Positions 1-64,000 of a stretch of 64,000 bases of DNA are shown one piece after another. The translations under genes were made by a program, and so were the position numbers. Source of the DNA: Anaerolineae bacterium. Lineage in GTDB: Bacteria; Chloroflexota; Anaerolineae; Anaerolineales; Anaerolineaceae. Location of the stretch: positions 496,001 to 560,000 of the forward strand of contig JABUFD010000001.1 in assembly GCA_013314735.1 (NCBI GenBank), given 5' to 3'. The notes beneath the pieces were generated by a model. That model did no database searches. It was not told the origin of the DNA and saw nothing but the letters and a program-made list of their open reading frames with translations. Position 1 is the stretch's first letter; each line of letters starts with the position of its first letter.

Positions 1-1156
1 AGCCTGCAGCGTCGCTCTGGTTGTAGACCTCGTCCTCACCGAAGGTAGCGAACTCAGGATGGTAGAGGCTATTGGGGCTTTTCCGACCCTGGACGATCAC
101 ATTGCCCTTATACAGTTTCAGGCGCACAACCCCGCTGACCACTTTTTGGGTTTCCGAAAAGAAGGCATCGAGTGATTTCCGCAATGGGGTGAACCATTGG
201 CCAAAATACACCAATTCGGCATACTTTAATGCCAGCAGGTCTTTATAGTGGATGGTTTCACGGTCAATCGTGATCGATTCCAATTCAGAATGGGCGTGGA
301 CCAGAATGGTACCGCCGGGGGTTTCATATATACCACGGGATTTCATTCCCACCAGGCGGTTTTCAACCATATCGCAAATCCCGATCCCGTGTTTTCCGCC
401 CAATGTATTCAACTGTTCAATCAGTGCAGCCGGCGAGAGCGGTTCCCCATTCAGCGCGATCGGGTTGCCTTCGAGGAATGTGATTTCGATCATCTCAGCG
501 GTGTCCGGTGCCTGTTCTACCGGGGTTGTCATACAATACAGCCCGTCCTGAGGGGCGTTGTCAGGGTCTTCAAGATCGGCGCCTTCGTGTGACAAATGCC
601 ACAGGTTGCGGTCGCGGCTGTACAGGGATGGGTTGCAGGCAGGAAATTCGATCTGATGGTCTTTGAGGTATTGCATGGCGTCCTCGCGGCTCTTGATGTG
701 CCATTCACGCCATGGGGCGATGACCTGCAAACGCGGATTGAGGGCTGTGAAGGTCAGTTCAAACCGCACCTGGTCGTTACCTTTTCCAGTGCAGCCGTGC
801 GCGATGGCCTGAGCGCCCTCTTCTTCTGCCACTTTGACCAGGTATTTGGCAATTAACGGACGAGCAATGGAGGTTCCCAGCAAGTACTTGCGCTCATAAA
901 TCGCACCGGAACGGATCATGGGAAAAATGTAATCTTTGGCGAATTCTTCTTTGAGGTCAAACACGACCAGTTTTGACGCTCCGCTTTTCAGCGCACGGGC
1001 TTCAAGGTTATCCAGCTCAACCACGCCCTGCCCCACGTCCGCGGTAACTGCAATGACTTCGCACTCATAATTTTCAATCAACCAGGGGATGATAACCGAG
1101 GTATCCAAACCGCCAGAATAGGCCAGAACAACTTTGTTGATTTGCGGGTGTTTCAT
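1..1156 (-). CDS. argG: Argininosuccinate synthase, 3' end cut by window edge
   Basis: ArgG condenses citrulline with aspartate using ATP, the penultimate step of arginine synthesis in the cytoplasm. Reading leftward, the protein opens [20 protein letters not shown]; the AYSGGLDTS stretch at residues 12-20 is the ATP-pyrophosphatase loop of this family. Further family blocks are visible, such as [14 protein letters not shown] and [14 protein letters not shown]. About 385 codons lie in the window, so only a short C-terminal piece of the usual ~400 residues is missing. The ATG at 1156-1154 follows a GGAG at 1166-1163 with a 6-base gap. The gene is transcribed away from dnaA and sits behind its own leader peptide and terminator, so it is probably controlled by arginine supply. 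Identification is secure. Confidence 0.96.
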
Positions 1157-1184
1157 TTATTTCTCCATTCACATGATGTTGGTA

Positions 1185-1215
1185 AAAATAAAAAGCTCCT
1201 CCCAGATGGAGGAGC
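1185..1215 (-). terminator. Intrinsic terminator inside the argG leader (attenuator)
   Basis: On the minus strand an 8-bp perfect stem GCTCCTCC/GGAGGAGC (1215-1208 with 1202-1195) closes a 5-base loop and is followed by a T-rich run TTTTTATTTT. It lies after the leader peptide stop and 29 bases upstream of the argG start codon, so it can only act on argG transcription. The segment CCATCTGG (1209-1202: inner stem, loop and first base of the 3' arm) is exactly complementary to CCAGATGG at 1259-1252 inside the leader peptide coding region, a candidate antiterminator pairing. Stem and complementarity are seen directly; the switching behaviour is inferred. Confidence 0.85.
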
Positions 1216-1243
1216 CAGCAAGCTTAACACTGTAAAACGCCGA

Positions 1244-1318
1244 TCATAACACCATCTGGATATCCATGTGTTGTGGTCGGGTTCGTCGGAAAATAGAGAA
1301 TGCCGTTTTTATCGCCAT
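1244..1318 (-). CDS. Arginine-rich leader peptide of argG (24 aa)
   Basis: A 24-residue reading frame begins MAIKTAFSIFRRTRPQ and ends in MVL at a TGA at 1246-1244. Residues 11-14 are Arg-Arg-Thr-Arg and all three arginines use the codon CGA. The ATG begins at 1318, only 6-7 bases after the -10 hexamer, so the mRNA is predicted to be leaderless and no Shine-Dalgarno is present. The coding segment CCAGATGG (1259-1252), 18-25 bases past the last Arg codon and almost at the stop codon, can pair with the terminator loop. A ribosome waiting at the Arg codons would leave this segment free; a ribosome finishing at the stop would cover it. This is the arrangement of ribosome-mediated amino-acid attenuators; translation itself is inferred. 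Confidence 0.75.
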   Translation of the reverse strand: MAIKTAFSIFRRTRPQHMDIQMVL

Positions 1319-1324
1319 GCTGTG

Positions 1325-1352
1325 ATTCTAACAACCTCTTGTGCTTTGTCAA
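1325..1352 (-). promoter_or_regulatory. Promoter of the argG leader
   Basis: The minus strand shows TTGACA at 1352-1347, a 16-base spacer, and TAGAAT at 1330-1325. The predicted start of transcription falls at about 1318, coinciding with the A of the leader-peptide ATG. The same -35 and -10 hexamers occur at the promoter of the amino-acid transporter leader (9868-9896). Confidence 0.8.
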
Positions 1353-1886
1353 GAGGAAGCCTGCTTTTTGTTGTGAAACATTCCGTGAATGACACTTGTT
1401 CTTGTGAAACACAGAAACCTGCCCGAACCATTTCACAGACTGGGGTTTGGATTCGGGGCAATATTATTAGATTACAATTCCGAAATGCTGCTGTTGCAAC
1501 GCACATTAAAATAACCGCCATATGTGGGATGATAGCTTTTTTAAATACGCTAATTGCTGTATATGGGATGCCAATCCATAAATCTTGATTAACAAAAAAT
1601 GAAGCGAAGTCCCATTGAATTTTTAAGATTCAGGGTTTCTTAAATCATCAGAAATTTTTAACAAAAACAGGCGCTTTTGGCTTGAGGAAAACAGGGCTTT
1701 TTGTTAGAATTGGGAAACCTTGACCAATCATCCACGAGCATTATCATTTTGCAGTTCATTGGTGAGCGTTAGAAGTCGTTGTGGGAATTGTAAGAACTCG
1801 ATAACAGATCGCTGATTTTGTATCTGTAGATTTATTATTGGTCAGTAGATGCGGGGGTTATTTTGTGTTCTTTATTGGAGGTCCGT
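1353..1886. other. argG-dnaA intergenic region; possible weak DnaA boxes
   Basis: This is about 530 bases without a convincing gene between the divergent argG and dnaA promoters. The part around 1580-1700 is AT-rich with A and T runs. Matches to the DnaA box TTATCCACA are poor: TCATCCACG at 1728-1736 and, on the opposite strand, ATTCCCACA at 1788-1780, each about 7 of 9. They may serve autoregulation of dnaA. I see no cluster of good boxes, so an origin here is not supported. Short reading frames in both strands show no start signals or recognisable sequence. Confidence 0.35.
1682..1710 (+). promoter_or_regulatory. Likely dnaA promoter
   Basis: TTGAGG at 1682-1687, a 17-base spacer and TAGAAT at 1705-1710 form a reasonable promoter pointing to dnaA. 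It predicts a 5' untranslated region of about 170 bases that includes the two weak DnaA-box-like sequences. Confidence 0.5.
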
Positions 1887-3260
1887 ATGAATGCTTCACA
1901 AGCCTGGCAGGCGGCATTAGGACATTTACAAATGCAGATGCCAAAATCGTCATTTGATACCTGGGTTAAAAAGACCGAAGTGGTTGATTACCAGGATCAG
2001 TGTTTTACGATTGGCGTGCAGAATGCCTATGCGCGTGACTGGCTTGAGAGCCGGCTATCCTCCACTGTCAGCCAGTTGTTGGGGGGGATCATGAATGAGC
2101 CGCAGGATGTAGAATTCATTGTGCTCCAAAAGCAGACTTTTCAAGATGCCCAGGATACGGTTGACGCAATTTACGAGGAACCGGGTGAAGTGATGATAGA
2201 ACAAGTGTTGGACCAACCCACGGTAGTATCTCCCTCCATCATCAAAGGCCGTTATACGTTTGATAATTTTGTGGTGGGGCCCAGCAACCGTTTGGCGCAT
2301 GCCGCATGCCTGGCTGTGGCGGAATCACCCGCGCATGCTTATAATCCATTATTCCTGTATGGGGGGGTGGGTTTGGGTAAAACTCACCTGCTGCATGCCA
2401 TTGGCCGGCGTGTACAGCAAAAAGGGCTGAATGTGCTGTATGTTTCCTCAGAGGAATTCACCAACGATTACATCAATTCGGTGCGCAACCACTCCCCTAT
2501 GGCCTTTCGTGAACGGTATCGCACGATTGATGTGTTGATGATTGATGATATCCAATTTTTAATGGGCAAAGAGCAGACCCAGGAAGAATTCTTCCATACA
2601 TTCAACACCCTCTACCGCCAGGAAAAACAGATCATCATCAGTTCTGACCGCTCTCCCAAGGCGTTGGTCACGCTGGAAGAACGCCTGCGGTCACGTTTCG
2701 AGTGGGGGCTGATTGTGGATATCCAACCGCCCGACCTGGAAACCCGGATTGCCATTTTGCGTTCCAAAGCCGACAGGGTACGCCAACATGTGGATGATGA
2801 TATTCTGGAATTGATTGCGCGCCGGATACAATCCAACATCCGCGAATTGGAAGGGGCGCTAAACCGGGTGCTGGCGTATTCAGACCTGATGGGGCATTCT
2901 CTGGATAGCAGCCTGGTGGAAACAGCACTGGTGGACCTGATGCCGCAGCGTAACAGCGTGGAGCCATCGGATGTGCTTTCGGTCGTTGCCAGGGTATTTG
3001 GCGTCGATATGGCATCCTTGCTGAGTCGGGGCCGTTCCAGGATGGTAGCTCTTCCGCGCCAGGTGGCGATGTATGTGCTGCGTGAAGACGGCAACATTTC
3101 CCTGCCACAAATCGGCGAAGCGCTTGGCGGGCGGGATCATACCACAGTGATGCATGCCTGCAGCAAGGTGGCGGAAATGATCGAAACGGACTCGAACCTG
3201 CGCCGAAAGGTGATAGAGGTGCGCGAACAGCTTTACGGTGGCATGACGATCGCTGTCTAA
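1887..3260 (+). CDS. dnaA: Chromosomal replication initiator DnaA
   Basis: DnaA binds DnaA boxes at the origin and, in its ATP form, opens the duplex and recruits helicase. The 457-residue protein has an N-terminal interaction domain, an acidic linker, an AAA+ domain with Walker A GGVGLGKTH near residue 160 and Walker B VLMIDDIQF near 217, and the C-terminal DnaA signature GGRDHTTVMHA near 414. An in-frame TTG exists at 1863, but the ATG at 1887 is preceded by GGAGG at 1877-1881 and begins MNASQAWQ, a normal DnaA start. No dnaN or other replication gene follows; the next gene belongs to polysaccharide metabolism. Identification is secure. Confidence 0.97.
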   Translation: MNASQAWQAALGHLQMQMPKSSFDTWVKKTEVVDYQDQCFTIGVQNAYARDWLESRLSSTVSQLLGGIMNEPQDVEFIVLQKQTFQDAQDTVDAIYEEPGEVMIEQVLDQPTVVSPSIIKGRYTFDNFVVGPSNRLAHAACLAVAESPAHAYNPLFLYGGVGLGKTHLLHAIGRRVQQKGLNVLYVSSEEFTNDYINSVRNHSPMAFRERYRTIDVLMIDDIQFLMGKEQTQEEFFHTFNTLYRQEKQIIISSDRSPKALVTLEERLRSRFEWGLIVDIQPPDLETRIAILRSKADRVRQHVDDDILELIARRIQSNIRELEGALNRVLAYSDLMGHSLDSSLVETALVDLMPQRNSVEPSDVLSVVARVFGVDMASLLSRGRSRMVALPRQVAMYVLREDGNISLPQIGEALGGRDHTTVMHACSKVAEMIETDSNLRRKVIEVREQLYGGMTIAV

Positions 3261-3323
3261 GCACGAACACGAGATCGATATCAAGAAAAGCAACGGGATT
3301 CCAGGGAAATTGCCTGGTGTTGT

Positions 3324-3354
3324 TTGCTGTATACCGCCAAAAACTCGCTATACT
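3324..3354 (+). promoter_or_regulatory. Candidate promoter for the small membrane peptide and glycosyltransferases
   Basis: TATACT at 3349-3354 is a good -10 with a weak TTGCTG at 3324-3329 (19-base spacer). It predicts a start about 17 bases before the ATG at 3378. A short inverted repeat, CCAGG/CCTGG (3301-3317), just upstream might be the weak end of the dnaA transcript. Confidence 0.4.
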
Positions 3355-3377
3355 TATTTCCAAAAGGAAATGATGCC

Positions 3378-3494
3378 ATGTGGAAACAATTGTTACATCT
3401 CTGTGCAGTGATGAGCCTGGCGGTGTTGGTCTGGCTTAGCGCGTGGTTAATGATCGCCGCCTGGATGATGGTGCTTGAGCCTTACCTGATATGA
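3378..3494 (+). CDS. Small single-span membrane peptide (38 aa)
   Basis: This frame encodes 38 residues starting MWKQLLHLCAVMSLAVLVWL and continuing with a hydrophobic stretch to a short polar end, so it is predicted to be one membrane-spanning helix. An AAAGGAAA sequence precedes the ATG by about 8 bases. Its stop codon overlaps the start of the downstream glycosyltransferase (ATGA at 3491-3494), which suggests translational coupling. I do not recognise a family. It could be a small accessory protein of the glycosyltransferase or a coupling frame with no product function. Confidence 0.5.
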   Translation: MWKQLLHLCAVMSLAVLVWLSAWLMIAAWMMVLEPYLI

Positions 3495-4600
3495 ACCGGC
3501 GCATAGCCATATTCCTGCCTTCGTTGGTAGGCGGTGGTGCTGAACGGGTGATGTTGAACCTGGCTGAAGGATTGGCAAATACTCCGGGTTATACCGTCAC
3601 CCTTGTCCTTTGTGCCGCTGCCCAATCCGAACCGCGGTATCCGGTGTCTTCGATGATTAACAAGCTGGCATTGAACCATCGGCACGTGTTTGCAAGCATC
3701 CCTGACCTGGTCCGCTTGCTGCGCAGGGAACAGTATGATGTATTATTGACTGCCCTAGAACATACAACCGCCGCCGTATATGTGGCAAAGATACTGTCCG
3801 GATCCATCAGCGCACTGTTCCCAACAGTGCATAACACCCTATCGAGAACCCTGCGTGGAAGCAAATGCTGGCAGGATCGCCTGCTTTGGTATGTGAGCAG
3901 AGCAATCTATCGCAGGCTGCATTTTCTTGGCGCTGTATCGAAGGGGGCGGCAGAAGACCTTCACCAGCAGATGGGAATCGCGTTTGATCACATACGGGTT
4001 TTGCCGAATCCCGTGTTGCGAGAGGGTACTTCACAGGGCCCTTTGGATTATGGTCTTCCGAAAGATGCCCTGGTAGCTATCGGGCGATTGGAACACGCAA
4101 AGGGGTTCGATGTTCTCATTCGGGCCTATGCACAGTTGGCGAATGAGATCGAAGAGCCTCTGGTTATCTTCGGGGAAGGTTCACAAAGAGAAGATTTATC
4201 TGGTTTGATTTGCCGGCTGGGATTGGAAGGGCGGGTTTTGATGCCCGGTTACCTGCCCAATGCAGCAGCGTGCCTCACGCAGGCGAAACTATTCATCCTG
4301 TCTTCCCGGGTGGAAGGTTTGCCGACGGTGTTGATTGAAGCCCTGGCTGCCGGAGCTCCAATTGTTGCGGCAGATTGCCCGAGTGGCCCTCGCGAAATAC
4401 TCGATAATGGCAGGTATGGTGTTCTCGTACCACCTGAAGATGCTGCTGCATTGGCGGAAGGGATGCGGCAGCAGATGGCTACCGGCCGACCAGTCATTCC
4501 CAATCAACAGTATGTAGAGCAATATTCCATAAAAAATGGACTCAGCCTCTATATACAGGTATTTGACGAATTGCTTTCGGAGACGAAAGATCATGGGTGA
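3491..4600 (+). CDS. Glycosyltransferase family 4
   Basis: A 369-residue retaining GT-B glycosyltransferase. The N-terminal domain opens MNRRIAIFLPSLVGGGAERVM, the glycine-rich acceptor-side loop of GT4 enzymes. The C-terminal Rossmann half contains the nucleotide-sugar motif SSRVEGLPTVLIEALAAGAP near residue 271, with the two glutamates of the EX7E signature. There is no signal peptide, so it should act at the inner face of the membrane, probably building a surface polysaccharide. It overlaps the upstream 38-aa peptide by 4 bases and the next glycosyltransferase by 8. Donor and acceptor sugars cannot be read from sequence. Confidence 0.9.
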   Translation: MNRRIAIFLPSLVGGGAERVMLNLAEGLANTPGYTVTLVLCAAAQSEPRYPVSSMINKLALNHRHVFASIPDLVRLLRREQYDVLLTALEHTTAAVYVAKILSGSISALFPTVHNTLSRTLRGSKCWQDRLLWYVSRAIYRRLHFLGAVSKGAAEDLHQQMGIAFDHIRVLPNPVLREGTSQGPLDYGLPKDALVAIGRLEHAKGFDVLIRAYAQLANEIEEPLVIFGEGSQREDLSGLICRLGLEGRVLMPGYLPNAAACLTQAKLFILSSRVEGLPTVLIEALAAGAPIVAADCPSGPREILDNGRYGVLVPPEDAAALAEGMRQQMATGRPVIPNQQYVEQYSIKNGLSLYIQVFDELLSETKDHG

Positions 4601-5732
4601 ACCGATCCGAATCCTTCATTTGATTTCCGGGCTGCATGTAGGTGGGGCGGAAACCATGGTGCTGCAGCTGGTATCCGAGACCCAGGGGGTTACTGCCAGC
4701 CATTTTGTGATTTCCATGACTGACATTGGTGAAATCGGTGAACGCCTCCAAATGATGGGGGTGCCGGTCGAGAGCCTGGGTATGCGGCGGAGAACTACCG
4801 ATATCAGGGGTATGCTGCGTTTCAACAAATGGCTGTCTACCCACGAATTTGATGTAGTCCATAGCTGGATGTACCACGCAAATTTGTTGGCAGGTTTGCT
4901 TGTCCGCAAACCGCTGGTGTGGGCGATCCATAATACAGACTTATCGCTACGGTTTAGTGGGGTGCTAACGGTACTTACCAATCTGATGTGTGCCATTCTC
5001 TCTCATTTTTGTGCGAACCAGGTGGTATATTGTGCAGAATCGGCACGCGTCCTTCATGAAAAACAGGGATACGATCGGCGTAAGGGCTTGGTGATCCCGA
5101 ACGGTTTCGATTTGGATCAATTCAAACCTGACACACATGCCAGGCAACGATTGTTGGAGAGGTTGAATCTGAGGGATACCCCTGAACTTCGGCTGGTTGG
5201 GCATGTTGGCCGCTTCAACCCGCAGAAAGATTACGGCAACCTGGTCTCTGCTTTCTCGCGGGTATGTCATGTGGATGCCGATGCGCATTTGGTCTTATTT
5301 GGGAATCAGTTGGAAGAATCAAACCGATGGCTGACAGAACGGATTGTTGCTGCGGGAGTGGGAGACAGGGTTCACCTGATGGGGCGAACCGAACATATCG
5401 AAACGCTCCTGCCAGGATTGGATGTGTTCGTTCTCTCCTCTGCCTATGGAGAAGCATTCCCGTTGGCACTTGGCGAAGCGATGGCTTGTGGTGTTGCATG
5501 TGTCAGTACCGATGTAGGTGATGCCAGGGTTATGTTGAGCAATGCAGGAAAAGTGGTACCTCCGAAGGATCCGGTTATGTTGGCGGAAGCAATCCTGGCA
5601 CTGTTGACACAATCTCCGAATGAAATTCAACGTCAAGCAGAAGCTTCGCGGCGAAAGATCATGGAATCATATGATATCCATGCAGTAATTGATGCCTATC
5701 TAACCTTATACCACTCGCTGTGTATCAGGTAG
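4593..5732 (+). CDS. Glycosyltransferase family 4
   Basis: A 379-residue GT4 enzyme that starts MGEPIRILHLISGLHVGGAE, with the HVGGAE loop typical of the family, and carries SSAYGEAFPLALGEAMACG near residue 282 as the EX7E region. An in-frame ATG lies upstream at 4536 inside the preceding gene, but the ATG at 4593 overlaps the upstream stop by 8 bases, follows a purine-rich GGAGACGAAAG, and gives the normal family N-terminus. It is translationally coupled to its neighbours and probably adds one sugar in the same glycan. Its specificity is unknown. Confidence 0.9.
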   Translation: MGEPIRILHLISGLHVGGAETMVLQLVSETQGVTASHFVISMTDIGEIGERLQMMGVPVESLGMRRRTTDIRGMLRFNKWLSTHEFDVVHSWMYHANLLAGLLVRKPLVWAIHNTDLSLRFSGVLTVLTNLMCAILSHFCANQVVYCAESARVLHEKQGYDRRKGLVIPNGFDLDQFKPDTHARQRLLERLNLRDTPELRLVGHVGRFNPQKDYGNLVSAFSRVCHVDADAHLVLFGNQLEESNRWLTERIVAAGVGDRVHLMGRTEHIETLLPGLDVFVLSSAYGEAFPLALGEAMACGVACVSTDVGDARVMLSNAGKVVPPKDPVMLAEAILALLTQSPNEIQRQAEASRRKIMESYDIHAVIDAYLTLYHSLCIR

Positions 5733-5773
5733 AATAGAGTGAGAAATTCCAGTAAAGGCATGGTACACCCGGT

Positions 5774-6919
5774 TTGAAGAAAGTCATTCTGTTCGCGAAC
5801 ACCGATTGGTTTCTGTACAACTTCCGTTTGCAAACCGCAATCGGACTAAAACAGGCGGGTTATGATGTTGTGCTGGTCAGTCCGCCAGGCGAATATGTTT
5901 CCCGCTTGAAGGCAGCCGGTTTGCGGTGGATAGGATTCAGCGTTACTCGCCGGGGAATGAATCCTATCCATGAAATGATGACTATCCTGAAATTGGCGAA
6001 CCTCTACCGGCGTGAGAAACCGTTATTTGTCGTCCATTACACCATAAAGGCTGTAATTTACGGGTCCATCGCAGCCAAACTGGCGGGCGTAACACACATT
6101 CTGAATACGATCACCGGACTGGGCTATGTTTTTACCAGAGGAAAAAAGATCGACCTGCTGCGGAATCTGGTGGAGAATCTGTATCGAATCACATTAACAA
6201 ATACCCACATTATCTTTATCAGCCAGGAAGATCGTCAATTATTTCGAAATCGGCACCTGGTTTCCGGGACGAATGATGTGCTGATCGAAAGTTGTGGGGT
6301 CGATGCCGGGAAATTTTCCCCTCCGCCAGACCAGATGGTAGGCGGAAAACAACCGGTGGTTTTATTCGCCGGGCGACTATTGCGGGATAAAGGAATTATG
6401 GAATTTGCCGAGATGGCAAAACTGATCCATCACACGCAACCTGATGTGAAGTTCGCCGTGGTGGGACGGTTGGATACTGGCAATCCGTCTGCGTTGGATT
6501 GTGATCTGCTGAAGCAGTGGCAGCGCGATGGGATTGTGGATTACTGGGGTTGGCAGGATGATATGGTTACCATCTATCACCGTGCGACCCTGGTATGCTT
6601 GCCTTCTTACCAGGAGGGAATACCGAAAACATTGTTGGAGGCAGCGGCCTGTGGCCTGGCAATTGTTGCTACCGATGTTCCCGGTTGCCGTGAGGTTGTG
6701 CATCATGAAGTAAATGGCTTGCTGGTTCCTCCCCGAAACCCCGAAGCATTGGTTGCGGCAGTTGAACACCTGCTGGCATCGCCAGATGAGCGGGAAGAAA
6801 TGGGCCAACGGGGGAGGGAACTGGTTGTTGAGCGCTTCTCTGACCAACAGGTGGTGCAGGCAACACTCGCTTTGATGAGAACGTTGGATCATCCTGGCAA
6901 GGTGGAAATCAACCGGTAA
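5774..6919 (+). CDS. Glycosyltransferase family 4
   Basis: This 381-residue protein begins MKKVILFANTDWFLYNFRLQ, a start shared by GT4 enzymes that add N-acetyl sugars or similar to lipid-linked repeat units. The donor-binding motif PSYQEGIPKTLLEAAACG sits near residue 277. The only sensible start is a TTG at 5774; no clear ribosome-binding site precedes it. A five-codon frame starting at 5760 ends on a TGA that overlaps this TTG, which might help re-initiation. It lies 41 bases after the preceding glycosyltransferase and is probably co-transcribed. The assignment to GT4 is firm; the substrate is not. Confidence 0.88.
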   Translation: MKKVILFANTDWFLYNFRLQTAIGLKQAGYDVVLVSPPGEYVSRLKAAGLRWIGFSVTRRGMNPIHEMMTILKLANLYRREKPLFVVHYTIKAVIYGSIAAKLAGVTHILNTITGLGYVFTRGKKIDLLRNLVENLYRITLTNTHIIFISQEDRQLFRNRHLVSGTNDVLIESCGVDAGKFSPPPDQMVGGKQPVVLFAGRLLRDKGIMEFAEMAKLIHHTQPDVKFAVVGRLDTGNPSALDCDLLKQWQRDGIVDYWGWQDDMVTIYHRATLVCLPSYQEGIPKTLLEAAACGLAIVATDVPGCREVVHHEVNGLLVPPRNPEALVAAVEHLLASPDEREEMGQRGRELVVERFSDQQVVQATLALMRTLDHPGKVEINR

Positions 6920-6935
6920 CAGATGGGGAACCATT

Positions 6936-9812
6936 GTGAACAAATCCACGATTAATCAACAGCGATCCAAGCTCTGGACGTTCTATGGATTGGCTATGGT
7001 TGTTTCAGGGTTAGCGAGCGAGATCTTTTTATTCTCCATTCCTTCAGAGGGCGGGCCTTTTTGGGGGTTTTCAAGCGCGAGATTGATCCTTGGTGGTATT
7101 GTATTCCTGTTTTCAATGCTGGGCATCATAATTTGGGTGAAGCGCAACCACCTGACGCTGTGGCTGGCGGAACGCCTGGAGGTACTATCTGATCAACCAC
7201 GTTGGTTAACCCTGCCACTGCTGGTTTTCAGCACAGGATTTCTCATCTCCTGGATATTGGTGTGGACGCCGATGCAACAGTTGGGCACCTACCAGTTCCT
7301 TTTTTTGCGAATCAAACCCCTCATTTTATATTTTTGTCTTTTCTCAGCGCAGAACCTCGCTGCGATTGCACTGGTGCAACACCAGTTAGATCCTGGCAGT
7401 TGGGACCGTATTCGGGGTTTGATTAAGAAACCACACGGCTTGTGGATCACCATATTCCTCATCCTGCTGGGAATGGTTTTCATTGCTTTGATCACTGGTT
7501 GGGGGTTCCATAACGATGGCTTTTATTGGAATGTGCCTGCCATACCGATGCGGATGGGTGAAATTGCCGTCCTGATCTACGTCGTGCTGTGGATGTTGTG
7601 GTTTGGTGAACGATATCTACAGGCACAAGCCACCCGCTTCGTTCGGGTCGACACAGTTCTGTTCGCGGTGTTGGTTGGGTTAACAGCAATAATCTGGTAT
7701 TTTACGCCGATGCAATCGAGTTTCTTCGCACCTGGACCAGAGCTGCCCAACAATGATTATTATCCTTACTCTGATGCGGCATACTATGCTGGCGATGCAC
7801 ACCTGGCCCTGATCGGGCAGGGAATGGGGAATGGCGGGGAAGTTGATAAACCCTTGTATTCTGCATTTGTATTCCTAGTTCACCTGGTGGGCGGGATTGA
7901 AGATTACCAGCGCATTGCCGCTGTCCATGCTGTTTTTCTAGCCATAGGTGCAGGCTTGATTTACCTGATCGGTGCTGCAATCCACAAACGCGTAACCGGC
8001 ATGGCTGCCGCAATAGCATTTGCCTTACTCGGGCGCAACATGATCCTTTCATCGGGTATGGCTTTATCGGCCAATCCCAAACTCTTGATTACAGGTTTTT
8101 TCTCGGGAGTGATTTTATTGCTGCTGACCCTGTTCATGATACGTTGGGTACAGTTCCCGCGGGAGATGAAATGGGTGCTGTATGCAGGTGCAGTGATGGG
8201 ATTTTCTGTATATGCCCGACACAATTTCTGGTTTATCCTGCCCATCCTTATGTTGTTCATTCCATTGGTACGCTGGAAGGATAAAGGGGTGCGGTTTCAA
8301 CCCGTTGCATTTTTGCTGGTTGCTTTCCTTGCGACATTTCTGCCATGGTTCATCCGCGACGCATTCCGTGATGACCTGCAGCCGCTGGATGACCGGGTGG
8401 AATATCGCCTGTTTTCTCGTTTTGGATTCACACCGGAACCACAATTAAAGTCTCCCGTTAATGATCACCAATTTGTGCATGACCGAACCGTGATCCAGTT
8501 TCGTTGGCGAGGATTTCAAACCGATTTGCAGTATTCCTTGCAAGTAACCAAAGATGGTACGGTTTTTTATACAGACACCTATCAACCAGATGAGGTTTGC
8601 ACACTGAATCGCCTGTCTTGTGAAGTACCGGTGGAAGGTGATTGGTCTACCGGTGATTACCAGTGGCAGATCACAACAGTCAACCTGCACCAATGGCGGC
8701 GCGAAAGTGAATTGTTTACTTTTACTGTGGTAGAAGAAGGAGAAACGGGGTATTCCACATACCACGCCATTCCTGGCGCTGGATTGCTGCCGGTATTTTC
8801 CATTGACGGTCCGGCTGGTGATGAAAGTTTGTGGTCAATCGTGGTGGTGCCAATCCTGAATCATTGGTACCATAATCTCATCGCTGGTATCGTCTCACTG
8901 CCGATGCAAATCAACAATGCAGATCTACCGGGCATTTTCCATGGCGATTTCTCGCTTTGGGTTGAAGGACAGGACCTGGAATTGACTGCAGGTCAGTGGG
9001 GATTCCTTGTTGTCAACCTGACTGTGCTTTCGGTGGGATTAACGCAGGCGTACCGGCGCAGCAGTTGGGCGGGATTGATGCCTGTGATCTTGGTGTTGGG
9101 TTACAATACTGGCCTGGCCGTTGCCCGAACATCTGGCGGCCGTTACCTGAGCGCATTTTTCTGGGTTTTCTGGTTGTATTGGCTGGCCGGTGTTGTGTCA
9201 ATTGCTGAACTGGTCCCTGCCTTTTTTGGCCGGGCACCTATGAAAAAATTCGAAGACGAAATGGTGCAGCCGGTTGAACCCGGGTTGGTGCGATGGAATT
9301 GGCAATGGCTGCCAGGATTGCTGGCATTGTTGTCGGTCGGGCTGTTTCCCGTTATCATCGACCAGTGTATACCACCACGATACCCTTTGCTGGAAGAGAA
9401 AGACCAGGTCGACCAATTTATCCAAAAGGTGCCTGGATATGGCGATTCAGAAAGAGAAATCCTCCTGGATAAGCTTGCCAACCAGCAATATTTGGAAATC
9501 AGGACTGGAAGGTTGTTGTTTCCGCGCTTCTATTGGGCTAACAAGGGAGGTCAATATTTGCAGACGGCATATGGCGTGTTGGATTATGACCGCCTTGTAA
9601 TCACCATCGTGGGACCGCAGGGTATCAGTTATGGGATTCAGAGGTTATCGGAAGGTCAAATACCGGTTGCACCGCAGGCATCTGATGTGGTGATGGCCGG
9701 TTGCGCCAACAGTTTGGGCGTGTACGATATCCTTGGCCTTGTCATCGAGAAAAATGGGGAAACCTGGTATTATGAAGTTAGCGAGGTTGACACCTGGTCT
9801 TGTGATCGATAA
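6936..9812 (+). CDS. Large polytopic membrane protein, GT-C-like (958 aa)
   Basis: Start GTG at 6936 after a GATGGGGA ribosome-binding site. The first ~480 residues contain about ten hydrophobic helices with an extracytoplasmic loop after the early helices carrying NNDYYPYSDAAYYAGDA, which resembles the acidic first loop of GT-C (PMT/ArnT-type) transferases using lipid-linked sugars. Residues ~490-610 are soluble and beta-rich, like an immunoglobulin or fibronectin fold, and include a Cys pair (EVCTLNRLSCEV). More helices follow, ending with a soluble C-terminal domain. It follows three GT4 genes with a 16-base gap, consistent with glycan assembly or protein glycosylation at the outer face. 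No family is recognised with certainty; it could also be a glycan polymerase-like protein. Confidence 0.75.
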   Translation: MNKSTINQQRSKLWTFYGLAMVVSGLASEIFLFSIPSEGGPFWGFSSARLILGGIVFLFSMLGIIIWVKRNHLTLWLAERLEVLSDQPRWLTLPLLVFSTGFLISWILVWTPMQQLGTYQFLFLRIKPLILYFCLFSAQNLAAIALVQHQLDPGSWDRIRGLIKKPHGLWITIFLILLGMVFIALITGWGFHNDGFYWNVPAIPMRMGEIAVLIYVVLWMLWFGERYLQAQATRFVRVDTVLFAVLVGLTAIIWYFTPMQSSFFAPGPELPNNDYYPYSDAAYYAGDAHLALIGQGMGNGGEVDKPLYSAFVFLVHLVGGIEDYQRIAAVHAVFLAIGAGLIYLIGAAIHKRVTGMAAAIAFALLGRNMILSSGMALSANPKLLITGFFSGVILLLLTLFMIRWVQFPREMKWVLYAGAVMGFSVYARHNFWFILPILMLFIPLVRWKDKGVRFQPVAFLLVAFLATFLPWFIRDAFRDDLQPLDDRVEYRLFSRFGFTPEPQLKSPVNDHQFVHDRTVIQFRWRGFQTDLQYSLQVTKDGTVFYTDTYQPDEVCTLNRLSCEVPVEGDWSTGDYQWQITTVNLHQWRRESELFTFTVVEEGETGYSTYHAIPGAGLLPVFSIDGPAGDESLWSIVVVPILNHWYHNLIAGIVSLPMQINNADLPGIFHGDFSLWVEGQDLELTAGQWGFLVVNLTVLSVGLTQAYRRSSWAGLMPVILVLGYNTGLAVARTSGGRYLSAFFWVFWLYWLAGVVSIAELVPAFFGRAPMKKFEDEMVQPVEPGLVRWNWQWLPGLLALLSVGLFPVIIDQCIPPRYPLLEEKDQVDQFIQKVPGYGDSEREILLDKLANQQYLEIRTGRLLFPRFYWANKGGQYLQTAYGVLDYDRLVITIVGPQGISYGIQRLSEGQIPVAPQASDVVMAGCANSLGVYDILGLVIEKNGETWYYEVSEVDTWSCDR

Positions 9813-9867
9813 ATCAAGGACGATCTGGATTTTTCACCAAATATCGGCACATACTTTTTGAAAAAGC

Positions 9868-9896
9868 TTGACACGTCAAAAGAATCTTGCTAGAAT
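9868..9896 (+). promoter_or_regulatory. Promoter of the amino-acid transporter leader
   Basis: A perfect TTGACA at 9868-9873, a 17-base spacer and TAGAAT at 9891-9896 predict transcription start at about 9900-9904. The leader-peptide ATG is at 9907, so the untranslated part is at most seven bases. Confidence 0.88.
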
Positions 9897-9906
9897 CGTG
9901 AACATT

Positions 9907-9963
9907 ATGGTGAAATCAGCAGAGAGCCGACGACGAAACGAACTATATCATCTTCCTCAATAG
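9907..9963 (+). CDS. Arginine-rich leader peptide of the ABC transporter operon (18 aa)
   Basis: The frame encodes MVKSAESRRRNELYHLPQ and ends at TAG 9961-9963. Residues 8-10 are Arg-Arg-Arg, all written CGA. It starts within seven bases of the predicted transcription start, with no Shine-Dalgarno. The stop codon overlaps AGGAAGAGCT (9962-9971), which can pair with the 5' arm of the downstream terminator, and the final codons TCTTCCT (9951-9957) can pair with AGGAAGA (9962-9968) instead. This gives the alternative 1:2, 2:3 and 3:4 pairings of a classical attenuator. Slow decoding of the CGA codons under arginine shortage would expose 9962-9971; completion at the stop codon would cover it. Translation and stalling are inferred. 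Confidence 0.8.
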   Translation: MVKSAESRRRNELYHLPQ

Positions 9964-10010
9964 GAAGAGCTGTTCGTATGCTCAAAGCGTTTCACTCAAA
10001 AAGCAAATGG

Positions 10011-10036
10011 AAGCCTTCCTGACGGGAAGGCTTTTT
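10011..10036 (+). terminator. Attenuator terminator upstream of the amino-acid transporter
   Basis: A 9-bp perfect stem AAGCCTTCC (10011-10019) with GGAAGGCTT (10025-10033), a five-base loop and a run of five T lies about 170 bases before the binding-protein start codon. Because it stands between the promoter and the first structural gene, it should be conditional. AGCCTTCCT (10012-10020) can pair with AGGAAG and GCT at 9962-9971 (9 bp with one bulged A), which would destroy the terminator stem. Confidence 0.87.
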
Positions 10037-10203
10037 GGTACATTTGCTCCCGTTTTTCCCCATCGAATATTCAGTTTAGTGCCAGAAACCGATCCCCGCA
10101 AATGCGAAGTGGTAATCGAAATGGTTGTTGTACATCGCAGGATTCCCTGGTGCAGGGCGGAGCGATGAGAAGAAGATCAAATTTTTATTTACAGGAGATA
10201 GTC

Positions 10204-10941
10204 ATGAAAAAAGCTTTATTTGTAGTCAGTATTGTGTTGATGTTGGGAATGGTGCTGGGTGCATGCAGCCAGAAGTCAGATGTGTATACTGTTGGCACTG
10301 ACGCGACCTTTCCACCTTTCGAAATGATGGATGATGACAAGAACCTGATCGGTTTTGACATCGAATTGATGGAAATGATTGCTGAAGAAGCTGGCATCGA
10401 CATCGAATTCAAGAACACATCCTTCGACGCTATGCTCGCCGGTATGACCACCTGCCAGTATGATATGGCGGCCTCTGCGATAACCATCACGGATGAGCGT
10501 AAGGAAACCATGGCCTTTTCTGTGCCATACATTAACGCTGGTCAGGCGGTTGTTGTAGCTGCTGATTCTGCCATTACTGGCGTGGATGATCTGGTCGGAA
10601 AAACGATCGGTGGACAACTCGGCACGACTGGTTTGATGGAAGCAGAGGCGGTTGTTGATGCCACTGTAAAAACCTATGACAGTTATGAACTGGCATTCCA
10701 GGATGTTGCCAATGGGCAGGCAGACGCGATCATCATCGACTATCCGACCGCCCTGGCGTATGTAGCCCTGAACGAGGGCAAACTGAAAGTTGTCGGCGAA
10801 CCCTTCACCGATGAGAACTACGGCATTGTCATTTGCAAGTCCAATACGGAATTGCAGGAAAAAGTGAATGCGGCCCTGACCACCTTGATTGCTGAAGGCA
10901 AAGTGGCCGAGTTGGAACAGAAATGGCTGGCTGGTGAGTAA
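10204..10941 (+). CDS. Polar amino-acid ABC transporter binding lipoprotein, probably arginine
   Basis: A 245-residue member of the family 3 extracellular solute-binding proteins. It begins MKKALFVVSIVLMLGMVLGAC with a lipobox LGAC, so Cys21 should be lipidated and the protein held on the outer face of the membrane. The mature part shows YTVGTDATFPPFEM and DMAASAITITDERKETMAFS, typical of ArtJ/HisJ/GlnH-type proteins that bind the alpha-amino and carboxyl groups of an amino acid. An in-frame extension back to 10102 exists, but the ATG at 10204 has AGGAGA seven bases upstream and a proper signal peptide. Permease and ATPase genes follow. Arginine as ligand is inferred from the CGA-rich leader peptide. 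Confidence 0.92.
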   Translation: MKKALFVVSIVLMLGMVLGACSQKSDVYTVGTDATFPPFEMMDDDKNLIGFDIELMEMIAEEAGIDIEFKNTSFDAMLAGMTTCQYDMAASAITITDERKETMAFSVPYINAGQAVVVAADSAITGVDDLVGKTIGGQLGTTGLMEAEAVVDATVKTYDSYELAFQDVANGQADAIIIDYPTALAYVALNEGKLKVVGEPFTDENYGIVICKSNTELQEKVNAALTTLIAEGKVAELEQKWLAGE

Positions 10942-10966
10942 TTCGGTTGACCAAAGTTGATTCGAT

Positions 10967-10995
10967 GTGGATGCAGGCTCCAGGCCTGCATCCAC
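10967..10995 (+). terminator. Strong hairpin between binding-protein and permease genes
   Basis: A perfect 12-bp stem GTGGATGCAGGC/GCCTGCATCCAC with a five-base loop follows the stop of the binding-protein gene by 25 bases. There is no long T-run after it, so it is better explained as an mRNA-stabilising or processing hairpin that keeps the binding protein more abundant than the permease and ATPase, as in many ABC importer operons. Confidence 0.6.
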
Positions 10996-11056
10996 TTCAT
11001 TCTTGATGAAAAATTGGGTCGAATATTGATCGGTAGTGCAGAAAGGTTGGTATCAG

Positions 11057-11875
11057 ATGTCGGAATCCAAAGACACCTCGCAAAAGATGTTCCAAATTTT
11101 GGGTAATGAAACTGCGCCCCAAAAACTGGACCCCTGGTGGTGGCTGGTAGGTGTGGTGGTGGCAATTGTCGCCGTGTTGGTCGTGGCTTTTCCGGATCCT
11201 TACCGGTCAATGTTGGTTTTTTTCCTGGATGGTATGGGAATTTCCATATATGTCACAATGCTCAGTTTCATTCTCGTCCTTTTTGTGGGTTTGCTGGGAG
11301 GGCTGGGGCGCGTATCCAAAAATCCGTTAGTCCATGGTATTACCACGCTGTATGTGGAAGTTGTGCGCGGGATCCCGCTACTGGTTCAATTATTGTTCTG
11401 GTATTTTGCATTTCCATCGGTCATCCAGTCTATTGGTCTGACATTAAACATTGTTGCTTTCCAGAAATACCTCGCGGACCCAATCGGCATGGCTGTAATG
11501 GGTTTGGTTTTTTGTTATGCTGCTTATATGAGTGAAATTTACAGGGCTGGTATTCAGAGCATAGCAAAAGGACAGATGGAAGCCGCCCGCAGCCTGGGCA
11601 TGACCAAATTTCAAGCAATGCGTTATGTGATCATGCCGCAAGCCTTCCGTGTGATTCTGCCGCCGGTGGGAAATGAATTTATTGCGCTGTTAAAAGATTC
11701 ATCTCTGGTGAGTGTAGTTGCAGTTGCCGACCTGACCCGCAGAGGCCGTGAATATATGGCGGCCCACTTTAATCCAATCCAAACCTGGCTGCTGATCGGG
11801 TTGCTCTACCTGGTGATGACGTTGATTGCCTCCCGGATTGTCACTTGGGTCGAGAAGAAATCCAAAATGGAGTAA
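11057..11875 (+). CDS. Polar amino-acid ABC transporter permease
   Basis: A 272-residue inner-membrane permease of the HisM/GlnP type with several hydrophobic helices. The cytoplasmic EAA loop reads EAARSLGMTKFQAMRYVIMP, followed by QAFRVILPPVGNEFIALLKD, the family hallmark that docks on the ATPase. Start ATG at 11057 is about ten bases after GAAAGG; a GTG at 11036 would add seven residues and has no better site. The N-terminal ~25 residues are hydrophilic and longer than usual. It sits between the binding protein and the ATPase, and one copy probably forms a homodimeric channel, since no second permease gene is present. Confidence 0.93.
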   Translation: MSESKDTSQKMFQILGNETAPQKLDPWWWLVGVVVAIVAVLVVAFPDPYRSMLVFFLDGMGISIYVTMLSFILVLFVGLLGGLGRVSKNPLVHGITTLYVEVVRGIPLLVQLLFWYFAFPSVIQSIGLTLNIVAFQKYLADPIGMAVMGLVFCYAAYMSEIYRAGIQSIAKGQMEAARSLGMTKFQAMRYVIMPQAFRVILPPVGNEFIALLKDSSLVSVVAVADLTRRGREYMAAHFNPIQTWLLIGLLYLVMTLIASRIVTWVEKKSKME

Positions 11876-11878
11876 GCA

Positions 11879-12628
11879 ATGAAAACTGAAAAAGAGCCAA
11901 TCATTCACATTGAAAATGTCCATAAACACTTTAAAGAAGGCCAGGTCCGGGCATTGAACGGCGTCAGCCTGGATGTATATCCCGGTGAAGTAGTGCTGAT
12001 CATCGGTCCATCTGGTTCTGGCAAGTCTACCTTATTGCGGTGTATCAACCGCCTGGAAGATATCAATAGCGGACATATCGAGGTTGATGGTATTCCTTTG
12101 ACTACAGCAGAAAACATCAATGCTGTGCGTGCCGAAACAGGCATGGTATTTCAGCAATTTAACCTGTTCCCACACCTGACTGTGCTTGAAAATATTTGCC
12201 TCGCACAGCAAGTTGTGCGGAAAAGAAGCCACCAGGAAGCGGAATCGATTGCCATGGAATTGTTGGCAAAAGTGGGTATACCAGAAAAGGCCCACGCCTA
12301 CCCGGGACAGCTTTCCGGCGGTCAGCAGCAACGGGTGGCAATTGCCAGGGCGCTTGCGATGAACCCAAAGATCATGTTATTTGATGAACCCACCAGCGCA
12401 TTGGATCCTGAAATGATCCAGGAAGTGTTGGATGTGATGATCCAGCTTGCCAAAGAAGGAATGACGATGGTGGTGGTTTCCCATGAGATGGGTTTTGCCC
12501 GTGCCGCTGCCGACAGGGCCATCTTGATGGATGATGGTGTCATTGTTGAAGAAGCCACACCGGATGAATTGTTTGAGCATCCCAAAGAAGAAAGAACCAA
12601 ACTGTTTTTGAGTAAAGTGTTGAAGTAG
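11879..12628 (+). CDS. Polar amino-acid ABC transporter ATP-binding protein
   Basis: A 249-residue cytoplasmic ATPase of the GlnQ/HisP/ArtP group. It has Walker A GPSGSGKS at residues 43-50, signature [16 protein letters not shown], Walker [15 protein letters not shown] and the switch histidine in VSHEMGFAR. It starts three bases after the permease stop codon and ends at a strong terminator, completing a three-gene import operon. The leader peptide upstream of the operon argues for arginine or a similar basic amino acid as substrate, but the ATPase itself does not show specificity. Confidence 0.95.
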
Positions 12629-12640
12629 TCCCGATTAATA

Positions 12641-12667
12641 AAAATCCCAGGGAGCACCTGGGATTTT
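12641..12667 (+). terminator. Terminator of the amino-acid transporter operon
   Basis: A perfect 11-bp stem AAAATCCCAGG (12641-12651) with CCTGGGATTTT (12657-12667), a five-base loop and a run of seven T. It lies 12 bases past the ATPase stop codon. Confidence 0.93.
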
Positions 12668-12727
12668 TTTATCTCCCCTGTGCCATTATAATGAAGCCTT
12701 ACTTGACATACGCAAGGAAAATTCTAT

Positions 12728-13864
12728 ATGGCTCGTACAGAAGATGAGAAATTCACCGTCAAATATCCCCGGAATCGACTCCGCAGGGGATTGGTTCGGT
12801 TCATCGGCCGACTCGTCCTGCCGATGGCTGCCCGTATCCGAATTGTCGGCAAAGAAAATATGCCTGCCAAAGGACCTGTAATCCTGATCGGAAATCACGT
12901 TGCTGTCATTGAGCCGGTATTAATGGCAGTTTATAGTCCAGAACAGTTGGAATTTCTCGGCTCCGTGGATGTGCCCCATGAACCCAGTACTCAGGCAGCG
13001 ATCGATCTGTACCAGATGATCCCGGTTTTTCGCGGTAAACCGGAAAGAAAGGCATTGAAACAGTCAATGGAAGTCCTTGCCCAGGGTGGTTTTCTGGCGA
13101 TCTTTCCGGAAGGCGGTTTGTGGAGTCCAGGACAGATGCAAGCGAAAACAGGGGTCGCATTTTTAAGTCATCGTGCCCAGGCGCCGGTGTTGCCGATTGC
13201 GTTTCAGGGAGCAGACGGAGCGCTGAACGCTATTCTTCAATTCAAACGGCCGTCCATAACGATGACCATTGGCAAACCAATTCCCCCGCTAACGGCTGCT
13301 CAGGGGGTGGACTTGAAAGTCGAATATGAGACATTTGCCTCAATGGTAATGGACCAGGTGTTTTCCCTGCTGCCAGAAGCAGAGGCTGCAAGATTGCATG
13401 ATTTGCAATATGAGTGTTTTTCGTTGGAAATAATAGTTGATAGAGATGGTATTCGTTTGGACATCCCGCCACTGATGGATATCGAGCATCGGCAGGCGCT
13501 TGCCATGCTGCTGCATCGCCCTATGATTTTGAAGATATTCAAAGTGAACTTGAAGCTGCCGGTGGATGCAATTCAACAATTGCACCTGAAACCTTCAACG
13601 GTTGCGCTGCGACTTGCGGTTGGAGAAATGGTCAAGTACATGAAGGACGAAGAGAACGGAAATCCTTACCTGCTGACCTATCGTTTTGGCATTCAAACCG
13701 GAAAAGAAATGCTGCAGGGGCTGGAGGAATTGTATAAACTGTTAGATTGGTGTGTAAATGAAGACCTCGAAATCATGGTCCAACCCATCCGCAGATTTTT
13801 TCTACAGTCACTTCAAAAGGAATTTATCCAGGTTGAACAGGGGGACTTCAATCATTGGCGATAA
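12728..13864 (+). CDS. PlsC-like acyltransferase with C-terminal extension
   Basis: A 378-residue protein whose first ~210 residues match the lysophospholipid acyltransferase (PlsC) fold, which transfers acyl groups to glycerophosphates at the membrane. Motif I reads IGNHVAVIEPVLM near residue 55; the normal HX4D is here HX4E, a conservative change in the charge-relay residue. Motif III reads FPEGG near residue 127. The remaining ~170 residues are not recognised and contain no membrane helix. A TATAAT at 12686-12691 is the likely -10, and AAGGAAA precedes the ATG. It stands alone between two operons. It may be a true acyltransferase or a diverged relative. Confidence 0.75.
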   Translation: MARTEDEKFTVKYPRNRLRRGLVRFIGRLVLPMAARIRIVGKENMPAKGPVILIGNHVAVIEPVLMAVYSPEQLEFLGSVDVPHEPSTQAAIDLYQMIPVFRGKPERKALKQSMEVLAQGGFLAIFPEGGLWSPGQMQAKTGVAFLSHRAQAPVLPIAFQGADGALNAILQFKRPSITMTIGKPIPPLTAAQGVDLKVEYETFASMVMDQVFSLLPEAEAARLHDLQYECFSLEIIVDRDGIRLDIPPLMDIEHRQALAMLLHRPMILKIFKVNLKLPVDAIQQLHLKPSTVALRLAVGEMVKYMKDEENGNPYLLTYRFGIQTGKEMLQGLEELYKLLDWCVNEDLEIMVQPIRRFFLQSLQKEFIQVEQGDFNHWR

Positions 13865-13935
13865 CAGTATTAAGTGGCCTGTTTCACGACTAGAATCTGT
13901 TTTGATGCGTGAATAAGGTTTTCTCTCGCACTGTC

Positions 13936-13964
13936 TTGACCAATCTGGTGATGTTGGTTATAAT
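13936..13964 (+). promoter_or_regulatory. Promoter at the head of the polysaccharide export locus
   Basis: TTGACC at 13936-13941, a 17-base spacer and TATAAT at 13959-13964 make a strong promoter 25 bases upstream of the winged-helix gene. The predicted start at about 13971 falls inside a perfect palindrome (13962-13978). Confidence 0.85.
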
Positions 13965-13978
13965 TCAACTGTTGAATT
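13962..13978. promoter_or_regulatory. Palindromic operator over the start site
   Basis: AATTCAAC T GTTGAATT is a perfect 8-bp inverted repeat around one base. It overlaps the end of the -10 hexamer and the predicted transcription start, ten bases before the ATG of a winged-helix regulator, the usual place for an autorepressor site. Confidence 0.6.
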
Positions 13979-13988
13979 TTAGGCAGCC

Positions 13989-14486
13989 ATGACCAATCTC
14001 TCCTCTCAAGATCGCGACCTTGTTCTTCTGGAACAGATAGAAAAAAATCCCAATGCCACCCAGGCCACGCTTGCCGAACAACTGGGGGTTGCGGTTGGGA
14101 CAGTCAATTGGCATTTGAAGCGGTTGATCGAAAAGGGATACGTAAAGGTCAAGCATGCAGAACGGCGAAAGTTAAAATATATCATCACGCCCGAAGGGAT
14201 TGCGTTGCGTGCCAACCTGACGGTCGATTTCATCCGCAGTTCGATGGAAATGTACCGTCTGATCCGTCAGCGGATGAAATCCGCTTTGCAGGAATTACAA
14301 CAACAGCAGGCATCTGTTGTTCGCCTGCAGGGTGGCAGCCCGGATGTGGTTGATATCTGTCGTTTGAGCTGCCTGGAATCCGGAATTCACATCACGGAAC
14401 AACGGGATCACTACCCTGTGATACAAATTGACCATTTAAAAATAATTGTTCATTGGCAAGATGGAGCTCACCGAATAAATGAATGA
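13989..14486 (+). CDS. Winged helix-turn-helix transcriptional regulator
   Basis: A 165-residue DNA-binding protein. Residues ~12-80 form a MarR-like winged helix: ATQATLAEQLGVAVGTVNWHLKRLIEKGYVKV is the helix-turn-helix, followed by a basic wing (HAERRKLKYIITPEG). Residues ~85-110 look like a helical dimerisation segment, and the C-terminal part is unrecognised. It is the first gene of the exporter operon, overlapping the Wzm-like permease gene by 8 bases, and its promoter has a palindrome. It probably represses its own operon; a role as regulator of surface glycan production is inferred. Confidence 0.85.
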   Translation: MTNLSSQDRDLVLLEQIEKNPNATQATLAEQLGVAVGTVNWHLKRLIEKGYVKVKHAERRKLKYIITPEGIALRANLTVDFIRSSMEMYRLIRQRMKSALQELQQQQASVVRLQGGSPDVVDICRLSCLESGIHITEQRDHYPVIQIDHLKIIVHWQDGAHRINE

Positions 14487-15318
14487 ACAAGTAGAAATTC
14501 CTGTAACTTACTTGCGGCCTGGCCGCGGACTTGCGGCTTTAAATTTGAGAGACCTGTGGATCTACCGCGAACTTGTATTTTTCATGATCTGGCGTGATGT
14601 CAAGGTCCGTTATAAACAGACATTGTTGGGTGCCACCTGGGCCATTCTGCAGCCAGTGGCGACCATGATCGTATTCAATATCTTTTTTGGAGAATTGGGG
14701 AAAATTCCTTCGGATGGGATACCGTATCCATTATTCAACTTTACTGCACTTTTGCCATGGCAGTTATTTTCAAAAGCTTTAAACGACGCAGCGCGATCGT
14801 TGGTGCAGAATAGGCATATGATCACGAAGGTCTACTTTCCACGGATGGTTTTGCCCATTGCTTCGGTTTTGTCCGGCCTGGTGGATTTTGGGATTGCTTT
14901 CGTCATTCTTATTGGCATGATGATCTTTTATAAAACCCCCTTTACATGGGCCATTCTAACAATTCCTTTGTTGTTGGTGTTGGCATTGACTTTTGCGTTG
15001 GGGATTGGATTATGGTTCGCATCTTTGAATGTTTTATACCGGGATGTGGCTTATGTGATGCCCTTCATTTCACAATTCTGGATGTTTATTTCACCTGTGA
15101 TTTACCCATCAAGCATGGTGCCTGAACAATTCCGTTTTCTATATTATCTGAACCCAATGACAGGTGTGATTGAAGGGTTTCGGTGGGCAATGCTGGGCAC
15201 ACAAACATCGTTCCCGGCATCGATGCTTATATCATCGATCGGAGTCACCATTGTTGTGCTGGTGAGTGGTTTGTTTTATTTCAGGCGAATGGAACGTCTG
15301 TTCGCGGATATGGTATAG
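14479..15318 (+). CDS. wzm: Polysaccharide ABC exporter permease (Wzm type)
   Basis: A 279-residue integral membrane protein of the ABC-2 family with six predicted helices. The early MIWRDVKVRYKQTLLGATWA segment is the amphipathic region and coupling motif seen in Wzm/TagG/KpsM permeases. It overlaps the regulator gene by 8 bases and precedes the matching ATPase by 12. With the Wzt-like partner it should export an undecaprenyl-linked polysaccharide across the cytoplasmic membrane. The gene symbol is used by analogy with O-antigen exporters; teichoic acid or capsule exporters have the same architecture. Confidence 0.92.
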   Translation: MNEQVEIPVTYLRPGRGLAALNLRDLWIYRELVFFMIWRDVKVRYKQTLLGATWAILQPVATMIVFNIFFGELGKIPSDGIPYPLFNFTALLPWQLFSKALNDAARSLVQNRHMITKVYFPRMVLPIASVLSGLVDFGIAFVILIGMMIFYKTPFTWAILTIPLLLVLALTFALGIGLWFASLNVLYRDVAYVMPFISQFWMFISPVIYPSSMVPEQFRFLYYLNPMTGVIEGFRWAMLGTQTSFPASMLISSIGVTIVVLVSGLFYFRRMERLFADMV

Positions 15319-15330
15319 GCTGGTGAATCA

Positions 15331-16599
15331 ATGAGTGGATCAACATCGAAGAATTCTGATATTGCCATCCGCGTGGAAGACATCGGGAAAATGTACCGAT
15401 TGGGTTCTTCCGTTCTGGCGTACCAGACCTTAAGAGAATCGCTTCCCGGCTGGTTGAAACGACAGTCGTCTGAAAAAGATGAGATTTTGTGGGCGCTGCG
15501 CCATGTTCATTTTGAAGTTAAGCGCGGTGAGGTGATCGGCATTATCGGGAAAAATGGCGCTGGCAAAAGCACTTTACTGAAAATCCTCGCCCGTGTGACC
15601 GAACCAAGTGAAGGGTATGCCGAAATCCACGGAAGAGTGGGATCACTGTTGGAAGTAGGAACTGGATTTCATCCTGAATTAACGGGACGCGAAAATATCT
15701 TTCTGAATGGCGCCATTCTGGGGATGCGGCGTGCAGAAATTACCGCGAAATTGGATGAAATCATTGACTTTTCAGAAGTGGAAAAGTTCATCGATACACC
15801 CATTAAACGCTATTCGAGCGGTATGCAAATGCGGCTGGCGTTTTCAGTGGCCGCCCACCTGGAACCGGAAATACTGGTGGTGGATGAGGTGTTGGCTGTC
15901 GGTGATGCAGATTTTCAACGGAAATGCCTGGGGAAGATGCAGGATGTTTCCCAACAAGGCCGGACAGTGTTGTTTGTAAGCCATAACATGTCTGCCATAC
16001 TTCGCCTGACGACTGAAACCCTGGTTGTTGATCACGGCAAGATCATCATGCGGGCTCCAACGGAACAGGCGGTTGATTATTATCTTTCACAGGGACATGC
16101 AGAAGAAGGTATCAAGCAATGGACGCCTGACGAAATCCCTGATGCTGCTGCGCCGTTCCGACCCATCTCGATATCGGTCCGGAATACCGGAAGCGCACCC
16201 TCTGATTCTGTTCGGTCCATCGATCCAATCGATATTGAAATTGCCTATGAATTGGAGGAATCTGTTAAGGGGCTTCGGGTTGGTTTTTACCTGATGAACA
16301 CCCGCGGTGAATATATTTCCACTTCTTTCGATACTGACGATCCTGCCAAGTTTGAGAGCATGGGGACACGGGAAAAAGGGATTTACCTCAGCAGGTGTAC
16401 GCTGCCGGCGGACCTGTTGAACGAAGGGCGATTTGTACTCGGTGTGAATGCCAGCTCATACCGCATCCGCCGTTATTTTCAAGATGAACAAGCTCTCACC
16501 TTTCATGTTGATGCATCCGGTGCCCCCGGTACGCATTGGGCAGAACAACGATTGGGCCCATTACGACCCAGGTTAGAATGGAGCATTGAAAAAGAATGA
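15331..16599 (+). CDS. wzt: Polysaccharide ABC exporter ATPase with Wzt-like C-terminal domain
   Basis: A 422-residue protein. The nucleotide-binding domain covers residues ~1-245 with Walker A GKNGAGKST, signature YSSGMQMRLAFS and Walker B EILVVDEVLAVGD, the form used in polysaccharide and teichoic-acid exporters. Residues ~265-422 form a separate beta-rich domain (PIDIEIAYELEESVKGLRVG and following) matching the position of the Wzt carbohydrate-binding domain that recognises the finished, capped chain. This means export is probably tied to a specific terminal modification, possibly added by the methyltransferase at 18240. It lies between Wzm and a capsule-type gene and overlaps the latter by 4 bases. 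Confidence 0.93.
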   Translation: MSGSTSKNSDIAIRVEDIGKMYRLGSSVLAYQTLRESLPGWLKRQSSEKDEILWALRHVHFEVKRGEVIGIIGKNGAGKSTLLKILARVTEPSEGYAEIHGRVGSLLEVGTGFHPELTGRENIFLNGAILGMRRAEITAKLDEIIDFSEVEKFIDTPIKRYSSGMQMRLAFSVAAHLEPEILVVDEVLAVGDADFQRKCLGKMQDVSQQGRTVLFVSHNMSAILRLTTETLVVDHGKIIMRAPTEQAVDYYLSQGHAEEGIKQWTPDEIPDAAAPFRPISISVRNTGSAPSDSVRSIDPIDIEIAYELEESVKGLRVGFYLMNTRGEYISTSFDTDDPAKFESMGTREKGIYLSRCTLPADLLNEGRFVLGVNASSYRIRRYFQDEQALTFHVDASGAPGTHWAEQRLGPLRPRLEWSIEKE

Positions 16600-18233
16600 C
16601 AACAGAATCTACACCCAACCGTGAAACAATCAAAAAAATTTTAGGATACATTCCCATGACGGCGGAGATGTACTATATGCTTCGCCAGCAGGGACGTCCG
16701 TTGCAAACCCGCTTTAACTTGTCTTCTCTGGAAAAGCATCTGGGAAAAATCATGGCAGAGGCAAAGTCGATTGCACCGATCATTCCGCCAGGCGACCGCA
16801 AAAAGATATTCATTTTTGCCTCACTGCATTACTGGATTGAGCACGCAGCCTTGATGGGAATAGCTCTTGCCACCCAGGGGCATGAGGTGACACTGGGTTT
16901 TACTCCATACGCCGATTGGCGTATGGAATTAAACCAGTTTGATGTACGCCAGCAAAATGTATACACCCGTCATGTACTTCAGCAGGCTGAACCGTTGCTA
17001 AAATCTGTTTCATTCCTGCGAAAAGCGGCACAATACCGTCAATTGCCTGATAGTGTTCTAGAGATGATTCATCAGGTTAGTGTATATGACACCCAGTACA
17101 CCATCCGGGATGAGAAGATTGACGAAGAGAGCGAACTGTTCAGGCTGCGGGAAAAGCGCAACACCCAGGTTGCGCGGGTGGCCGCCTGTTATTTTGATGA
17201 GAATCGTCCTGATGTTGTGATCGTTCCCAATGGAACCATCCAGGAAATGGGCGTTGTTTACCAGTATGCCCGGCACTTAGGCATTCCCGCCATGACGTAT
17301 GAATTCAGTGACAAGCGTGGTCATATGTGGCTTGCCCAGGATGACGAGGTGATGCGACAAAATACAACGAACCTGTGGGAAACGAGAAAAGACATCCCGC
17401 TGACGCAAAGCCAATTGAAGACTGTCACGAATTTGTTTTCAGCGAGGCAGAACGCAACGTTATGGGAAAATTTCTCCCGCCTGTGGCAAGGAAATGCGTC
17501 GGAAGGCGGAGAAGCCATTCGGGAGAAACTGGGTCTTGACCAGCGTCCGGTGGTCCTTTTGGCGACCAATGTTCTGGGTGACAGCCTGACGCTTGGGCGC
17601 AATTTGTTTTCCAAGACAATGGCGCAATGGGTGGCTCGAACGGTCCAATATTTTGTGGGACGCCCAGATGTGCAATTCATTGTGCGCATCCATCCGGGAG
17701 AGTTAATCACAGAGGGCCTGGCGATGGCTGATATCATCAGGGATGTGATCCCGGTTTTACCGGAACACATCCATATGATTGAGCCGGGTGAGAAAATAAA
17801 CACGTATGACATCGTAGAGATTGCCACTCTTGGGTTGGTTTTCACGACAACTGTCGGGTTGGAAATGGCGATGTGCGGGAAACCGGTCATCGTCGCCGGT
17901 GATACCCATTACCGTGGACGGGGATTTACGTTCGACCCGGACTCCTGGGTGAATTACTATAAAACTTTGGGGCGTATTCTGCAACGGCCGCAAGATCAAT
18001 GGCTGACGGAAGAACAGGTGGAACTGGCCTGGCGGTATGCTTACTCTTTCTTTTTCGAATATCCCCTACCATATCCATGGCACCTGGTAGGTGTGTGGGG
18101 TGATTATAAGGATATGTCACTGGCGGACATATTTTCGGAGAAAAACTACCAACTGTATCAGCCGACATTTGAGTATCTTGCAGGAAGAAAGATTGACTGG
18201 TCCAGGCGGATTACCGACCTTTCAGAAGGTTAA
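16596..18233 (+). CDS. Capsule or surface-carbohydrate biosynthesis protein (545 aa)
   Basis: A soluble 545-residue protein with a GT-B-like look. KIFIFASLHYWIEHAALMGIALATQGHEVT near residue 70 resembles the first Rossmann strand and helix, and the C-terminal half has VQFIVRIHPGEL and TTVGLEMAMCGKPVIVAGDTHYRGRGF, similar to the C-terminal motifs of capsule transferases of the KpsS/KpsC/LipB kind. It overlaps wzt by 4 bases (ATGA), so it is produced with the exporter and may add or process the lipid-proximal or terminal sugar. The family assignment is by motif resemblance only; the substrate is unknown. Confidence 0.65.
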   Translation: MTTESTPNRETIKKILGYIPMTAEMYYMLRQQGRPLQTRFNLSSLEKHLGKIMAEAKSIAPIIPPGDRKKIFIFASLHYWIEHAALMGIALATQGHEVTLGFTPYADWRMELNQFDVRQQNVYTRHVLQQAEPLLKSVSFLRKAAQYRQLPDSVLEMIHQVSVYDTQYTIRDEKIDEESELFRLREKRNTQVARVAACYFDENRPDVVIVPNGTIQEMGVVYQYARHLGIPAMTYEFSDKRGHMWLAQDDEVMRQNTTNLWETRKDIPLTQSQLKTVTNLFSARQNATLWENFSRLWQGNASEGGEAIREKLGLDQRPVVLLATNVLGDSLTLGRNLFSKTMAQWVARTVQYFVGRPDVQFIVRIHPGELITEGLAMADIIRDVIPVLPEHIHMIEPGEKINTYDIVEIATLGLVFTTTVGLEMAMCGKPVIVAGDTHYRGRGFTFDPDSWVNYYKTLGRILQRPQDQWLTEEQVELAWRYAYSFFFEYPLPYPWHLVGVWGDYKDMSLADIFSEKNYQLYQPTFEYLAGRKIDWSRRITDLSEG

Positions 18234-18239
18234 GCTCCT

Positions 18240-19130
18240 ATGAGTACTTCAGAAAAAAGAATTCAAGCGGATGTGCGGAATTTTTATGACCAGGTTGGCT
18301 GGCAGATGGAATCAGATGGCTTTTATCAGAATGCGGTCTATGAAGACTTGCGTCCGGTTTCACGCGAATATATTAACCGCTGTCACCTGCGGGTGAACCG
18401 TCATCTTGCGCCGCAAGGACGATTCCTGCTGGATGCTGGAAGCGGTCCAATCCAGTGGCCTGAATATTTAACTTATTCTGAAGGATACAAGTTCAGGGTT
18501 TGCGCCGATCTTTCGATCGAGGGTCTGAAGGAAGCGCGGAAAAGAATTGGTGATCATGGCTTGTTCGTGGTGGCTGATGTGGTACACCTGCCATTCAGTG
18601 ATGAGGCGTTTGACGGAATTGTTTCACTCCACACGATCCATCATGTGCCATCGGACGAAAAAAAGAACGCTTTCCTGTCAATTTATCGAACATTAAAATC
18701 CGGAAAGAAAGCAGTGGTGGTGAACGCCTGGCGAAAAACTGATTTCATGAATCGATGGATGTGGTTGATAAAGTTGAGCGACCGGGTGTTGTTTTTTGAT
18801 TTGGAAAAGGCTGTTCGAAAAATCCTCGGGAAACCCACAACCGGGCTGCGTTCAACACCAGAGCCAGCCTCCCGGACAGAAGTACAAAATATTCCCAGGG
18901 GTACCTATACCCAGCATGATCACTATGAGGCCTTTGTAGGGCAATATCGAGAATTGTTTGCTTTCGAGGTTTATCCTTGGCGGAGTGTGAGTGTGCGATT
19001 CCTGAGGGCATTAATCCATCCCTTCCTCTTTGGCAAATGGATTCTGCGTAGGATTTATTCACTGGAAGAAAAATACCCTGATCGGTATGGCCGTGAAGGT
19101 CAATATCCGATGATTGTGATTTCAAAATGA
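18240..19130 (+). CDS. SAM-dependent methyltransferase (class I)
   Basis: A 296-residue protein with a class I methyltransferase core. Motif I is FLLDAGSGPIQW near residue 64, the acidic end of strand 2 follows, and the post-motif block VSLHTIHHVPSDEKKNAF near 125 is typical of the Methyltransf_11 group. The C-terminal third is longer than the bare fold and may bind the acceptor. It starts six bases after the capsule-type gene. Because Wzt-type exporters often recognise a chain end that has been methylated, a role in capping the glycan is attractive, but it could also methylate a precursor sugar. Confidence 0.85.
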   Translation: MSTSEKRIQADVRNFYDQVGWQMESDGFYQNAVYEDLRPVSREYINRCHLRVNRHLAPQGRFLLDAGSGPIQWPEYLTYSEGYKFRVCADLSIEGLKEARKRIGDHGLFVVADVVHLPFSDEAFDGIVSLHTIHHVPSDEKKNAFLSIYRTLKSGKKAVVVNAWRKTDFMNRWMWLIKLSDRVLFFDLEKAVRKILGKPTTGLRSTPEPASRTEVQNIPRGTYTQHDHYEAFVGQYRELFAFEVYPWRSVSVRFLRALIHPFLFGKWILRRIYSLEEKYPDRYGREGQYPMIVISK

Positions 19131-20062
19131 TGGAAAAACCAAAGCTGCTCATTCCGGGAATCAGTGGTTTGTTGGGGCTAAACCTGGCATTTAGTGCTTT
19201 ACCACAATGGGAGGTTGTTGGTACAACCCATTCGCATCCACTCGCAGGGAGCGAATTTACAACAATCAACTGGCAGTATGACAAGGCGGGTGACGCGAAG
19301 CAACTTGTCGAGCAAGTGAAGCCGGCCCTTGTGATTAACTGTGCTGCCGTTGCCAGCCTCGATGCCGCAGAGCAAGCGCCTGAATTTGCCAGGCGATTAA
19401 ACACAGATTTCCCGGGAGAACTGGCTCTGGCCTGTCACAATTTAGGGATTCGTTTTGTACAGTTGTCAACTGATGCCGTATTTGACGGGCAGAAGGGCGA
19501 CTATACGGAGGAGGATCGGCCCAATCCCATCAACACCTATGCCCGTACCAAGCTCGCTGGGGAAGAGGCTGTCCTGACCTGCAATCCGGATGGGCTCATC
19601 GCGCGGGTGAATTTTTACGGATGGAGCTTAAGCGGACAGCGGAGTCTGTGTGAATTTTTCTACAACAATTTACGAGATGGAAATCACATCAGGGGAACGG
19701 TAGACCTGTTCTACAACCCCATGATGGCAAGCGACCTGGCAGACACATTATTGGAGATGGTTTCCCAAAAACTGTCTGGAATTTATCATGTTTCCACCGC
19801 TGAACAAATTTCCAAATACGAGTTCGGCTACCGCCTTGCCGACCAATTTGGCTTCGACTCCAGCGTGATCGAGAAAGCCTCGTGGAAAGACCTTGCGTTG
19901 GATGCAAAACGAGCCCCTAACCTGACCTTGAATGTCTCCAGGTTAATCAAAGCGCTGGGACATAACCTGCCGACTGTAGATGATGGATTAACCCGACTAC
20001 ATAAACAATTGCGGAATGGGTATCGTGACACAATCAGAAAACTCGCCATTGTGGTGAAGTAA
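19127..20062 (+). CDS. RmlD-like NAD(P)-dependent sugar reductase (SDR)
   Basis: A 311-residue extended short-chain dehydrogenase of the dTDP-4-dehydrorhamnose reductase group. The nucleotide fold opens with LLIPGISGLLGLNLAF (GxxGxxG-like), STDAVFDGQKGDY is the strand before the active site, and the catalytic YxxxK is in NTYARTKLAGEE near residue 138. The C-terminal RmlD substrate domain is present. It overlaps the methyltransferase stop by 4 bases. No rmlA, B or C genes are nearby, so it more likely makes another modified nucleotide sugar, perhaps in the pathway served by the adjacent NeuB-like synthase. Confidence 0.85.
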   Translation: MMEKPKLLIPGISGLLGLNLAFSALPQWEVVGTTHSHPLAGSEFTTINWQYDKAGDAKQLVEQVKPALVINCAAVASLDAAEQAPEFARRLNTDFPGELALACHNLGIRFVQLSTDAVFDGQKGDYTEEDRPNPINTYARTKLAGEEAVLTCNPDGLIARVNFYGWSLSGQRSLCEFFYNNLRDGNHIRGTVDLFYNPMMASDLADTLLEMVSQKLSGIYHVSTAEQISKYEFGYRLADQFGFDSSVIEKASWKDLALDAKRAPNLTLNVSRLIKALGHNLPTVDDGLTRLHKQLRNGYRDTIRKLAIVVK

Positions 20063-20086
20063 TAATGGTAAATCAATAGGAGTGTT

Positions 20087-21157
20087 ATGGAATTCAAAAT
20101 TGGCAAACACCGGGTGGGAGGGGAAAACCCAACATACTTTATTGCGGACATTGCCGCCAACCACGACGGGGATTTGAACCGGGCGAAGATGTTAATCCGG
20201 TTAGCAGCTGAGTGTGGTGCGAACGCCGCCAAATTTCAAAATTTTCGAGCGCCTGAAATTGTGTCTGATTATGGCTTTCGCCACCTGGGCGGCCAGCAAT
20301 CCCATCAGTCGGCATGGAAAAAGTCGGTTGTTGAGGTGTATGCTGATGCCTCGATCCCCTTTGAATGGACGCCCGAATTGAAGGCTGCCTGTGATGACGC
20401 GGGTATTGATTACTTCTCCTCGCCGTATGATTTTGATGCGATCGAGATGCTGGATTCCTTCGTGCCGGCATACAAAATTGGATCGGGTGATATCACATGG
20501 TTGGAGGTGATTGAGAAGATGGCGAAACGGGGGAAACCCGTAATCCTCGCAACGGGGGCTGCCAATATTGGTGATGTGCAACGAGCAGTCCATACCATTT
20601 ACAGGCACAACCTAAACCTCGTTCTGATGCAGTGCAACACCAATTACACTGCTGATCCAAAGAATTATGACCATATCCATCTGCGTGTACTCAATACATA
20701 TAAGGCGATGTTCCCGGAAGCCGTGTTGGGGTTATCAGACCATACTTATGGCCACGCAACGGTGCTGGGTGCGGTTGCCCTGGGAGCGCGGGTGGTGGAA
20801 AAGCATTTTACCGATGATAACAACCGTGTTGGACCGGATCATAAATTTGCAATGAATCCGACAACCTGGACTGATATGGTGGAAAACACACGTTTGCTGG
20901 AACGTGCACTTGGTGTGGCCGACAAATTTGTCACTGGTAATGAACAGGACACGGTCATCATTCAGCAACGTTGTCTCCGTGCCAAACGTGCCATCCATAA
21001 AGGAGAAACAATCACGCGTGAGATGATCTCGGTCCTGCGCCCGGCGACTCCTGGTGCCATCAAACCGTATGAGATTGAGGCAGTGATTGGTACTGCTGCG
21101 AGTGTAGATATTGCCGAAGGGCAAGAATTGTCCTGGACCTTGCTGGTTAATCCATAA
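20087..21157 (+). CDS. NeuB/SpsE-type nonulosonic acid synthase, copy 1
   Basis: A 356-residue enzyme that should condense phosphoenolpyruvate with a six-carbon N-acyl amino sugar to give a nine-carbon nonulosonic acid. The TIM-barrel part shows FIADIAANHDGDLNRAK near residue 18, CGANAAKFQNF near 43 and YKIGSGD near 128; the C-terminal ~65 residues form the SAF domain (CLRAKRAIHKGETIT). Start ATG 20087 follows AGGAG. It lies with a reductase, a GT4 and a SpsF-like cytidylyltransferase. A second, clearly different NeuB lies at 26501, so the two probably act on different sugars. Confidence 0.88.
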   Translation: MEFKIGKHRVGGENPTYFIADIAANHDGDLNRAKMLIRLAAECGANAAKFQNFRAPEIVSDYGFRHLGGQQSHQSAWKKSVVEVYADASIPFEWTPELKAACDDAGIDYFSSPYDFDAIEMLDSFVPAYKIGSGDITWLEVIEKMAKRGKPVILATGAANIGDVQRAVHTIYRHNLNLVLMQCNTNYTADPKNYDHIHLRVLNTYKAMFPEAVLGLSDHTYGHATVLGAVALGARVVEKHFTDDNNRVGPDHKFAMNPTTWTDMVENTRLLERALGVADKFVTGNEQDTVIIQQRCLRAKRAIHKGETITREMISVLRPATPGAIKPYEIEAVIGTAASVDIAEGQELSWTLLVNP

Positions 21158-21171
21158 CCGGAGCTGTTTGC

Positions 21172-22296
21172 ATGCGTGTGTTGTATTTCAGCCGCGATTA
21201 TACCTCCCACGACCACCGATTTCTGAATGCGTTGGCCGAAAGCGGGCATGAAATTTATTCGGCGCGCCTGGAACGGCGCGGATCCCCACTGGAAGACCGC
21301 CTGCTTCCGGCAAATGTGAAGCAGGTTGTTTGGGAAGGCGGCACGAAGCCGGTACCGCGCGGCGAATATCCACTGTATGCCCGGCATTTTCAGCATGTAT
21401 TAGAGCAGATCCGGCCGGATGTGGTTCATGCGGGACCCGTGCAGGATGCCGCGTTGGTTGCTGCCATGGCGGGAGCCGATCCATTGGTGACCATGTCATG
21501 GGGGTATGATATGCTGGTGGATGCGCGGAGCACGCAGGCACTGGAGGCGGACACGCGTTTCGTCATTCAGCGGAGCAGCATGATGGTTGTAGATTGCGAC
21601 GCCGTGAAAAATGCGGTGTCGGGTTTTGGGTTTGACATGCCCAGGGTTGTGCAATTCCCTTGGGGGGTTGACCTGAACCACTTTCAGCCTGAATCCCTTC
21701 GTATCTGCCGGAAGCAGTTTGGTTGGCCAGAGGAGCGTTTTGTGGTTCTCTCCCTGCGTGCCTGGGAACCTATTTATGATGTGGCTACGATTGTGGAAGG
21801 CTTTATCCAGGCAGTCCGGGTAGACCCATCCCTGTACCTGGTCCTGTTAGGGGGGGGCAGCCAGCGTGATCAATTGCAACAACGGCTGACGGAAGCGGGG
21901 GTGATGAAAACGGTACTGTTTGGTGGGAGAATTGCTTATCAGCAATTGCCGTGTTACTACCAGGCGGCCGATCTTTACGCAAGCGCATCCCTTACAGATG
22001 GATCTTCAGTTTCGTTGTTGGAAGCTTTTGCCTGCGGTACCCCCGCCCTTGTTTCTGATATCCCCGGCAACCGTGAATGGTTGGATGAGGGTGGTGAAGG
22101 ATGGTTCTTCCCGGTTGGCGATGCCGATATGGTGGAAGAGAAAATTCTGCTTGCTGCCGGGAACAGGTCACAACTGCCAAATATGGGACATCTCGCGAGG
22201 AAACGTGTTGAGCGCTATGCAAATTGGAAAGAGAACTTCCCGAAATTGATTGAGGCATATGAAATGGCCATACAGTATCAAAGGAGCCTGCCATGA
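21172..22296 (+). CDS. Glycosyltransferase family 4
   Basis: A 374-residue GT-B enzyme that opens MRVLYFSRDYTSHDHRFLNA and carries the donor-side motif LTDGSSVSLLEAFACGTPAL near residue 276, with the EX7E-like spacing. VVLSLRAWEPIYDVATIVEGF near residue 188 is the linker and first strand of the C-terminal domain. It begins 14 bases after NeuB copy 1 and overlaps the spsF-like gene by 4 bases. It likely transfers one sugar to the exported glycan; the substrate cannot be inferred. Confidence 0.88.
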   Translation: MRVLYFSRDYTSHDHRFLNALAESGHEIYSARLERRGSPLEDRLLPANVKQVVWEGGTKPVPRGEYPLYARHFQHVLEQIRPDVVHAGPVQDAALVAAMAGADPLVTMSWGYDMLVDARSTQALEADTRFVIQRSSMMVVDCDAVKNAVSGFGFDMPRVVQFPWGVDLNHFQPESLRICRKQFGWPEERFVVLSLRAWEPIYDVATIVEGFIQAVRVDPSLYLVLLGGGSQRDQLQQRLTEAGVMKTVLFGGRIAYQQLPCYYQAADLYASASLTDGSSVSLLEAFACGTPALVSDIPGNREWLDEGGEGWFFPVGDADMVEEKILLAAGNRSQLPNMGHLARKRVERYANWKENFPKLIEAYEMAIQYQRSLP

Positions 22297-23102
22297 CTGT
22301 TCCAAAAACCAATGACCGGATTGTGTGTATTATCCAGGGCCGCATGGGCAGCAGTCGCCTGCCGGGGAAAGTACTGCGCGAGATTGGCGGATTGCCGATG
22401 CTGGGCTGGATGATTGAGCGCATGCAGATGAGCCGCCTGGTAGATGAAACCTGGGTGGCGACCACTACCAGCACGGCTGATGATCCGATTGCAGCGTATT
22501 GTCATTCGATAAAAATTCCTTGTTTCCGCGGTAGTGAATACGATGTGCTGGACCGTTTTTACCAGACCGCCCTGCGCGCGAGGGCGGATGTGGTTGTAAG
22601 GCTGACGGCGGATTGCCCTTTTATTGATCCCGAACTGGTCGATGATGTGATTGAGGGCTTGTATCTGCAGGATTCGGATTTCTGTGCCAATCGGCTGCCG
22701 CCGCCATTTCACCGTACTTTTCCGATCGGGTTGGATGCCGAGGCTGTGCGTTTCCCGGCGTTGGAACGGGCCTGGCGTGAGGCTGAAACCCAGTATGAGC
22801 GCGAACATGTGATGCCCTATTTTTATGATGACCCTGACCGTTTCAGTGTGACCTTGCTGCACAGCGATGAGGATTTTGGCCAGTATCGCTGGACGGTGGA
22901 TACACCGGAAGATCTGGCGTTGCTCCAGGCGATGGCTGTGTCTTTCAACGGAAAACGCGATTTTTCCTGGTACGAGGTGGTGGAGATGTACCAGCGCCAC
23001 CCTGAATGGCAGTCTATCAATGCCGGCATTCACCATAAAACATTTTTCGATGTCGATGACCGTGCCAACAACGCGGGCGGAGCAGGGACTGTTGATGCAT
23101 AA
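22293..23102 (+). CDS. spsF: SpsF-type cytidylyltransferase
   Basis: A 269-residue nucleotidyltransferase of the acylneuraminate cytidylyltransferase family. IIQGRMGSSRLPGKVLREI near residue 12 is the CTP-binding loop, and CFRGSEYDVLDRFYQTA and VRLTADCPFIDPELVDD are the following family blocks. SpsF proteins usually accompany SpsE (NeuB-like) synthases, as here two genes upstream, and activate a nonulosonic acid or related sugar to its CMP form. AAAGGAG precedes the ATG at 22293. It overlaps the glycosyltransferases on both sides. Confidence 0.88.
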   Translation: MTVPKTNDRIVCIIQGRMGSSRLPGKVLREIGGLPMLGWMIERMQMSRLVDETWVATTTSTADDPIAAYCHSIKIPCFRGSEYDVLDRFYQTALRARADVVVRLTADCPFIDPELVDDVIEGLYLQDSDFCANRLPPPFHRTFPIGLDAEAVRFPALERAWREAETQYEREHVMPYFYDDPDRFSVTLLHSDEDFGQYRWTVDTPEDLALLQAMAVSFNGKRDFSWYEVVEMYQRHPEWQSINAGIHHKTFFDVDDRANNAGGAGTVDA

Positions 23103-24051
23103 GATCACCGTTTTTACTTCACCAAAACCATTTACCAAAAGCGCGCATATCAACATGATCCAGCGGAATGCGATTGGGTCCTGGGCACACCTCGGCGGCG
23201 ATGTTGTGGCAATGGTCATCGGAGATGAAGAGGGTACAGCGGAGACTGCTGCCGATTTTGGCATTCTGCATGCCAGAGACGTACGCTGCAATTCTTTAGG
23301 AACGCCCTACATCCCGGCCATGGTTGAACTTGCCCGGCAGCAGACCGACAGCGATATTCTTGCTTTTGTGAACGCCGATGTCATTTTGACCCAAAAATTT
23401 GTCGAAGAAGTGCAACGTGTAGCCGCCAGGTTGGATCAATTTTTGCTTGTCGGACAGCGCTATGACCTGAAGGTCAACGCGCCATTGGATTTTTCAACAG
23501 ATTGGCAAAAAGAGATTCTGGCCTTGAATATGAAACATGGCAGGCTGCACGGGCCTTCAGGGAGTGATTACTTTGTCTTCCCCCGCACCTGTTACACCCA
23601 TATTCCCGAATTGGTGATCGGCCGGGCGGGTTGGGATAACTGGATGATCTATGAGGCGCGGCAACGAGGATGGAAAACCATCGACTGTACCGCATCCATC
23701 CCGGTCATCCACCAGAACCATGATTACAGCCACCTGCCAGGCGGACAGATACATTTCAGGCTGCCCGAATCCAATGAAAATGTCAAAGCCGCCGGCGGAT
23801 TCCTGCACATCTTTCCACTGACGGACGCCGATTATTTTTTATCTGAGGGCGCTATCGAACGGCGGAAAACCACTTGGAAAAATTTCTGGCGCGAGATCGA
23901 GATTCTACCACTGGTACGTTGGCACTCGGACGCAATCGGCAAGGTGTTCTTTTATCTCGCCCACCCCAAACGAGGGTGGGCGGCACTCATCGGCTGGGTT
24001 CAGCGCCGAGCAGCAAAGTGGTTCCATTTGGGTGAACCGGAGGGTAAATAA
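23095..24051 (+). CDS. GT2-like glycosyltransferase or related protein
   Basis: A 318-residue protein starting MHKITVFTSPKPFTKSAHIN at 23095, overlapping the spsF stop by 8 bases. The fold looks like a GT-A glycosyltransferase: a strand-helix start, DILAFVNADVILTQKF near residue 90 at the place of the DXD metal site (here NAD), and a C-terminal block HQNHDYSHLPGG. A longer frame runs upstream inside spsF but in another phase, with no start signal. It forms a chain of overlapping glycan genes. It may be a nonstandard GT2 enzyme; catalytic activity is not certain because a canonical DXD is not visible. Confidence 0.7.
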   Translation: MHKITVFTSPKPFTKSAHINMIQRNAIGSWAHLGGDVVAMVIGDEEGTAETAADFGILHARDVRCNSLGTPYIPAMVELARQQTDSDILAFVNADVILTQKFVEEVQRVAARLDQFLLVGQRYDLKVNAPLDFSTDWQKEILALNMKHGRLHGPSGSDYFVFPRTCYTHIPELVIGRAGWDNWMIYEARQRGWKTIDCTASIPVIHQNHDYSHLPGGQIHFRLPESNENVKAAGGFLHIFPLTDADYFLSEGAIERRKTTWKNFWREIEILPLVRWHSDAIGKVFFYLAHPKRGWAALIGWVQRRAAKWFHLGEPEGK

Positions 24052-24054
24052 ACC

Positions 24055-25050
24055 ATGCGTATTGGGCAGAATCCTGCAAAAAAAGCAAACACTGTTGCAA
24101 AACCGGAACGCATTACGGTGGCGGTGTTGAATTACATCCCGGTAATTGGTGGATTTTTCAGCGAAATGCCGGATGTGTTAAAAATTTGCCTCACCAGCAT
24201 CCGTCAACATACTGATCTGCCATTCGATCTGCTTGTTTTCGATAACGGTTCCTGTGAAGAGGTTACGCAGTACCTGGCGGATGAGAAGAACAACGGAAAT
24301 ATCCAATACCTGATCCTCTCCGAAAAAAACCTGGGCAAGGGTGGTGCCTGGAATATGATTCTCAGTGGTGCACCGGGTGAAATCATCGCCTATTCGGATA
24401 ATGATATCTATTATCGCAAGGGGTGGCTCTCCCATTCGCTGCGGCTGTTGGAAACCTACCCCAATGTGGGTATGGTAACAGCCCGTCCGTTTCGCAGCGA
24501 CATGGCGGTTTGCAGCGCGACCCTGGCGTGGGCAGCAAATACCCCAGACGTTGTTTATGAAGAAGGCAGTTTCATCCGTTGGGAAGATTACCGTGATTTT
24601 AACATGAGCATTGGCAATTCAGAAGAGGAACTACGCACGTATTTCCAGCAGTCCGTGGATCGCAGAATGACTTTTCGGGACCAGACCGCTTTTGTGGGTG
24701 CGTCTCATTGGCAATTTCTTGCCTATAAAACAATTTTTAATCCATTCCTGCCGTTCAGCATGGAGCGCCCGATGGGGCAGGTGAAACACCTTGACCAACA
24801 GATTGATGCGCAAGGGTATTTGCGTTTGATGACTCCGTATCCCTACGCGGTGAATATCAGCAATTCCCTGCAGCATACCCCCGAAATACCTCCCGAATTT
24901 GTTTCGGATGTGCTTGGGAATACAAATCACGCTTCTGGCAGGGATTCCAACACATCATTTGTCCGCAGGATGCTGGATGTCGATGTGGTCAAGCGGTTTT
25001 TCATGAAGTTGTATAATTTAATTTTCGACTGGTATATAAAAAATGACTGA
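24055..25050 (+). CDS. Glycosyltransferase family 2
   Basis: A 331-residue GT-A enzyme. DLLVFDNGSCEEVTQYL near residue 60 is the nucleotide-binding start of the fold, EKNLGKGGAWNMIL near 95 is the usual GxGxAxN-type block, and GEIIAYSDNDIYYRKGWL near 113 includes the acidic DXD motif as SDNDIYY. It starts three bases after the preceding gene and overlaps the next by 8, so it belongs to the same transcript. It should add one sugar with inversion at the cytoplasmic side. Confidence 0.85.
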   Translation: MRIGQNPAKKANTVAKPERITVAVLNYIPVIGGFFSEMPDVLKICLTSIRQHTDLPFDLLVFDNGSCEEVTQYLADEKNNGNIQYLILSEKNLGKGGAWNMILSGAPGEIIAYSDNDIYYRKGWLSHSLRLLETYPNVGMVTARPFRSDMAVCSATLAWAANTPDVVYEEGSFIRWEDYRDFNMSIGNSEEELRTYFQQSVDRRMTFRDQTAFVGASHWQFLAYKTIFNPFLPFSMERPMGQVKHLDQQIDAQGYLRLMTPYPYAVNISNSLQHTPEIPPEFVSDVLGNTNHASGRDSNTSFVRRMLDVDVVKRFFMKLYNLIFDWYIKND

Positions 25051-26488
25051 ACCCACAAAAACCATTTTTCTCATTCTGGATCATGGTCTGGGCCTGGGAT
25101 GTTTCTTTGAAACAGAGCTGGCGCAGTATCTGCTGGAATGCGACTTGCAGGTGGTTGTTTTTGTGCAGGAAAGTATGCTGGATTATGTCAGGACAGCATA
25201 TCAAAAACCAAACCTGATCTTTGAATCGATGCGTGATGGTGAAATTCAACGCTACCGGAATTCACGGCATGCCGGAATGTATGAACTGGTGGAACATGTT
25301 CGCAGGGCAAGCGCGAATCATGTGATTCCATTGACCTATGTGGATACCCACCGCAAGCGTAAGGAATTTGAGTCAACGGGGCGGCGCCGGTGGACAATCA
25401 AACTGATGCGTCCTTTCATCTATCTCAACCGCTACTCAAGAATCGCGCGCTGGCTGTTTCGTAAATTGTTAGCGGTAATGGATACCCCGTCCCTTTATCG
25501 TGACCTGTTCGAGATATATCAGCCCGTGCTGGTGGTTTCGCAAACTGCGGGGTGGCGGTTGGATCAGTATATGCTGCGTGAGGCTTCACGCCTGAAAATC
25601 AAAACAGCGTATGTGACGGTAGGTTGGGACAACCCCAGCAGCCAGGGTCTTCCAGGCGCATTTATCGATCAGGCCAATGTCTGGTCAGAAATTCACCGTT
25701 GGGAACTTTCCAAGGGGAGTGATTGGAACGAAAGCGATATTCACGTGGGAGGGATGCCCCTGTTCGACGGATATATCTCACACCAGTGGTTGATTGACCG
25801 GCATGAATATTTCCGCATGCATGGTCTGGACCCGAATAAAAAGCTGATTGCATTTGCCGCCACTGCCCTCAGTATCACCCCGAACCTGCATATTATCGAA
25901 GCGCTGGTGAAAAGTGTTCACGCTGGCAGGATCAACCAACCCGCCCAGGTGCTGATACGGTTCCACCCCAATCACTTTAAGGAACAGGGTCATTACCGTG
26001 AGGAATACCAGGCGATTAAAGAACTGGTCGCCAAATACCCGGACGACATCAAATTTGTCGAGCCAAAAGAAACGCCGGGTGGCATTGAACGGTATTCCGG
26101 TGAGGATTTTCCCGAAAAAGCTTCGATGATGTATTATTGTGATGTGATGGTGACCATCTACTCCACCATGGTGGTTGAAGCGGCGTTGGTGAATACGCCT
26201 TTCATCAGCGCATGTATACCGATTGAAGGTGGATGGGGCAAGGGCAAATTCTCTATCGACCTGCGGGAGGTGCCGGCATGGCCAACCGCATCTCGTGTCA
26301 ACGAGATGAAAGCAGGCAAAACGGTTTTTACCACGGATGAATTGGTCAGCGCCATCAACCAGTACCTGGATAATCCTACTTTAGATCAGGAACAGCGCCG
26401 GGCATTCGTCAGGAGTGAGTTAACCTACCTTGATGGGGAAGCCACTCGTAAAACGGCACAGTTCATCCTTGGATTGCTGAAGCCATAA
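25043..26488 (+). CDS. GT-B-like surface polysaccharide protein (481 aa)
   Basis: A 481-residue protein without signal peptide. It opens TIFLILDHGLGLGCFFETEL, and the second half contains QVLIRFHPNHFKEQGHYR near residue 307 and DVMVTIYSTMVVEAALVNTPFI near 370, resembling the HP and S/T-rich donor loops of CDP-glycerol glycerophosphotransferase-like and capsule transferases. The same general features occur in the 545-residue protein at 16596, though the sequences are different. It sits between a GT2 gene and the second NeuB. A phospho-glycosyl or sialyl-type transferase is possible; no firm family. Confidence 0.6.
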   Translation: MTEPTKTIFLILDHGLGLGCFFETELAQYLLECDLQVVVFVQESMLDYVRTAYQKPNLIFESMRDGEIQRYRNSRHAGMYELVEHVRRASANHVIPLTYVDTHRKRKEFESTGRRRWTIKLMRPFIYLNRYSRIARWLFRKLLAVMDTPSLYRDLFEIYQPVLVVSQTAGWRLDQYMLREASRLKIKTAYVTVGWDNPSSQGLPGAFIDQANVWSEIHRWELSKGSDWNESDIHVGGMPLFDGYISHQWLIDRHEYFRMHGLDPNKKLIAFAATALSITPNLHIIEALVKSVHAGRINQPAQVLIRFHPNHFKEQGHYREEYQAIKELVAKYPDDIKFVEPKETPGGIERYSGEDFPEKASMMYYCDVMVTIYSTMVVEAALVNTPFISACIPIEGGWGKGKFSIDLREVPAWPTASRVNEMKAGKTVFTTDELVSAINQYLDNPTLDQEQRRAFVRSELTYLDGEATRKTAQFILGLLKP

Positions 26489-26500
26489 AGGAGGCAAGTT

Positions 26501-27568
26501 ATGAACGTCCAAAAGGAGTTTGCCATAGGTCAAAAAATGGTAGGGGAAGGGCACCCCTGTCTGGTGGTGGCAGAGGTCTCCCAGACCCATGAAGGATCCC
26601 TGGGCAATGCGCATAAGTATATTGACGTGGTCGCGGATGCCGGGGCGGATGCGATCAAATTCCAAACCCACATTGCCCATGCCGAAAGCAGTGCTGAAGA
26701 ACCTTTCCGGGTGAAATTCAGCCAGCAGGATAATACCAGGTACGAGTATTGGAAGAGAATGGAATTTTCCCCGGCGGGTTGGGCCTCCCTGGCAAATCAT
26801 TGCCAGGAGCGTGGAATCCTGTTTCTCAGCTCTCCTTTTTCAGAAGAAGCTATCGATCTGCTCCATTCTTTGAACATGCCTGCCTGGAAAGTCGCCTCCG
26901 GCGAAGTGACCAATCCGATCCTGATTCAAAAAATGATTGATACTGGCCTTCCCATCCTGTTATCCAGCGGCATGAGCAGCTATGCCGAATTGGATCGGGT
27001 GGTTGCCCAAATTCAGGCGGCATCTGTTCCATTGTTGATCTTTCAATGTACAACCAAATACCCGCCGCCGGTGGAAGAAGTGGGGTTGAATATGCTGGAA
27101 GTGTATCGCAACCGTTACGGCGGCATTCCGGTGGGTTTGTCTGACCATTCTGGGACGATCTTCCCCGGCCTGGGTGCGGCCATGCTTGGGGTGAATATGA
27201 TCGAAGTTCATGTCACCTTAAGTGACAATCTCTTTGGCCCTGATGTGCCAGTATCGCTCAACCCGGAGAAACTTAAAATGCTGGTGGATGGCGTCCACTT
27301 CCTCGAAGCGGTGAATCGCTCCCCGGTCAACAAAGATTTGCTTGCAGACGAATTGGCACAGATGCGCCGGATTTTTGGCAGGAGCCTGAGTGTCGTTCGC
27401 GATCTGCCAGCCGGGCACGTAATCAGCTGGGATGACCTGAGCTCCAAGAAGCCAGGCTATTATATCCTGGTGGAACAGATTGATGATGTCATCGGAAGAA
27501 GCCTGAAGCGGGATTACCACCAGGGAGAATTTCTGAAAACAGAGGATCTTGAATCGTATGCAGCGTAG
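26501..27568 (+). CDS. neuB: NeuB-type nonulosonic acid synthase, copy 2
   Basis: A 355-residue synthase joining phosphoenolpyruvate to an N-acetylhexosamine derivative. PCLVVAEVSQTHEGSLGNAH near residue 18 gives the active-site start of the barrel, DAGADAIKFQTH near 46 is the KFQ block, WKVASGEVTNP near 127 is the GSG-like block (here ASG), and the final 65 residues form the SAF domain (SLSVVRDLPAGHVISWDDLS). AAGGAGG precedes the ATG at 26501. It is followed directly by NeuC and NeuA, so these three form a complete hydrolysing-epimerase, synthase and cytidylyltransferase route to a CMP-nonulosonic acid. Confidence 0.9.
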   Translation: MNVQKEFAIGQKMVGEGHPCLVVAEVSQTHEGSLGNAHKYIDVVADAGADAIKFQTHIAHAESSAEEPFRVKFSQQDNTRYEYWKRMEFSPAGWASLANHCQERGILFLSSPFSEEAIDLLHSLNMPAWKVASGEVTNPILIQKMIDTGLPILLSSGMSSYAELDRVVAQIQAASVPLLIFQCTTKYPPPVEEVGLNMLEVYRNRYGGIPVGLSDHSGTIFPGLGAAMLGVNMIEVHVTLSDNLFGPDVPVSLNPEKLKMLVDGVHFLEAVNRSPVNKDLLADELAQMRRIFGRSLSVVRDLPAGHVISWDDLSSKKPGYYILVEQIDDVIGRSLKRDYHQGEFLKTEDLESYAA

Positions 27569-28733
27569 AAAAATTTGCGTCGTTGTTACCGCACGTCCCA
27601 GCTATTCCCGTATTCAAACCGCACTGCAGGCGATCAAAGATCATCCTGAGCTGGAGTTGCAGCTGGTGGTTACCGCCTCTGCTTTGTTGGATCGTTATGG
27701 CCAGGTGGAAAAAACCATTGTGAGCGACGGATTTTCGATTAATGAACGCGTTTTCATGGTGCTGGAGGGGGAATCATTGGTCACATCTGCGAAAACAACC
27801 GGGCTGGGTGTGCTCGAACTGGCGACCGTTTTTGACCGCCTGGAGCCGGATATCGTTGTAACTATTGCGGACCGCTATGAGACCATGGCAACTGCCATTG
27901 CAGCAAGTTATATGAACATTCCCCTGGCCCATATTCAGGGCGGAGAAATTACCGGCAATATTGACGAAAAAGTGCGGCACGCCATCACGAAGTTGGCCGA
28001 TTACCACCTGGTGGCGACCGAACGGGCGCGGGATTACGTGGTACGGATGGGGGAAGACAAGGAATTTGTGTTTGTGACAGGCTGCCCTTCAATCGACATC
28101 GCCTCAAGGGTGATTCATGATCCTGGCTCATTGATCAATCCGTTTGAGAAGTACGGTGGTGTTGGCGCTGAGATCAACCTGGACAACGGTTACCTGGTGG
28201 TGATGCAGCACCCTGTCACCAGCGAATACCAGCTGGCGCGGCGGCAGATCACCGAGACGCTGTACGCGGTTTATGACCTGGGCCTTCCGACCTTATGGTT
28301 CTGGCCGAATGTGGATGCCGGTTCGGATGCGACCTCCAAGGGCATCCGCGCTTTCCGTGAGCAACACCAGATTCCCAATATCCATTTTTTCAAGCAAATT
28401 CCACCGGATGATTTTTTGCGGTTGCTGTTTCACAGCCAATGCCTGGTGGGCAACTCTAGCGTGGCAATCCGGGAATGTTCTTACCTGGGAATTCCGGCTG
28501 TCAATATCGGAACACGGCAGGATGGGCGGGAACGTGGCAGCAATGTGATTGATGTACACTATGACCGAGGCAGCATCCGCGAAGGAATTCAACGCGCCAT
28601 TCAACTGGATCGGACACCCGGTAACGCACTCTATGGGAATGGACAGGCCGGAGAAAAAATTGCCGCGGTCCTGGCGGAGGTTCCGCTACGGTTCAGCAAA
28701 CGCCTGACCTATGTCGATGAGGAAGCACAATGA
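27558..28733 (+). CDS. neuC: UDP-N-acetylglucosamine 2-epimerase, hydrolysing (NeuC type)
   Basis: A 391-residue GT-B-fold epimerase. ICVVVTARPSYSRIQTALQAI near the N-terminus, AHIQGGEITGNIDEKVRHAITKLADYH near residue 123 and VGNSSVAIRECSYLGIPAVNIGTRQDGRE near 300 are the family blocks. These enzymes release UDP from UDP-N-acetylglucosamine or its 6-deoxy relatives while inverting C2, giving the free sugar used by NeuB. The ATG at 27558 lies inside the end of the neuB gene (overlap 11 bases); an in-frame TTG at 27549 is less likely. NeuC, rather than a membrane or non-hydrolysing epimerase, is supported by its place between neuB and neuA. Confidence 0.9.
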   Translation: MQRRKICVVVTARPSYSRIQTALQAIKDHPELELQLVVTASALLDRYGQVEKTIVSDGFSINERVFMVLEGESLVTSAKTTGLGVLELATVFDRLEPDIVVTIADRYETMATAIAASYMNIPLAHIQGGEITGNIDEKVRHAITKLADYHLVATERARDYVVRMGEDKEFVFVTGCPSIDIASRVIHDPGSLINPFEKYGGVGAEINLDNGYLVVMQHPVTSEYQLARRQITETLYAVYDLGLPTLWFWPNVDAGSDATSKGIRAFREQHQIPNIHFFKQIPPDDFLRLLFHSQCLVGNSSVAIRECSYLGIPAVNIGTRQDGRERGSNVIDVHYDRGSIREGIQRAIQLDRTPGNALYGNGQAGEKIAAVLAEVPLRFSKRLTYVDEEAQ

Positions 28734-29440
28734 ACCCAAAAATTCTGGCGATCATTCCAGCGCGCGGGGGCTCCAAAGGCGTCAGTCAAAAAAACATCCG
28801 GGAGATCGGTGGCAAGCCCCTGATCCAGTATGCAATTGATGCCGCCCTGGCAATTAAAGCGGATCTCCATCGAATCATTGTGAGTACCGATGATTCCCGC
28901 ATTGCTGAAGTGGCAGCGCAATGCGGCGCGGAAGTGCCATTTCTGCGTCCCGCCGAGCTGGCACAGGATACAACTCCGATGATCCCTGTATTGCAGCATG
29001 TGGTTCGCTTTGTGGAACAACAGGAGGGAGCGGCTGTTGATTGGGTGTTGCTGCTACAGCCAACCGCCCTGTTCCGGACTTCCCAGGACCTGCAGCAGGC
29101 GATTCACCTGGGTTTACAGGGCGGGTGTGATTCGGTGATCAGTGTGGTGCAGGTTTTCTCCACACATCCGATCCTGATGAAAAAAATTGTGGATGATTGC
29201 CTGGTTCCTTTCAGCATTGAGGAGAAAGAGGGAACCCGACGGCAGGATTATGCCCCGCCGGCTTACATGCGCAATGGTGCCATTTATTTCTCTCGGCGGG
29301 ACAACATTATGAAACACAACTCCATCTGGGGCAGCCGCATCCGCCCGTACATCATGCCGGAGGAACGCTCCGTCAACATCGACAGTCTGATGGATTTTCG
29401 CCTGGCGCAGCTGATGATGGAAGACAAGGACAATGGCTAA
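28730..29440 (+). CDS. neuA: CMP-nonulosonic acid synthetase (NeuA type)
   Basis: A 236-residue cytidylyltransferase. ILAIIPARGGSKGVSQKNIR at residues 4-23 is the CTP-binding loop, IVSTDDSRIAEVAAQCGAEV follows, and WVLLLQPTALFRTSQDLQQA near 104 is the conserved acceptor block. It activates a nonulosonic acid to its CMP form, the donor for transfer. It overlaps neuC by four bases and the next dehydrogenase gene by 8. Which acid (sialic, legionaminic or pseudaminic) cannot be decided by reading, although NeuC/NeuB/NeuA order favours a neuraminic or legionaminic type. Confidence 0.9.
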   Translation: MNPKILAIIPARGGSKGVSQKNIREIGGKPLIQYAIDAALAIKADLHRIIVSTDDSRIAEVAAQCGAEVPFLRPAELAQDTTPMIPVLQHVVRFVEQQEGAAVDWVLLLQPTALFRTSQDLQQAIHLGLQGGCDSVISVVQVFSTHPILMKKIVDDCLVPFSIEEKEGTRRQDYAPPAYMRNGAIYFSRRDNIMKHNSIWGSRIRPYIMPEERSVNIDSLMDFRLAQLMMEDKDNG

Positions 29441-30386
29441 AAACCACCCTCCCAGAATATTGATTGTCGAGCCGGATGGCTATGCCGAGGAAGCGCTTTC
29501 CATTTACCGCCAGTTGGGAACGGTTGAATTGGGTGATTTCGGCCAGCAACCCCTGCCGCCGACAAAAGATATTGACGTGCTTGTGGTCCGGCTGCGCCAT
29601 CAATTGGATGCGGCCTGGCTTTCCCAAACCAGGGGCCTGCGCGTGATTGCCACCCCGACCACCGGCCTCGACCATATTGACCTTACCGTTGCCAGGCAAC
29701 GGGGGATTGAGGTGATCAGTCTGAAAGGCCAGCTGGCATTTTTACGCTCCATCCATGCAACGGCTGAACATACCTGGGCTTGTTTGTTAAGCCTGATCCG
29801 CCATATTCCCCCTGCCTGTGATTCCGTGTCGCAAGGGGTGTGGAATCGGGACGCATATCGCGGGAATGAACTGTTTGGAAAGACCCTGGGAATTTTGGGA
29901 TTGGGACGAGTTGGTGAAAAAGTAGCCAGGTACGGGATGTGCTTTGGGATGACAGTGGCTGCGTATGACCCCTACCGCGAAAATTGGGTGGAGGGCGTGG
30001 AACGGCTGGATAGCATGGACGACCTGCTCGCTTCCAGCCAGATCCTTTCGATTCATGTTCCGTTGAACGAGGAGACCGTCGGGTTGATTGGGGAGTCACA
30101 ACTGCGGAAGCTGCCGCAGGGCGCGTTCCTGTTGAATACGGCCCGTGGTGAGGTCATCGATGAAGCTGCCTTGCTGCAAGTATTACAGGAAGGTGGGTTG
30201 GCGGGAGCAGCTTTGGATGTGATTTGCGGTGAACGGCAGCTGGATTTTGAAACCAACCCCTTGCTGAACTATGCCCGGGAAAACGATCATCTGCAGATCA
30301 CACCCCATATCGCCGGGGCAACGTTTGAGTCAATGATGAAGACGGAAGTGTACATCGCTAACAGGGTGTATAATACCCTTAAGTAA
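29433..30386 (+). CDS. D-isomer-specific 2-hydroxyacid dehydrogenase
   Basis: A 317-residue NAD-dependent dehydrogenase like phosphoglycerate dehydrogenase. The Rossmann fingerprint is LGILGLGRVGEKVARYG near residue 150. The catalytic Arg lies in LNTARGEVIDEAALL near 231 and the His in LQITPHIAGATFESM near 288. There is no C-terminal ACT domain, so it is the short form. Its presence directly after neuA, in overlapping frames, suggests it makes a glycan precursor (for example a hydroxy-acid or glycerate-type substituent) instead of serine, but this is inference. Confidence 0.88.
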   Translation: MAKNHPPRILIVEPDGYAEEALSIYRQLGTVELGDFGQQPLPPTKDIDVLVVRLRHQLDAAWLSQTRGLRVIATPTTGLDHIDLTVARQRGIEVISLKGQLAFLRSIHATAEHTWACLLSLIRHIPPACDSVSQGVWNRDAYRGNELFGKTLGILGLGRVGEKVARYGMCFGMTVAAYDPYRENWVEGVERLDSMDDLLASSQILSIHVPLNEETVGLIGESQLRKLPQGAFLLNTARGEVIDEAALLQVLQEGGLAGAALDVICGERQLDFETNPLLNYARENDHLQITPHIAGATFESMMKTEVYIANRVYNTLK

Positions 30387-30417
30387 TAAATTATCGGTAA
30401 GATGTAGCGAGGGTGTT

Positions 30418-31365
30418 TTGACTGATCAGAAAATCAGTGTTGTTGTGCCTGTATTTAATACAGGGAAATATCTGGCAGCAGCTGTAGAATCTGCCATGAA
30501 TCAACCTGAAACAGGAGAAGTCATCATTGTGGATGATGGTTCCACGGATGACTCCTGGTTGGTGGCGAAAACACTCAGCCAAAATTACCAGCAGGTACAC
30601 ATTTTTCAACATGAGGGCGGAATAAACCGGGGGATTGCAGCGACCCGGAACCTTGCGATTCGTCAATGCCAGTGCCCGATCATCGGCTTTCTGGATTCTG
30701 ATGACGTCTATTTACCGCATGCCTTCACCGCGGCGCTGAAAATATTGGCAGACCCGGAGGTGGACGGCGTATATGGGATTGTGAGTGTTGCGTATTGGGA
30801 GAATGGGTGTCTATCGCTTGCAGAACCACCGGAATATATCGGGATTCGTCAGCGTGTAGCGCCGGCAGATTTGTTTGAAGTACTGGTCAATGGCAGGTTG
30901 AAGAGTTTTCACGCCAATTCACTCCTGGTAAAAAGGACCTTGTTCGAAAAAACGGGTTTGTTTGATGAGAGTTTGGTCTTGAAGGAAGATGTAGAAATGT
31001 GGATTCGTATGGCAGCCATGGGGAATCTGGTTCCCGGTGATTTGGTCAATCCAGTAGCCATCCACACCTATCATAAAACACGTTCCATGAATCGAATGGC
31101 GGACGTTCTTCCGCGGATGAATAAAAAATACCGCCTGGGCTTGTTAACATGGATCACAAGAAAATTTCCACACGACCATGATAAGATTAGGTTGATGGAA
31201 ATTCGGGTAGGCGCAGAGTTTCTCCAGAATAACCATCTGTTCTTCTTGTTAAGACCAGGTTTTGCTCTCGCAATTTTATTATACTTGGCAGCCCTCCACC
31301 CGCGGATTGTGTTCAATTGGGAAGTGTGGAAATTAGCCATTAAATATGTCTTCCCTTCGCTTTAA
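30418..31365 (+). CDS. Glycosyltransferase family 2
   Basis: A 315-residue GT-A enzyme. ISVVVPVFNTGKYLAAAVES at residues 6-25, EVIIVDDGSTDDSW near 37 and PIIGFLDSDDVYLPHAF near 86 (the DXD site) are textbook GT2 motifs. The likely start is the TTG at 30418 after GCGAGGGTG. It comes 31 bases after the dehydrogenase and before a GT4 gene, so it should take part in the same glycan. The C-terminal region ends with a hydrophobic stretch (FALAILLYLAALH) that may touch the membrane. Confidence 0.9.
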   Translation: MTDQKISVVVPVFNTGKYLAAAVESAMNQPETGEVIIVDDGSTDDSWLVAKTLSQNYQQVHIFQHEGGINRGIAATRNLAIRQCQCPIIGFLDSDDVYLPHAFTAALKILADPEVDGVYGIVSVAYWENGCLSLAEPPEYIGIRQRVAPADLFEVLVNGRLKSFHANSLLVKRTLFEKTGLFDESLVLKEDVEMWIRMAAMGNLVPGDLVNPVAIHTYHKTRSMNRMADVLPRMNKKYRLGLLTWITRKFPHDHDKIRLMEIRVGAEFLQNNHLFFLLRPGFALAILLYLAALHPRIVFNWEVWKLAIKYVFPSL

Positions 31366-31403
31366 TCAACAAAATAAAAACACCAGGAAAACACCTCCAA
31401 CCA

Positions 31404-32720
31404 ATGAAAATTTTTCTCATTACCCATAATCTGATTCCGCAACCCACGGCATTTGGATCAGCGATCCATGTCTGGTCGATCCTGAGTACCATGGTAAAAC
31501 GGGGGCATCAGGTGCGGTTGATTGTGTACGATGCCGGTGCCAACTGGCAGGAGAGAACCGCGCCCGAAGTCATCCACCAAATCACGAAATTGGGTGTGGA
31601 ATTGACCGTATTGACCAAAAAGAAGGCCGCGTTTCGGAATAATTCCCTCGTTCAGTCCATCTCCGCAGTCTTCAAACGGTTGATGTCACCTGGCGCGATC
31701 GATTACTATGCCGGCCCCTTGTTTATTGAGGATCTGCGTGCTCTGGTGCATCAACACCAACCAGATGTGTTATTCGCATACACATTTGATGCTGCGTCAC
31801 TGATTACTGGAATAGATGGCGTAGTTCGCGTGGCTTCCGTGGTAGACCTGGACCATATCGCCCGCAGGGAACGTCAGTTTAAAAAGGCAGGATTCCATCC
31901 CATCAATACGTTGAAACATTGGATTGATCTAATTCTGCTTGCCAGAATGCCGGGGGTGATGGTCTCCATTTTACGGCAATGCGACCTGGTTTTTGAACAT
32001 GCCTCTCATCACAAACAGTGGCTGAAAGCCCAGGGATTGCAAAAAATTGATTATCATCCTGTTCTGGTGCTGGATTATGCAAGCAATGTAAAGAAGAATT
32101 TTGAAACCCGAATTGATTCACAAAGACCTATCAAAATTTCCCTGGTCGGGAAAGTGAATGGCGTTGCCACGCTGACTGGTTTGCGCCTGTTGGCAACAGA
32201 ACTGTTGCCGATTTTGCGCCAAGATCCCGCCTGCAGCGATTGTGAAATCCATGTGATCGGAGGCGGTCAACTTCCTGGAGATTTGGCCCAGCAACTAAAT
32301 GATGACCAGATAATCATCCGTGGCTTTGTGGAGGACATTCAGGCAGAATTCCTCAACAGCGATATCATTCTGGTGCCCACCCCGATTGATCTGGGTTTTC
32401 GAACCCGAATTGCCGAGGCTTTTTCGTATGGATGCTGCGTGGTGGCGCATTCCGCGAATGCCGAGGGGATGCCTGAACTTCGACACGGTGACAATGGTTT
32501 ACTCGGGGATACAGGCGCGTCATTGGCTGCCCAGCTGTTACGGGCGGTGAAATCAGCTGACCTTCGCCGTCAACTGGGCGAAGCAGCGCGCAAGACTTTC
32601 GAGAGAGAACTTTCCGGCGATGTGAACAGCGACCTGATGTTGGAAAAGATTGAAGGACTTGTCAGGCAGATGCACGACAAAAATGCGTTTAAAGTTCTCA
32701 CGGGAGAAAATCACCAATGA
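31404..32720 (+). CDS. Glycosyltransferase family 4
   Basis: A 438-residue GT-B protein. It opens MKIFLITHNLIPQPTAFGSA, a GT4-type start, and near residue 313 has DIILVPTPIDLGFRTRIAEA followed by FSYGCCVVAHS, the donor-binding region where the EX7E pair is weaker than usual (the first Glu position is Asp). The protein is longer than the other GT4 enzymes here because of an insertion around residues 80-130. It overlaps the oxidoreductase gene by four bases. The activity is likely but its specificity is unknown. Confidence 0.8.
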   Translation: MKIFLITHNLIPQPTAFGSAIHVWSILSTMVKRGHQVRLIVYDAGANWQERTAPEVIHQITKLGVELTVLTKKKAAFRNNSLVQSISAVFKRLMSPGAIDYYAGPLFIEDLRALVHQHQPDVLFAYTFDAASLITGIDGVVRVASVVDLDHIARRERQFKKAGFHPINTLKHWIDLILLARMPGVMVSILRQCDLVFEHASHHKQWLKAQGLQKIDYHPVLVLDYASNVKKNFETRIDSQRPIKISLVGKVNGVATLTGLRLLATELLPILRQDPACSDCEIHVIGGGQLPGDLAQQLNDDQIIIRGFVEDIQAEFLNSDIILVPTPIDLGFRTRIAEAFSYGCCVVAHSANAEGMPELRHGDNGLLGDTGASLAAQLLRAVKSADLRRQLGEAARKTFERELSGDVNSDLMLEKIEGLVRQMHDKNAFKVLTGENHQ

Positions 32721-33682
32721 AATTTCTCATTGCGGGATTTGGTTCCATCGGTCGGCGGCACTTCCGCAACCTGGCGGCCTTAGGTGAAAACGATATTGTG
32801 CTGCTCCGCACGCACCGCAGTACGTTGGATGATGATGAAATCCATGGGGTACCGGCGGAATCAACCATTGAAGCAGCGTTGAAGCACTGGCCAGATGCGG
32901 TGATCATTGCCAATCCCACGGCCAACCACCTGGCAGTGGCCATTCCTGCCGCGCAGGCCGGCTGCCATATCCTTGTTGAAAAGCCTGTGTCTGATACACT
33001 GGATGGAATTGACGACTTGCGAAGTGCGCTTGCCCACCATCAACGGCAGCTGCTGGTGGGTTTTCAATTCCGGTATCATCCTGGCCTGAGGAGGGTCAAA
33101 GAACTACTGGATCGGAATGTGATTGGCCGTCCATTATTGGCACGGGCGCATTGGGGCGAATATTTGCCAGACTGGCATCCATGGGAGGATTACCGCGGCA
33201 GTTATGCTGCCCGGAAAGACCTGGGCGGCGGTGTGGTGCGGACGCTGAGCCATCCCCTGGATTACTTGCGGTGGCTGATGGGGGATGTAGAGCAGGTTAA
33301 GGCAATCACCGGTAACTTCAGTGATCTGGAATTGTCCGATGTGGAAGACATGGGTGAAATCCAATTACGGTTTTTGAATGGAGCGTTTGGCAGCTTGAAT
33401 GTGAACTACTTTCAGCGCCCAGCGAGGCACGACCTGGAAATTGTGGGAACGAAGGGTACCATCCGTTGGGATAACGCGGATGGCGCATGCCGGTGGTGGA
33501 CGGATAATGCTGGCTGGCAGGTGCATCCATTACCGACAGGGTTTGATCGGAATGACCTCTTCCTTGCAGAGATGCAGCATTTTATCGCCATCATTCGCGG
33601 TGAGGTGATCCCCCTATGCGGATTGGAGGATGGCCTTGCGGTGCAATCTTTAATCCAGCAGGCATTGGCTCCAGCGCAATAA
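32717..33682 (+). CDS. Gfo/Idh/MocA-family oxidoreductase
   Basis: A 321-residue NAD(P)-dependent sugar dehydrogenase. The dinucleotide fold is FLIAGFGSIGRRHFRNLAAL at residues 3-22, and the family motif EKPVSD, carrying the catalytic Lys, is near residue 90. The C-terminal alpha/beta domain binds the sugar or nucleotide sugar (RAHWGEYLPDWHPWEDYRGS). It is the last gene of the long polysaccharide locus and overlaps the preceding glycosyltransferase. A role in making a keto- or amino-sugar precursor is likely; the exact substrate is not known. Confidence 0.88.
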   Translation: MKFLIAGFGSIGRRHFRNLAALGENDIVLLRTHRSTLDDDEIHGVPAESTIEAALKHWPDAVIIANPTANHLAVAIPAAQAGCHILVEKPVSDTLDGIDDLRSALAHHQRQLLVGFQFRYHPGLRRVKELLDRNVIGRPLLARAHWGEYLPDWHPWEDYRGSYAARKDLGGGVVRTLSHPLDYLRWLMGDVEQVKAITGNFSDLELSDVEDMGEIQLRFLNGAFGSLNVNYFQRPARHDLEIVGTKGTIRWDNADGACRWWTDNAGWQVHPLPTGFDRNDLFLAEMQHFIAIIRGEVIPLCGLEDGLAVQSLIQQALAPAQ

Positions 33683-33762
33683 AACATCTCGCCAGATGGT
33701 GAAGTTCCTTCCCTTTTTTCATCTTGATGCTCATGGTATACTAGCGGCGGAGGAATAGAACG

Positions 33763-35682
33763 ATGCCGTTGGTCAATATATTGGATCTGGGCAAAGCATT
33801 TGGACCAGATGATATCTTCATGGGGTTGACTGCCTCGGTGCCGCACCGCGCACGAATTGGCATTGTGGGTGCGAACGGGGTGGGCAAAACCACCCTGTTA
33901 CGGATCCTGGCAAAGGAAGATGTGGCAACGGAGGGGACGGTACATCACGCCAAGAACCTGCGGATTGGTTACCTACCGCAGGAATCGGTGTTCGAGTCAT
34001 CCCTGAACCTGTGGGAAGAGTGCCTGACGGTATACAAGGACCTGTTAAGCCTGGAAGCGGAAGTCAACCGCCTGGCACAGGCGATGAGCGAGAACCATGC
34101 TTCTGAAGAACTGATCGAAGCATACGGTAAGCGCCAGGCGGAATTTGAGCGGCTGGGCGGCTACCGCTACGATACCGACATCCGCATCACGCTGACCGGG
34201 TTGGGATTCATCGAGAAAGATTACCAGCGGCCGTTGGAGCAATTCTCCGGTGGCGAACGCACCCGTGTGCTGCTCGCAAAATTGTTGCTCTCCAGTCCGG
34301 ATTTGTTGTTGCTGGATGAACCCACCAATCACCTGGACATCAATGCGATCGAATGGCTGGAATCTTTTCTGCGTGATTGGGAAGGCGCCGCGCTGATCGT
34401 TTCCCATGACCGTTATTTTCTCGACCAGGTAGTAAGCGTGGTGTGGGAAATGACACCTGTACTGGAGCTCTACCGGGGGAATTATAGTGCCTATTTGCAG
34501 CAGCGCAGTGAACGCTACGAGCGCCGGCTGAAGGAATATGAAGCTCAGCAGGAGTTCATCGACAAGGAACAGGAGTATATCACGCGGCACATCGAGGGGC
34601 AAAACACCCGCCAGGCACAGGGGCGGCGTAAGCGCCTTGAGCGGCTGCTGAAAGAATCGCAGCTGGCGCGGCCGATTGACCACAGCCGGACTCATTTGCA
34701 TATCAACCTGGCGCCAGTGGTGCGGTCAGGTGACCTGGTGCTGCGAACATACGATCTCAAGATTGGGTATCATGATGATGGTGAGGTACTGTTCAACGTA
34801 CCTGACCTGGTCGCCAAGCGCGGCGAATGTATTGCCATTATCGGCCCCAATGGCGCAGGGAAGACGACATTTCTCAAGACCGTGTTGCAACAATTGCCAC
34901 CCCTGGCTGGGAAAACCCAGTTGGGTGCCAATCTTCAGCTGGGGTACTTCGCGCAGGCGCATGAAGGCCTGGTTGCTGAAAATTCCTTAATGGAAGAAAT
35001 TGAGCGTTTCGCACCGGAAAAACTACCGGCAGAAATTCGGAACTACCTGGCCCGTTACATGTTCACCGAGGATGATGTGTTTCGTACGGTGGATACGCTT
35101 TCCGGCGGTGAGCGCGGGCGGCTGGCACTAGCGGTGCTGGCACTCACCAGTGCCAACCTGCTCCTGCTGGATGAGCCGACCAACCACCTGGATTTACCTT
35201 CGCAGGAGGTCCTGCAAACCGTCCTTTCCGAGTTCCGAGGGACGATCCTCCTTGTGACCCATGACCGCTACCTGGTGGACGCGCTTGCAACCCAAATCTG
35301 GGAAGTCAAGCCCCAGGAAAAGACGCTGGAATTGTTCGATGGGACATACAGCCAGTACAAAAGCTGGCAGGCAGCGCAGAATGCGTTGGCACAGGAACAA
35401 AACAAATCTGAGAAATCTCGGCAAGTGGAACCCCAACGCGGCTTACGGGCAGTGACGCGTGAAGAACGCGAGCGCAAGAAGCGCCAGTACCAGTTGGAAC
35501 TGGAAATTGCGGAAACGGAAGCACTGCTGCAAACCCTGGGGCAAAAGTTGGAACATCCGCCGCGTAATCTGGATGACCTGCATCAACTGACCAGTGAGTA
35601 TGGGAAAGCTCAGAAACAACTGGACAGGTTGTTCAATGAATGGGCTTCCCTTGCGGAGCAAGGCGGGACCGACACAGCCTGA
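33763..35682 (+). CDS. ABC-F family ATPase
   Basis: A 639-residue soluble protein with two ABC domains and no membrane segment, hence an ABC-F translation factor rather than a transporter. The first domain has GANGVGKTTLLRIL near residue 35 and FSGGERTRVLLAKLL; the second has GPNGAGKTTFLKTV near 362 and LSGGERGRLALAVL, with LLLLDEPTNHLD in both. The region between holds the charged helical linker (YEAQQEFIDKEQEYI), and the C-terminal ~90 residues form a coiled coil as in Uup/YdiF. Such proteins bind the ribosomal E site. It stands in a separate unit with its own RBS; a TATACT at 33738 may be its -10. Confidence 0.92.
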   Translation: MPLVNILDLGKAFGPDDIFMGLTASVPHRARIGIVGANGVGKTTLLRILAKEDVATEGTVHHAKNLRIGYLPQESVFESSLNLWEECLTVYKDLLSLEAEVNRLAQAMSENHASEELIEAYGKRQAEFERLGGYRYDTDIRITLTGLGFIEKDYQRPLEQFSGGERTRVLLAKLLLSSPDLLLLDEPTNHLDINAIEWLESFLRDWEGAALIVSHDRYFLDQVVSVVWEMTPVLELYRGNYSAYLQQRSERYERRLKEYEAQQEFIDKEQEYITRHIEGQNTRQAQGRRKRLERLLKESQLARPIDHSRTHLHINLAPVVRSGDLVLRTYDLKIGYHDDGEVLFNVPDLVAKRGECIAIIGPNGAGKTTFLKTVLQQLPPLAGKTQLGANLQLGYFAQAHEGLVAENSLMEEIERFAPEKLPAEIRNYLARYMFTEDDVFRTVDTLSGGERGRLALAVLALTSANLLLLDEPTNHLDLPSQEVLQTVLSEFRGTILLVTHDRYLVDALATQIWEVKPQEKTLELFDGTYSQYKSWQAAQNALAQEQNKSEKSRQVEPQRGLRAVTREERERKKRQYQLELEIAETEALLQTLGQKLEHPPRNLDDLHQLTSEYGKAQKQLDRLFNEWASLAEQGGTDTA

Positions 35683-35770
35683 CCTGCCGCCTTTCGCATT
35701 TGCGCTTTCATTCGATTTGCCATGGCGACTGTTATAATGGGGATGATTCATGGCGATACAGGAGTAAACG

Positions 35771-36442
35771 ATGGCAAAATTCGCGCGGTTGGATGTGTTG
35801 AATGAAATCATGAGGATCGGGATGGTGCCGGTATTTTACCATTCCGATTTTGAAACCGCACGGGAGGTGATCCTTGCCTGCCATGCGGGTGGCGCACGGG
35901 TTGTGGAATTTACCAACCGTGGTGACAATGCCTACCGCATCTTTTCAGACCTGGCGGCGGATCTCGCAGGAAGTGCCCCGGATGTGATCCTTGGGATCGG
36001 TTCTGTACTCGATGCGGGAACAGCTGCGTTGTACCTATCATCCGGTGCGAATTTTGTGGTCGGGTCTGTATTCAATCCGGATGTCGCCAAAGTGTGCAAC
36101 CGGCGCAAGGTGGCGTATATCCCGGGCTGTGGAACCCCGACAGAAATTTCCACCGCTGAAGAAAGCGGTGTGGAAATTGTCAAGCTGTTTCCTGGGTCGC
36201 ACGGCGGGCCTGAGTTTGTCAGGGCTGTACTCGCGCCAACGCCCTGGAGCCGGATCATGCCCACGGGCGGGGTGGAACCCACACAGGAAAGCCTCAATGC
36301 CTGGTTCAAGGCAGGTGTTTGCGCAGTGGGCATGGGCAGCCAACTGGTACGGAAAGAGTGGGTGGTGGAGCGGAACTTTTCCGCCATCCAGCAAACAACG
36401 GCGGATGCTATTGCGATGATCAAAGATATCCGCGGTTTATAA
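35771..36442 (+). CDS. KDPG/KHG-type aldolase
   Basis: A 223-residue class I aldolase of the 2-dehydro-3-deoxy-phosphogluconate / 4-hydroxy-2-oxoglutarate family. GGARVVEFTNRGDNA near residue 37 has the catalytic Glu, VDIVKLFPGSHGG-like VEIVKLFPGS near 136 has the Schiff-base Lys, and GVEPTQESLNAWFKAG near 166 matches the phosphate-binding end of the barrel. The start follows GGAG. No dehydratase or kinase of the Entner-Doudoroff route is adjacent, so the substrate may be another 2-keto-3-deoxy acid. A TATAAT upstream at 35734-35739 may be its promoter. Confidence 0.88.
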   Translation: MAKFARLDVLNEIMRIGMVPVFYHSDFETAREVILACHAGGARVVEFTNRGDNAYRIFSDLAADLAGSAPDVILGIGSVLDAGTAALYLSSGANFVVGSVFNPDVAKVCNRRKVAYIPGCGTPTEISTAEESGVEIVKLFPGSHGGPEFVRAVLAPTPWSRIMPTGGVEPTQESLNAWFKAGVCAVGMGSQLVRKEWVVERNFSAIQQTTADAIAMIKDIRGL

Positions 36443-36457
36443 AGGATCGGAGGAATG

Positions 36458-37528
36458 ATGAGTGAATTAACCACACGAGAACGTGTTCTTCGTATGTACG
36501 AACATCGTGAGGCGGACCGTGTACCTATGCAGGATTATCCGTGGGATACCACCCTGGAACGTTGGCACCAGGAAGGTCTTCCGGATGATGTCTCATATGT
36601 TGATTATTTCGGGTTAGATCACTTTGGACACATTGGGGTTGATATCACTCCCCGCTATCCTGAAGAGGTAGTGGAAGAAACCGATGAATACACCATCGTG
36701 AAAACGGCCTGGGGAGCGACGCTGAAGAATTGGAAACATATCGCCTCTACACCGGAATTTTTAGACTTCACCATTACCGGGCCGAAAGAATGGGAAGCTG
36801 CCAAAGCACGCATGCAGCCGACACCCGACAGGGTGCCCTGGGACAGATTGCGGAAACAATACAAAACCTGGAAGGAGCAAGGTGCCTGGATTACGGCAGG
36901 CTTCTGGTTCGGTTTTGATGTAACCCATTCCTGGACGGTGGGAACCGAACGACTGTTGACCGCGATGGCGATGAACCCGGAGTGGTGCATGGATATGTTC
37001 CGGCACTACCTGTGGATGTGCACCAGCCTTATGGAGATGGTACTGCAGGAAGGCTACAGCTTTGACGCCATCTCCTGGCCGGATGACATGGGGTACAAAT
37101 ACCGCCAATTCTTTTCCCTGCACATGTACCGCAACCTGCTCAAGCCTTTCCAGCAACAGGCAATCGAGTGGGCACATGCCCGGGGTGCCAAAGCGCACCT
37201 CCATTCCTGTGGGAATATTGTGCCCTTCATTCCTGAATTAATTGAGATCGGCCTGGATGCCCTCAACCCGTTGGAAGTGAAGGCCGGCATGGATACCCTT
37301 GCGCTGAAAGCACAGTACGGTAGCCAACTGGTATTGCATGGGGGGATCAATGCCGTGTATTGGAATGACACCGGGAAAATCGTTGCCGAAATGGAAGAAA
37401 AGCTGCCAATTCTGAAACAAAATGGGGGGTATATTTTCGCATCCGACCACAGCATCCCGGATTCGGTCAGTTTTGCGGATTTCACCCACATCGTAGCCAT
37501 GTACAAGCAATTGGGCGCATACTCATAA
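36458..37528 (+). CDS. Uroporphyrinogen decarboxylase-family protein
   Basis: A 356-residue protein of the URO-D superfamily TIM barrel. HLHSCGNIVPFIPEL near residue 247 and LHGGINAVYWND near 294 are typical of the branch that includes corrinoid methyltransferases such as MtaA/MtbA; true HemE shows a different N-terminus. The His and Cys of HSCGN could bind zinc. Of the two adjacent ATG codons, 36458 has the better gap from GGAGG (36449-36453). It lies 15 bases after the aldolase gene and before an MFS carrier, so the three may form a small catabolic operon. Function unproven. Confidence 0.8.
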   Translation: MSELTTRERVLRMYEHREADRVPMQDYPWDTTLERWHQEGLPDDVSYVDYFGLDHFGHIGVDITPRYPEEVVEETDEYTIVKTAWGATLKNWKHIASTPEFLDFTITGPKEWEAAKARMQPTPDRVPWDRLRKQYKTWKEQGAWITAGFWFGFDVTHSWTVGTERLLTAMAMNPEWCMDMFRHYLWMCTSLMEMVLQEGYSFDAISWPDDMGYKYRQFFSLHMYRNLLKPFQQQAIEWAHARGAKAHLHSCGNIVPFIPELIEIGLDALNPLEVKAGMDTLALKAQYGSQLVLHGGINAVYWNDTGKIVAEMEEKLPILKQNGGYIFASDHSIPDSVSFADFTHIVAMYKQLGAYS

Positions 37529-37563
37529 ATTTCCGCATTTCTCATTCAAAGAAAGATTCATTG

Positions 37564-38772
37564 ATGCTGACATCACTGCGAAAAACGCTTTCCCCTAATC
37601 TGCGGGGCATCCTGGTTACGATCCTGATCTTCATATCTACCGGGTCTTACATGCCGTTTGTCAACCTGGCATACGATCAGCGTGGGTTGACCGAGCAGGA
37701 AATTGGCATGGTTGGCGCGCTGCCGGGGATTCTGGTCGTGTTGGTGACCCCGCTCGTTTCGCGTGTGGCAGACCGCAAACGCATCCGGGTAATCCTGACC
37801 GGGTTGGGTTTCCTGGCGGCCGGGGTGTTGATCGGGCTGCAAATGGTACCGCTGGGTTTCTGGTGGATCCTGGTATTACAATTGTTGATTGCTTTGTTTT
37901 CAGGCTGGCTCAGCCCGTTATTCAGTGCAGTGTGCGCCCGTATGGCAAAGAAGTACGCGATTGATTATGGGAACTGGCGCCTGTGGGGATCATTCGCTTT
38001 CGCGGTATCGGCATTCCTAATGGGGATGGTCTGGCAGCGAGTGGGGATCGAATGGCTTTTCCTGGGTACATTCCTGTTCTATATGGTGGCAGGCCTGGCA
38101 AATTTCCTGATGGAAGAACCAGACCCGGAACCAGAACCAGATCCGGTCTCAGGTTCTTCCAGTACGGCAGGAAAACCAGAATTTTCCAGCAGAAGTTGGC
38201 TGCCGCGGGATATCGTGGTGTGGCTGTTTTTGGTGGCGGCTTTTTTCTCCAATATGGGGATGGGCACCTTTAACCAGTTTTCCGCCATTTACATGATGCG
38301 CCTGGGCGGGACGGCAACCCTGGCGGGACTGATGCGCACTGCATCCGCACTGGTGGAAGTGCCCACGATGTATTTTGCCAGCAAGCTGAGCCGGAAAATT
38401 GGCGAATTGGGTGTGTTCTCCCTCAGTGTTGGAATATTCGCCATCGCCTGGTTCCTGTTCTCGGTGGCCACGGAACCCTGGATGTTGATTGCGATCACCG
38501 CATTTCGCGGGTTGGGGTTCGGCTTTGCCGCGGTGAGTGCTGTCACTTACCTGGATTCCAAAGCACGAGCTTCTGAAGCAGCCAGTTACCAGGGATTATA
38601 TACTTCATTGGTTTTTGGCGTGGCACCGTTGCTTGCTGGACCCTTGTTCGGGTCGCTGGCACAGCAGGTGGGTTTACCGCTGACGTTCCGTTATTCCAGT
38701 TATGTGGGGGCGCTGGGCCTGGCATGCCTGGTACTGGTCTATGGCATCCAAATCCGGCGGCGACGGAATTAA
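37564..38772 (+). CDS. MFS transporter
   Basis: A membrane carrier of 402 residues with about 12 hydrophobic helices in two halves, separated by an acidic Glu-Pro-Asp-rich cytoplasmic loop (EEPDPEPEPDPVSG) near residue 185. The loop between helices 2 and 3 carries VSRVADRKRIRVI, the MFS motif A region. A TTG one codon earlier is possible, but the ATG at 37564 is chosen. It is similar in layout to nucleoside or sugar permeases of the MFS_1-like group. The substrate may be linked to the aldolase and UroD-family genes upstream; this is inference. Confidence 0.88.
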   Translation: MLTSLRKTLSPNLRGILVTILIFISTGSYMPFVNLAYDQRGLTEQEIGMVGALPGILVVLVTPLVSRVADRKRIRVILTGLGFLAAGVLIGLQMVPLGFWWILVLQLLIALFSGWLSPLFSAVCARMAKKYAIDYGNWRLWGSFAFAVSAFLMGMVWQRVGIEWLFLGTFLFYMVAGLANFLMEEPDPEPEPDPVSGSSSTAGKPEFSSRSWLPRDIVVWLFLVAAFFSNMGMGTFNQFSAIYMMRLGGTATLAGLMRTASALVEVPTMYFASKLSRKIGELGVFSLSVGIFAIAWFLFSVATEPWMLIAITAFRGLGFGFAAVSAVTYLDSKARASEAASYQGLYTSLVFGVAPLLAGPLFGSLAQQVGLPLTFRYSSYVGALGLACLVLVYGIQIRRRRN

Positions 38773-38821
38773 CTTTTCTCACTGACATGTTGCACATCTG
38801 GAGAAATCACACCCAACCCGC

Positions 38822-38850
38822 TTGAAACGTATCTGGGCTTGTGGTATATT
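38822..38850 (+). promoter_or_regulatory. Promoter of the disulfide flavoprotein gene
   Basis: TTGAAA at 38822-38827, a 17-base spacer and TATATT at 38845-38850. The predicted start is about 38857, some 58 bases before the ATG. Confidence 0.7.
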
Positions 38851-38871
38851 TATGAATAATTAGATAAATAT
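38846..38871. promoter_or_regulatory. Inverted repeat overlapping the promoter
   Basis: ATATTTAT (38846-38853) and ATAAATAT (38864-38871) form an 8-bp inverted repeat with a ten-base gap, overlapping the -10 and transcription start. It could be an operator. Low sequence complexity makes chance formation possible. Confidence 0.35.
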
Positions 38872-38914
38872 TTCACAAACTAACCGATCCTATTGATCAG
38901 ACAAGGAACGAATC

Positions 38915-40333
38915 ATGCAGAATTATGATGTGGTGGTGATTGGCGGAGGGCCTTCCGGACAAAGCGCGGCGGTTCGGCTGGCGCAGGGTGGTAAACGCGT
39001 GGCAGTGGTGGAGCGTGATTTCATCGGCGGAATTTGCGTCAACTGGGGTTGTACACCCAGCAAAGCCATGATCGAATCGGCGAAAATCGCTGAGCACGTC
39101 AAGGAAAGTGCCCATTTTGGGGTGGAGGTCAGCGAATTCCGTATTAATTTTGCGCGCATAGCTGAACGCCGCAACCAGGTGGTGGTAGATGTGCGCCATG
39201 CCACTGAAGATCTGCTGCGCCATCATCGGATCGACATTTTCCAGGGCGAAGCGCTGATCGAAGCACCAGGCAAGGTGCTGGTGAAAGGTGGTAAGCTCGA
39301 TATCGACGGCGAGACGATGCATTATGATGACACCGAAACTGTGCTATTGTGCAATGATATCATCATCGCGACTGGTTCCGCGCCGTTGGTGCCGGCCGGG
39401 ATCGATGCTGCGAACCCGTTCCTGGTGAATTCCAACCGGCTGATTTCGATTGACCGCCTGCCAGACTCTCTGACCATTGTGGGCGGGGGGGTGATCGGCC
39501 TGGAATTTGCCACCATCTTTTCCAACCTGGGCAGCAAAGTGACCGTGATTGAATTCCTCCCGCGTGTCCTCGCGCAAATGGATGAAGATATTTCCAGCGA
39601 AATTACAGCTATCATGGAAGCGAAAGGTGTTCGTATCCTGACCAACCACCGCATGACCGGGATCGATATGCAGGGAGAGGTAACCGCGGAGAACCGTGCC
39701 ACCTGCGAGTTGGTGCGGGTGAAATCCACCATGACCTTGCTGGCGATCGGCCGGAGAGCTGTGGTCCATAATGAGCTGTACCAAAAGCTGGGACTGGATT
39801 TCACCATGCATGGAATCGCGGTGGATGATTACCAGCGCACCAATGTGAAAGGGATTTGGGCGATCGGGGATGCAACCGGGCGCTCGATCCTTGCGCATGT
39901 GGGCATCCAGCAGGGGATCGTCTGCGCGGAAAACATTATGAAGCGGGAGGGTGATGCTCTGCGCCTGATGGACTACAGCGTGATCCCGGCTGTGATTTAC
40001 AGCCTGCCGGAAATCGTGTGTGTAGGTATTGTCCCACAGGACCTTACCGGTGTCCAGGTGGTGAAAGTGCCCTTTGCAAAGAACTTGCGCGCGGCGATCG
40101 AGGAGCGCGGTGTCGGTTTCCTCAAGCTGTGGATCAGGGAGAATAAAGTCATCGCTGTGCAGGCCATCGGCTACACCGTATCCGAAATCATCCAGGAACT
40201 GGCGAATATGATTGCCCTGGGTACAGATATTGAAGAAGTCGCCGAAATCATCCATCCGCATCCAACCTACGCTGAAATCACTCGTTCTGCCCTGGAGTTT
40301 GCGTTGGGGAGAGCAGTGGATTTTTACCTGTAA
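38915..40333 (+). CDS. NAD(P)/FAD-dependent disulfide oxidoreductase
   Basis: A 472-residue flavoprotein of the dihydrolipoamide dehydrogenase / mercuric reductase family. VVIGGGPSGQSAAVRLAQGG at residues 6-25 binds FAD, GGICVNWGCTPSKAM near 39 holds the redox Cys pair, VGGGVIGLEFATIFSNLG near 189 binds NAD(P), and IWAIGDATGRSILAHVG near 313 is the second FAD motif. The C-terminal HPHPTYAEI gives the catalytic His-Glu region of the dimer partner. No 2-oxoacid dehydrogenase genes are nearby, so it may be a soluble reductase of another small disulfide or quinone. It ends at a bidirectional terminator. Confidence 0.92.
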   Translation: MQNYDVVVIGGGPSGQSAAVRLAQGGKRVAVVERDFIGGICVNWGCTPSKAMIESAKIAEHVKESAHFGVEVSEFRINFARIAERRNQVVVDVRHATEDLLRHHRIDIFQGEALIEAPGKVLVKGGKLDIDGETMHYDDTETVLLCNDIIIATGSAPLVPAGIDAANPFLVNSNRLISIDRLPDSLTIVGGGVIGLEFATIFSNLGSKVTVIEFLPRVLAQMDEDISSEITAIMEAKGVRILTNHRMTGIDMQGEVTAENRATCELVRVKSTMTLLAIGRRAVVHNELYQKLGLDFTMHGIAVDDYQRTNVKGIWAIGDATGRSILAHVGIQQGIVCAENIMKREGDALRLMDYSVIPAVIYSLPEIVCVGIVPQDLTGVQVVKVPFAKNLRAAIEERGVGFLKLWIRENKVIAVQAIGYTVSEIIQELANMIALGTDIEEVAEIIHPHPTYAEITRSALEFALGRAVDFYL

Positions 40334-40360
40334 GATAGCTGACCAGGAATCTGAAAAATA

Positions 40361-40391
40361 TCAAACGGCCCGTTGTTTTCGGGCCGTTTGA
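40361..40391. terminator. Bidirectional terminator between convergent genes
   Basis: An 11-bp perfect stem TCAAACGGCCC/GGGCCGTTTGA with a nine-base loop. T-rich sequence follows on both strands, so it can end the flavoprotein transcript rightward and the ABC exporter transcript leftward. Confidence 0.9.
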
Positions 40392-40433
40392 TTTGTTGGG
40401 TTTCACCAAACTGGAATGACGAAAGGCAATCTG

Positions 40434-42302
40434 TCAGGCGGCGATGACCGCTTCCACCTTGCCTTTAAATTGGCTCATATACAGGTTGTAATAGAACCCC
40501 TGCCGCTTGAGCAATTCATCATGCGTGCCGGATTCGATGATCTCACCATGGTTGATGACCATGATCATATCGGCTTTGCGGATGGTGCTGAGGCGGTGTG
40601 CAATCACAAAACTGGTACGGCCTTCCATCAGGCGCAGCAGGGCTTGCTGGATGTTTACCTCGGTGCGCGTATCCACCGAGCTGGTGGCTTCATCCAGGAT
40701 CAGGATGGAGGGATTGGCCAGCACGGCCCGGGCGATTGCCAGCAGTTGGCGCTGTCCCTGGGAGAAATTGGCACCGCGTTCTGATAGTACCGTCTGGTAG
40801 CCGTCCGGCAAGCGGTGAATGAACTGGTGGGCATTGGCCAATTTGGCGGCTTCGATCACTTCTTCATCGGTGGCGTCCAGGCGGCCGTAGCGGATGTTCT
40901 CCATCACAGTGTCTGCGAACAGGAATGTATCCTGCAGCACCACACCCAATTGGCGGCGGATATCGAGCTTTTTGTACTGCTTGATTTCATGGTCATCAAT
41001 TCGGATTTCTCCGTCATTGATATCGTAAAAGCGGGAGAGCAGGTTGATGATGGTGGTTTTCCCGGCACCAGTGGGGCCGACGAGGGCAATGGTCTGCCCC
41101 GGTTCCGCATGCAGGCTGACCTTTTTCAGTACTGGAACGTTTTCTTCATATCCAAAATCAACCTGATTGAATACAACACGGCCTTTCACATCATCCAGCG
41201 AGAGGGCTTCTGGAAGGTCTTTCAGTTCGCTTTCCTCATCCATCACTTCAAAAATCCGTTCCGCACCGGCAATGGCAGACTGAATCTGGTTGTAAATACT
41301 GGCAATCTGGTTCAGCGGCATCCCCAGCCGTCGGGAGTAGGTAACAAAAGCGCCGATGGTGCCGATGGAGGCGAGATTATTGATGGCAAGCAATCCACCG
41401 GCGGCGGCAACAATGGTATAGCCTGTGTTCATCACGAAATTATTCAATGGCCCCAAAGCACCGGAGAAGACCTGGGCATAAATGGCGGCCTTTTTTAATT
41501 TTTGATTGGTCTGATCGAAACTCTTGATCGAATTTTGTTCCTGGACATAAGCCTGCACCACCCGCTGGCCGGAAATGGTTTCTTCGATGATCCCATTCAG
41601 ATCGCCCAGGTAGGTCTGCTGATCACGATATCCCTGCCGGGTGTGCCTGGAGATGTATTTCGTCATCATTACCATCAATGGAATAATTAGGAGCGAAACA
41701 AACGCGAGGGGGACATTGATCACGAACATCATTACCGCGACGCCGACCAGTGATAATACGCTGGAAATGATCTGGGTTGCCGATTCACTCAACACACGCG
41801 AAATGTTCTCAACATCGTTGGTCAGGCGGCTCATCAATTCCCCATGGGGGTGTTGGTCGAAGTACCGCAGCGAAAGCGTCTGGAGGTTTGCGAAAAGGTC
41901 TTTGCGGATGTTGCGGATCGTACGCTGGGAAATATAGGCCATCAGGATTGCCTGGAAATAGCCAATCACGCCCTCAACCAGGGCAACAGCGATGATCAAC
42001 AGACCGATGCGGAGCAAACCAGGAATATCACCCTCCGCAATGAATGTGTCAATCGCAACACCAAACAAATACGGATTAAGCAGCGATAAACCAGTGGTGA
42101 CCATCACCAGAAAGAAGATCAGTACCAGGGTCCATTTTTCTCGCCTTAAGTAAGTCCAGATGCGCAGCAGGGTGCCTTTGATGTTTTTTGCTTTTTCTGG
42201 TTTGCCAAACAGGAAAGCACCATGATGTTGTCCAGGCCCCCGACCTTGTGGCGATCTGGCCGGAGCGTTGCGAGATGTGGATTTTTCAGATGGCTGCGGC
42301 AT
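40434..42302 (-). CDS. ABC exporter half-transporter, catalytic-site partner
   Basis: A 622-residue type IV ABC exporter subunit: about 75 hydrophilic N-terminal residues, six membrane helices, and an ATPase domain. Walker A is GPTGAGKTT, the signature is FSQGQRQLLAIARA, and Walker B ILILDEATSSVDTRTE keeps the catalytic Glu. The ATG at 42302 follows AAAGGA and overlaps the end of the upstream half-transporter by 17 bases; an in-frame start at 42335 is less likely. Together the two halves should form a heterodimeric drug or lipid exporter of the TM287/288 or BmrCD kind. Confidence 0.92.
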   Translation of the reverse strand: MPQPSEKSTSRNAPARSPQGRGPGQHHGAFLFGKPEKAKNIKGTLLRIWTYLRREKWTLVLIFFLVMVTTGLSLLNPYLFGVAIDTFIAEGDIPGLLRIGLLIIAVALVEGVIGYFQAILMAYISQRTIRNIRKDLFANLQTLSLRYFDQHPHGELMSRLTNDVENISRVLSESATQIISSVLSLVGVAVMMFVINVPLAFVSLLIIPLMVMMTKYISRHTRQGYRDQQTYLGDLNGIIEETISGQRVVQAYVQEQNSIKSFDQTNQKLKKAAIYAQVFSGALGPLNNFVMNTGYTIVAAAGGLLAINNLASIGTIGAFVTYSRRLGMPLNQIASIYNQIQSAIAGAERIFEVMDEESELKDLPEALSLDDVKGRVVFNQVDFGYEENVPVLKKVSLHAEPGQTIALVGPTGAGKTTIINLLSRFYDINDGEIRIDDHEIKQYKKLDIRRQLGVVLQDTFLFADTVMENIRYGRLDATDEEVIEAAKLANAHQFIHRLPDGYQTVLSERGANFSQGQRQLLAIARAVLANPSILILDEATSSVDTRTEVNIQQALLRLMEGRTSFVIAHRLSTIRKADMIMVINHGEIIESGTHDELLKRQGFYYNLYMSQFKGKVEAVIAA

Positions 42303-44037
42303 GTTCGAGGATTCCTTTCCCGAGCTGTGATTCAAAAATTTCCTGGTAAATGGGGCTGGTGGCCATCAGCGAGGCATGGTCTCCCTGTGCGGCGATTTCG
42401 CCATCATTGAGCACAATGATCCGGTCGGCATTCAACACTGTGCTGATGCGCTGGGCGATCACAAAGCTGGTGCGGTTGTGCATTATCTCTTCCAGGGCGG
42501 TCTGGATTTCGATTTCTGTTTCCACATCCACCGCGCTGGTGCTGTCGTCCAGGATCAGGATGGAAGGCTTCAGTAACAGGGCGCGTGCGATGGCGATCCG
42601 TTGTCTCTGTCCACCCGAAAGGTTCACACCGCGTTGCCCGATCTCGGTATCGTAGCCGTCCGGCATTTCCATGATGAATGTATGTGCCTGGGCGGCTTTG
42701 GCAGCGGCTTCCACTTCTTCATCGGTGGCATCCGGGCGGCCGTAGCGGATATTATCGCGGACAGAGCCGGAGAATAGCACTGACTCCTGCAGCGCAATGC
42801 CAATTGTCTTGCGCAGTTCGTACATATCCATATCCCGAATATCCACCCCATCCACCAATATCCGCCCATCAGTAACGTCATAAAATCGGGGGATCAGGTG
42901 CATCAAACTTGATTTTCCTGATCCTGTCTGACCAAGTATGGCGATGGTCTCACCGGGGTGTGCTGTAAAAGAAATACCTTTCAAGACCGGATCAGTATGT
43001 TGATTGTATTGGAAACAAACATTTTCAAACTGCACAAACCCGCGGTTGGTAACATTGGACAGGGCTTTGTTTTTGTTTTTGATGGCAGGTTCTGTGTTCA
43101 ATATTTCATCTATACGTACAGCAGAGGCGGATGACCGTACCACATTGGTAAGTACCATGGTCACAAAGATCAGGCTCATCATGGCACGCATCAGGTAGTT
43201 GTAAAATGCAATCAATTCCCCCGTGGTCAATACGGAGTTGGTCACCTGAATACCGCCAAAGTACACCGCTGCGGCAATGGCAACGTTGATCGTCAGCATG
43301 AAGATGGGATGGATGGTGGCCAGCATCTTGATTGCATTAATGGTTGTGTCCATCAGGTCTGTATTGCTTTTATCGAAGCGCTTCATTTCATGGTCACTTC
43401 GATTGAATGCTTTCACAACGCGTATGCCAGACAGGTTTTCCTGCATCACCTCGTTCAAATTGTCCAGCTTTTCCTGGACGATTGCAAACATGGCTGGAAC
43501 TTTGCGGGTGATGTAGAACAAAGCCAGGCCGAGCACAGGCAGCATGATGACCAGGATAATAGTCAGGCGCGGGCTGGTGATATAAGCCAGAGAGATGGAG
43601 CCGATGAACAGCAATGGAGCGCGCACCAAAATACGCAGGCTGGTGATTAACAGATCCTGGAACTGGGTGATATCGTTGGTCAGGCGGGTGATCAGGTGGC
43701 CGGTTTTGAAGGTGTCCAGGTTTTGAAAGGCAAAACTTTGCACCTTGCGGAAGACATCGCTGCGGAGGTCGGTTGCTGCTGAGACCGATGCTTTTATGGC
43801 GAAATAACCATTCGCGGTACCGCCAAACGCGCCCAGAAGTGCCAATCCAATCATTAACAGGCCGGTGGTGATGACCACGCTCATGTTTTTCTGGGCAATG
43901 CCCACATCCACAATTTGCACCATCAAATACGGCTGGAGCAGGTCCATGAATACTTCCAATGCCATCAGGAAAGGCGCCAGAGCGGCCGCCTTCCAATAAG
44001 GTTTTAGATATCGACAAAGTTTCCATAACGATTTCAT
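42286..44037 (-). CDS. ABC exporter half-transporter, degenerate-site partner
   Basis: A 583-residue half-transporter with six N-terminal membrane helices and a C-terminal ATPase. Walker A is GQTGSGKSS, the signature is the canonical LSGGQRQRIAIARAL, but Walker B reads ILILDDSTSAVDVETE: the catalytic Glu is replaced by Asp. In heterodimeric exporters one subunit normally has this change, making one ATP site slow. The other subunit (40434-42302) keeps the Glu, so the pair fits the asymmetric design. The gene follows the MarR regulator by 21 bases and is under the same promoter. Confidence 0.93.
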   Translation of the reverse strand: MKSLWKLCRYLKPYWKAAALAPFLMALEVFMDLLQPYLMVQIVDVGIAQKNMSVVITTGLLMIGLALLGAFGGTANGYFAIKASVSAATDLRSDVFRKVQSFAFQNLDTFKTGHLITRLTNDITQFQDLLITSLRILVRAPLLFIGSISLAYITSPRLTIILVIMLPVLGLALFYITRKVPAMFAIVQEKLDNLNEVMQENLSGIRVVKAFNRSDHEMKRFDKSNTDLMDTTINAIKMLATIHPIFMLTINVAIAAAVYFGGIQVTNSVLTTGELIAFYNYLMRAMMSLIFVTMVLTNVVRSSASAVRIDEILNTEPAIKNKNKALSNVTNRGFVQFENVCFQYNQHTDPVLKGISFTAHPGETIAILGQTGSGKSSLMHLIPRFYDVTDGRILVDGVDIRDMDMYELRKTIGIALQESVLFSGSVRDNIRYGRPDATDEEVEAAAKAAQAHTFIMEMPDGYDTEIGQRGVNLSGGQRQRIAIARALLLKPSILILDDSTSAVDVETEIEIQTALEEIMHNRTSFVIAQRISTVLNADRIIVLNDGEIAAQGDHASLMATSPIYQEIFESQLGKGILEHAAAI

Positions 44038-44058
44038 TCGTGTTGTTTCCTCTTGCTG

Positions 44059-44508
44059 TCAGCTGCAGTGATTGGGAAGATGTTTTTCGATGTTCTCATT
44101 CAGGCGTCGTAAAAGGAGCATCAGGGAGGCTTTCTCTTCCTCGCTGAAACCTTCCACCTGGTCGGCCTGTACCTGGACGAACATTTGGATCACCTGGTTA
44201 TGGATTTCGGTTCCCTTGGGGGTCAGAAAAACACGAGAGATGCGTTGGTCTTTAAGATCAGCGCGCCGGATGATAAACCCTTTTTGTTCCATGCGCTGCA
44301 CCATTTTGGTGATGGTGGCTGGCTGAACATTCAACTGGCTGGCAAGTTCACCATGGGTCTGCCCATCCTGTTCATACAAGGATGCCAGCAGGCGCGGCTG
44401 GCCGCGGTAAAGCCCCAGATTTTCAAGACGGGAACTCACCAGTTGATGATGATGATGGCCAACACGCCAGATCATAAAATCAATAGGAGTCAGTTCGTGT
44501 AATTTCAT
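44059..44508 (-). CDS. MarR-family transcriptional regulator
   Basis: A 149-residue regulator with the MarR fold. GELASQLNVQPATITKMVQRMEQ near residue 55 is the recognition helix region, the wing follows as LKDQRISRVFLTPKG, and the C-terminal helices (GFSEEEKASLMLLLRRL) form the dimer. It is the first gene of an operon with the two ABC exporter halves. Its promoter has two copies of a palindrome TTAGCCNNCTAA. By family behaviour it should repress the operon until a toxic ligand releases it. Confidence 0.92.
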   Translation of the reverse strand: MKLHELTPIDFMIWRVGHHHHQLVSSRLENLGLYRGQPRLLASLYEQDGQTHGELASQLNVQPATITKMVQRMEQKGFIIRRADLKDQRISRVFLTPKGTEIHNQVIQMFVQVQADQVEGFSEEEKASLMLLLRRLNENIEKHLPNHCS

Positions 44509-44531
44509 ACCATATCTCCTGGTCGAAAAAG

Positions 44532-44560
44532 ATTAGCCGGCTAATAATTAGCCAACTAAA
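44532..44560. promoter_or_regulatory. Tandem palindromic operators for the MarR regulator
   Basis: ATTAGCCGGCTAAT at 44532-44545 is a perfect palindrome, and ATTAGCCAACTAAA at 44547-44560 is a second copy shifted by 15 bases. The sites occupy the -10 and the start of the transcript (minus strand), a position that blocks RNA polymerase. Confidence 0.75.
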
Positions 44561-44588
44561 TAATATTACAGGTAAAAAAAACCGTCAA
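44560..44588 (-). promoter_or_regulatory. Promoter of the marR-ABC exporter operon
   Basis: On the minus strand TTGACG at 44588-44583, a 17-base spacer rich in T, and TATTAT at 44565-44560. The -10 abuts the tandem operators. Confidence 0.82.
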
Positions 44589-44674
44589 GTTATCCGTTTT
44601 CATTTTTTCCATAGGTAAAAGTGAACAAGCAGGAGATTCGCGTTTATAATTCCATTGATCGACAGGAGGTCAGG

Positions 44675-45382
44675 ATGAAAAAATTCATCATCGTTGCCGG
44701 CAATATCGGAGTGGGCAAATCCACCCTGGTTTCGTTGTTATCCAACCATTTGGGGTGGCAAGCGTTTTTTGAACCGGTCGTGGAGAACCCATACCTGGCG
44801 GATTTTTATGGCGATATGCCGCGGTGGGGGTTTCATTCACAGGTTCACTTTTTGATCAGCCGGGCAAAAATTCATCAGATGATCATGAAACAGGAGCAAT
44901 CCGCCATCCAGGACCGCAGCATTTATGAAGATGCCGAAATCTTTGCCAGGAACCTGTACCTCAACGGCCTGCTGTCAGAGAGGGATTACCAGACATATAC
45001 TGACCTGTATCAGACTTTGATGGAGATCATCACACCGCCTGATTTGATGATCTACTTACGTGCGGGAACCGAGACTCTTCAACAGCGGATCGAACAGCGG
45101 AATCGTTCCTATGAACAAACAATCCAAAGTGATTATCTTTACCGTTTGAATTCGATGTATGAGGATTGGATTCACCATTTTGGTTTATGCCCGGTGTTGA
45201 CCATACCGGCTGAAAATCTCGATTATGTTTCGCATCCGCAGCATTTGCAGCTGGTTGCTGATAAAATTCTACAACGCCTCAGCGGTGTGGAAGATGTTGT
45301 CTTTCGCAGCGAAGAAATTCAGGAGTCATTGGACAGCAAACCATCAACGGAAGGAAATCAACATGGAACGCCAGGAAATTAA
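44675..45382 (+). CDS. Deoxynucleoside kinase
   Basis: A 235-residue kinase that phosphorylates deoxynucleosides in salvage. MKKFIIVAGNIGVGKSTLVS has the P-loop at residues 9-16, EPVVENPYLADFYGD near 34 is the nucleoside-binding motif, QDRSIYEDAEIFARNLY near 83 is the DRS motif, and LRAGTETLQQRIEQRNRSYE near 127 is the lid. AGGAGG lies just upstream of the ATG at 44675; an in-frame frame from 44621 has no better signal. It is followed by a small protein of unknown function and a Nudix hydrolase, so the group may concern nucleotide-pool control. Confidence 0.9.
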   Translation: MKKFIIVAGNIGVGKSTLVSLLSNHLGWQAFFEPVVENPYLADFYGDMPRWGFHSQVHFLISRAKIHQMIMKQEQSAIQDRSIYEDAEIFARNLYLNGLLSERDYQTYTDLYQTLMEIITPPDLMIYLRAGTETLQQRIEQRNRSYEQTIQSDYLYRLNSMYEDWIHHFGLCPVLTIPAENLDYVSHPQHLQLVADKILQRLSGVEDVVFRSEEIQESLDSKPSTEGNQHGTPGN

Positions 45383-45674
45383 ATTCAAGATTGTGCGCAC
45401 CAACCCGAAAGGGCTGCAATATGAATTCTGCAATGATGTGATCATCACGTATGACAAGGAAAATTTTTACCTGCAATTTGGGCAGATTGCCCCGCCCCAG
45501 GTGAGTGGTAAAGATGAATTGGAAAACTTTACCCTGCTGGGCTCGATTGAATCCCAGGCCATTTCGCGGATTGTGATCGATAAAAATACCATGCCGGGAT
45601 TTATCCGTGCCTTGCAGGAGAATTATGAGAAACATGAGAAAATCACTCCGCTGACAGCCGAAGATTCGTTATAA
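45363..45674 (+). CDS. Small conserved-looking protein, DUF3467-like
   Basis: A 103-residue soluble protein beginning MERQEIKFKIVRTNPKGLQY at 45363 after GGAAATCA, overlapping the kinase gene by 20 bases. The pattern of short strands, FCNDVIITYDKENFYLQFGQ near residue 23, then a helix with FIRALQENYEKHEK, resembles small proteins of the DUF3467 type whose function is unknown. No catalytic residues can be named. Coupling with the deoxynucleoside kinase is seen in the overlapping frames. Confidence 0.65.
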   Translation: MERQEIKFKIVRTNPKGLQYEFCNDVIITYDKENFYLQFGQIAPPQVSGKDELENFTLLGSIESQAISRIVIDKNTMPGFIRALQENYEKHEKITPLTAEDSL

Positions 45675-45689
45675 ACCGGAGTGAATTTG

Positions 45690-46193
45690 GTGGACAGGCT
45701 CAATCCAATTCGGGTGGGCGTCAGGGCGGTCATTCCCAGGGATTTCGACCAATTGCCGGATACGGACATTTTAATGGTGAAATTTGATGATGACAGCGGA
45801 CCGCATTACAACTATCCTGGCGGTGGCGTTCAGGCTGGTGAAACGCTGCACCAGGCGTTGCTGCGGGAAATTGGCGAAGAAACGCAGGCTCGTGTCTCTG
45901 TGGCGCAGATGCTGTTGGCCTATGAGTATGTATCGCCTGGCGGTGAGTGTGGAGAATCAGCAACACAAAAATTGGATATGGTTTTTCTCTGCTGCCTGAA
46001 GGACGCTTCACCGATTGGCATGCCAGATTGGCCCGATCCTTTCCAGGTGGGGGTTGAATGGCTGCCGCTGGCGTCATTGGAAAATTTCCTGATCTACCCG
46101 CCCATTGCCGGGAGGGTGCGGGATCGACTCAAGGTTTCGGCTGTAAGTGACCCTTATGTTGGCAATTGTTATCACTTTCCACTTTTTACTTGA
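45690..46193 (+). CDS. Nudix hydrolase
   Basis: A 167-residue Nudix-fold protein. The Nudix box reads GGGVQAGETLHQALLREIGE and continues with ETQA; it has the required RE and EE residues that bind magnesium, while the final Gly of the consensus is Gln. Such enzymes hydrolyse nucleoside diphosphates linked to another group. GGAG at 45678-45681 favours the GTG at 45690, although GTG 45681 and TTG 45687 are in frame. The stop codon lies inside the -35 of the next promoter. The substrate is not predictable. Confidence 0.85.
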   Translation: MDRLNPIRVGVRAVIPRDFDQLPDTDILMVKFDDDSGPHYNYPGGGVQAGETLHQALLREIGEETQARVSVAQMLLAYEYVSPGGECGESATQKLDMVFLCCLKDASPIGMPDWPDPFQVGVEWLPLASLENFLIYPPIAGRVRDRLKVSAVSDPYVGNCYHFPLFT

Positions 46194-46218
46194 CAGCATC
46201 ACTGGCATTTTCTATAGT
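46190..46218 (+). promoter_or_regulatory. Promoter of the GT4-phosphorylase pair
   Basis: A perfect TTGACA at 46190-46195, a 17-base spacer and TATAGT at 46213-46218. An inverted repeat AACAG TT CTGTT (46226-46237) lies over the predicted start and may be an operator. Confidence 0.82.
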
Positions 46219-46262
46219 TAACAGTAACAGTTCTGTTTGCGTGCTGTAGAAGAGGAGTAGAC

Positions 46263-47633
46263 ATGCAAAAGAAAAATATGGCCATCATCCATTACCAGGT
46301 GGGTGAAATGGATGGTGTTTCTCTTGAAATTGAGAAGTGGAAGCATGTATTTGAATCAATGGGTCATACTGTGACCCTGGTTGCCGGGCACCTTGGGTCT
46401 GCCGAGGGAATTCAGCTCGAATGCCTGTATCATCACACACCGGTCGCGGAACGCCTGCGCTACAACATGCTGTGGGAGCGGCGTGATTACCCGGATGATG
46501 CTTCATTTCGCAGGGAATTGGAGGATGAGGCACAGCGGGTGGCGCAGGAATTTGGTACCGTGGTGGAGAATCACGGGATAAATTTCCTGGTGGCTGAGAA
46601 CATCTGGTCTGTGCTGGCAAATCCGGCAGTCGCACTGGGAATCGGGTGGGTGATGGAGCAATATCATTTGCCCACAATAGCGCATAGCCATGATTTTTAC
46701 TGGGAAAAAATTGGCGATTACGCGTTGACCGGACCCACCCCGATCGAGGTGGCACAAAAATATCTGCCTCCGCGTAACCCGCTGGTGCGGCATGCAGTCA
46801 TCAACCAGCGTTCACAACGCCAGGTATGGGAGCGCATGGGGATACCCTCCCAGGTGGTTCCAAATATTTTTGATTTTGATGAAGACTGGGTGGTGGATGA
46901 CTATAATGCAGATTTTCGAGCCAGCTTTGGTATCCGTGAGAACGATATTGTGATCCTCCAGGCGACCCGGATTGTCCAGCGGAAGAGCATTGAGCTGGCT
47001 GTGGATTTTGTGAAAGCACTCAATACCCCCGAACGGCGGCAGCAGCTGGTGGCGCAAGGATTGTACAATGGGAAACCATTTACTGCGGAAAGCCGTATCA
47101 TACTGGTATTAGCGGGTTATTCGCAGGATGATGATACCGGATGGTATGTGAAGCATTTAAAGCAAAAAATCGCCGAGAGTGGGATTGATGCCCTGTTCAT
47201 CGAGGACTGGATTGGCGGTGACCGAAGGCAACGCGATGGACATAAAGTGTATTCGCTGTGGGACAGCTATGTATTCGCCGATCTCGTTACGTATCCCAGC
47301 ATCTGGGAAGGCTGGGGCAATCAACTGCTCGAGGCATTAAAAGCCAGGTTGCCTGTGGTGTTATATGAATATCCAATTTATGAGGAGGACATAAAACCGC
47401 GCGGTTTTGATTGCATCTCTCTCGGCAGCCAGTTAATTGGGAAAGACACTCTCGGCCTGGTGCAGGTTCCAGCGGCAGTGATTGAGCATTGCGCTGATAA
47501 AGCTGTCATGGTTCTTTCTGATGCAGAAGTTCGCCGTGTAATGGTGGAAAAAAATCACCAGATTGCGAAACAATGGTATTCCATGGAAGCCTTGCATGGA
47601 TACCTGGTGAACCTGCTGGCGCAATTTGACTGA
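46263..47633 (+). CDS. Glycosyltransferase family 4, paired with a GH13 phosphorylase
   Basis: A 456-residue GT4 enzyme. NMAIIHYQVGEMDGVSLEIE at the N-terminus has the glycine loop as DGVS, and IVILQATRIVQRKSIELAVD near residue 228 starts the donor domain. The region YPSIWEGWGNQLLEALKARL near 346 contains EX7E. Because it has its own strong promoter and is followed by a GH13 sucrose-phosphorylase-like gene, it probably makes a small soluble glucoside rather than a polysaccharide. It is unlike the shorter GT4 enzymes of the polysaccharide locus. Acceptor unknown. Confidence 0.88.
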   Translation: MQKKNMAIIHYQVGEMDGVSLEIEKWKHVFESMGHTVTLVAGHLGSAEGIQLECLYHHTPVAERLRYNMLWERRDYPDDASFRRELEDEAQRVAQEFGTVVENHGINFLVAENIWSVLANPAVALGIGWVMEQYHLPTIAHSHDFYWEKIGDYALTGPTPIEVAQKYLPPRNPLVRHAVINQRSQRQVWERMGIPSQVVPNIFDFDEDWVVDDYNADFRASFGIRENDIVILQATRIVQRKSIELAVDFVKALNTPERRQQLVAQGLYNGKPFTAESRIILVLAGYSQDDDTGWYVKHLKQKIAESGIDALFIEDWIGGDRRQRDGHKVYSLWDSYVFADLVTYPSIWEGWGNQLLEALKARLPVVLYEYPIYEEDIKPRGFDCISLGSQLIGKDTLGLVQVPAAVIEHCADKAVMVLSDAEVRRVMVEKNHQIAKQWYSMEALHGYLVNLLAQFD

Positions 47634-47676
47634 AGCTCTTCAATCTGGCAGATCGACCTGCGAAAGGAGGAAATGA

Positions 47677-49422
47677 ATGATAGACAACCATCGGAGAATT
47701 CTGGATATCCTGGCCTTCCTGTATGGAAAAGACCAATCGCTACGATTGGCGGAACTGGTGCGCCAGAAAATTGACCGTTTTCGGGCGGGGCACCTGGCAG
47801 AGCCATTCTATGATCCCGCCTTTCGTGTAGATGAGAATGATGTGATCATGATTGCCTATGGTGACATGGTGCAGAGCGAGGGTGAAAAACCACTCACCAC
47901 CCTGAAACACTTTGCAGTGAAAACACTCAAAGATGTGATAAACACCATCCACATCCTGCCATTCTTTCCGTACTCATCCGATGATGGTTTTTCTGTGATC
48001 GATTACCTGCAGGTGAAACCCGAATGGGGAGATTGGGACTCCGTTGCCGAGATTGCCAGTGAGTTTGACTTAATGTTTGACGTGGTGGTAAACCATATCT
48101 CACAATTCAGCCGGTGGTTTCAGGCATTCCTGGCACAGGAAGAACCTTACCAGGATTATTTCATCGCCGTTGACCCTTCGGTTGATCTCTCCCAGGTATT
48201 TCGTCCCCGCGCACTTCCCCTGCTGACCGCCTGTCAAACAACCGCTGGTGAGCGGCATGTTTGGACTACCTTCAGTGCGGATCAGGTCGACTTGAACTTT
48301 TCCAATCCCGCCGTTTTGATGGCGATGTTGGATGTTTTCCTGTTCTATGTGGCTCATGGTGCGCGTTTTATCCGACTGGACGCGGTGGCTTTCATCTGGA
48401 AAGAAATCGGTACCAACTGCCTGCACCTACCGCAAGTGCACCAGATCGTTGAGCTGATCCGCACTGTGCTGGATGAAACTGCCCCGCAAGTGGTGCTGAT
48501 CACTGAAACCAATGTGCCGCACCATGAAAATATTTCGTATTTTGGTGACGGACATCACGAAGCACAGATGGTTTATAACTTCTCACTACCGCCGTTGGTC
48601 CTGCACAGCATCCAAACCGGTACCACCCGAAAGCTAAAAGACTGGGCATCCAGCCTCGATCTTCCCACCACCGAAGTCACATTCTTTAACTTTCTTGCGT
48701 CTCACGACGGGATTGGGTTGCTGCCGGCGCGGGGCATTTTGAGCGATGAGGAAATTGATTCGCTTGCGAATCATACCCTGGCCAGGGGTGGGCGTGTTTC
48801 TTACAAAAACAATCCGGATGGAAGCACCAGTCCGTATGAAATGAATATCAATTACCTGGAAGCAACGCGACCGAGTGGTGGAGAGGAAGCTGCGGAACAA
48901 ACAGCCAGGCGGTTCCTTGCCACTCAATCGGTGCTGCTAGCCTTGCGAGGGGTTCCCGGGATTTACTATCATAGCCTTCTGGGGTCTGAAAATTGGGTGG
49001 AGGGGATGTTGACCACCGGGCAGAACCGGACCATTAATCGCGAGAAGTTGCGTTATTCAGAACTGATGGCTGACCTGGCGAATCCGGACACCCTTCGATA
49101 CCACGTTTTTACTGGTTATAAGGCATTACTGGCAGTGCGCCGTGCTGAACGTGCTTTTGACCCGCACGGGGAGCAGGTCGTTATGAATACACCAGATTCG
49201 ATTTTTGGCTTGTACCGGCGCGGCAGAAAAATGGAGCAGGGAGTTTTTTGTCTGGCCAATTTCACCAACCTGCCGGTGACAGTATCGATGGAACCAGGAT
49301 TATTTGAAAATGCCAGCCGCGAGTATATCGATCTGTTGAGCGATACGCACCATTTGTTGTCTGAAGGATGTCTTTCACTGTACCTGTCGCCTTACCAGGT
49401 GATCTGGCTGAAGGCGTTTTGA
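47677..49422 (+). CDS. GH13 sucrose-phosphorylase-like enzyme
   Basis: A 581-residue protein of the GH13_18 type, which includes sucrose, sucrose-6-phosphate, glucosylglycerol and glucosylglycerate phosphorylases. LPFFPYSSDDGFSVIDYLQV near residue 93 and MFDVVVNHISQFSRWF near 133 are family blocks. The nucleophile Asp is in IRLDAVAFIWKEIG near 232, the acid/base Glu in LITETNVPHHENI near 275, and the third Asp in ASHDGIGLLP near 344. The start ATG at 47677 follows AAAGGAGG. It is co-transcribed with the upstream GT4. The pair suggests a make-and-break cycle for a glucoside; sucrose or glucosylglycerate are candidates. Confidence 0.88.
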   Translation: MIDNHRRILDILAFLYGKDQSLRLAELVRQKIDRFRAGHLAEPFYDPAFRVDENDVIMIAYGDMVQSEGEKPLTTLKHFAVKTLKDVINTIHILPFFPYSSDDGFSVIDYLQVKPEWGDWDSVAEIASEFDLMFDVVVNHISQFSRWFQAFLAQEEPYQDYFIAVDPSVDLSQVFRPRALPLLTACQTTAGERHVWTTFSADQVDLNFSNPAVLMAMLDVFLFYVAHGARFIRLDAVAFIWKEIGTNCLHLPQVHQIVELIRTVLDETAPQVVLITETNVPHHENISYFGDGHHEAQMVYNFSLPPLVLHSIQTGTTRKLKDWASSLDLPTTEVTFFNFLASHDGIGLLPARGILSDEEIDSLANHTLARGGRVSYKNNPDGSTSPYEMNINYLEATRPSGGEEAAEQTARRFLATQSVLLALRGVPGIYYHSLLGSENWVEGMLTTGQNRTINREKLRYSELMADLANPDTLRYHVFTGYKALLAVRRAERAFDPHGEQVVMNTPDSIFGLYRRGRKMEQGVFCLANFTNLPVTVSMEPGLFENASREYIDLLSDTHHLLSEGCLSLYLSPYQVIWLKAF

Positions 49423-49516
49423 ATTTCCTGAACGGTGTTCGGATAATGCATTTTTTCCTGGCTGCGCTATAATGAGTTTAATCGATGAAAGGTTATCATT
49501 CAGTGAGGTGGAGACC

Positions 49517-50116
49517 ATGTACTTGAAAAAAAGTTCCAGACGGATACGAACATTATGCAGTGCAATGCTGTTATTGGCGATCCTGTTGGGGGGATGTAAT
49601 TTGCCCGGGGGAAACAGTAAAACCCCCGCAACTCCGACGGTGGCGATACAAATTCCCCTGGTGACGGTCGCCCTCGACGACAGTGGCACAGAACCGGAAG
49701 AGGAAACTGCGGAAGAAGCGGTGGTGCCCACTGAAACCCCGGTTGAAGAAGCGCAAACCGAAGAAACCGAGGTGGAAGCGGAAGAGCCAACCACAGAAGC
49801 TGAAGACCAAATTGAACCCACTGCAACCATAGCACCGGATGAAGCACTCGAAACACCGATGCCCACGCGCATACCGCCCAACGCCTCCTCCAACCCGGAC
49901 GCGACCGTTTACTTCACTGGAAACACCAATTGCCATGTGAATGATGATACGGAATCTGCGATCAGCGCGGTGGTCATTGCGGGCAATGCCCTGGGTGCTG
50001 TGGATCGAAATTGGAACTTCTACCAGGTGCACCACCCGACCAGGCCTGGACTGTTTTGCTGGGTAACCGGCCCTGGCATCTCTCCCAATAGTGCGGCGTA
50101 TCACCTGGGTGACTGA
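49517..50116 (+). CDS. Acidic lipoprotein with SH3-like C-terminus
   Basis: A 199-residue exported protein. The signal peptide ends in AILLGGCNLPGG, with a lipobox LGGC, so it should be anchored on the outer face. Residues ~50-120 are a low-complexity, highly acidic Thr/Glu/Pro/Ala segment, likely an extended spacer. The C-terminal ~70 residues (TVYFTGNTNCHVNDDTESAI to the end) form a compact domain with two Cys, resembling bacterial SH3-type repeats. GGTGGAG precedes the ATG at 49517. It has a TATAAT at 49468-49473 and its own terminator. The binding partner is unknown; a cell-surface role is inferred. Confidence 0.82.
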   Translation: MYLKKSSRRIRTLCSAMLLLAILLGGCNLPGGNSKTPATPTVAIQIPLVTVALDDSGTEPEEETAEEAVVPTETPVEEAQTEETEVEAEEPTTEAEDQIEPTATIAPDEALETPMPTRIPPNASSNPDATVYFTGNTNCHVNDDTESAISAVVIAGNALGAVDRNWNFYQVHHPTRPGLFCWVTGPGISPNSAAYHLGD

Positions 50117-50155
50117 CAGACACCGTCAAATACAATTCATGGTATGATGGAATTC

Positions 50156-50182
50156 AAGGGAGGGCGGAAGCTCTCCCTTTTT
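50156..50182 (+). terminator. Terminator after the lipoprotein gene
   Basis: A 7-bp stem AAGGGAG/CTCCCTT (50156-50162 with 50173-50179) and a T-run to 50182, placed 40 bases after the stop codon. Confidence 0.82.
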
Positions 50183-50231
50183 ATACCAAGGAAATGGTTG
50201 CGAACCAGACTGAACAAAATTTGGAGGTAGC

Positions 50232-51320
50232 ATGTTAACATACCCGATCCCAATGGTGCCGGGTCCGGTCAGTGTCCCGCGTGAGGTGATGGAAGCGTAT
50301 CTGGTGGATTATGGTTCTGCAGATATCGAGGTTGAATTTCTGGACCTGTACCGGCAAACTGTCCGGCAAATGCAGGTGCTGATGGGAACCCGAAATGACG
50401 TCGTGCTCCATACCGGTGAAGGAATGATCGCATTGTGGGGGGCACTGAAAAGTGTATTGGTTCCTGGTGATAAAGTTCTGGCTGTTTCTACGGGCATCTT
50501 CGGCAGCGGTATCGGTGCCATGGCGCAATCCATTGGAGCAGAAGTGCGCACAATTCAGTATGGCTTTAACCAGACGTTGGATGATCTGGAAGAAGTGGAG
50601 ATTGCCGTCCGTGAATTCAAACCCAAAATGATTACGGTTGTGCATTGTGAAACACCCTCTGGCACTTTGAATCCCATTCAAGCACTTGGCGCGTTGAAAG
50701 TGAAATACGAAATCCCCCTGTTATACATGGACTGTGTGGCCAGCATGGCAGGGACACCGGTTGAAAGTGATGCCTGGCATGTGGACCTTGCATTGGGGGG
50801 TTCCCAGAAAGCATTATCAGCCCCGCCCAGCATGTCGATGGTTGCGGTCAGTGATGCTGCATGGAGGGTGATGGAGCAAGTGGGGTATGTGGGGTACGAT
50901 GCCCTCCTGCCGCTGCGTCGCGCCGCCGACACACCGGGTCAGTTTCCGTATACACCCAACTGGCATGGTGTGGCCGCTTTGCATACCGCTGCCAGGATGA
51001 TCTTGAACACCGAGGGATTCTCTGCCTGTATCCAGCGTCATGCTGAGGTTGCTCAGGCCGCTCGAGAGGGATTGATGGCGCTGGGTTTGGCGTTGTTTTA
51101 TGCGGAAGGGGCGATTCCTTCCCCGACAGTGACAGCGGTGAACGTTCCGCAAGGATGGAAATGGGAAGACTTTGATGCAGCATTGCGTGCCAAAGGCCTG
51201 GTAGTTGGGGGAAGTTATGGACCGATGGCCGGCAATGTTTTTCGGTTGGGGCACATGGGAAGTCAGGCGAGGATGGACCTGGTAACCCAGGCACTGGATG
51301 TCATTGCGGCGGTCATATAA
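50232..51320 (+). CDS. Class V aminotransferase (alanine/serine-glyoxylate type)
   Basis: A 362-residue PLP enzyme. It opens MLTYPIPMVPGPVSVPREVM, the usual start of the serine-pyruvate/alanine-glyoxylate aminotransferase group. VLHTGEGMIALWGALKSVLV near residue 58 binds the cofactor phosphate, LYMDCVASMAGTPVESDAWH near 159 has the Asp that contacts the pyridine nitrogen, and LALGGSQKALSAPPSMSMVA near 183 has the Lys that forms the internal aldimine. The start follows GGAGG. It is monocistronic between two terminators. It may use phosphoserine-like or glyoxylate substrates; not resolved by reading. Confidence 0.9.
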   Translation: MLTYPIPMVPGPVSVPREVMEAYLVDYGSADIEVEFLDLYRQTVRQMQVLMGTRNDVVLHTGEGMIALWGALKSVLVPGDKVLAVSTGIFGSGIGAMAQSIGAEVRTIQYGFNQTLDDLEEVEIAVREFKPKMITVVHCETPSGTLNPIQALGALKVKYEIPLLYMDCVASMAGTPVESDAWHVDLALGGSQKALSAPPSMSMVAVSDAAWRVMEQVGYVGYDALLPLRRAADTPGQFPYTPNWHGVAALHTAARMILNTEGFSACIQRHAEVAQAAREGLMALGLALFYAEGAIPSPTVTAVNVPQGWKWEDFDAALRAKGLVVGGSYGPMAGNVFRLGHMGSQARMDLVTQALDVIAAVI

Positions 51321-51349
51321 CACCGCGGGAGGAATTCGGAAATTCAGAA

Positions 51350-51384
51350 GAAACCCTCTGATTTGTTATAAAAGCGAGGGTTTC
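51350..51384. terminator. Hairpin between the convergent aminotransferase and pepT genes
   Basis: A 9-bp perfect stem GAAACCCTC/GAGGGTTTC with a long 17-base loop and a weak T-rich tail. It probably ends both convergent transcripts, but the tail is poor. Confidence 0.55.
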
Positions 51385-51436
51385 ATTGTGCAATATGAGT
51401 GGCGAAATCATCCACTTCTTGCGGCTGCATGCCTGG

Positions 51437-52663
51437 TTAATTGCGGGTGGCGTACAACTCGATGATCTTCAGGATTGTCTGGACGCTTTGTTCCATTTCT
51501 TCCACCACCGCGAATTCATACCGTCCATGGGCGTTGTAACCGCCAGTGAACAAGTTGGGGGTGGGAAGGCCATGATAACTCATATGGGCGCCGTCCGTAC
51601 CACCGCGGATGGGGGTTACCTTCGGTTCGATGCCCACCAACTGCATTGCTTCCATGGCGGTTTCAACGACATGCATGACCGGCTCGATCTTTTCGCGCAT
51701 ATTGTAGTAGGAATCTATTAGTTCTACTGCCACGGTGTTCGGGCCATGTTTCTGGTTGAGATATTCAGCCGCGGCTGCAGCCAGGGCTTTCTTCTGTTCA
51801 AATTTTTGCCTGTCATGGTCGCGGATGATGTAGGTGAGTTGTGCTTCTTCCACGCTTCCGTTGAAACTATGGAGATGAAAGAAACCTTCGCGTTGTTCGG
51901 TATACTCAGGTTTTTCCTGTACAGGTAGCATCCCATCATATTCGATGGCTACGCGGGCGGCATTGACCATCTTGTTCTTTGCATCGCCTGGATGAATGGA
52001 GCGGCCTTTGACCCTGACCACCGCAGAGGCGGCATTGAAATTCTCATAAGTGATGGATCCTGCCGCCCCGCCATCGATGGTGTAGGCAAAATCCGCGTCA
52101 AAAGTTTCATAATCGAAATTCAACACACCGCGCCCGATTTCTTCATCTGGCGTGAAACAAACTTTGACCGTGCCGTGCGGCATTTCAGGGTGTTTGACCA
52201 GGATTTCCAGGGCAGCCATAATTTCAGCAATCCCCGCCTTGTCATCAGCACCTAACAGTGTTTTCCCATCGGTGGTGATCAACGTTTTTCCAACCAGTCC
52301 GTTCAGTACCGGGAATTCGGTCGGAGAAAGGATAATCGCATTGTCTTCATCCAGCGGAATCACACCGCCCTGGTAAGTGATTAAGCGGGGTTTTACGTTT
52401 TCCCCGCTCAGGTCAGGGCTGGTATCGAGGTGCGCGTTCAGTCCGATCGACGGAATAGATTTACTGGTGTTCGCGGGTAATTCTGCCAGGACATGGCATT
52501 GTTGATTCACCCGGACATTGACCAGGCCCAGTTCCAATAACTCCTGCTCCAATAACCGCGCAAGGTCAAATTGATTGGCAGTGCTGGGGTTGCCGGTGGC
52601 ATGATGGTCGGATTGGGTGTTGATCGTTGCATAACGGAAAAAACGTTCAACGACAGTTGTCAT
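51437..52663 (-). CDS. pepT: Peptidase T (tripeptide aminopeptidase)
   Basis: A 408-residue M20 metallopeptidase that removes the N-terminal residue of tripeptides in the cytoplasm. The zinc ligands and catalytic residues are in LNAHLDTSPDLSGENV near residue 77, LLGADDKAGIAEIMAALEIL near 138 and CFTPDEEIGRGVLNFDYE near 171, with RGGTDGAHMSYHGLPTPNL near 357. Its length equals typical PepT. It lies downstream of infA, with a terminator-like hairpin between, so it may be expressed partly by readthrough of the rpsU-infA unit. GGAGGAGGC precedes the ATG. Confidence 0.95.
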   Translation of the reverse strand: MTTVVERFFRYATINTQSDHHATGNPSTANQFDLARLLEQELLELGLVNVRVNQQCHVLAELPANTSKSIPSIGLNAHLDTSPDLSGENVKPRLITYQGGVIPLDEDNAIILSPTEFPVLNGLVGKTLITTDGKTLLGADDKAGIAEIMAALEILVKHPEMPHGTVKVCFTPDEEIGRGVLNFDYETFDADFAYTIDGGAAGSITYENFNAASAVVRVKGRSIHPGDAKNKMVNAARVAIEYDGMLPVQEKPEYTEQREGFFHLHSFNGSVEEAQLTYIIRDHDRQKFEQKKALAAAAAEYLNQKHGPNTVAVELIDSYYNMREKIEPVMHVVETAMEAMQLVGIEPKVTPIRGGTDGAHMSYHGLPTPNLFTGGYNAHGRYEFAVVEEMEQSVQTILKIIELYATRN

Positions 52664-52680
52664 GGGGCCTCCTCCTAGTA

Positions 52681-52710
52681 AAAACGGCCAACGTGTGGGC
52701 TGACCGTTTG
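52681..52710 (-). terminator. Terminator between infA and pepT
   Basis: On the minus strand AAACGG (52709-52704) pairs with CCGTTT (52687-52682), with some inner pairing, and is followed by a T-run. It sits 35 bases after the infA stop and 18 bases before pepT, so it should limit readthrough into pepT. Confidence 0.75.
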
Positions 52711-52744
52711 TTGACTGTTTTTCTGCTGTCCAAAAAACCGAAAA

Positions 52745-52999
52745 TTATTCTTCTTCTTCTTCGATGGAACGAACTTTCTTGAATCGGTACACAATACGAC
52801 CGCGGGTGAGGTCATAGGGTGACATTTCAACTTTCACCCGGTCTCCCAGCAGGATGCGGATATAATTCTTCCGCATTTTGCCTGACAGGTAAGCCAAGAT
52901 TTTCATTTCGTTGTCATCCAGTTGGACCAGGAATTGGGTCGCTGGTAATGCTTCAATAATCGTACCTTCTACAGTAATTTTATCTTCTTCTTTTGCCAT
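52745..52999 (-). CDS. infA: Translation initiation factor IF-1
   Basis: An 84-residue S1/OB-fold protein that binds the ribosomal A site during initiation. It starts [20 protein letters not shown] and contains [20 protein letters not shown] and [15 protein letters not shown], the standard IF-1 blocks; the tail is extra acidic (EEEEE). Normal IF-1 has 71-73 residues, so the N- and C-termini are slightly extended. GAGGAGCG precedes the ATG. It follows rpsU by about 50 bases and is probably co-transcribed with it, linking two initiation-related proteins in one unit. Confidence 0.97.
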
Positions 53000-53048
53000 T
53001 CGCTCCTCTTAAACTTATTGTTCGTGGACAGCACTCACTGACTAGGAT

Positions 53049-53234
53049 TTATTCTTCCCTCGGGCGGGACCGGCGCATCGCTTTTTTCTTTGCCATGCGG
53101 TTTTGTTCGCTTTTCGGCACATACCAGCGTTTATTGCGGATGGTACTCAACACGCCGCTTTTCACAACCTGTTTGCGAAAGCGACGGAGCAGCGAATCCT
53201 GTCCTTCTTCTGATCGTAGAACTACAGTTGGCAT
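53049..53234 (-). CDS. rpsU: Ribosomal protein S21, copy 1 (infA-linked)
   Basis: A 61-residue basic protein starting MPTVVLRSEEGQDSLLRRFR. The arrangement of RFRKQVVKSGVLSTIRNKRW followed by a Lys/Arg-rich tail is characteristic of S21, which sits near the anti-Shine-Dalgarno region of the small subunit. The ATG at 53234 is preceded by GGAGG; an upstream in-frame start at 53282 lies inside the leader terminator and is not chosen. This copy has a long leader with a hairpin, a 25-codon frame and a terminator, and is followed by infA. Two more S21 genes are at 54296 and 59932. Confidence 0.95.
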   Translation of the reverse strand: MPTVVLRSEEGQDSLLRRFRKQVVKSGVLSTIRNKRWYVPKSEQNRMAKKKAMRRSRPREE

Positions 53235-53278
53235 TTCGGATTTCACCTCCAATCCCGCCAAAATTGATTGAGAGATCA

Positions 53279-53356
53279 TCAAAGAAAAACCCGGCTGGCG
53301 TCGACATGCCCAAACCGGGTATCCTTCTCTTCCAGCACTCTTTCGGAGTTCTTCAA
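53279..53356 (-). CDS. Possible leader peptide of rpsU (25 aa)
   Basis: A TTG at 53356 with GGAG seven bases upstream opens a 25-codon frame, MKNSERVLEEKDTRFGHVDA followed by SRVFL, ending TGA at 53281-53279. The whole intrinsic terminator (53281-53320) lies inside the coding part, so a translating ribosome would prevent the terminator forming. There is no run of one amino acid. It may be a sensor of translation initiation, or a chance frame. Confidence 0.4.
   Translation of the reverse strand: MKNSERVLEEKDTRFGHVDASRVFL
53281..53320 (-). terminator. Terminator in the rpsU leader
   Basis: On the minus strand ACCCGG (53320-53315) pairs with CCGGGT (53294-53289), with an inner GGC/GCC, followed by TTTTTCTTT. 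It stands between the promoter and rpsU, so it is a candidate attenuator of the rpsU-infA unit. Confidence 0.72.
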
Positions 53357-53423
53357 TAAAATCTCCTGCAGCTTAATTTATTAATTCAACACAAATAAAT
53401 ACGTGCGGAACACGCACGTATTT

Positions 53424-53451
53424 ATTATATCTTAAGTTTTTGTCTTGTCAA
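53424..53451 (-). promoter_or_regulatory. Promoter of rpsU-infA
   Basis: On the minus strand TTGACA at 53451-53446, a 16-base spacer and TATAAT at 53429-53424. The transcript would begin at about 53417 within a strong hairpin, AAATACGTGC/GCACGTATTT (53419-53395), at the very 5' end. This hairpin may stabilise the mRNA, or serve as a terminator for the HIT gene upstream. Confidence 0.85.
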
Positions 53452-53478
53452 AGTTTTGCTGTGTGATGGTGTCACCAG

Positions 53479-53964
53479 CTACAACTGATCCCAGGCCGTT
53501 TTGATCCTAATCCAGGTGTCACACAAATTTTCGGGAACAATCCGGGTCTGGCTGATGGTGGTCAGGAAATTGGTATCTCCATGCCAGCGAGGCATCAGGT
53601 GGAAGTGAAGGTGAGGGGCAATGCCTGCACCGGCTGCGGCGCCGATGTTGGCGCCAATGTTAAAAGCTTCCGGATGATAGACCTCCCGCAGGATGACTGT
53701 GCTTTTGTTGAGCAGTTCCATCATCTCGGCTCGTTCAGCAGGCTCCAGATCCTCATAACTGGGAACATGCTTATAAGGGATCACCAGCAGGTGACCTGTA
53801 TTGTAGGGATACCGGTTTAAAATCACATAGGCTGTTTCACCGCGGTGAATAACCAGGTTATCCGGGTTATCCACTGTTTTCAACACCTCGCAAAACACAC
53901 AGCCATTTTCTGTTTTGTTGCTGAGGATGTATTCCATCCGCCATGGTGACCAGAGATAATCCAT
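53479..53964 (-). CDS. HIT-family nucleotide hydrolase/transferase
   Basis: A 161-residue protein of the histidine triad superfamily. It starts MDYLWSPWRMEYILSNKTEN, a form found in Ap4A phosphorylase-like HIT proteins, contains CVFCEVL (a possible zinc-binding Cys pair), and ends with the catalytic histidine triad in APHLHFHLMPRWHGD near residue 120. HIT enzymes act on dinucleoside polyphosphates or nucleotide-amino-acid conjugates. AAAGGAAAC precedes the ATG. It lies leftward, upstream of rpsU, with an independent promoter for rpsU. Exact substrate unknown. Confidence 0.92.
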   Translation of the reverse strand: MDYLWSPWRMEYILSNKTENGCVFCEVLKTVDNPDNLVIHRGETAYVILNRYPYNTGHLLVIPYKHVPSYEDLEPAERAEMMELLNKSTVILREVYHPEAFNIGANIGAAAGAGIAPHLHFHLMPRWHGDTNFLTTISQTRIVPENLCDTWIRIKTAWDQL

Positions 53965-54148
53965 TTTGTTTCCTTTGACCCAATGAGAACCGGCTTGATG
54001 TGGTTCGTTTTACCCTAATAAGCATTATATCATTGGTGTTGGCAGGAATAGGCACCTGGTGAGACTGCCTATGAAATCACTGCGCCTGGGGAACAGGTGT
54101 TTGTTTGCTGCTCCCAATTCATGCTATAATTGCATCCGGCCCATTCCT

Positions 54149-54225
54149 GCCCCAGTAGCTCAAATGGACAGAGCAAGGCACTCCTAACGCCTAGGTTGTG
54201 GGTTCAATTCCTGCCTGGGGCGCCA
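54149..54225 (+). tRNA. tRNA-Arg (anticodon CCU)
   Basis: The cloverleaf is clear: acceptor GCCCCAG/CTGGGGC, D-arm GCTC/GAGC, anticodon loop CTCCTAA with anticodon CCT reading AGG, variable loop AGGTT, T-arm GTGGG/CCTGC with loop TTCAATT, discriminator G and an encoded CCA (54223-54225). The pair at the base of the anticodon loop is A-C and the T-stem has two G-U pairs, so the folding is a little irregular. A TATAAT at 54125-54130 precedes it and a strong terminator follows. Confidence 0.95.
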
Positions 54226-54238
54226 TGCCAATTATTGA

Positions 54239-54269
54239 AAAAGCCAATGGTGATCATCCATTGGCTTTT
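54239..54269. terminator. Bidirectional terminator between tRNA-Arg and rpsU copy 2
   Basis: A perfect 12-bp stem AAAAGCCAATGG/CCATTGGCTTTT with a seven-base loop, with T-runs on both strands. It can end the tRNA transcript rightward and the rpsU copy 2 transcript leftward. Confidence 0.93.
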
Positions 54270-54295
54270 CTAATTCAAAACCGGGAGAAATTGGA

Positions 54296-54493
54296 CTAAT
54301 TATCAGAATAGCGCTGGTTTTTGCGCATCTTCCGCTGCGCATTCTTTTTATCGATTCGATTCAGTTCGCTTTTGGGCATGAACCATCGTTTTTTTCGTAA
54401 CTGGGCAAGATTCCCACTGAGCATGACTTTCTTTCGAAAACGGCTGAACAATTTTTGCTGGCTTTCGTCATCACGTACAACAACTGTTGGCAA
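54296..54493 (-). CDS. rpsU: Ribosomal protein S21, copy 2
   Basis: A 65-residue S21 protein starting MPTVVVRDDESQQKLFSRFR with the central KKVMLSGNLAQLRKKRWFMP and a basic tail. The start is a TTG at 54493 with a strong AAGGAGG upstream. A TATAAT (minus strand, 54566-54561) gives a transcript with a 5' end about 60 bases before the start codon. The end of an IS66-like remnant (54596) lies just upstream of where the -35 should be. It differs clearly from copy 1 and is closer to copy 3 at 59932. Confidence 0.93.
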   Translation of the reverse strand: MPTVVVRDDESQQKLFSRFRKKVMLSGNLAQLRKKRWFMPKSELNRIDKKNAQRKMRKNQRYSDN

Positions 54494-54595
54494 AATAGCC
54501 TCCTTTTACAAATACCGTGTTTCCCGGTTCGGACATCACTGGATTGTGATTAACGGAGGGATTATATCATGAAACGAACCGTCTCGCACTTTTTT

Positions 54596-54764
54596 TTAAC
54601 ATTTAACCATAAATAGGGGTAGGAGAAAAAGACCAACCTAGGTTGAGCTCATCGGTACAAGTTTTGACCAGGTCCGCCAGTGGTGGGATCTGATGCAGCC
54701 TGGAAATGCGGTCCTTCAAATAACAGTAGAAACTCACATGCAATTTCTTCGTCATCTCTGCCAG
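54596..54764 (-). mobile_element. IS66-like end fragment
   Basis: This stretch repeats the 3' end of the degenerate transposase element at 58171-59921: 54618-54764 and 58191-58337 align over 147 bases without gaps at about 85% identity by eye. It contains the terminal inverted repeat (CATAAATAGGGGTAGGAG) and the last codons of the transposase (ending ...CTGGCAGAG). The rest of this copy is lost. It marks the left edge of an AT-rich block of genes. Confidence 0.75.
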
Positions 54765-54789
54765 TTGTAACAAAACTCACCTAATTTGT

Positions 54790-55764
54790 TTACTTACTGG
54801 CTTTAAGAAACGCTTTTGCCTCCTCGGCAATTATATCTGCTTTTTCATAATGAACATAATGGCCAGTAGCGAGATGCATATATTTACTAAAAAAATTCGT
54901 AGAAAGATAATCTGTTAATGCTTCCTTCCAACCAGTTACGTTTGCTTCCTGGCCATCAGAAATAAAAAAGTACATGGGAGTGTTGATAGGGACTTCATTA
55001 TTCGCTACAGTTTCGGCATTAACTTTCAAATAGTTTATTTCTCTTAGCATATCCTTTGTGAAAGCACTTTTGTAAAAAACTGCCAGATATTGATTTTTAT
55101 CTTCCTCTGATATTTTATCTGATTCCATCAAAGGTAAGTTTTCACCTACTTCAGATTCCGGCATAAACCTGGATAGACCCAATCTGGATATGAAATACAT
55201 TAAATAAATCTGTATTTTCTGAGGTTCCGGAATCAGGTCAATTGTTTCAGGTGTACATGGATCCAAGCCAATAATTGCTTTTACTTCATCAGGATATTTT
55301 TGAGCCCAATAAATTGCCTCTAACCCTGACATGGAGTGGGGGAAGAGTACATATGGAGCCTTCTCCCCCGAAAGCTCCAGCACCTTACGGGTCTCTTCAA
55401 GCAAAGTATCTACATCCCTTGGACTATTTGATGTCTCACTCCAGCCATAACCTGATTTCTCTACCACCGCAATCCGATATTCATCTATCATCTTAATCCA
55501 TAAGGGCTTAAAATCCAATGTCGGATTACTGGTACCGTGCCCAGCCATAAATACAAGGGTAATATCCCCTTCACCTTCTGTATATATATGAAATTTTTTA
55601 TCATTTACTTCCACAATTCTGCCTGGCGGTAGATATTCTTTTGCTTCTTCTCTTAATTGATTCGTATGATTAATAAGAAGTGCAAAAAATAAAACGACTG
55701 GTATGAACAATAGAATGATTATTATCGTTCCTGGAATTTTTAACATTTTTTTCTTCCCGCTCAA
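54790..55764 (-). CDS. Alpha/beta hydrolase with N-terminal membrane anchor
   Basis: A 324-residue protein. The first ~35 residues include a hydrophobic segment (GTIIIILLFIPVVLFFALLI) that should anchor it in the membrane or act as an uncleaved signal. The hydrolase part shows LVFMAGHGTSNPTLDFKPLW near residue 75 (oxyanion loop) and YVLFPHSMSGLEAIYWAQKY near 138, where the nucleophile elbow is HSMSG, followed by a C-terminal His region (TGHYVHYEKAD). The codon use is far more AT-rich than the surrounding genes, in line with acquisition. The substrate is unknown; esterase or lipase-like activity is expected. Confidence 0.85.
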   Translation of the reverse strand: MSGKKKMLKIPGTIIIILLFIPVVLFFALLINHTNQLREEAKEYLPPGRIVEVNDKKFHIYTEGEGDITLVFMAGHGTSNPTLDFKPLWIKMIDEYRIAVVEKSGYGWSETSNSPRDVDTLLEETRKVLELSGEKAPYVLFPHSMSGLEAIYWAQKYPDEVKAIIGLDPCTPETIDLIPEPQKIQIYLMYFISRLGLSRFMPESEVGENLPLMESDKISEEDKNQYLAVFYKSAFTKDMLREINYLKVNAETVANNEVPINTPMYFFISDGQEANVTGWKEALTDYLSTNFFSKYMHLATGHYVHYEKADIIAEEAKAFLKASK

Positions 55765-55964
55765 AATCGCACCTCACCTTTCTGTTTTAATTAGTTAGTA
55801 ACATTTTCATTGTAAACATCAAACAACTGGTCAGCGGAACACCAACACGATCTTGGGTGGCGAACACACACCTGGCTATGTGCCTGGTAAACACGGGCTG
55901 CTATTGGCATCCTTCTCCTTATTTAAAAAGATTTTAAATTATTCTATCCAGTTGAGTTACTGAT

Positions 55965-55991
55965 AGTATAATAAAAATTTTTTATTATACT
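55965..55991. terminator. AT-rich perfect inverted repeat
   Basis: AGTATAATAAAAA and TTTTTATTATACT form a 13-bp perfect stem around one base. It lies between the broken SDR gene and the hydrolase gene and could act as a weak bidirectional terminator or protein-binding site. The surrounding 55765-56029 is otherwise empty; a more GC-rich patch at about 55830-55915 does not match anything I recognise. Confidence 0.45.
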
Positions 55992-56029
55992 CACGTTAAG
56001 CACCTTCTTTCTTTTCGATTTCAAAAAAT

Positions 56030-56773
56030 CTAGTACCTGTTTGCCCTCTTACTCATCATTCTACCAAGCTTGATCGGGAAGAAATAAGCTAGCCTTACCT
56101 GGATAGTTTGCATAAAAGAATGACAAATTAAAAAGCCTGGTCTACCAATATTCTTTGTTAATCCAAGTCCACCTTTTTCAGGATTAGCTATAAATTCATC
56201 TGGAACAGGTAATGGTGAGGAAGATGATGTTTTAGTAAGAGGTGGATGCGCTATATGAAAAGTTATCCCAACATCTTGATATTCAATGTTTAGACATTTT
56301 GCCAGGGATTCAATTGCGGCCTTGCTTGTTGCATAAGCGCTAATGTTTTCAAAACCCGTTATCCCTACACCAGATCCTGTACAAATGATTTCCCCTTGTT
56401 TTTGTTCTTTCATAAATGGCAAAACGGCATTTGTAAGATTTATAGCGCCATAAAAATTTACGTTGTAAACGCCTTCAAAGTTTTCCTTCGGAGTTTTTTA
56501 GAAACATGTGAATGAACATTGACAAGCATTATGAATTACATATTGAATTGCTCCAAAAATTTTCTTTACTCGCCAAACCTACTCGTTTACCACTTCTTTA
56601 TTTGCAATATCACAGGTGAAGTAAACCAAACTATTCTTATGCTCATTTTTGGGTTGTTCAAGATTACCCGTATTAATATCTAAAACTGCAACCTGCTTAC
56701 CTTCGCGCAGTAATTGTGAAATCACATAAAAACCTATGCCCTCGTTTTCCCCTGATATCAAAAAAGTTTCCAT
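56030..56773 (-). pseudogene. Short-chain dehydrogenase, broken by two in-frame stops
   Basis: On the minus strand one frame runs from ATG 56773 (METFLISGENEGIGFYVISQ) to 56030 and reads as an SDR: a GxxxGIG-like cofactor loop, CDIANKEVV, then VNFYGAINLTNAVLPFMKEQ and the catalytic region SAYATSKAAIESLAKCL with YxxxK. It is interrupted by TAG at 56581-56579 and TAA about 80 bases later, without any frame change; the sequence between the stops is still coding-like (VKKIFGAIQYVIHNA). It overlaps the end of the TetR gene, so the two were once an operon. Probably inactive. Confidence 0.8.
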
Positions 56774-57426
56774 CACGCAACCGCTCTAAAAATTTGAGGC
56801 TTCTGTTGAATCCCTTCTTTTAATAGCTTAATAGATTCATCTACCAGACTTTCATACATATTTTCATCAATCTTTTCGATAACATCAAATCTGTCTCGCA
56901 TATGATCAGACAAAGACACAGCAATACCAGTTATCATTTGGGCTGTAAATGGAATATTCAAGTCAGGTCGTATTTCTTCCCGAGCAACCTTCTGAAGTAA
57001 AAGGTTTTCAAGAAATAAATTGCTGTTTTTTATACTCTCTCCCATAATTATTTCCTTTAGTTTTGAGTTTGCATTTTTTATAAATCGGTCTGTTAAACCT
57101 GACAATTTGGGATTTTCTTTTTGAAATTTTAAGCCCCCCAGGAATAATGCCCGAAGCAGGTCAAAAAAATTCATGCTTTCTCTATTCACTATTAAATCAT
57201 TGAGATATACCAGTTTCTTTTCGCTTGTTATTTCCATGATAAAGCGGAATAGGTCTTCCTTACCCCCGAAGTACTGGTAAAAACTACCCTTTGCTATTCC
57301 CGACAAATCGACAATCCGGCTTATGCTGGATTTTTCATAACCATATTCATAAAATTCATCAATTGCTATATGAATAATTTTGTTCTTCTTCCCCTCAGGC
57401 AAATTGGTAAACGTTACTTTTGGCAT
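56773..57426 (-). CDS. TetR-family transcriptional regulator
   Basis: A 217-residue regulator. Residues ~10-55 form the TetR helix-turn-helix: IAIDEFYEYGYEKSSISRIV followed by GIAKGSFYQYFGGKEDLFRF. The C-terminal ~150 residues are the variable ligand-binding and dimer part. AAAGGATG precedes the ATG. It is followed by the broken SDR gene and preceded by a 28-aa peptide frame and a small membrane protein. A 40-bp palindrome upstream of that membrane protein gene is a plausible target. Base composition is AT-rich, like the whole island. Confidence 0.9.
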   Translation of the reverse strand: MPKVTFTNLPEGKKNKIIHIAIDEFYEYGYEKSSISRIVDLSGIAKGSFYQYFGGKEDLFRFIMEITSEKKLVYLNDLIVNRESMNFFDLLRALFLGGLKFQKENPKLSGLTDRFIKNANSKLKEIIMGESIKNSNLFLENLLLQKVAREEIRPDLNIPFTAQMITGIAVSLSDHMRDRFDVIEKIDENMYESLVDESIKLLKEGIQQKPQIFRAVA

Positions 57427-57438
57427 TTACACATCCTT

Positions 57439-57525
57439 TCATTTTTTGGATTTCCTGCCTTTAAAAAAATACAATGTGATTCCTATTGCGATAAAAGTCG
57501 GTAAAACAGCTACAAATCCTGGCAT
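57439..57525 (-). CDS. Possible 28-aa membrane peptide
   Basis: The frame MPGFVAVLPTFIAIGITLYF followed by FKGRKSKK is one hydrophobic helix with a basic end. It ends 12 bases before the TetR start codon. An AAGGAG lies rather far (about 16 bases) upstream. It may be a real small protein or the remnant of a larger one; no family is recognised. Confidence 0.35.
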   Translation of the reverse strand: MPGFVAVLPTFIAIGITLYFFKGRKSKK

Positions 57526-57650
57526 TTATGCTTGGGAATACTCCTTGTTATCTTTATATCAAGACATTGAAAAAATAAAAATTTGTTTTAGCAACGGTAA
57601 AATTTCAATTATTTCGGCCATACTAAACACCAGCCTTTTTCTTTTTTCTG

Positions 57651-58058
57651 CTAATACACCCAAAGACCCAGATACAGGAAAAATATTCCTAAGATCCCAA
57701 CTGTTAGATCAACAAACCACAGTTTCTTTCCCGCATTATCAATAAATGAAACAAATTTTGCGGCGGTCTTCTGCCAACTGAATAGCATGTTTATGGATTT
57801 TAATGATGCAATAGTAATAAATGCAGTTAGTATCCATCCGTTTGTTATATGGCTTATTAATGTTCCTATCCACACAAGAATTAAAAGCGCTAAAGCATAA
57901 ATCAATAAAAAGTTTACCGCTGTCGTACGCTTTTTCTGTGCATATTGCCTTCTTGCCCATTTGTAAAACTGCTCATGAAAAAATACACCAAAAAACACTT
58001 TAATAAAGGCAGATAAAGCCAGAACCATACTTAATAATTTAAAAAAATTTAAACCCAT
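57651..58058 (-). CDS. Small four-helix membrane protein
   Basis: A 135-residue protein with about four hydrophobic segments (for example MVLALSAFIKVFFGVFF, FLLIYALALLILVWIGTL and VDLTVGILGIFFLYLGLW). AAAGGA precedes the ATG at 58058. It is the first gene after a strong promoter with a 40-bp palindrome and is followed by the small peptide and TetR genes, so it may be the main target of that regulator. No family is recognised; a role in efflux or membrane stress is only a guess from the context. Confidence 0.75.
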   Translation of the reverse strand: MGLNFFKLLSMVLALSAFIKVFFGVFFHEQFYKWARRQYAQKKRTTAVNFLLIYALALLILVWIGTLISHITNGWILTAFITIASLKSINMLFSWQKTAAKFVSFIDNAGKKLWFVDLTVGILGIFFLYLGLWVY

Positions 58059-58087
58059 TTACCATTAGTCCTTTCAACAAACTTACA

Positions 58088-58127
58088 TTATGTGACTATA
58101 CAGTCATGTGACTGTATAGTCACATAA
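58088..58127. promoter_or_regulatory. 40-bp palindromic operator (TetR-type)
   Basis: Two perfect 19-base arms, TTATGTGACTATACAGTCA and its complement, are separated by TG. Each arm itself contains TGACT-AGTCA symmetry, so the element holds two overlapping sites. It overlaps the -10 and start region of the promoter that drives 58058 leftward. It is a good candidate for the TetR-type regulator encoded about 650 bases away. Confidence 0.72.
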
Positions 58128-58152
58128 TATCTCACGGCTGATTTTTTGTCAA
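58124..58152 (-). promoter_or_regulatory. Promoter of the island operon
   Basis: On the minus strand TTGACA at 58152-58147, a 17-base spacer and TATTAT at 58129-58124. The -10 overlaps the outer end of the 40-bp palindrome. Confidence 0.82.
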
Positions 58153-58170
58153 TAGAAACGCAAAAAATTG

Positions 58171-59921
58171 GTATCATCTCAATAAATAGTGGTAGGAGAA
58201 AAAGACCAACCCAAGTTGAGTTCTTCGGTACGTGCTTTGACCAGGTCCGTCAGTGGTGAGATTTATTGCGGTCTCAAAATGCGGTCCTTCAAATAACGGT
58301 AGAAACTCACTTACAATTACTTCGTCGTCTCTGCCAGCGATGCGAATATATCCCATGACCTTGCCTCATCTTCAGTAGGTGGCCTAAAATTGACATCTCG
58401 TTTCCGTGCCCGCTGCCGTATCCTCAGTTCTGACGCATTGTTATGTAACGGCAGATCGGGATGTTTCAACACCATCAACAAATTGTCTTTTTTTGCTTTG
58501 GTCTTTGTGATCCGTTCGTCCAATGCCTCATATCCGGTGTGAATTAAGCATAGATCATCAAATTCTTTCTCTAATCGCAGACCGTCTTCCGCGGTTGGTT
58601 CTTCACGGTAATTCAATGACTGGTGATAATACTCTCAGAAACGTTTCAGAAAATCATCCAGTAATTTGCAATGCAATGCACTCACGGGCATCACCTTCTT
58701 GTAATGTTTGCCTTCATGTACCCAGCACAACATCATCGCTATCCCCCGCCAGTTGGATTGAGGCGCATCATCACATACAAGGACTTCCTCCACCGACTTA
58801 TCGTTTTGGGCATGATAAGCAGCAACCGCTGCCGCATCCAGCAACATTTTTCGTTGTTGTTTGCTCATGTTTGATAAACTATCTTCCATCCGTTCGACAA
58901 ACTCCGACTCTTCCCAATCCTGTTCGCTTTGCCGTCCTTGAATGATATTCCATGCTTTTTTTGACCACAGGATGCCCGTCAAATAACCAATGGCTTCTTC
59001 GTTCAAGCGATAGATGGGTTTTTATCCATTCCTCGGCACTCTTAGCACACTTCGGCGTTCTTTGCTGGCGCAGGTATGGAAACTGGTGTAAACCAGATTG
59101 CACATCACATGATATGGCAATGCTGGTTCTGTTCATCCAACCGCGTCAAGGTACCATCGCTTTGTTGCCAGAGACTGCTTTTCAAGCCCGCTGCATACAC
59201 AGCTGCACTTTCTTCATGAAAGACGGCTTGCTTTTTGATCAACAGGTTCGAGATTGCCCCCGCTGATATCCCGATGCCCACATTCTGAAAGAATTCCTGG
59301 ATCTTCGGTTCACTTGTTCCAACGCCATAATTTAACACCACCGTCATCGTTTGGATCCCCTTTCCAAATTGCCCTTCATACCCCGCTGGCAACTCGGCCA
59401 TATAACTTTTGTGCGGCTTTACCGAATAGTATTTCTCTTTCCGATACCGCACATTATCAGTTTTCACCACAATATCCTACATCACCACAGGCACGTACCC
59501 TTTGAATTTCGCATCTTCCGGCAAGCTTGTTGGATCTACTGTGACCACTTCTTCCCGGTCGTTCTCAATTTCTGCTTTCTTGCTTTTCTTATGCCGTGCT
59601 CATTTGTTTTGTGTTCTGTTTCCGATGAATGTTGGCTTATTGGGGACTTTGGCGTATTCCCTCTGGTTTTGGGTTTCCCTTGCTCCCCTACAACCGGTTC
59701 ACTGCATCCCGCAATTGTTGGTTTTCTTCTTTCAACTTTCGCAGTTCTACGCTTTGATTCTCAATCATATTCATCAGCCGACGAATCAATTCGCGGATAT
59801 TTTCGTCTTCGATTGCGTACAGTCCCAAGTCACCGATCAGCATGTCTTAAATTTACTGCCTGATGTAAAAAATTAAAAGACCTTACCTTCTTTCTGTTTC
59901 CCCTATTTTTTGAGATGTTAC
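58171..59921 (-). mobile_element. Degenerate IS66-like insertion sequence
   Basis: About 1.75 kb with imperfect inverted ends: the left end reads GTATCATCTCAATAAATAG and the right end, on the other strand, GTAACATCTCAAAAAATAG; similarity continues for some 35 bases. Ends starting GTA(A) fit the IS66 family. I see no direct target duplication. Inside is one broken transposase frame on the minus strand. A second, truncated copy of the left end lies at 54596-54764 in the same orientation. Confidence 0.78.
58317..59843 (-). pseudogene. IS66-family transposase, multiply broken
   Basis: Reading leftward, an N-terminal helical zipper-like part (NQSVELRKLKEENQQLRDAV) runs into a stop near 59690. Later pieces in changed frames show YSVKPHKSYMAELPAGYEGQ, YGVGTSEPKIQEFFQNVGIG, VLVCDDAPQSNWRGIAMMLC and near the end HPDLPLHNNASELRIRQRAR, the block typical of the C-terminus of IS66 TnpC. 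Several stops and at least two frame changes separate these. The catalytic core can no longer be made, so the element is dead. Confidence 0.85.
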
Positions 59922-59931
59922 ATTTTACATA

Positions 59932-60144
59932 TTAAAAGCGATATGACTTTTTTTCCTGTCCGCGCTGACTTTTTTTCATTTTACGTAACGCCTTTTTCTG
60001 ATCGACCCGTTTTTGTTCACTTTTGGGCATGTGCCAGCGTTTTTTTCTGTATTGTGATAGGGTACCGCTTCGCATTACCTTTTTTCGAAAACGGCTGAGT
60101 AATTTTTGTTGACTTTCTTGGTCACGCAGGATGACTGTGGGCAA
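59932..60144 (-). CDS. rpsU: Ribosomal protein S21, copy 3
   Basis: A 70-residue S21 protein starting MPTVILRDQESQQKLLSRFR, with KKVMRSGTLSQYRKKRWHMP and a long Lys/Arg-rich tail. The start is TTG at 60144 after AGGAGG. A TATAAT on the minus strand (60323-60318) predicts a 5' untranslated region of about 165 bases, with a hairpin GTTGGCG/CGCCAAC (60264-60270 with 60289-60295) near its beginning. Copies 2 and 3 resemble each other (both RDxESQQKL) and differ from the infA-linked copy 1. Confidence 0.93.
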   Translation of the reverse strand: MPTVILRDQESQQKLLSRFRKKVMRSGTLSQYRKKRWHMPKSEQKRVDQKKALRKMKKSQRGQEKKSYRF

Positions 60145-60414
60145 ATGAACCTCCTATGTTTGGAAACGGAAAATGGACTGTGACAACCAGGCGCGATTCA
60201 CATCCGACACATTCAAATTTTGATTACCGGTTTGGAACCTCCCCCCTGAGTGACCCGATGTCAGTTGGCGGCTATCTTGTGATGATAACGCCAACGAATA
60301 TATATGTTTGCATCAGGATTATACCACATAAAAATATGTTGAGAACGGTCTTTCCGGTACTTGAACAAATGCGCTGCATTATAATGAGAGTTATACCAAG
60401 TTCAGGAGGTCATG

Positions 60415-61362
60415 ATGAAGCAGTATTGTTTAACCAGCACGGATTTATCTGTCAGCCGGATTGCCTTTGGTTGTATGCGGCTGGCGGGCAAAGAACAGGA
60501 AGGGCTGCGTGCGGTGCAGGCAGCGATAAACTGCGGGATCAATTTCTTCGACCATGCTGACATTTATGGCGCCGGGAGAAGCGAAGAGGTTTTCTCCCGT
60601 ATTCTTATCAGAAATCCGGGGCTGCGCGGGAAGATCATCCTCCAATCCAAGTGCGGGATCCGTTTTGCTGATACCCCCCAGTTCGGAATGCCGCCGCGAT
60701 TTGATTTCAGTTATGATCACATTCTTGCTTCTGTCGATGGCATCCTGAAGCGACTGGGTACAGATTACCTCGACATCCTGCTGCTGCACAGACCCGATCC
60801 GTTGGTCGAGCTCGAAGAGGTGGCAGCAGCTTTTCTCGCTCTGCAAAAATCAGGAAAAGTTCGTCACTTTGGCGTCAGTAATCACAACGCCTCCCAGATC
60901 GCATTGCTGGCTGGCAGCCTCCCGATGCCGATTGTTGCCAACCAACTGGAAGTCAGTGTGGAACATAATCAACTGATCGAGGAGGGGATCATTTTTAACC
61001 AGAATACCCCGGACAGTCCCGTCCGCGGCAACGGCACTCTCGAATATTGCCGTTTGCATCACATCATGATCCAGGCCTGGTCTCCGCTCGCGGGTGGGCG
61101 CTTGGGGAGGCCGGTTGAAACCCTGTCTCCAACCGGGTATGCATTGATTTCAGTGTTGCAGGATATTGCGCATGATCACCAGGTGAGTGTTGAGGCGATA
61201 ATGATCGCCTGGTTGCTGCGCCATCCTGCGCATATGCAGCCCATCATCGGAACGATGAACCCGGAGCGTGTGATCGATATCTGCGCGGCTGATGAGGTGA
61301 AGCTTAGCCGCGAGGAATGGTATCGGATATACAACGCCTCAAAACCATATCGCCTTCCCTGA
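60415..61362 (+). CDS. Aldo/keto reductase
   Basis: A 315-residue TIM-barrel NADPH reductase. GINFFDHADIYGAGRSEEVF near residue 42 has the catalytic Asp and Tyr, IILQSKCGIRF near 77 the Lys, and DILLLHRPDPLVELEEVAAA near 120 the His, so the tetrad is complete. The C-terminal MIAWLLRHPAHMQPIIGTMN block binds cofactor. It resembles YdhF-type reductases. The two adjacent ATG codons leave the start open by one codon; 60415 has the better distance from AGGAGG. It ends convergent with the TPR gene. Confidence 0.93.
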   Translation: MKQYCLTSTDLSVSRIAFGCMRLAGKEQEGLRAVQAAINCGINFFDHADIYGAGRSEEVFSRILIRNPGLRGKIILQSKCGIRFADTPQFGMPPRFDFSYDHILASVDGILKRLGTDYLDILLLHRPDPLVELEEVAAAFLALQKSGKVRHFGVSNHNASQIALLAGSLPMPIVANQLEVSVEHNQLIEEGIIFNQNTPDSPVRGNGTLEYCRLHHIMIQAWSPLAGGRLGRPVETLSPTGYALISVLQDIAHDHQVSVEAIMIAWLLRHPAHMQPIIGTMNPERVIDICAADEVKLSREEWYRIYNASKPYRLP

Positions 61363-61370
61363 TCAGGCTG

Positions 61371-62324
61371 TTATTCTCTGGTATCGGTGTGCAAATAACG
61401 CTCAACCCGCCGCAGGTTATTTTGGACACCTTTCACATTGGGATGATAGGGAGAAAACAGGGTTTCCAGCAGGCTGACTGCCTCACGGTACATATCAGCC
61501 GCTTTTTCCCACATTTTCAGGTGTTCATAAACAGCTCCGATGTTATTCAAGTCGCGGGCGATGGCTGGATGCGGTTGAGTTTGGTACCAGGCACGATCAA
61601 TTTTTAAGCCTTTCAGGTAGGATGCCAACGCTGTTGATGTGTTACCGCTTTGCAGATGTACATTCCCGATCTGGTTATACAAGGATGCACTGTACCGATG
61701 TTCTTCTCCAAAAACTTGCCTGGCGACCGCGAGTGCTTTTTCATAATTCACCAGAGCTAGCTCCAGGTTTCCCATTTTTTCCTGTACATTTCCCAGGCTG
61801 CTCCATGTGATGGCACACTCTGCATGAAATTCGCCAAACACAGCTTGTTGAATATCGAGTGTTTTTTGGTACTGCGCTTCTGCCTCTTCATATTCATCCA
61901 GATAAAAATGGATGCCGCCCAAATGGCTCAATCCGGCAGCGACTTCCTTGCTGGATTTACCATAATACAGTTGATCAATTTCAACTGCTCGCAACATATC
62001 GGCTTTTGCGGCCTCGTACTGTCCCAATTCACGCATCGTATTGGCACGGTTGATCAGATCAATCGATACCTGTGGATCCTTCATACCAAATATCTCTTCA
62101 TCAATGGACAATGCCCGGTTAAAGTATGAAAGCGCTGTGTCAAATTCCATAGCCCTGAAGAGTACTGCACCAAGGTTGCGAACGTCCTCAGCCACTTCGG
62201 GCGATGATGTGCCGAAAATTTTTTCATTCAAAGAGAGGGATGTTTCCAATGCTCTCCGGGCGCCTTCCAGGTTTCCCTCATCCATCATCCGAAGTGCCGG
62301 GTTGTCTGCCGGTTGTTTTGTCAT
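61371..62324 (-). CDS. Tetratricopeptide repeat protein
   Basis: A 317-residue protein built of about seven TPR units of the 42-residue kinesin-light-chain type (for example LALVNYEKALAVARQVFGEE and ALASYLKGLKIDRAWYQTQP). No other domain, signal peptide or membrane helix is present, so it should be a cytoplasmic scaffold. The ATG at 62324 follows AAGGA; upstream in-frame codons lie before or within the promoter and are not used. No neighbour suggests a partner. Confidence 0.85.
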   Translation of the reverse strand: MTKQPADNPALRMMDEGNLEGARRALETSLSLNEKIFGTSSPEVAEDVRNLGAVLFRAMEFDTALSYFNRALSIDEEIFGMKDPQVSIDLINRANTMRELGQYEAAKADMLRAVEIDQLYYGKSSKEVAAGLSHLGGIHFYLDEYEEAEAQYQKTLDIQQAVFGEFHAECAITWSSLGNVQEKMGNLELALVNYEKALAVARQVFGEEHRYSASLYNQIGNVHLQSGNTSTALASYLKGLKIDRAWYQTQPHPAIARDLNNIGAVYEHLKMWEKAADMYREAVSLLETLFSPYHPNVKGVQNNLRRVERYLHTDTRE

Positions 62325-62354
62325 CAACTGTCCTTTCATCGCATTACGGGACAG

Positions 62355-62383
62355 ATTATAGTAGACTTGCATTTGAAATTCAA
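62355..62383 (-). promoter_or_regulatory. Promoter of the TPR gene
   Basis: On the minus strand TTGAAT at 62383-62378, a 17-base spacer and TATAAT at 62360-62355. The predicted start is about 62348, 24 bases before the ATG at 62324, which supports that start codon. Confidence 0.78.
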
Positions 62384-62519
62384 CTTTTCCCAATTAAGAT
62401 TGATGGTTGATCAGGAAGGCTATTCTCCATGTCAGGTATAGGTCGCCCCTTAATCCATCGGCTTCTGTGGTTTGATTCTGGTAAAATTAAGCGGAAATTG
62501 AAGTGGCAGGAGCAAATGA

Positions 62520-63467
62520 TTGTTTGAAATTATCTTTTTAGGAACATCCGCCTCGGCGCCTTCGGTGCGTCGTGGTTTGCCTGCACAGGTAATTAAACAT
62601 GGTGAACATCGTTTTCTATTGGATTGTGGCGAGGGAACACAACGTCAAATCCTGACATCTGGGATCGGTTTTAAGCGATTGAACAACATTTTAATCACAC
62701 ATAATCACCTGGATCACATCCTGGGGATTGGTGGATTGGTGTCAACCCTGTCACGTTGGGAAACAATGGACGCACTCGATATCTATGGATCCGCCAGCGC
62801 GCTGGAACGGATTGACGCGCTGATCCACCAGGTTGTACTGCGCAATGCGCGCCCGGTGATGCCAATTACGCTCTACCCAATTGAACCCGGAATCTTTTTC
62901 GAAAAAGATGAACTGATGGTAGGCGCTTTTTCGGTGCAACATCGAGGGGCGGACAGCCTGGGCTACTTGTTTTCTGAAAAGGGAAGGCGTCCATTTCTTC
63001 CTGAAATGGCCGAAGCGCTCTCAATCCCTCCGGGTCCGTGGCGCCGCGATCTTGTCAATGGACAAGCCATTTCACTGCCGGACGGCCGCATCATCCAGCC
63101 GGATGATGTGCTGGGTGAATACCGGCCGGGACTGCGGGTCGCTTTCACCGGGGATATCGGAGACATTGACGCTCTCGGGGAGATCATTGATGGTGTCGAT
63201 CTGCTGGTTTCAGAAGCAACTTACCTTGAGGAAGATGCGGCCATGGCTCAGCAATTTGGTCATTTGACAGCAAAACAGGCAGCTATGTTTGCGCGTGACC
63301 ACCAGATCCGCCAATTGGTCCTTACCCATATCTCCCGGCGTTATCGCGAAAAGGATGTTTTCCGTGAAGCGGCAGCGATCTTCGCAAACACAACGGTGGC
63401 GCGCGATTTTGACGCATTCATGGTCAAACGTGAGGATGACTCTGGCACTCCTGGTGTGGAAGAATAA
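62520..63467 (+). CDS. rnz: Ribonuclease Z
   Basis: A 315-residue metallo-beta-lactamase-fold nuclease that trims tRNA 3' ends. It begins MFEIIFLGTSASAPSVRRGL, typical of RNase Z, with the zinc motif ILITHNHLDHILGIGGLVST near residue 57 (HxHxDH), a later acidic ligand in VAFTGDIGDIDALGE near 205 and LVLTHISRRYREKD near 262. The start is TTG at 62520 with GGAG upstream. The one tRNA seen in this window already has its CCA encoded. Convergent with murI. Confidence 0.92.
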   Translation: MFEIIFLGTSASAPSVRRGLPAQVIKHGEHRFLLDCGEGTQRQILTSGIGFKRLNNILITHNHLDHILGIGGLVSTLSRWETMDALDIYGSASALERIDALIHQVVLRNARPVMPITLYPIEPGIFFEKDELMVGAFSVQHRGADSLGYLFSEKGRRPFLPEMAEALSIPPGPWRRDLVNGQAISLPDGRIIQPDDVLGEYRPGLRVAFTGDIGDIDALGEIIDGVDLLVSEATYLEEDAAMAQQFGHLTAKQAAMFARDHQIRQLVLTHISRRYREKDVFREAAAIFANTTVARDFDAFMVKREDDSGTPGVEE

Positions 63468-63468
63468 G

Positions 63469-64000
63469 CTAACAGGTTCGTGGTGACGAGGCAATTTGGC
63501 CATCAGGCTGCCATTCAGCCACTTCGATTGTTGCATCACGGAACCCCAGCAGGTGGTGCAGTGCGCTGCCCAGTGTCTGGTTCGGGTCAGTGCTGATATA
63601 TCGATTGTGTATGCCTGACGGGTTGGTATCCACAGATATGCCGGATTCCTGCAGCAGGTACTGAACCCGCCTGGCAATGGCAGGCGCGGGATCGATCAAT
63701 TCAATTTGATCACCGACGATCTCACGGATCAAAGGGCTGACAAATGGATAATGGGTGCAGCCAAGTACGACTTTATCGATCTGCTTGGACAGCAACGGGA
63801 GCAAAGCTGTATTCAAGATGGCACGGGTTGGCTCGGTCGCCAGTTCACCCTTTTCAATTTGTTCCACCAGGCCAGGAACGGTATCCTGGTATACGATCAC
63901 GTTCTGGGCGTGTTTGTTTTTAACCGTGATGTATAATCGGCCGTGAAAGGTGCCCGGGGTTGCCAGGACAGCGATTCTCCCGGTTACGGTGCGTTCTGCT
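63469..64000 (-). CDS. murI: Glutamate racemase, 5' end cut by window edge
   Basis: The C-terminal ~176 residues of MurI, which makes D-glutamate for peptidoglycan. TVTGRIAVLATPGTF near the window edge and VVLGCTHYPFVSPLIREIVG carry family motifs; the Cys of LGCTHYPF is the second catalytic cysteine. The first Cys and the N-terminal domain lie beyond the window. The stop codon is two bases from the rnz stop on the other strand, so the genes converge tightly without a visible terminator. Confidence 0.93.
   Translation of the reverse strand, partial: AERTVTGRIAVLATPGTFHGRLYITVKNKHAQNVIVYQDTVPGLVEQIEKGELATEPTRAILNTALLPLLSKQIDKVVLGCTHYPFVSPLIREIVGDQIELIDPAPAIARRVQYLLQESGISVDTNPSGIHNRYISTDPNQTLGSALHHLLGFRDATIEVAEWQPDGQIASSPRTC

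Follow-up and report, generated by a model that had tools for sequence, protein, structure and literature searches.

In the classical attenuators of the Escherichia coli trp and his operons, a leader frame carrying cognate codons is followed by mutually exclusive antiterminator and terminator structures, and stalling of the ribosome on the leader gives read-through. Attenuation of this type was described as unknown outside the Proteobacteria and Actinobacteria, the ermC leader excepted, in an account that added the Firmicutes (Naville & Gautheret 2010, PMC2965389), for which further his attenuators were reported later (PMC9413887). Orf34 of Salmonella speF is a 34-codon upstream frame with a Shine-Dalgarno site and two consecutive arginine codons (12 and 13) ahead of an inducible ornithine decarboxylase. 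Pausing without arginine is described as shifting the mRNA structure towards expression, with Rho-dependent termination, RNase G decay and, in that account, no intrinsic terminator found (PMC6386406). A leaderless leader frame has a precedent in trpL of the alphaproteobacterium Sinorhizobium meliloti, a tryptophan attenuator whose transcript is reported to begin at the leader ATG (PMC7298713), and premature terminators ahead of ABC importers are described for ABC-leaders and T-boxes (PMC2965389). For Chloroflexi, a published survey detected leaderless genes in 4 of 12 genomes and estimated their share in those four at about 5% (PMC3160421). Among the open-licence literature matches listed, we found no report of amino-acid attenuators in the Chloroflexota, a phylum that the available text of PMC4833913 names only among groups with few genomes.

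We analyzed a 64,000-nucleotide stretch (the window; C9:496001-560000) of a 4.1-Mb, 13-contig Anaerolineaceae genome, and consider it probable (roughly 0.7) that the leader at 9868-10036 works as an arginine-tuned transcription attenuator of the ribosome-mediated kind, with an amino-acid ABC importer of three genes under its control. Its design is that of the E. coli trp and his leaders, from which it differs in its amino acid, its importer target, its phylum and its near-leaderless start. Like speF orf34 it has a short frame with consecutive Arg codons and a proposed shift towards expression on pausing, but it carries an intrinsic terminator, which sets it outside the orf34 type. It also differs from ABC-leaders and T-boxes, in that a search of the window with Rfam 15 returned no T-box, riboswitch or other family, a single tRNA elsewhere being the only match. 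S. meliloti trpL serves tryptophan, whereas in the Anaerolineaceae the layout is found ahead of more than one operon and for more than one amino acid. This reading would place codon-reading attenuation in the Chloroflexota, in an arginine version with an intrinsic terminator. An earlier note on this DNA had proposed leader-peptide attenuation switched on by arginine shortage. Support for the mechanism comes from the leaders of related operons, from codons that match the downstream genes, from covariation and from another Arg leader located before argG in the window, and the three CGA codons together with the argG parallel suggest arginine as the likeliest signal.

Elements of the window leader

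All the elements listed in the earlier note (TTGACA-17-TAGAAT, 18-codon frame, three CGA codons, a segment overlapping the stop codon, terminator) were found (Table 1). By eye, the ATG lies 10 nt past the -10 box with no Shine-Dalgarno site, and the frame would undergo leaderless translation from near the 5' end. The leader occupies the gap (9813-10203) between a 958-residue protein, which has no NCBIfam match at E<=0.001, and the binding protein, permease and ATPase genes in tandem, the importer starting 167 nt past the end of the terminator. Upstream of the lipoprotein start at 10204, an in-frame ATG AGA AGA AGA (MRRRSNFYLQEIV) is present at 10165-10204; it is probably chance, because 10204 has a Shine-Dalgarno-like site and a lipoprotein signal.

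Table 1. Features of the two leaders and of the importer genes in the window
Feature	Position	Strand	Details
argG, argininosuccinate synthase, runs off window	1..1156	-	NF001770 591.9 bits, cut-off 334; genome match
argG leader terminator, GCTCCTCC-ATCTG-GGAGGAGC + T-rich tail	1184..1215	-	hairpin 1215-1195
argG leader frame, MAIKTAFSIFRRTRPQHMDIQMVL	1244..1318	-	CGA CGA ACC CGA at 1288-1277; start 6 nt past -10 box
argG leader promoter, TTGACA-16-TAGAAT	1325..1352	-	
Importer leader promoter, TTGACA-17-TAGAAT	9868..9896	+	11/12 consensus positions matched
-35, TTGACA	9868-9873	+	spacer 17 nt
-10, TAGAAT	9891-9896	+	
Importer leader frame, MVKSAESRRRNELYHLPQ, 18 codons	9907..9963	+	ATG 9907 to TAG 9963
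Putative regulatory codons, CGA CGA CGA	9928..9936	+	codons 8-10
Outer helix 5' arm, ACGAAC	9938..9943	+	MFE fold
Inner hairpin, TCTTCCT-CAAT-AGGAAGA	9951..9968	+	arms 9951-9957/9962-9968; 1:2 of the earlier note
Predicted antiterminator 5' segment, AGGAAGAGCT (AGGAAG-A-GCT)	9962..9971	+	overlaps leader stop
Outer helix 3' arm, GTTCGT	9972..9977	+	MFE fold
Predicted antiterminator partner, AGCCTTCCT	10012-10020	+	in terminator 5' arm
Intrinsic terminator	10009..10036	+	-16.4 kcal/mol for 10008-10038
Terminator parts	5' arm 10009-10020; loop 10021-10023; 3' arm 10024-10035; T run 10032-10036	+	
Lipoprotein substrate-binding protein, polar/basic amino-acid type	10204..10941	+	NCBIfam TIGR01096 164.6 bits (best), cut-off 256.35
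ABC permease, HEQRo type	11057..11875	+	TIGR01726 67.5 bits, cut-off 42.2
ABC ATPase, GlnQ-like	11879..12628	+	NF007027 323.2 bits, cut-off 379

The region 9900-10060 is predicted to fold more stably than any of 200 dinucleotide shuffles (z -3.55). A promoter-scan program reported the terminator hairpin on the minus strand only, under its own T-run rule, the plus strand having T5. As a DNA query against 60 relatives, the leader matched only itself. An RRR run in an ATG frame of 10-45 codons arose in 778 of 20,000 shuffles of the intergenic region, so the frame alone could be due to chance; an RRR frame with a TANNNT box 9-11 nt upstream, terminator not required, arose in 40 of 20,000. The frame by itself is unimpressive, and the weight is carried by the geometry, the terminator and the relatives.

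Ribosome position and the alternative folds

To compute the folding states, we masked the RNA up to 12 nt from the first base of the A site, shifted this mask along each frame, and obtained the probability that upstream RNA occupies the terminator 5' arm at a stage when the 3' arm has yet to be made. For the window leader this probability was 0.98 when any of the three CGA codons stood in the A site, and 0.23 when the stop codon did. It was already 0.64-0.81 on codons 2-7 and stayed near 1 through codon 15, so the modelled antiterminator state is not confined to the CGA codons and extends beyond them. The drop from the basic codons (codon 7 on) to the stop was matched by 0 of 100 whole-leader shuffles; other single leaders were weaker, with 2 to 36 of 100 shuffles equalling theirs, and the mean drop over leaders (0.39) exceeded the largest of 100 null means (0.25). 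The value with no ribosome varied with the 3' cut (0.48, 0.03 and 0.40-0.48 in three calculations).

The earlier note had described mutually exclusive 1:2, 2:3 and 3:4 hairpins, its segment 1 being the 5' arm of the inner hairpin. Alternative hairpins are present as described there, but one detail needs correcting: under the footprint chosen here, a ribosome whose A site holds codon 10 extends to about 9945, and segment 1 (9951-9957) stays uncovered. What a CGA-stalled ribosome covers and opens instead is an outer helix, missed there, that surrounds the inner hairpin; the two structures together come to -13.2 kcal/mol, and the inner 6-bp core (9952-9967) to -5.2 kcal/mol. With the ribosome stalled and the terminator incomplete (fold of 9948-10024, -18.3 kcal/mol), the antiterminator segment pairs with its partner. 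At equilibrium, however, the complete stalled leader remains most stable with the inner hairpin and the terminator both formed (-28.3 kcal/mol), and antitermination must therefore be kinetic, a matter of timing.

We predict that transcription starts a few nucleotides before the ATG and that the frame is translated without a Shine-Dalgarno site. When Arg-tRNA is plentiful, the ribosome would reach the stop and cover 9962-9971, and the terminator would form. When arginine is short, it would pause on CGA CGA CGA and cover the RNA to about 9945, removing the outer helix, upon which 9962-9971 would pair with 10012-10020 before the terminator 3' arm is made. The terminator would thus be pre-empted and transcription would proceed into the importer.

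Related leaders in the Anaerolineaceae

Relatives of the binding protein scoring at least 150 bits were taken from family genomes and named genomes, giving 75 distinct loci, mostly from Chloroflexota and including the window (90 merged to 75 as duplicates; L038 and L094, which have no start, left out). The upstream scan covered 350 nt per locus (218 nt in L060; G006:C47 and the second gene of G012 left out). A terminator was present in 11 of the 75, accompanied in 10 by a Lys/Arg/His-rich leader frame (L025 and L030 read by eye) and in one, L085, without a leader frame; L080 has a leader frame with a decayed terminator. The leader loci span five genera, namely g1 (the window), g11 (six loci), g28, g2 and g58. 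In the earlier note, orthologous operons without the frame were to count against the proposal, and most loci do behave in this way: 65 of the 75 lack the frame-terminator pair in the 350 nt scanned, relaxed reading included, which we read as presence of the switch in particular lineages. A leader frame alone is a weak sign, since a short frame following a -10-like box was also seen at eight loci in which no terminator was detected (L080 is one of these).

Where a leader occurs, its geometry is that of the window. The -10-like box lies at an equal distance ahead of the ATG, the gap being 10 nt in nine and 11 nt in two of 11 leader loci by eye; in the wider set of 61 leaders, 36 can be read with a gap of 10 nt, and the others spread from 5 to 12 nt. 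By eye, no Shine-Dalgarno site was seen before the 11 starts, and these leaders were therefore taken as leaderless. Most relatives also share the fold plan of the window leader, with the 5' arm of the outer helix in the K/R codon region, its 3' arm near the stop, an inner hairpin enclosed, and then the terminator. In ten leaders, K, R and H account for 62 of 253 codons when the leader frame is read, whereas the two alternative frames give 32 and 36. They sit at stall positions that give antitermination, as equalled by 3 of 5,000 circular shifts at a 12-nt footprint, in a set that is not independent since 6 of the 10 leaders come from one genus. Other footprints gave 175 of 5,000 (9 nt) and 0 of 5,000 (15 nt). 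At 12 nt the single residues gave 39 (R), 18 (H) and 1,236 (K) of 5,000, with 233 for acidic and 231 for S/T/N/Q codons.

These comparisons bear on an alternative in which the hairpin simply ends transcription of the upstream gene, or of a small RNA started at the promoter at 9868, and the short frame is there by chance, with no attenuation. The frequency of RRR frames in shuffles, the 167 nt between terminator and importer, the absence of the pair from most related loci and the short frames at terminator-less loci would all fit. Against this, leader and terminator accompany the importer even where the nearest reading frames upstream are not the same (all different in 10 leader loci plus one more, two sister pairs excepted), and frame, start distance and codon identity recur, with covariation. 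We consider this alternative very improbable.

Another alternative is an arrest-peptide switch resembling SpeFL or TnaC, with free arginine or a polyamine sensed by the growing leader peptide while it is still inside the ribosome. The leader peptide is short and Arg-rich, and five related leader peptides share the ending GGAA[LF]G[AV]; the related peptides include MTMLLVLQPKRKSLDHTSPGGAALGA, MIKTYVQELKRNHHHNRPSTGGAALGA, MIAFNLNAKHPRARHRSSMGRIGFSGRLLPV and MNMILRKPYRKHPDNLSLWVRSLTLFG. The window peptide shares nothing of this ending, and L099 reads a similar RNA in a different frame (EPFLKERLLALN), which argues that the RNA rather than the peptide is conserved; TSPGGAALGA was rejected as an arrest peptide on this ground. 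Sensing by the peptide is thus scarcely credible, and we retain attenuation by codon reading.

The core pattern of the g11 leaders, with up to 3 mismatches, was found in 2 of 101 genomes, both of one genus, and an Rfam search of four related loci at E<=1 gave sub-threshold matches in L037 only. By eye, an AGGAGG follows the terminator by about 10-25 nt in seven loci (L037, L089, L090, L098, L099, L030 and L082), well upstream of the point where the binding-protein gene begins, a start served by a separate Shine-Dalgarno-like site; the AGGAGG lies much further down in L025 and is absent from the window.

A covariance model (R1) was built from the six g11 leaders, and 70 of the 147 family genomes contain matches to it at E<=0.1. 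Beyond the training leaders, 63 distinct matches, not strictly the best-scoring, were inspected by eye: 51 are leaders by frame and terminator, and 12 were rejected as ordinary terminators or unclear (L133, L184, L185, L188, L194, L195, L197, L198, L203, L205, L206 and L208). Over 151 genomes of the order, under strict filters, R1 matched two at E<=0.001, both of the family Anaerolineaceae. With R1 the window leader reaches no more than 17.3 bits (E 0.074 over 141 kb), its own minus strand giving 17.0 bits, and the window's genome gave no match at E<=0.1. Its place in the class therefore rests not on the model but on layout and codons, namely an ATG about 10 nt past the -10 box, a regulatory run around codons 8-12, an outer helix enclosing an inner hairpin, and a terminator.

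In this class the leader codons follow the downstream gene. Leaders of argG read RRRARR, RRRVRR, RRRARR and KRARR (four genomes, two genera), the one hisD leader HHHH, those of a homocitrate-synthase-like gene KQLKK (four genomes of one genus), and five lysX leaders in four genomes KKR, KKR, KRAR, KRVRR and KRK. Leaders before a second importer's binding protein are mostly KAKRHH- or KR-like, and two before a third importer's read RQRR or RARR. Ile runs (MPANLIVIIIISISALIIIESPF...) precede a citramalate synthase in L210 (552 bits, cut-off 450) and Tyr runs (VTNIFTAYAFYYYGNSLRPAGVFA) a tryptophanase-family gene in L181 (523 bits, cut-off 285). Lys makes up 0.115 of codons in the homocitrate-synthase-like leaders against 0.014 in other frames, a match that is partly circular because the gene scores under both cut-offs (405 against 413.55 for homocitrate synthase, 511.5 against 517 for the 2-isopropylmalate synthase model). 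Arg makes up 0.181 against 0.083 in the argG leaders, the window's included. Gene labels were checked with NCBIfam for two argG members, one hisD and one lysX, other members being named by eye; of the 33 leaders assigned to the second importer, 31 have the binding-protein motif by script, L125 has a variant by eye and L179 precedes another lipoprotein.

Covariation among homologous leaders, which the earlier note had suggested as a check, was found in 48 leaders fitted to R1. Both sides had changed in 26 of 30 pairs (7 of 7 in the outer helix), and 89.3% of cells pair, as high as in 0 of 500 shuffles and against 42-61% in slid controls, figures flattered by an alignment fitted to the structure and by sequences found by R1 itself.

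The window holds a second arginine leader, at argG on the minus strand, whose Arg run reads FRRTRP. Its arm-held probability is 0.31-0.62 on the Arg codons, 0.65 just past them and 0.37 at the stop, so that in the model it switches less sharply than the importer leader. In both window leaders every regulatory Arg codon (six in total) is CGA, whereas among the 272 Arg codons of 12 genes in the window CGA is used 37 times. Elsewhere in the same genome a leader (MMNILTMTPQHDKKAKHTLL) with a terminator precedes a paralogous binding-protein gene (L004 885-1036, G000:C5). The pattern TTGAC-(16-20)-TANNNT-(8-12)-ATG, outside which the argG leader falls with its 6-nt gap, occurs at 40 places in this genome and is meaningless by itself, since the reversed pattern also occurs at 40. 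At 39 of these 40 places inspected, a short frame with a CTTCC-type terminator was seen only at the window leader and the paralogous-importer leader; a few others have unlike hairpins. The ArgR DNA-binding domain was above cut-off in 0 of 147 family genomes (nine with weaker matches), controls passing in 8 of 14, and the window's genome has no LysX above cut-off.

We lean, a little beyond even odds, towards a single leaderless attenuator scaffold that was copied before many Anaerolineaceae operons and re-coded, and that would govern a large share of the family's amino-acid economy where other bacteria use a repressor such as ArgR. On the same slight preference it would read Arg at argG and the window importer, His at hisD, Lys at the homocitrate-synthase-like gene, Lys and Arg at lysX, Lys, Arg and His at the second importer, and perhaps Ile at citramalate synthase and Tyr at the relative of tryptophanase and tyrosine phenol-lyase. 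Leader codons could then offer a way to read the substrates of unassigned importers in uncultured Anaerolineaceae, and a scaffold copied and re-coded would be a natural test of how attenuators change specificity.

The importer and its substrate

In the earlier note the substrate was given as arginine or a relative. This is plausible from the protein comparisons, which place a Thermotoga maritima arginine-binding protein (TmArgBP) among the nearest single-domain solved relatives, but sister leaders mix Lys, Arg and often His. The ten leaders other than the window's that precede related binding proteins all carry K and R, and eight carry H. The same attenuator might accordingly read Arg, Lys and His in general for a broad basic-amino-acid importer, with the triple CGA as a lineage version. 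That reading draws on these ten, on the KAKRHH or KR leaders of paralogous importers, and on His codons fitting the stalling zone as well as Arg codons do; against it, the window's regulatory run is Arg only and all CGA, like that of the argG leader, and the leader's single K and H stand at codons 3 and 15. We regard a general basic signal as unlikely and keep arginine as the signal.

The best named matches of the binding protein are from Anaerolineaceae and other Chloroflexota, and its score with the NCBIfam LAO model is under cut-off. Among solved chains, GlnPQ comes first by summed score (177.5 bits over two domains, best single 98.5), and the best single-domain relatives are AncQR (175 bits), TmArgBP (159 and 152) and ArtJ (150), with the E. 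coli glutamine-binding protein at 122 bits. Placed through our own numbering of the alignment, the TmArgBP pocket residues given in PMC4022495 are kept at F38, E42, F76, Q142 and D183, D37 is Thr, and Ser131 is not placeable. The Gln of GGQLGTTG, described as contacting arginine in TmArgBP (PMC4022495), is common to AncQR and the T. maritima protein and is Lys in both GlnPQ domains; this residue and the solved relatives fit arginine as a candidate substrate.
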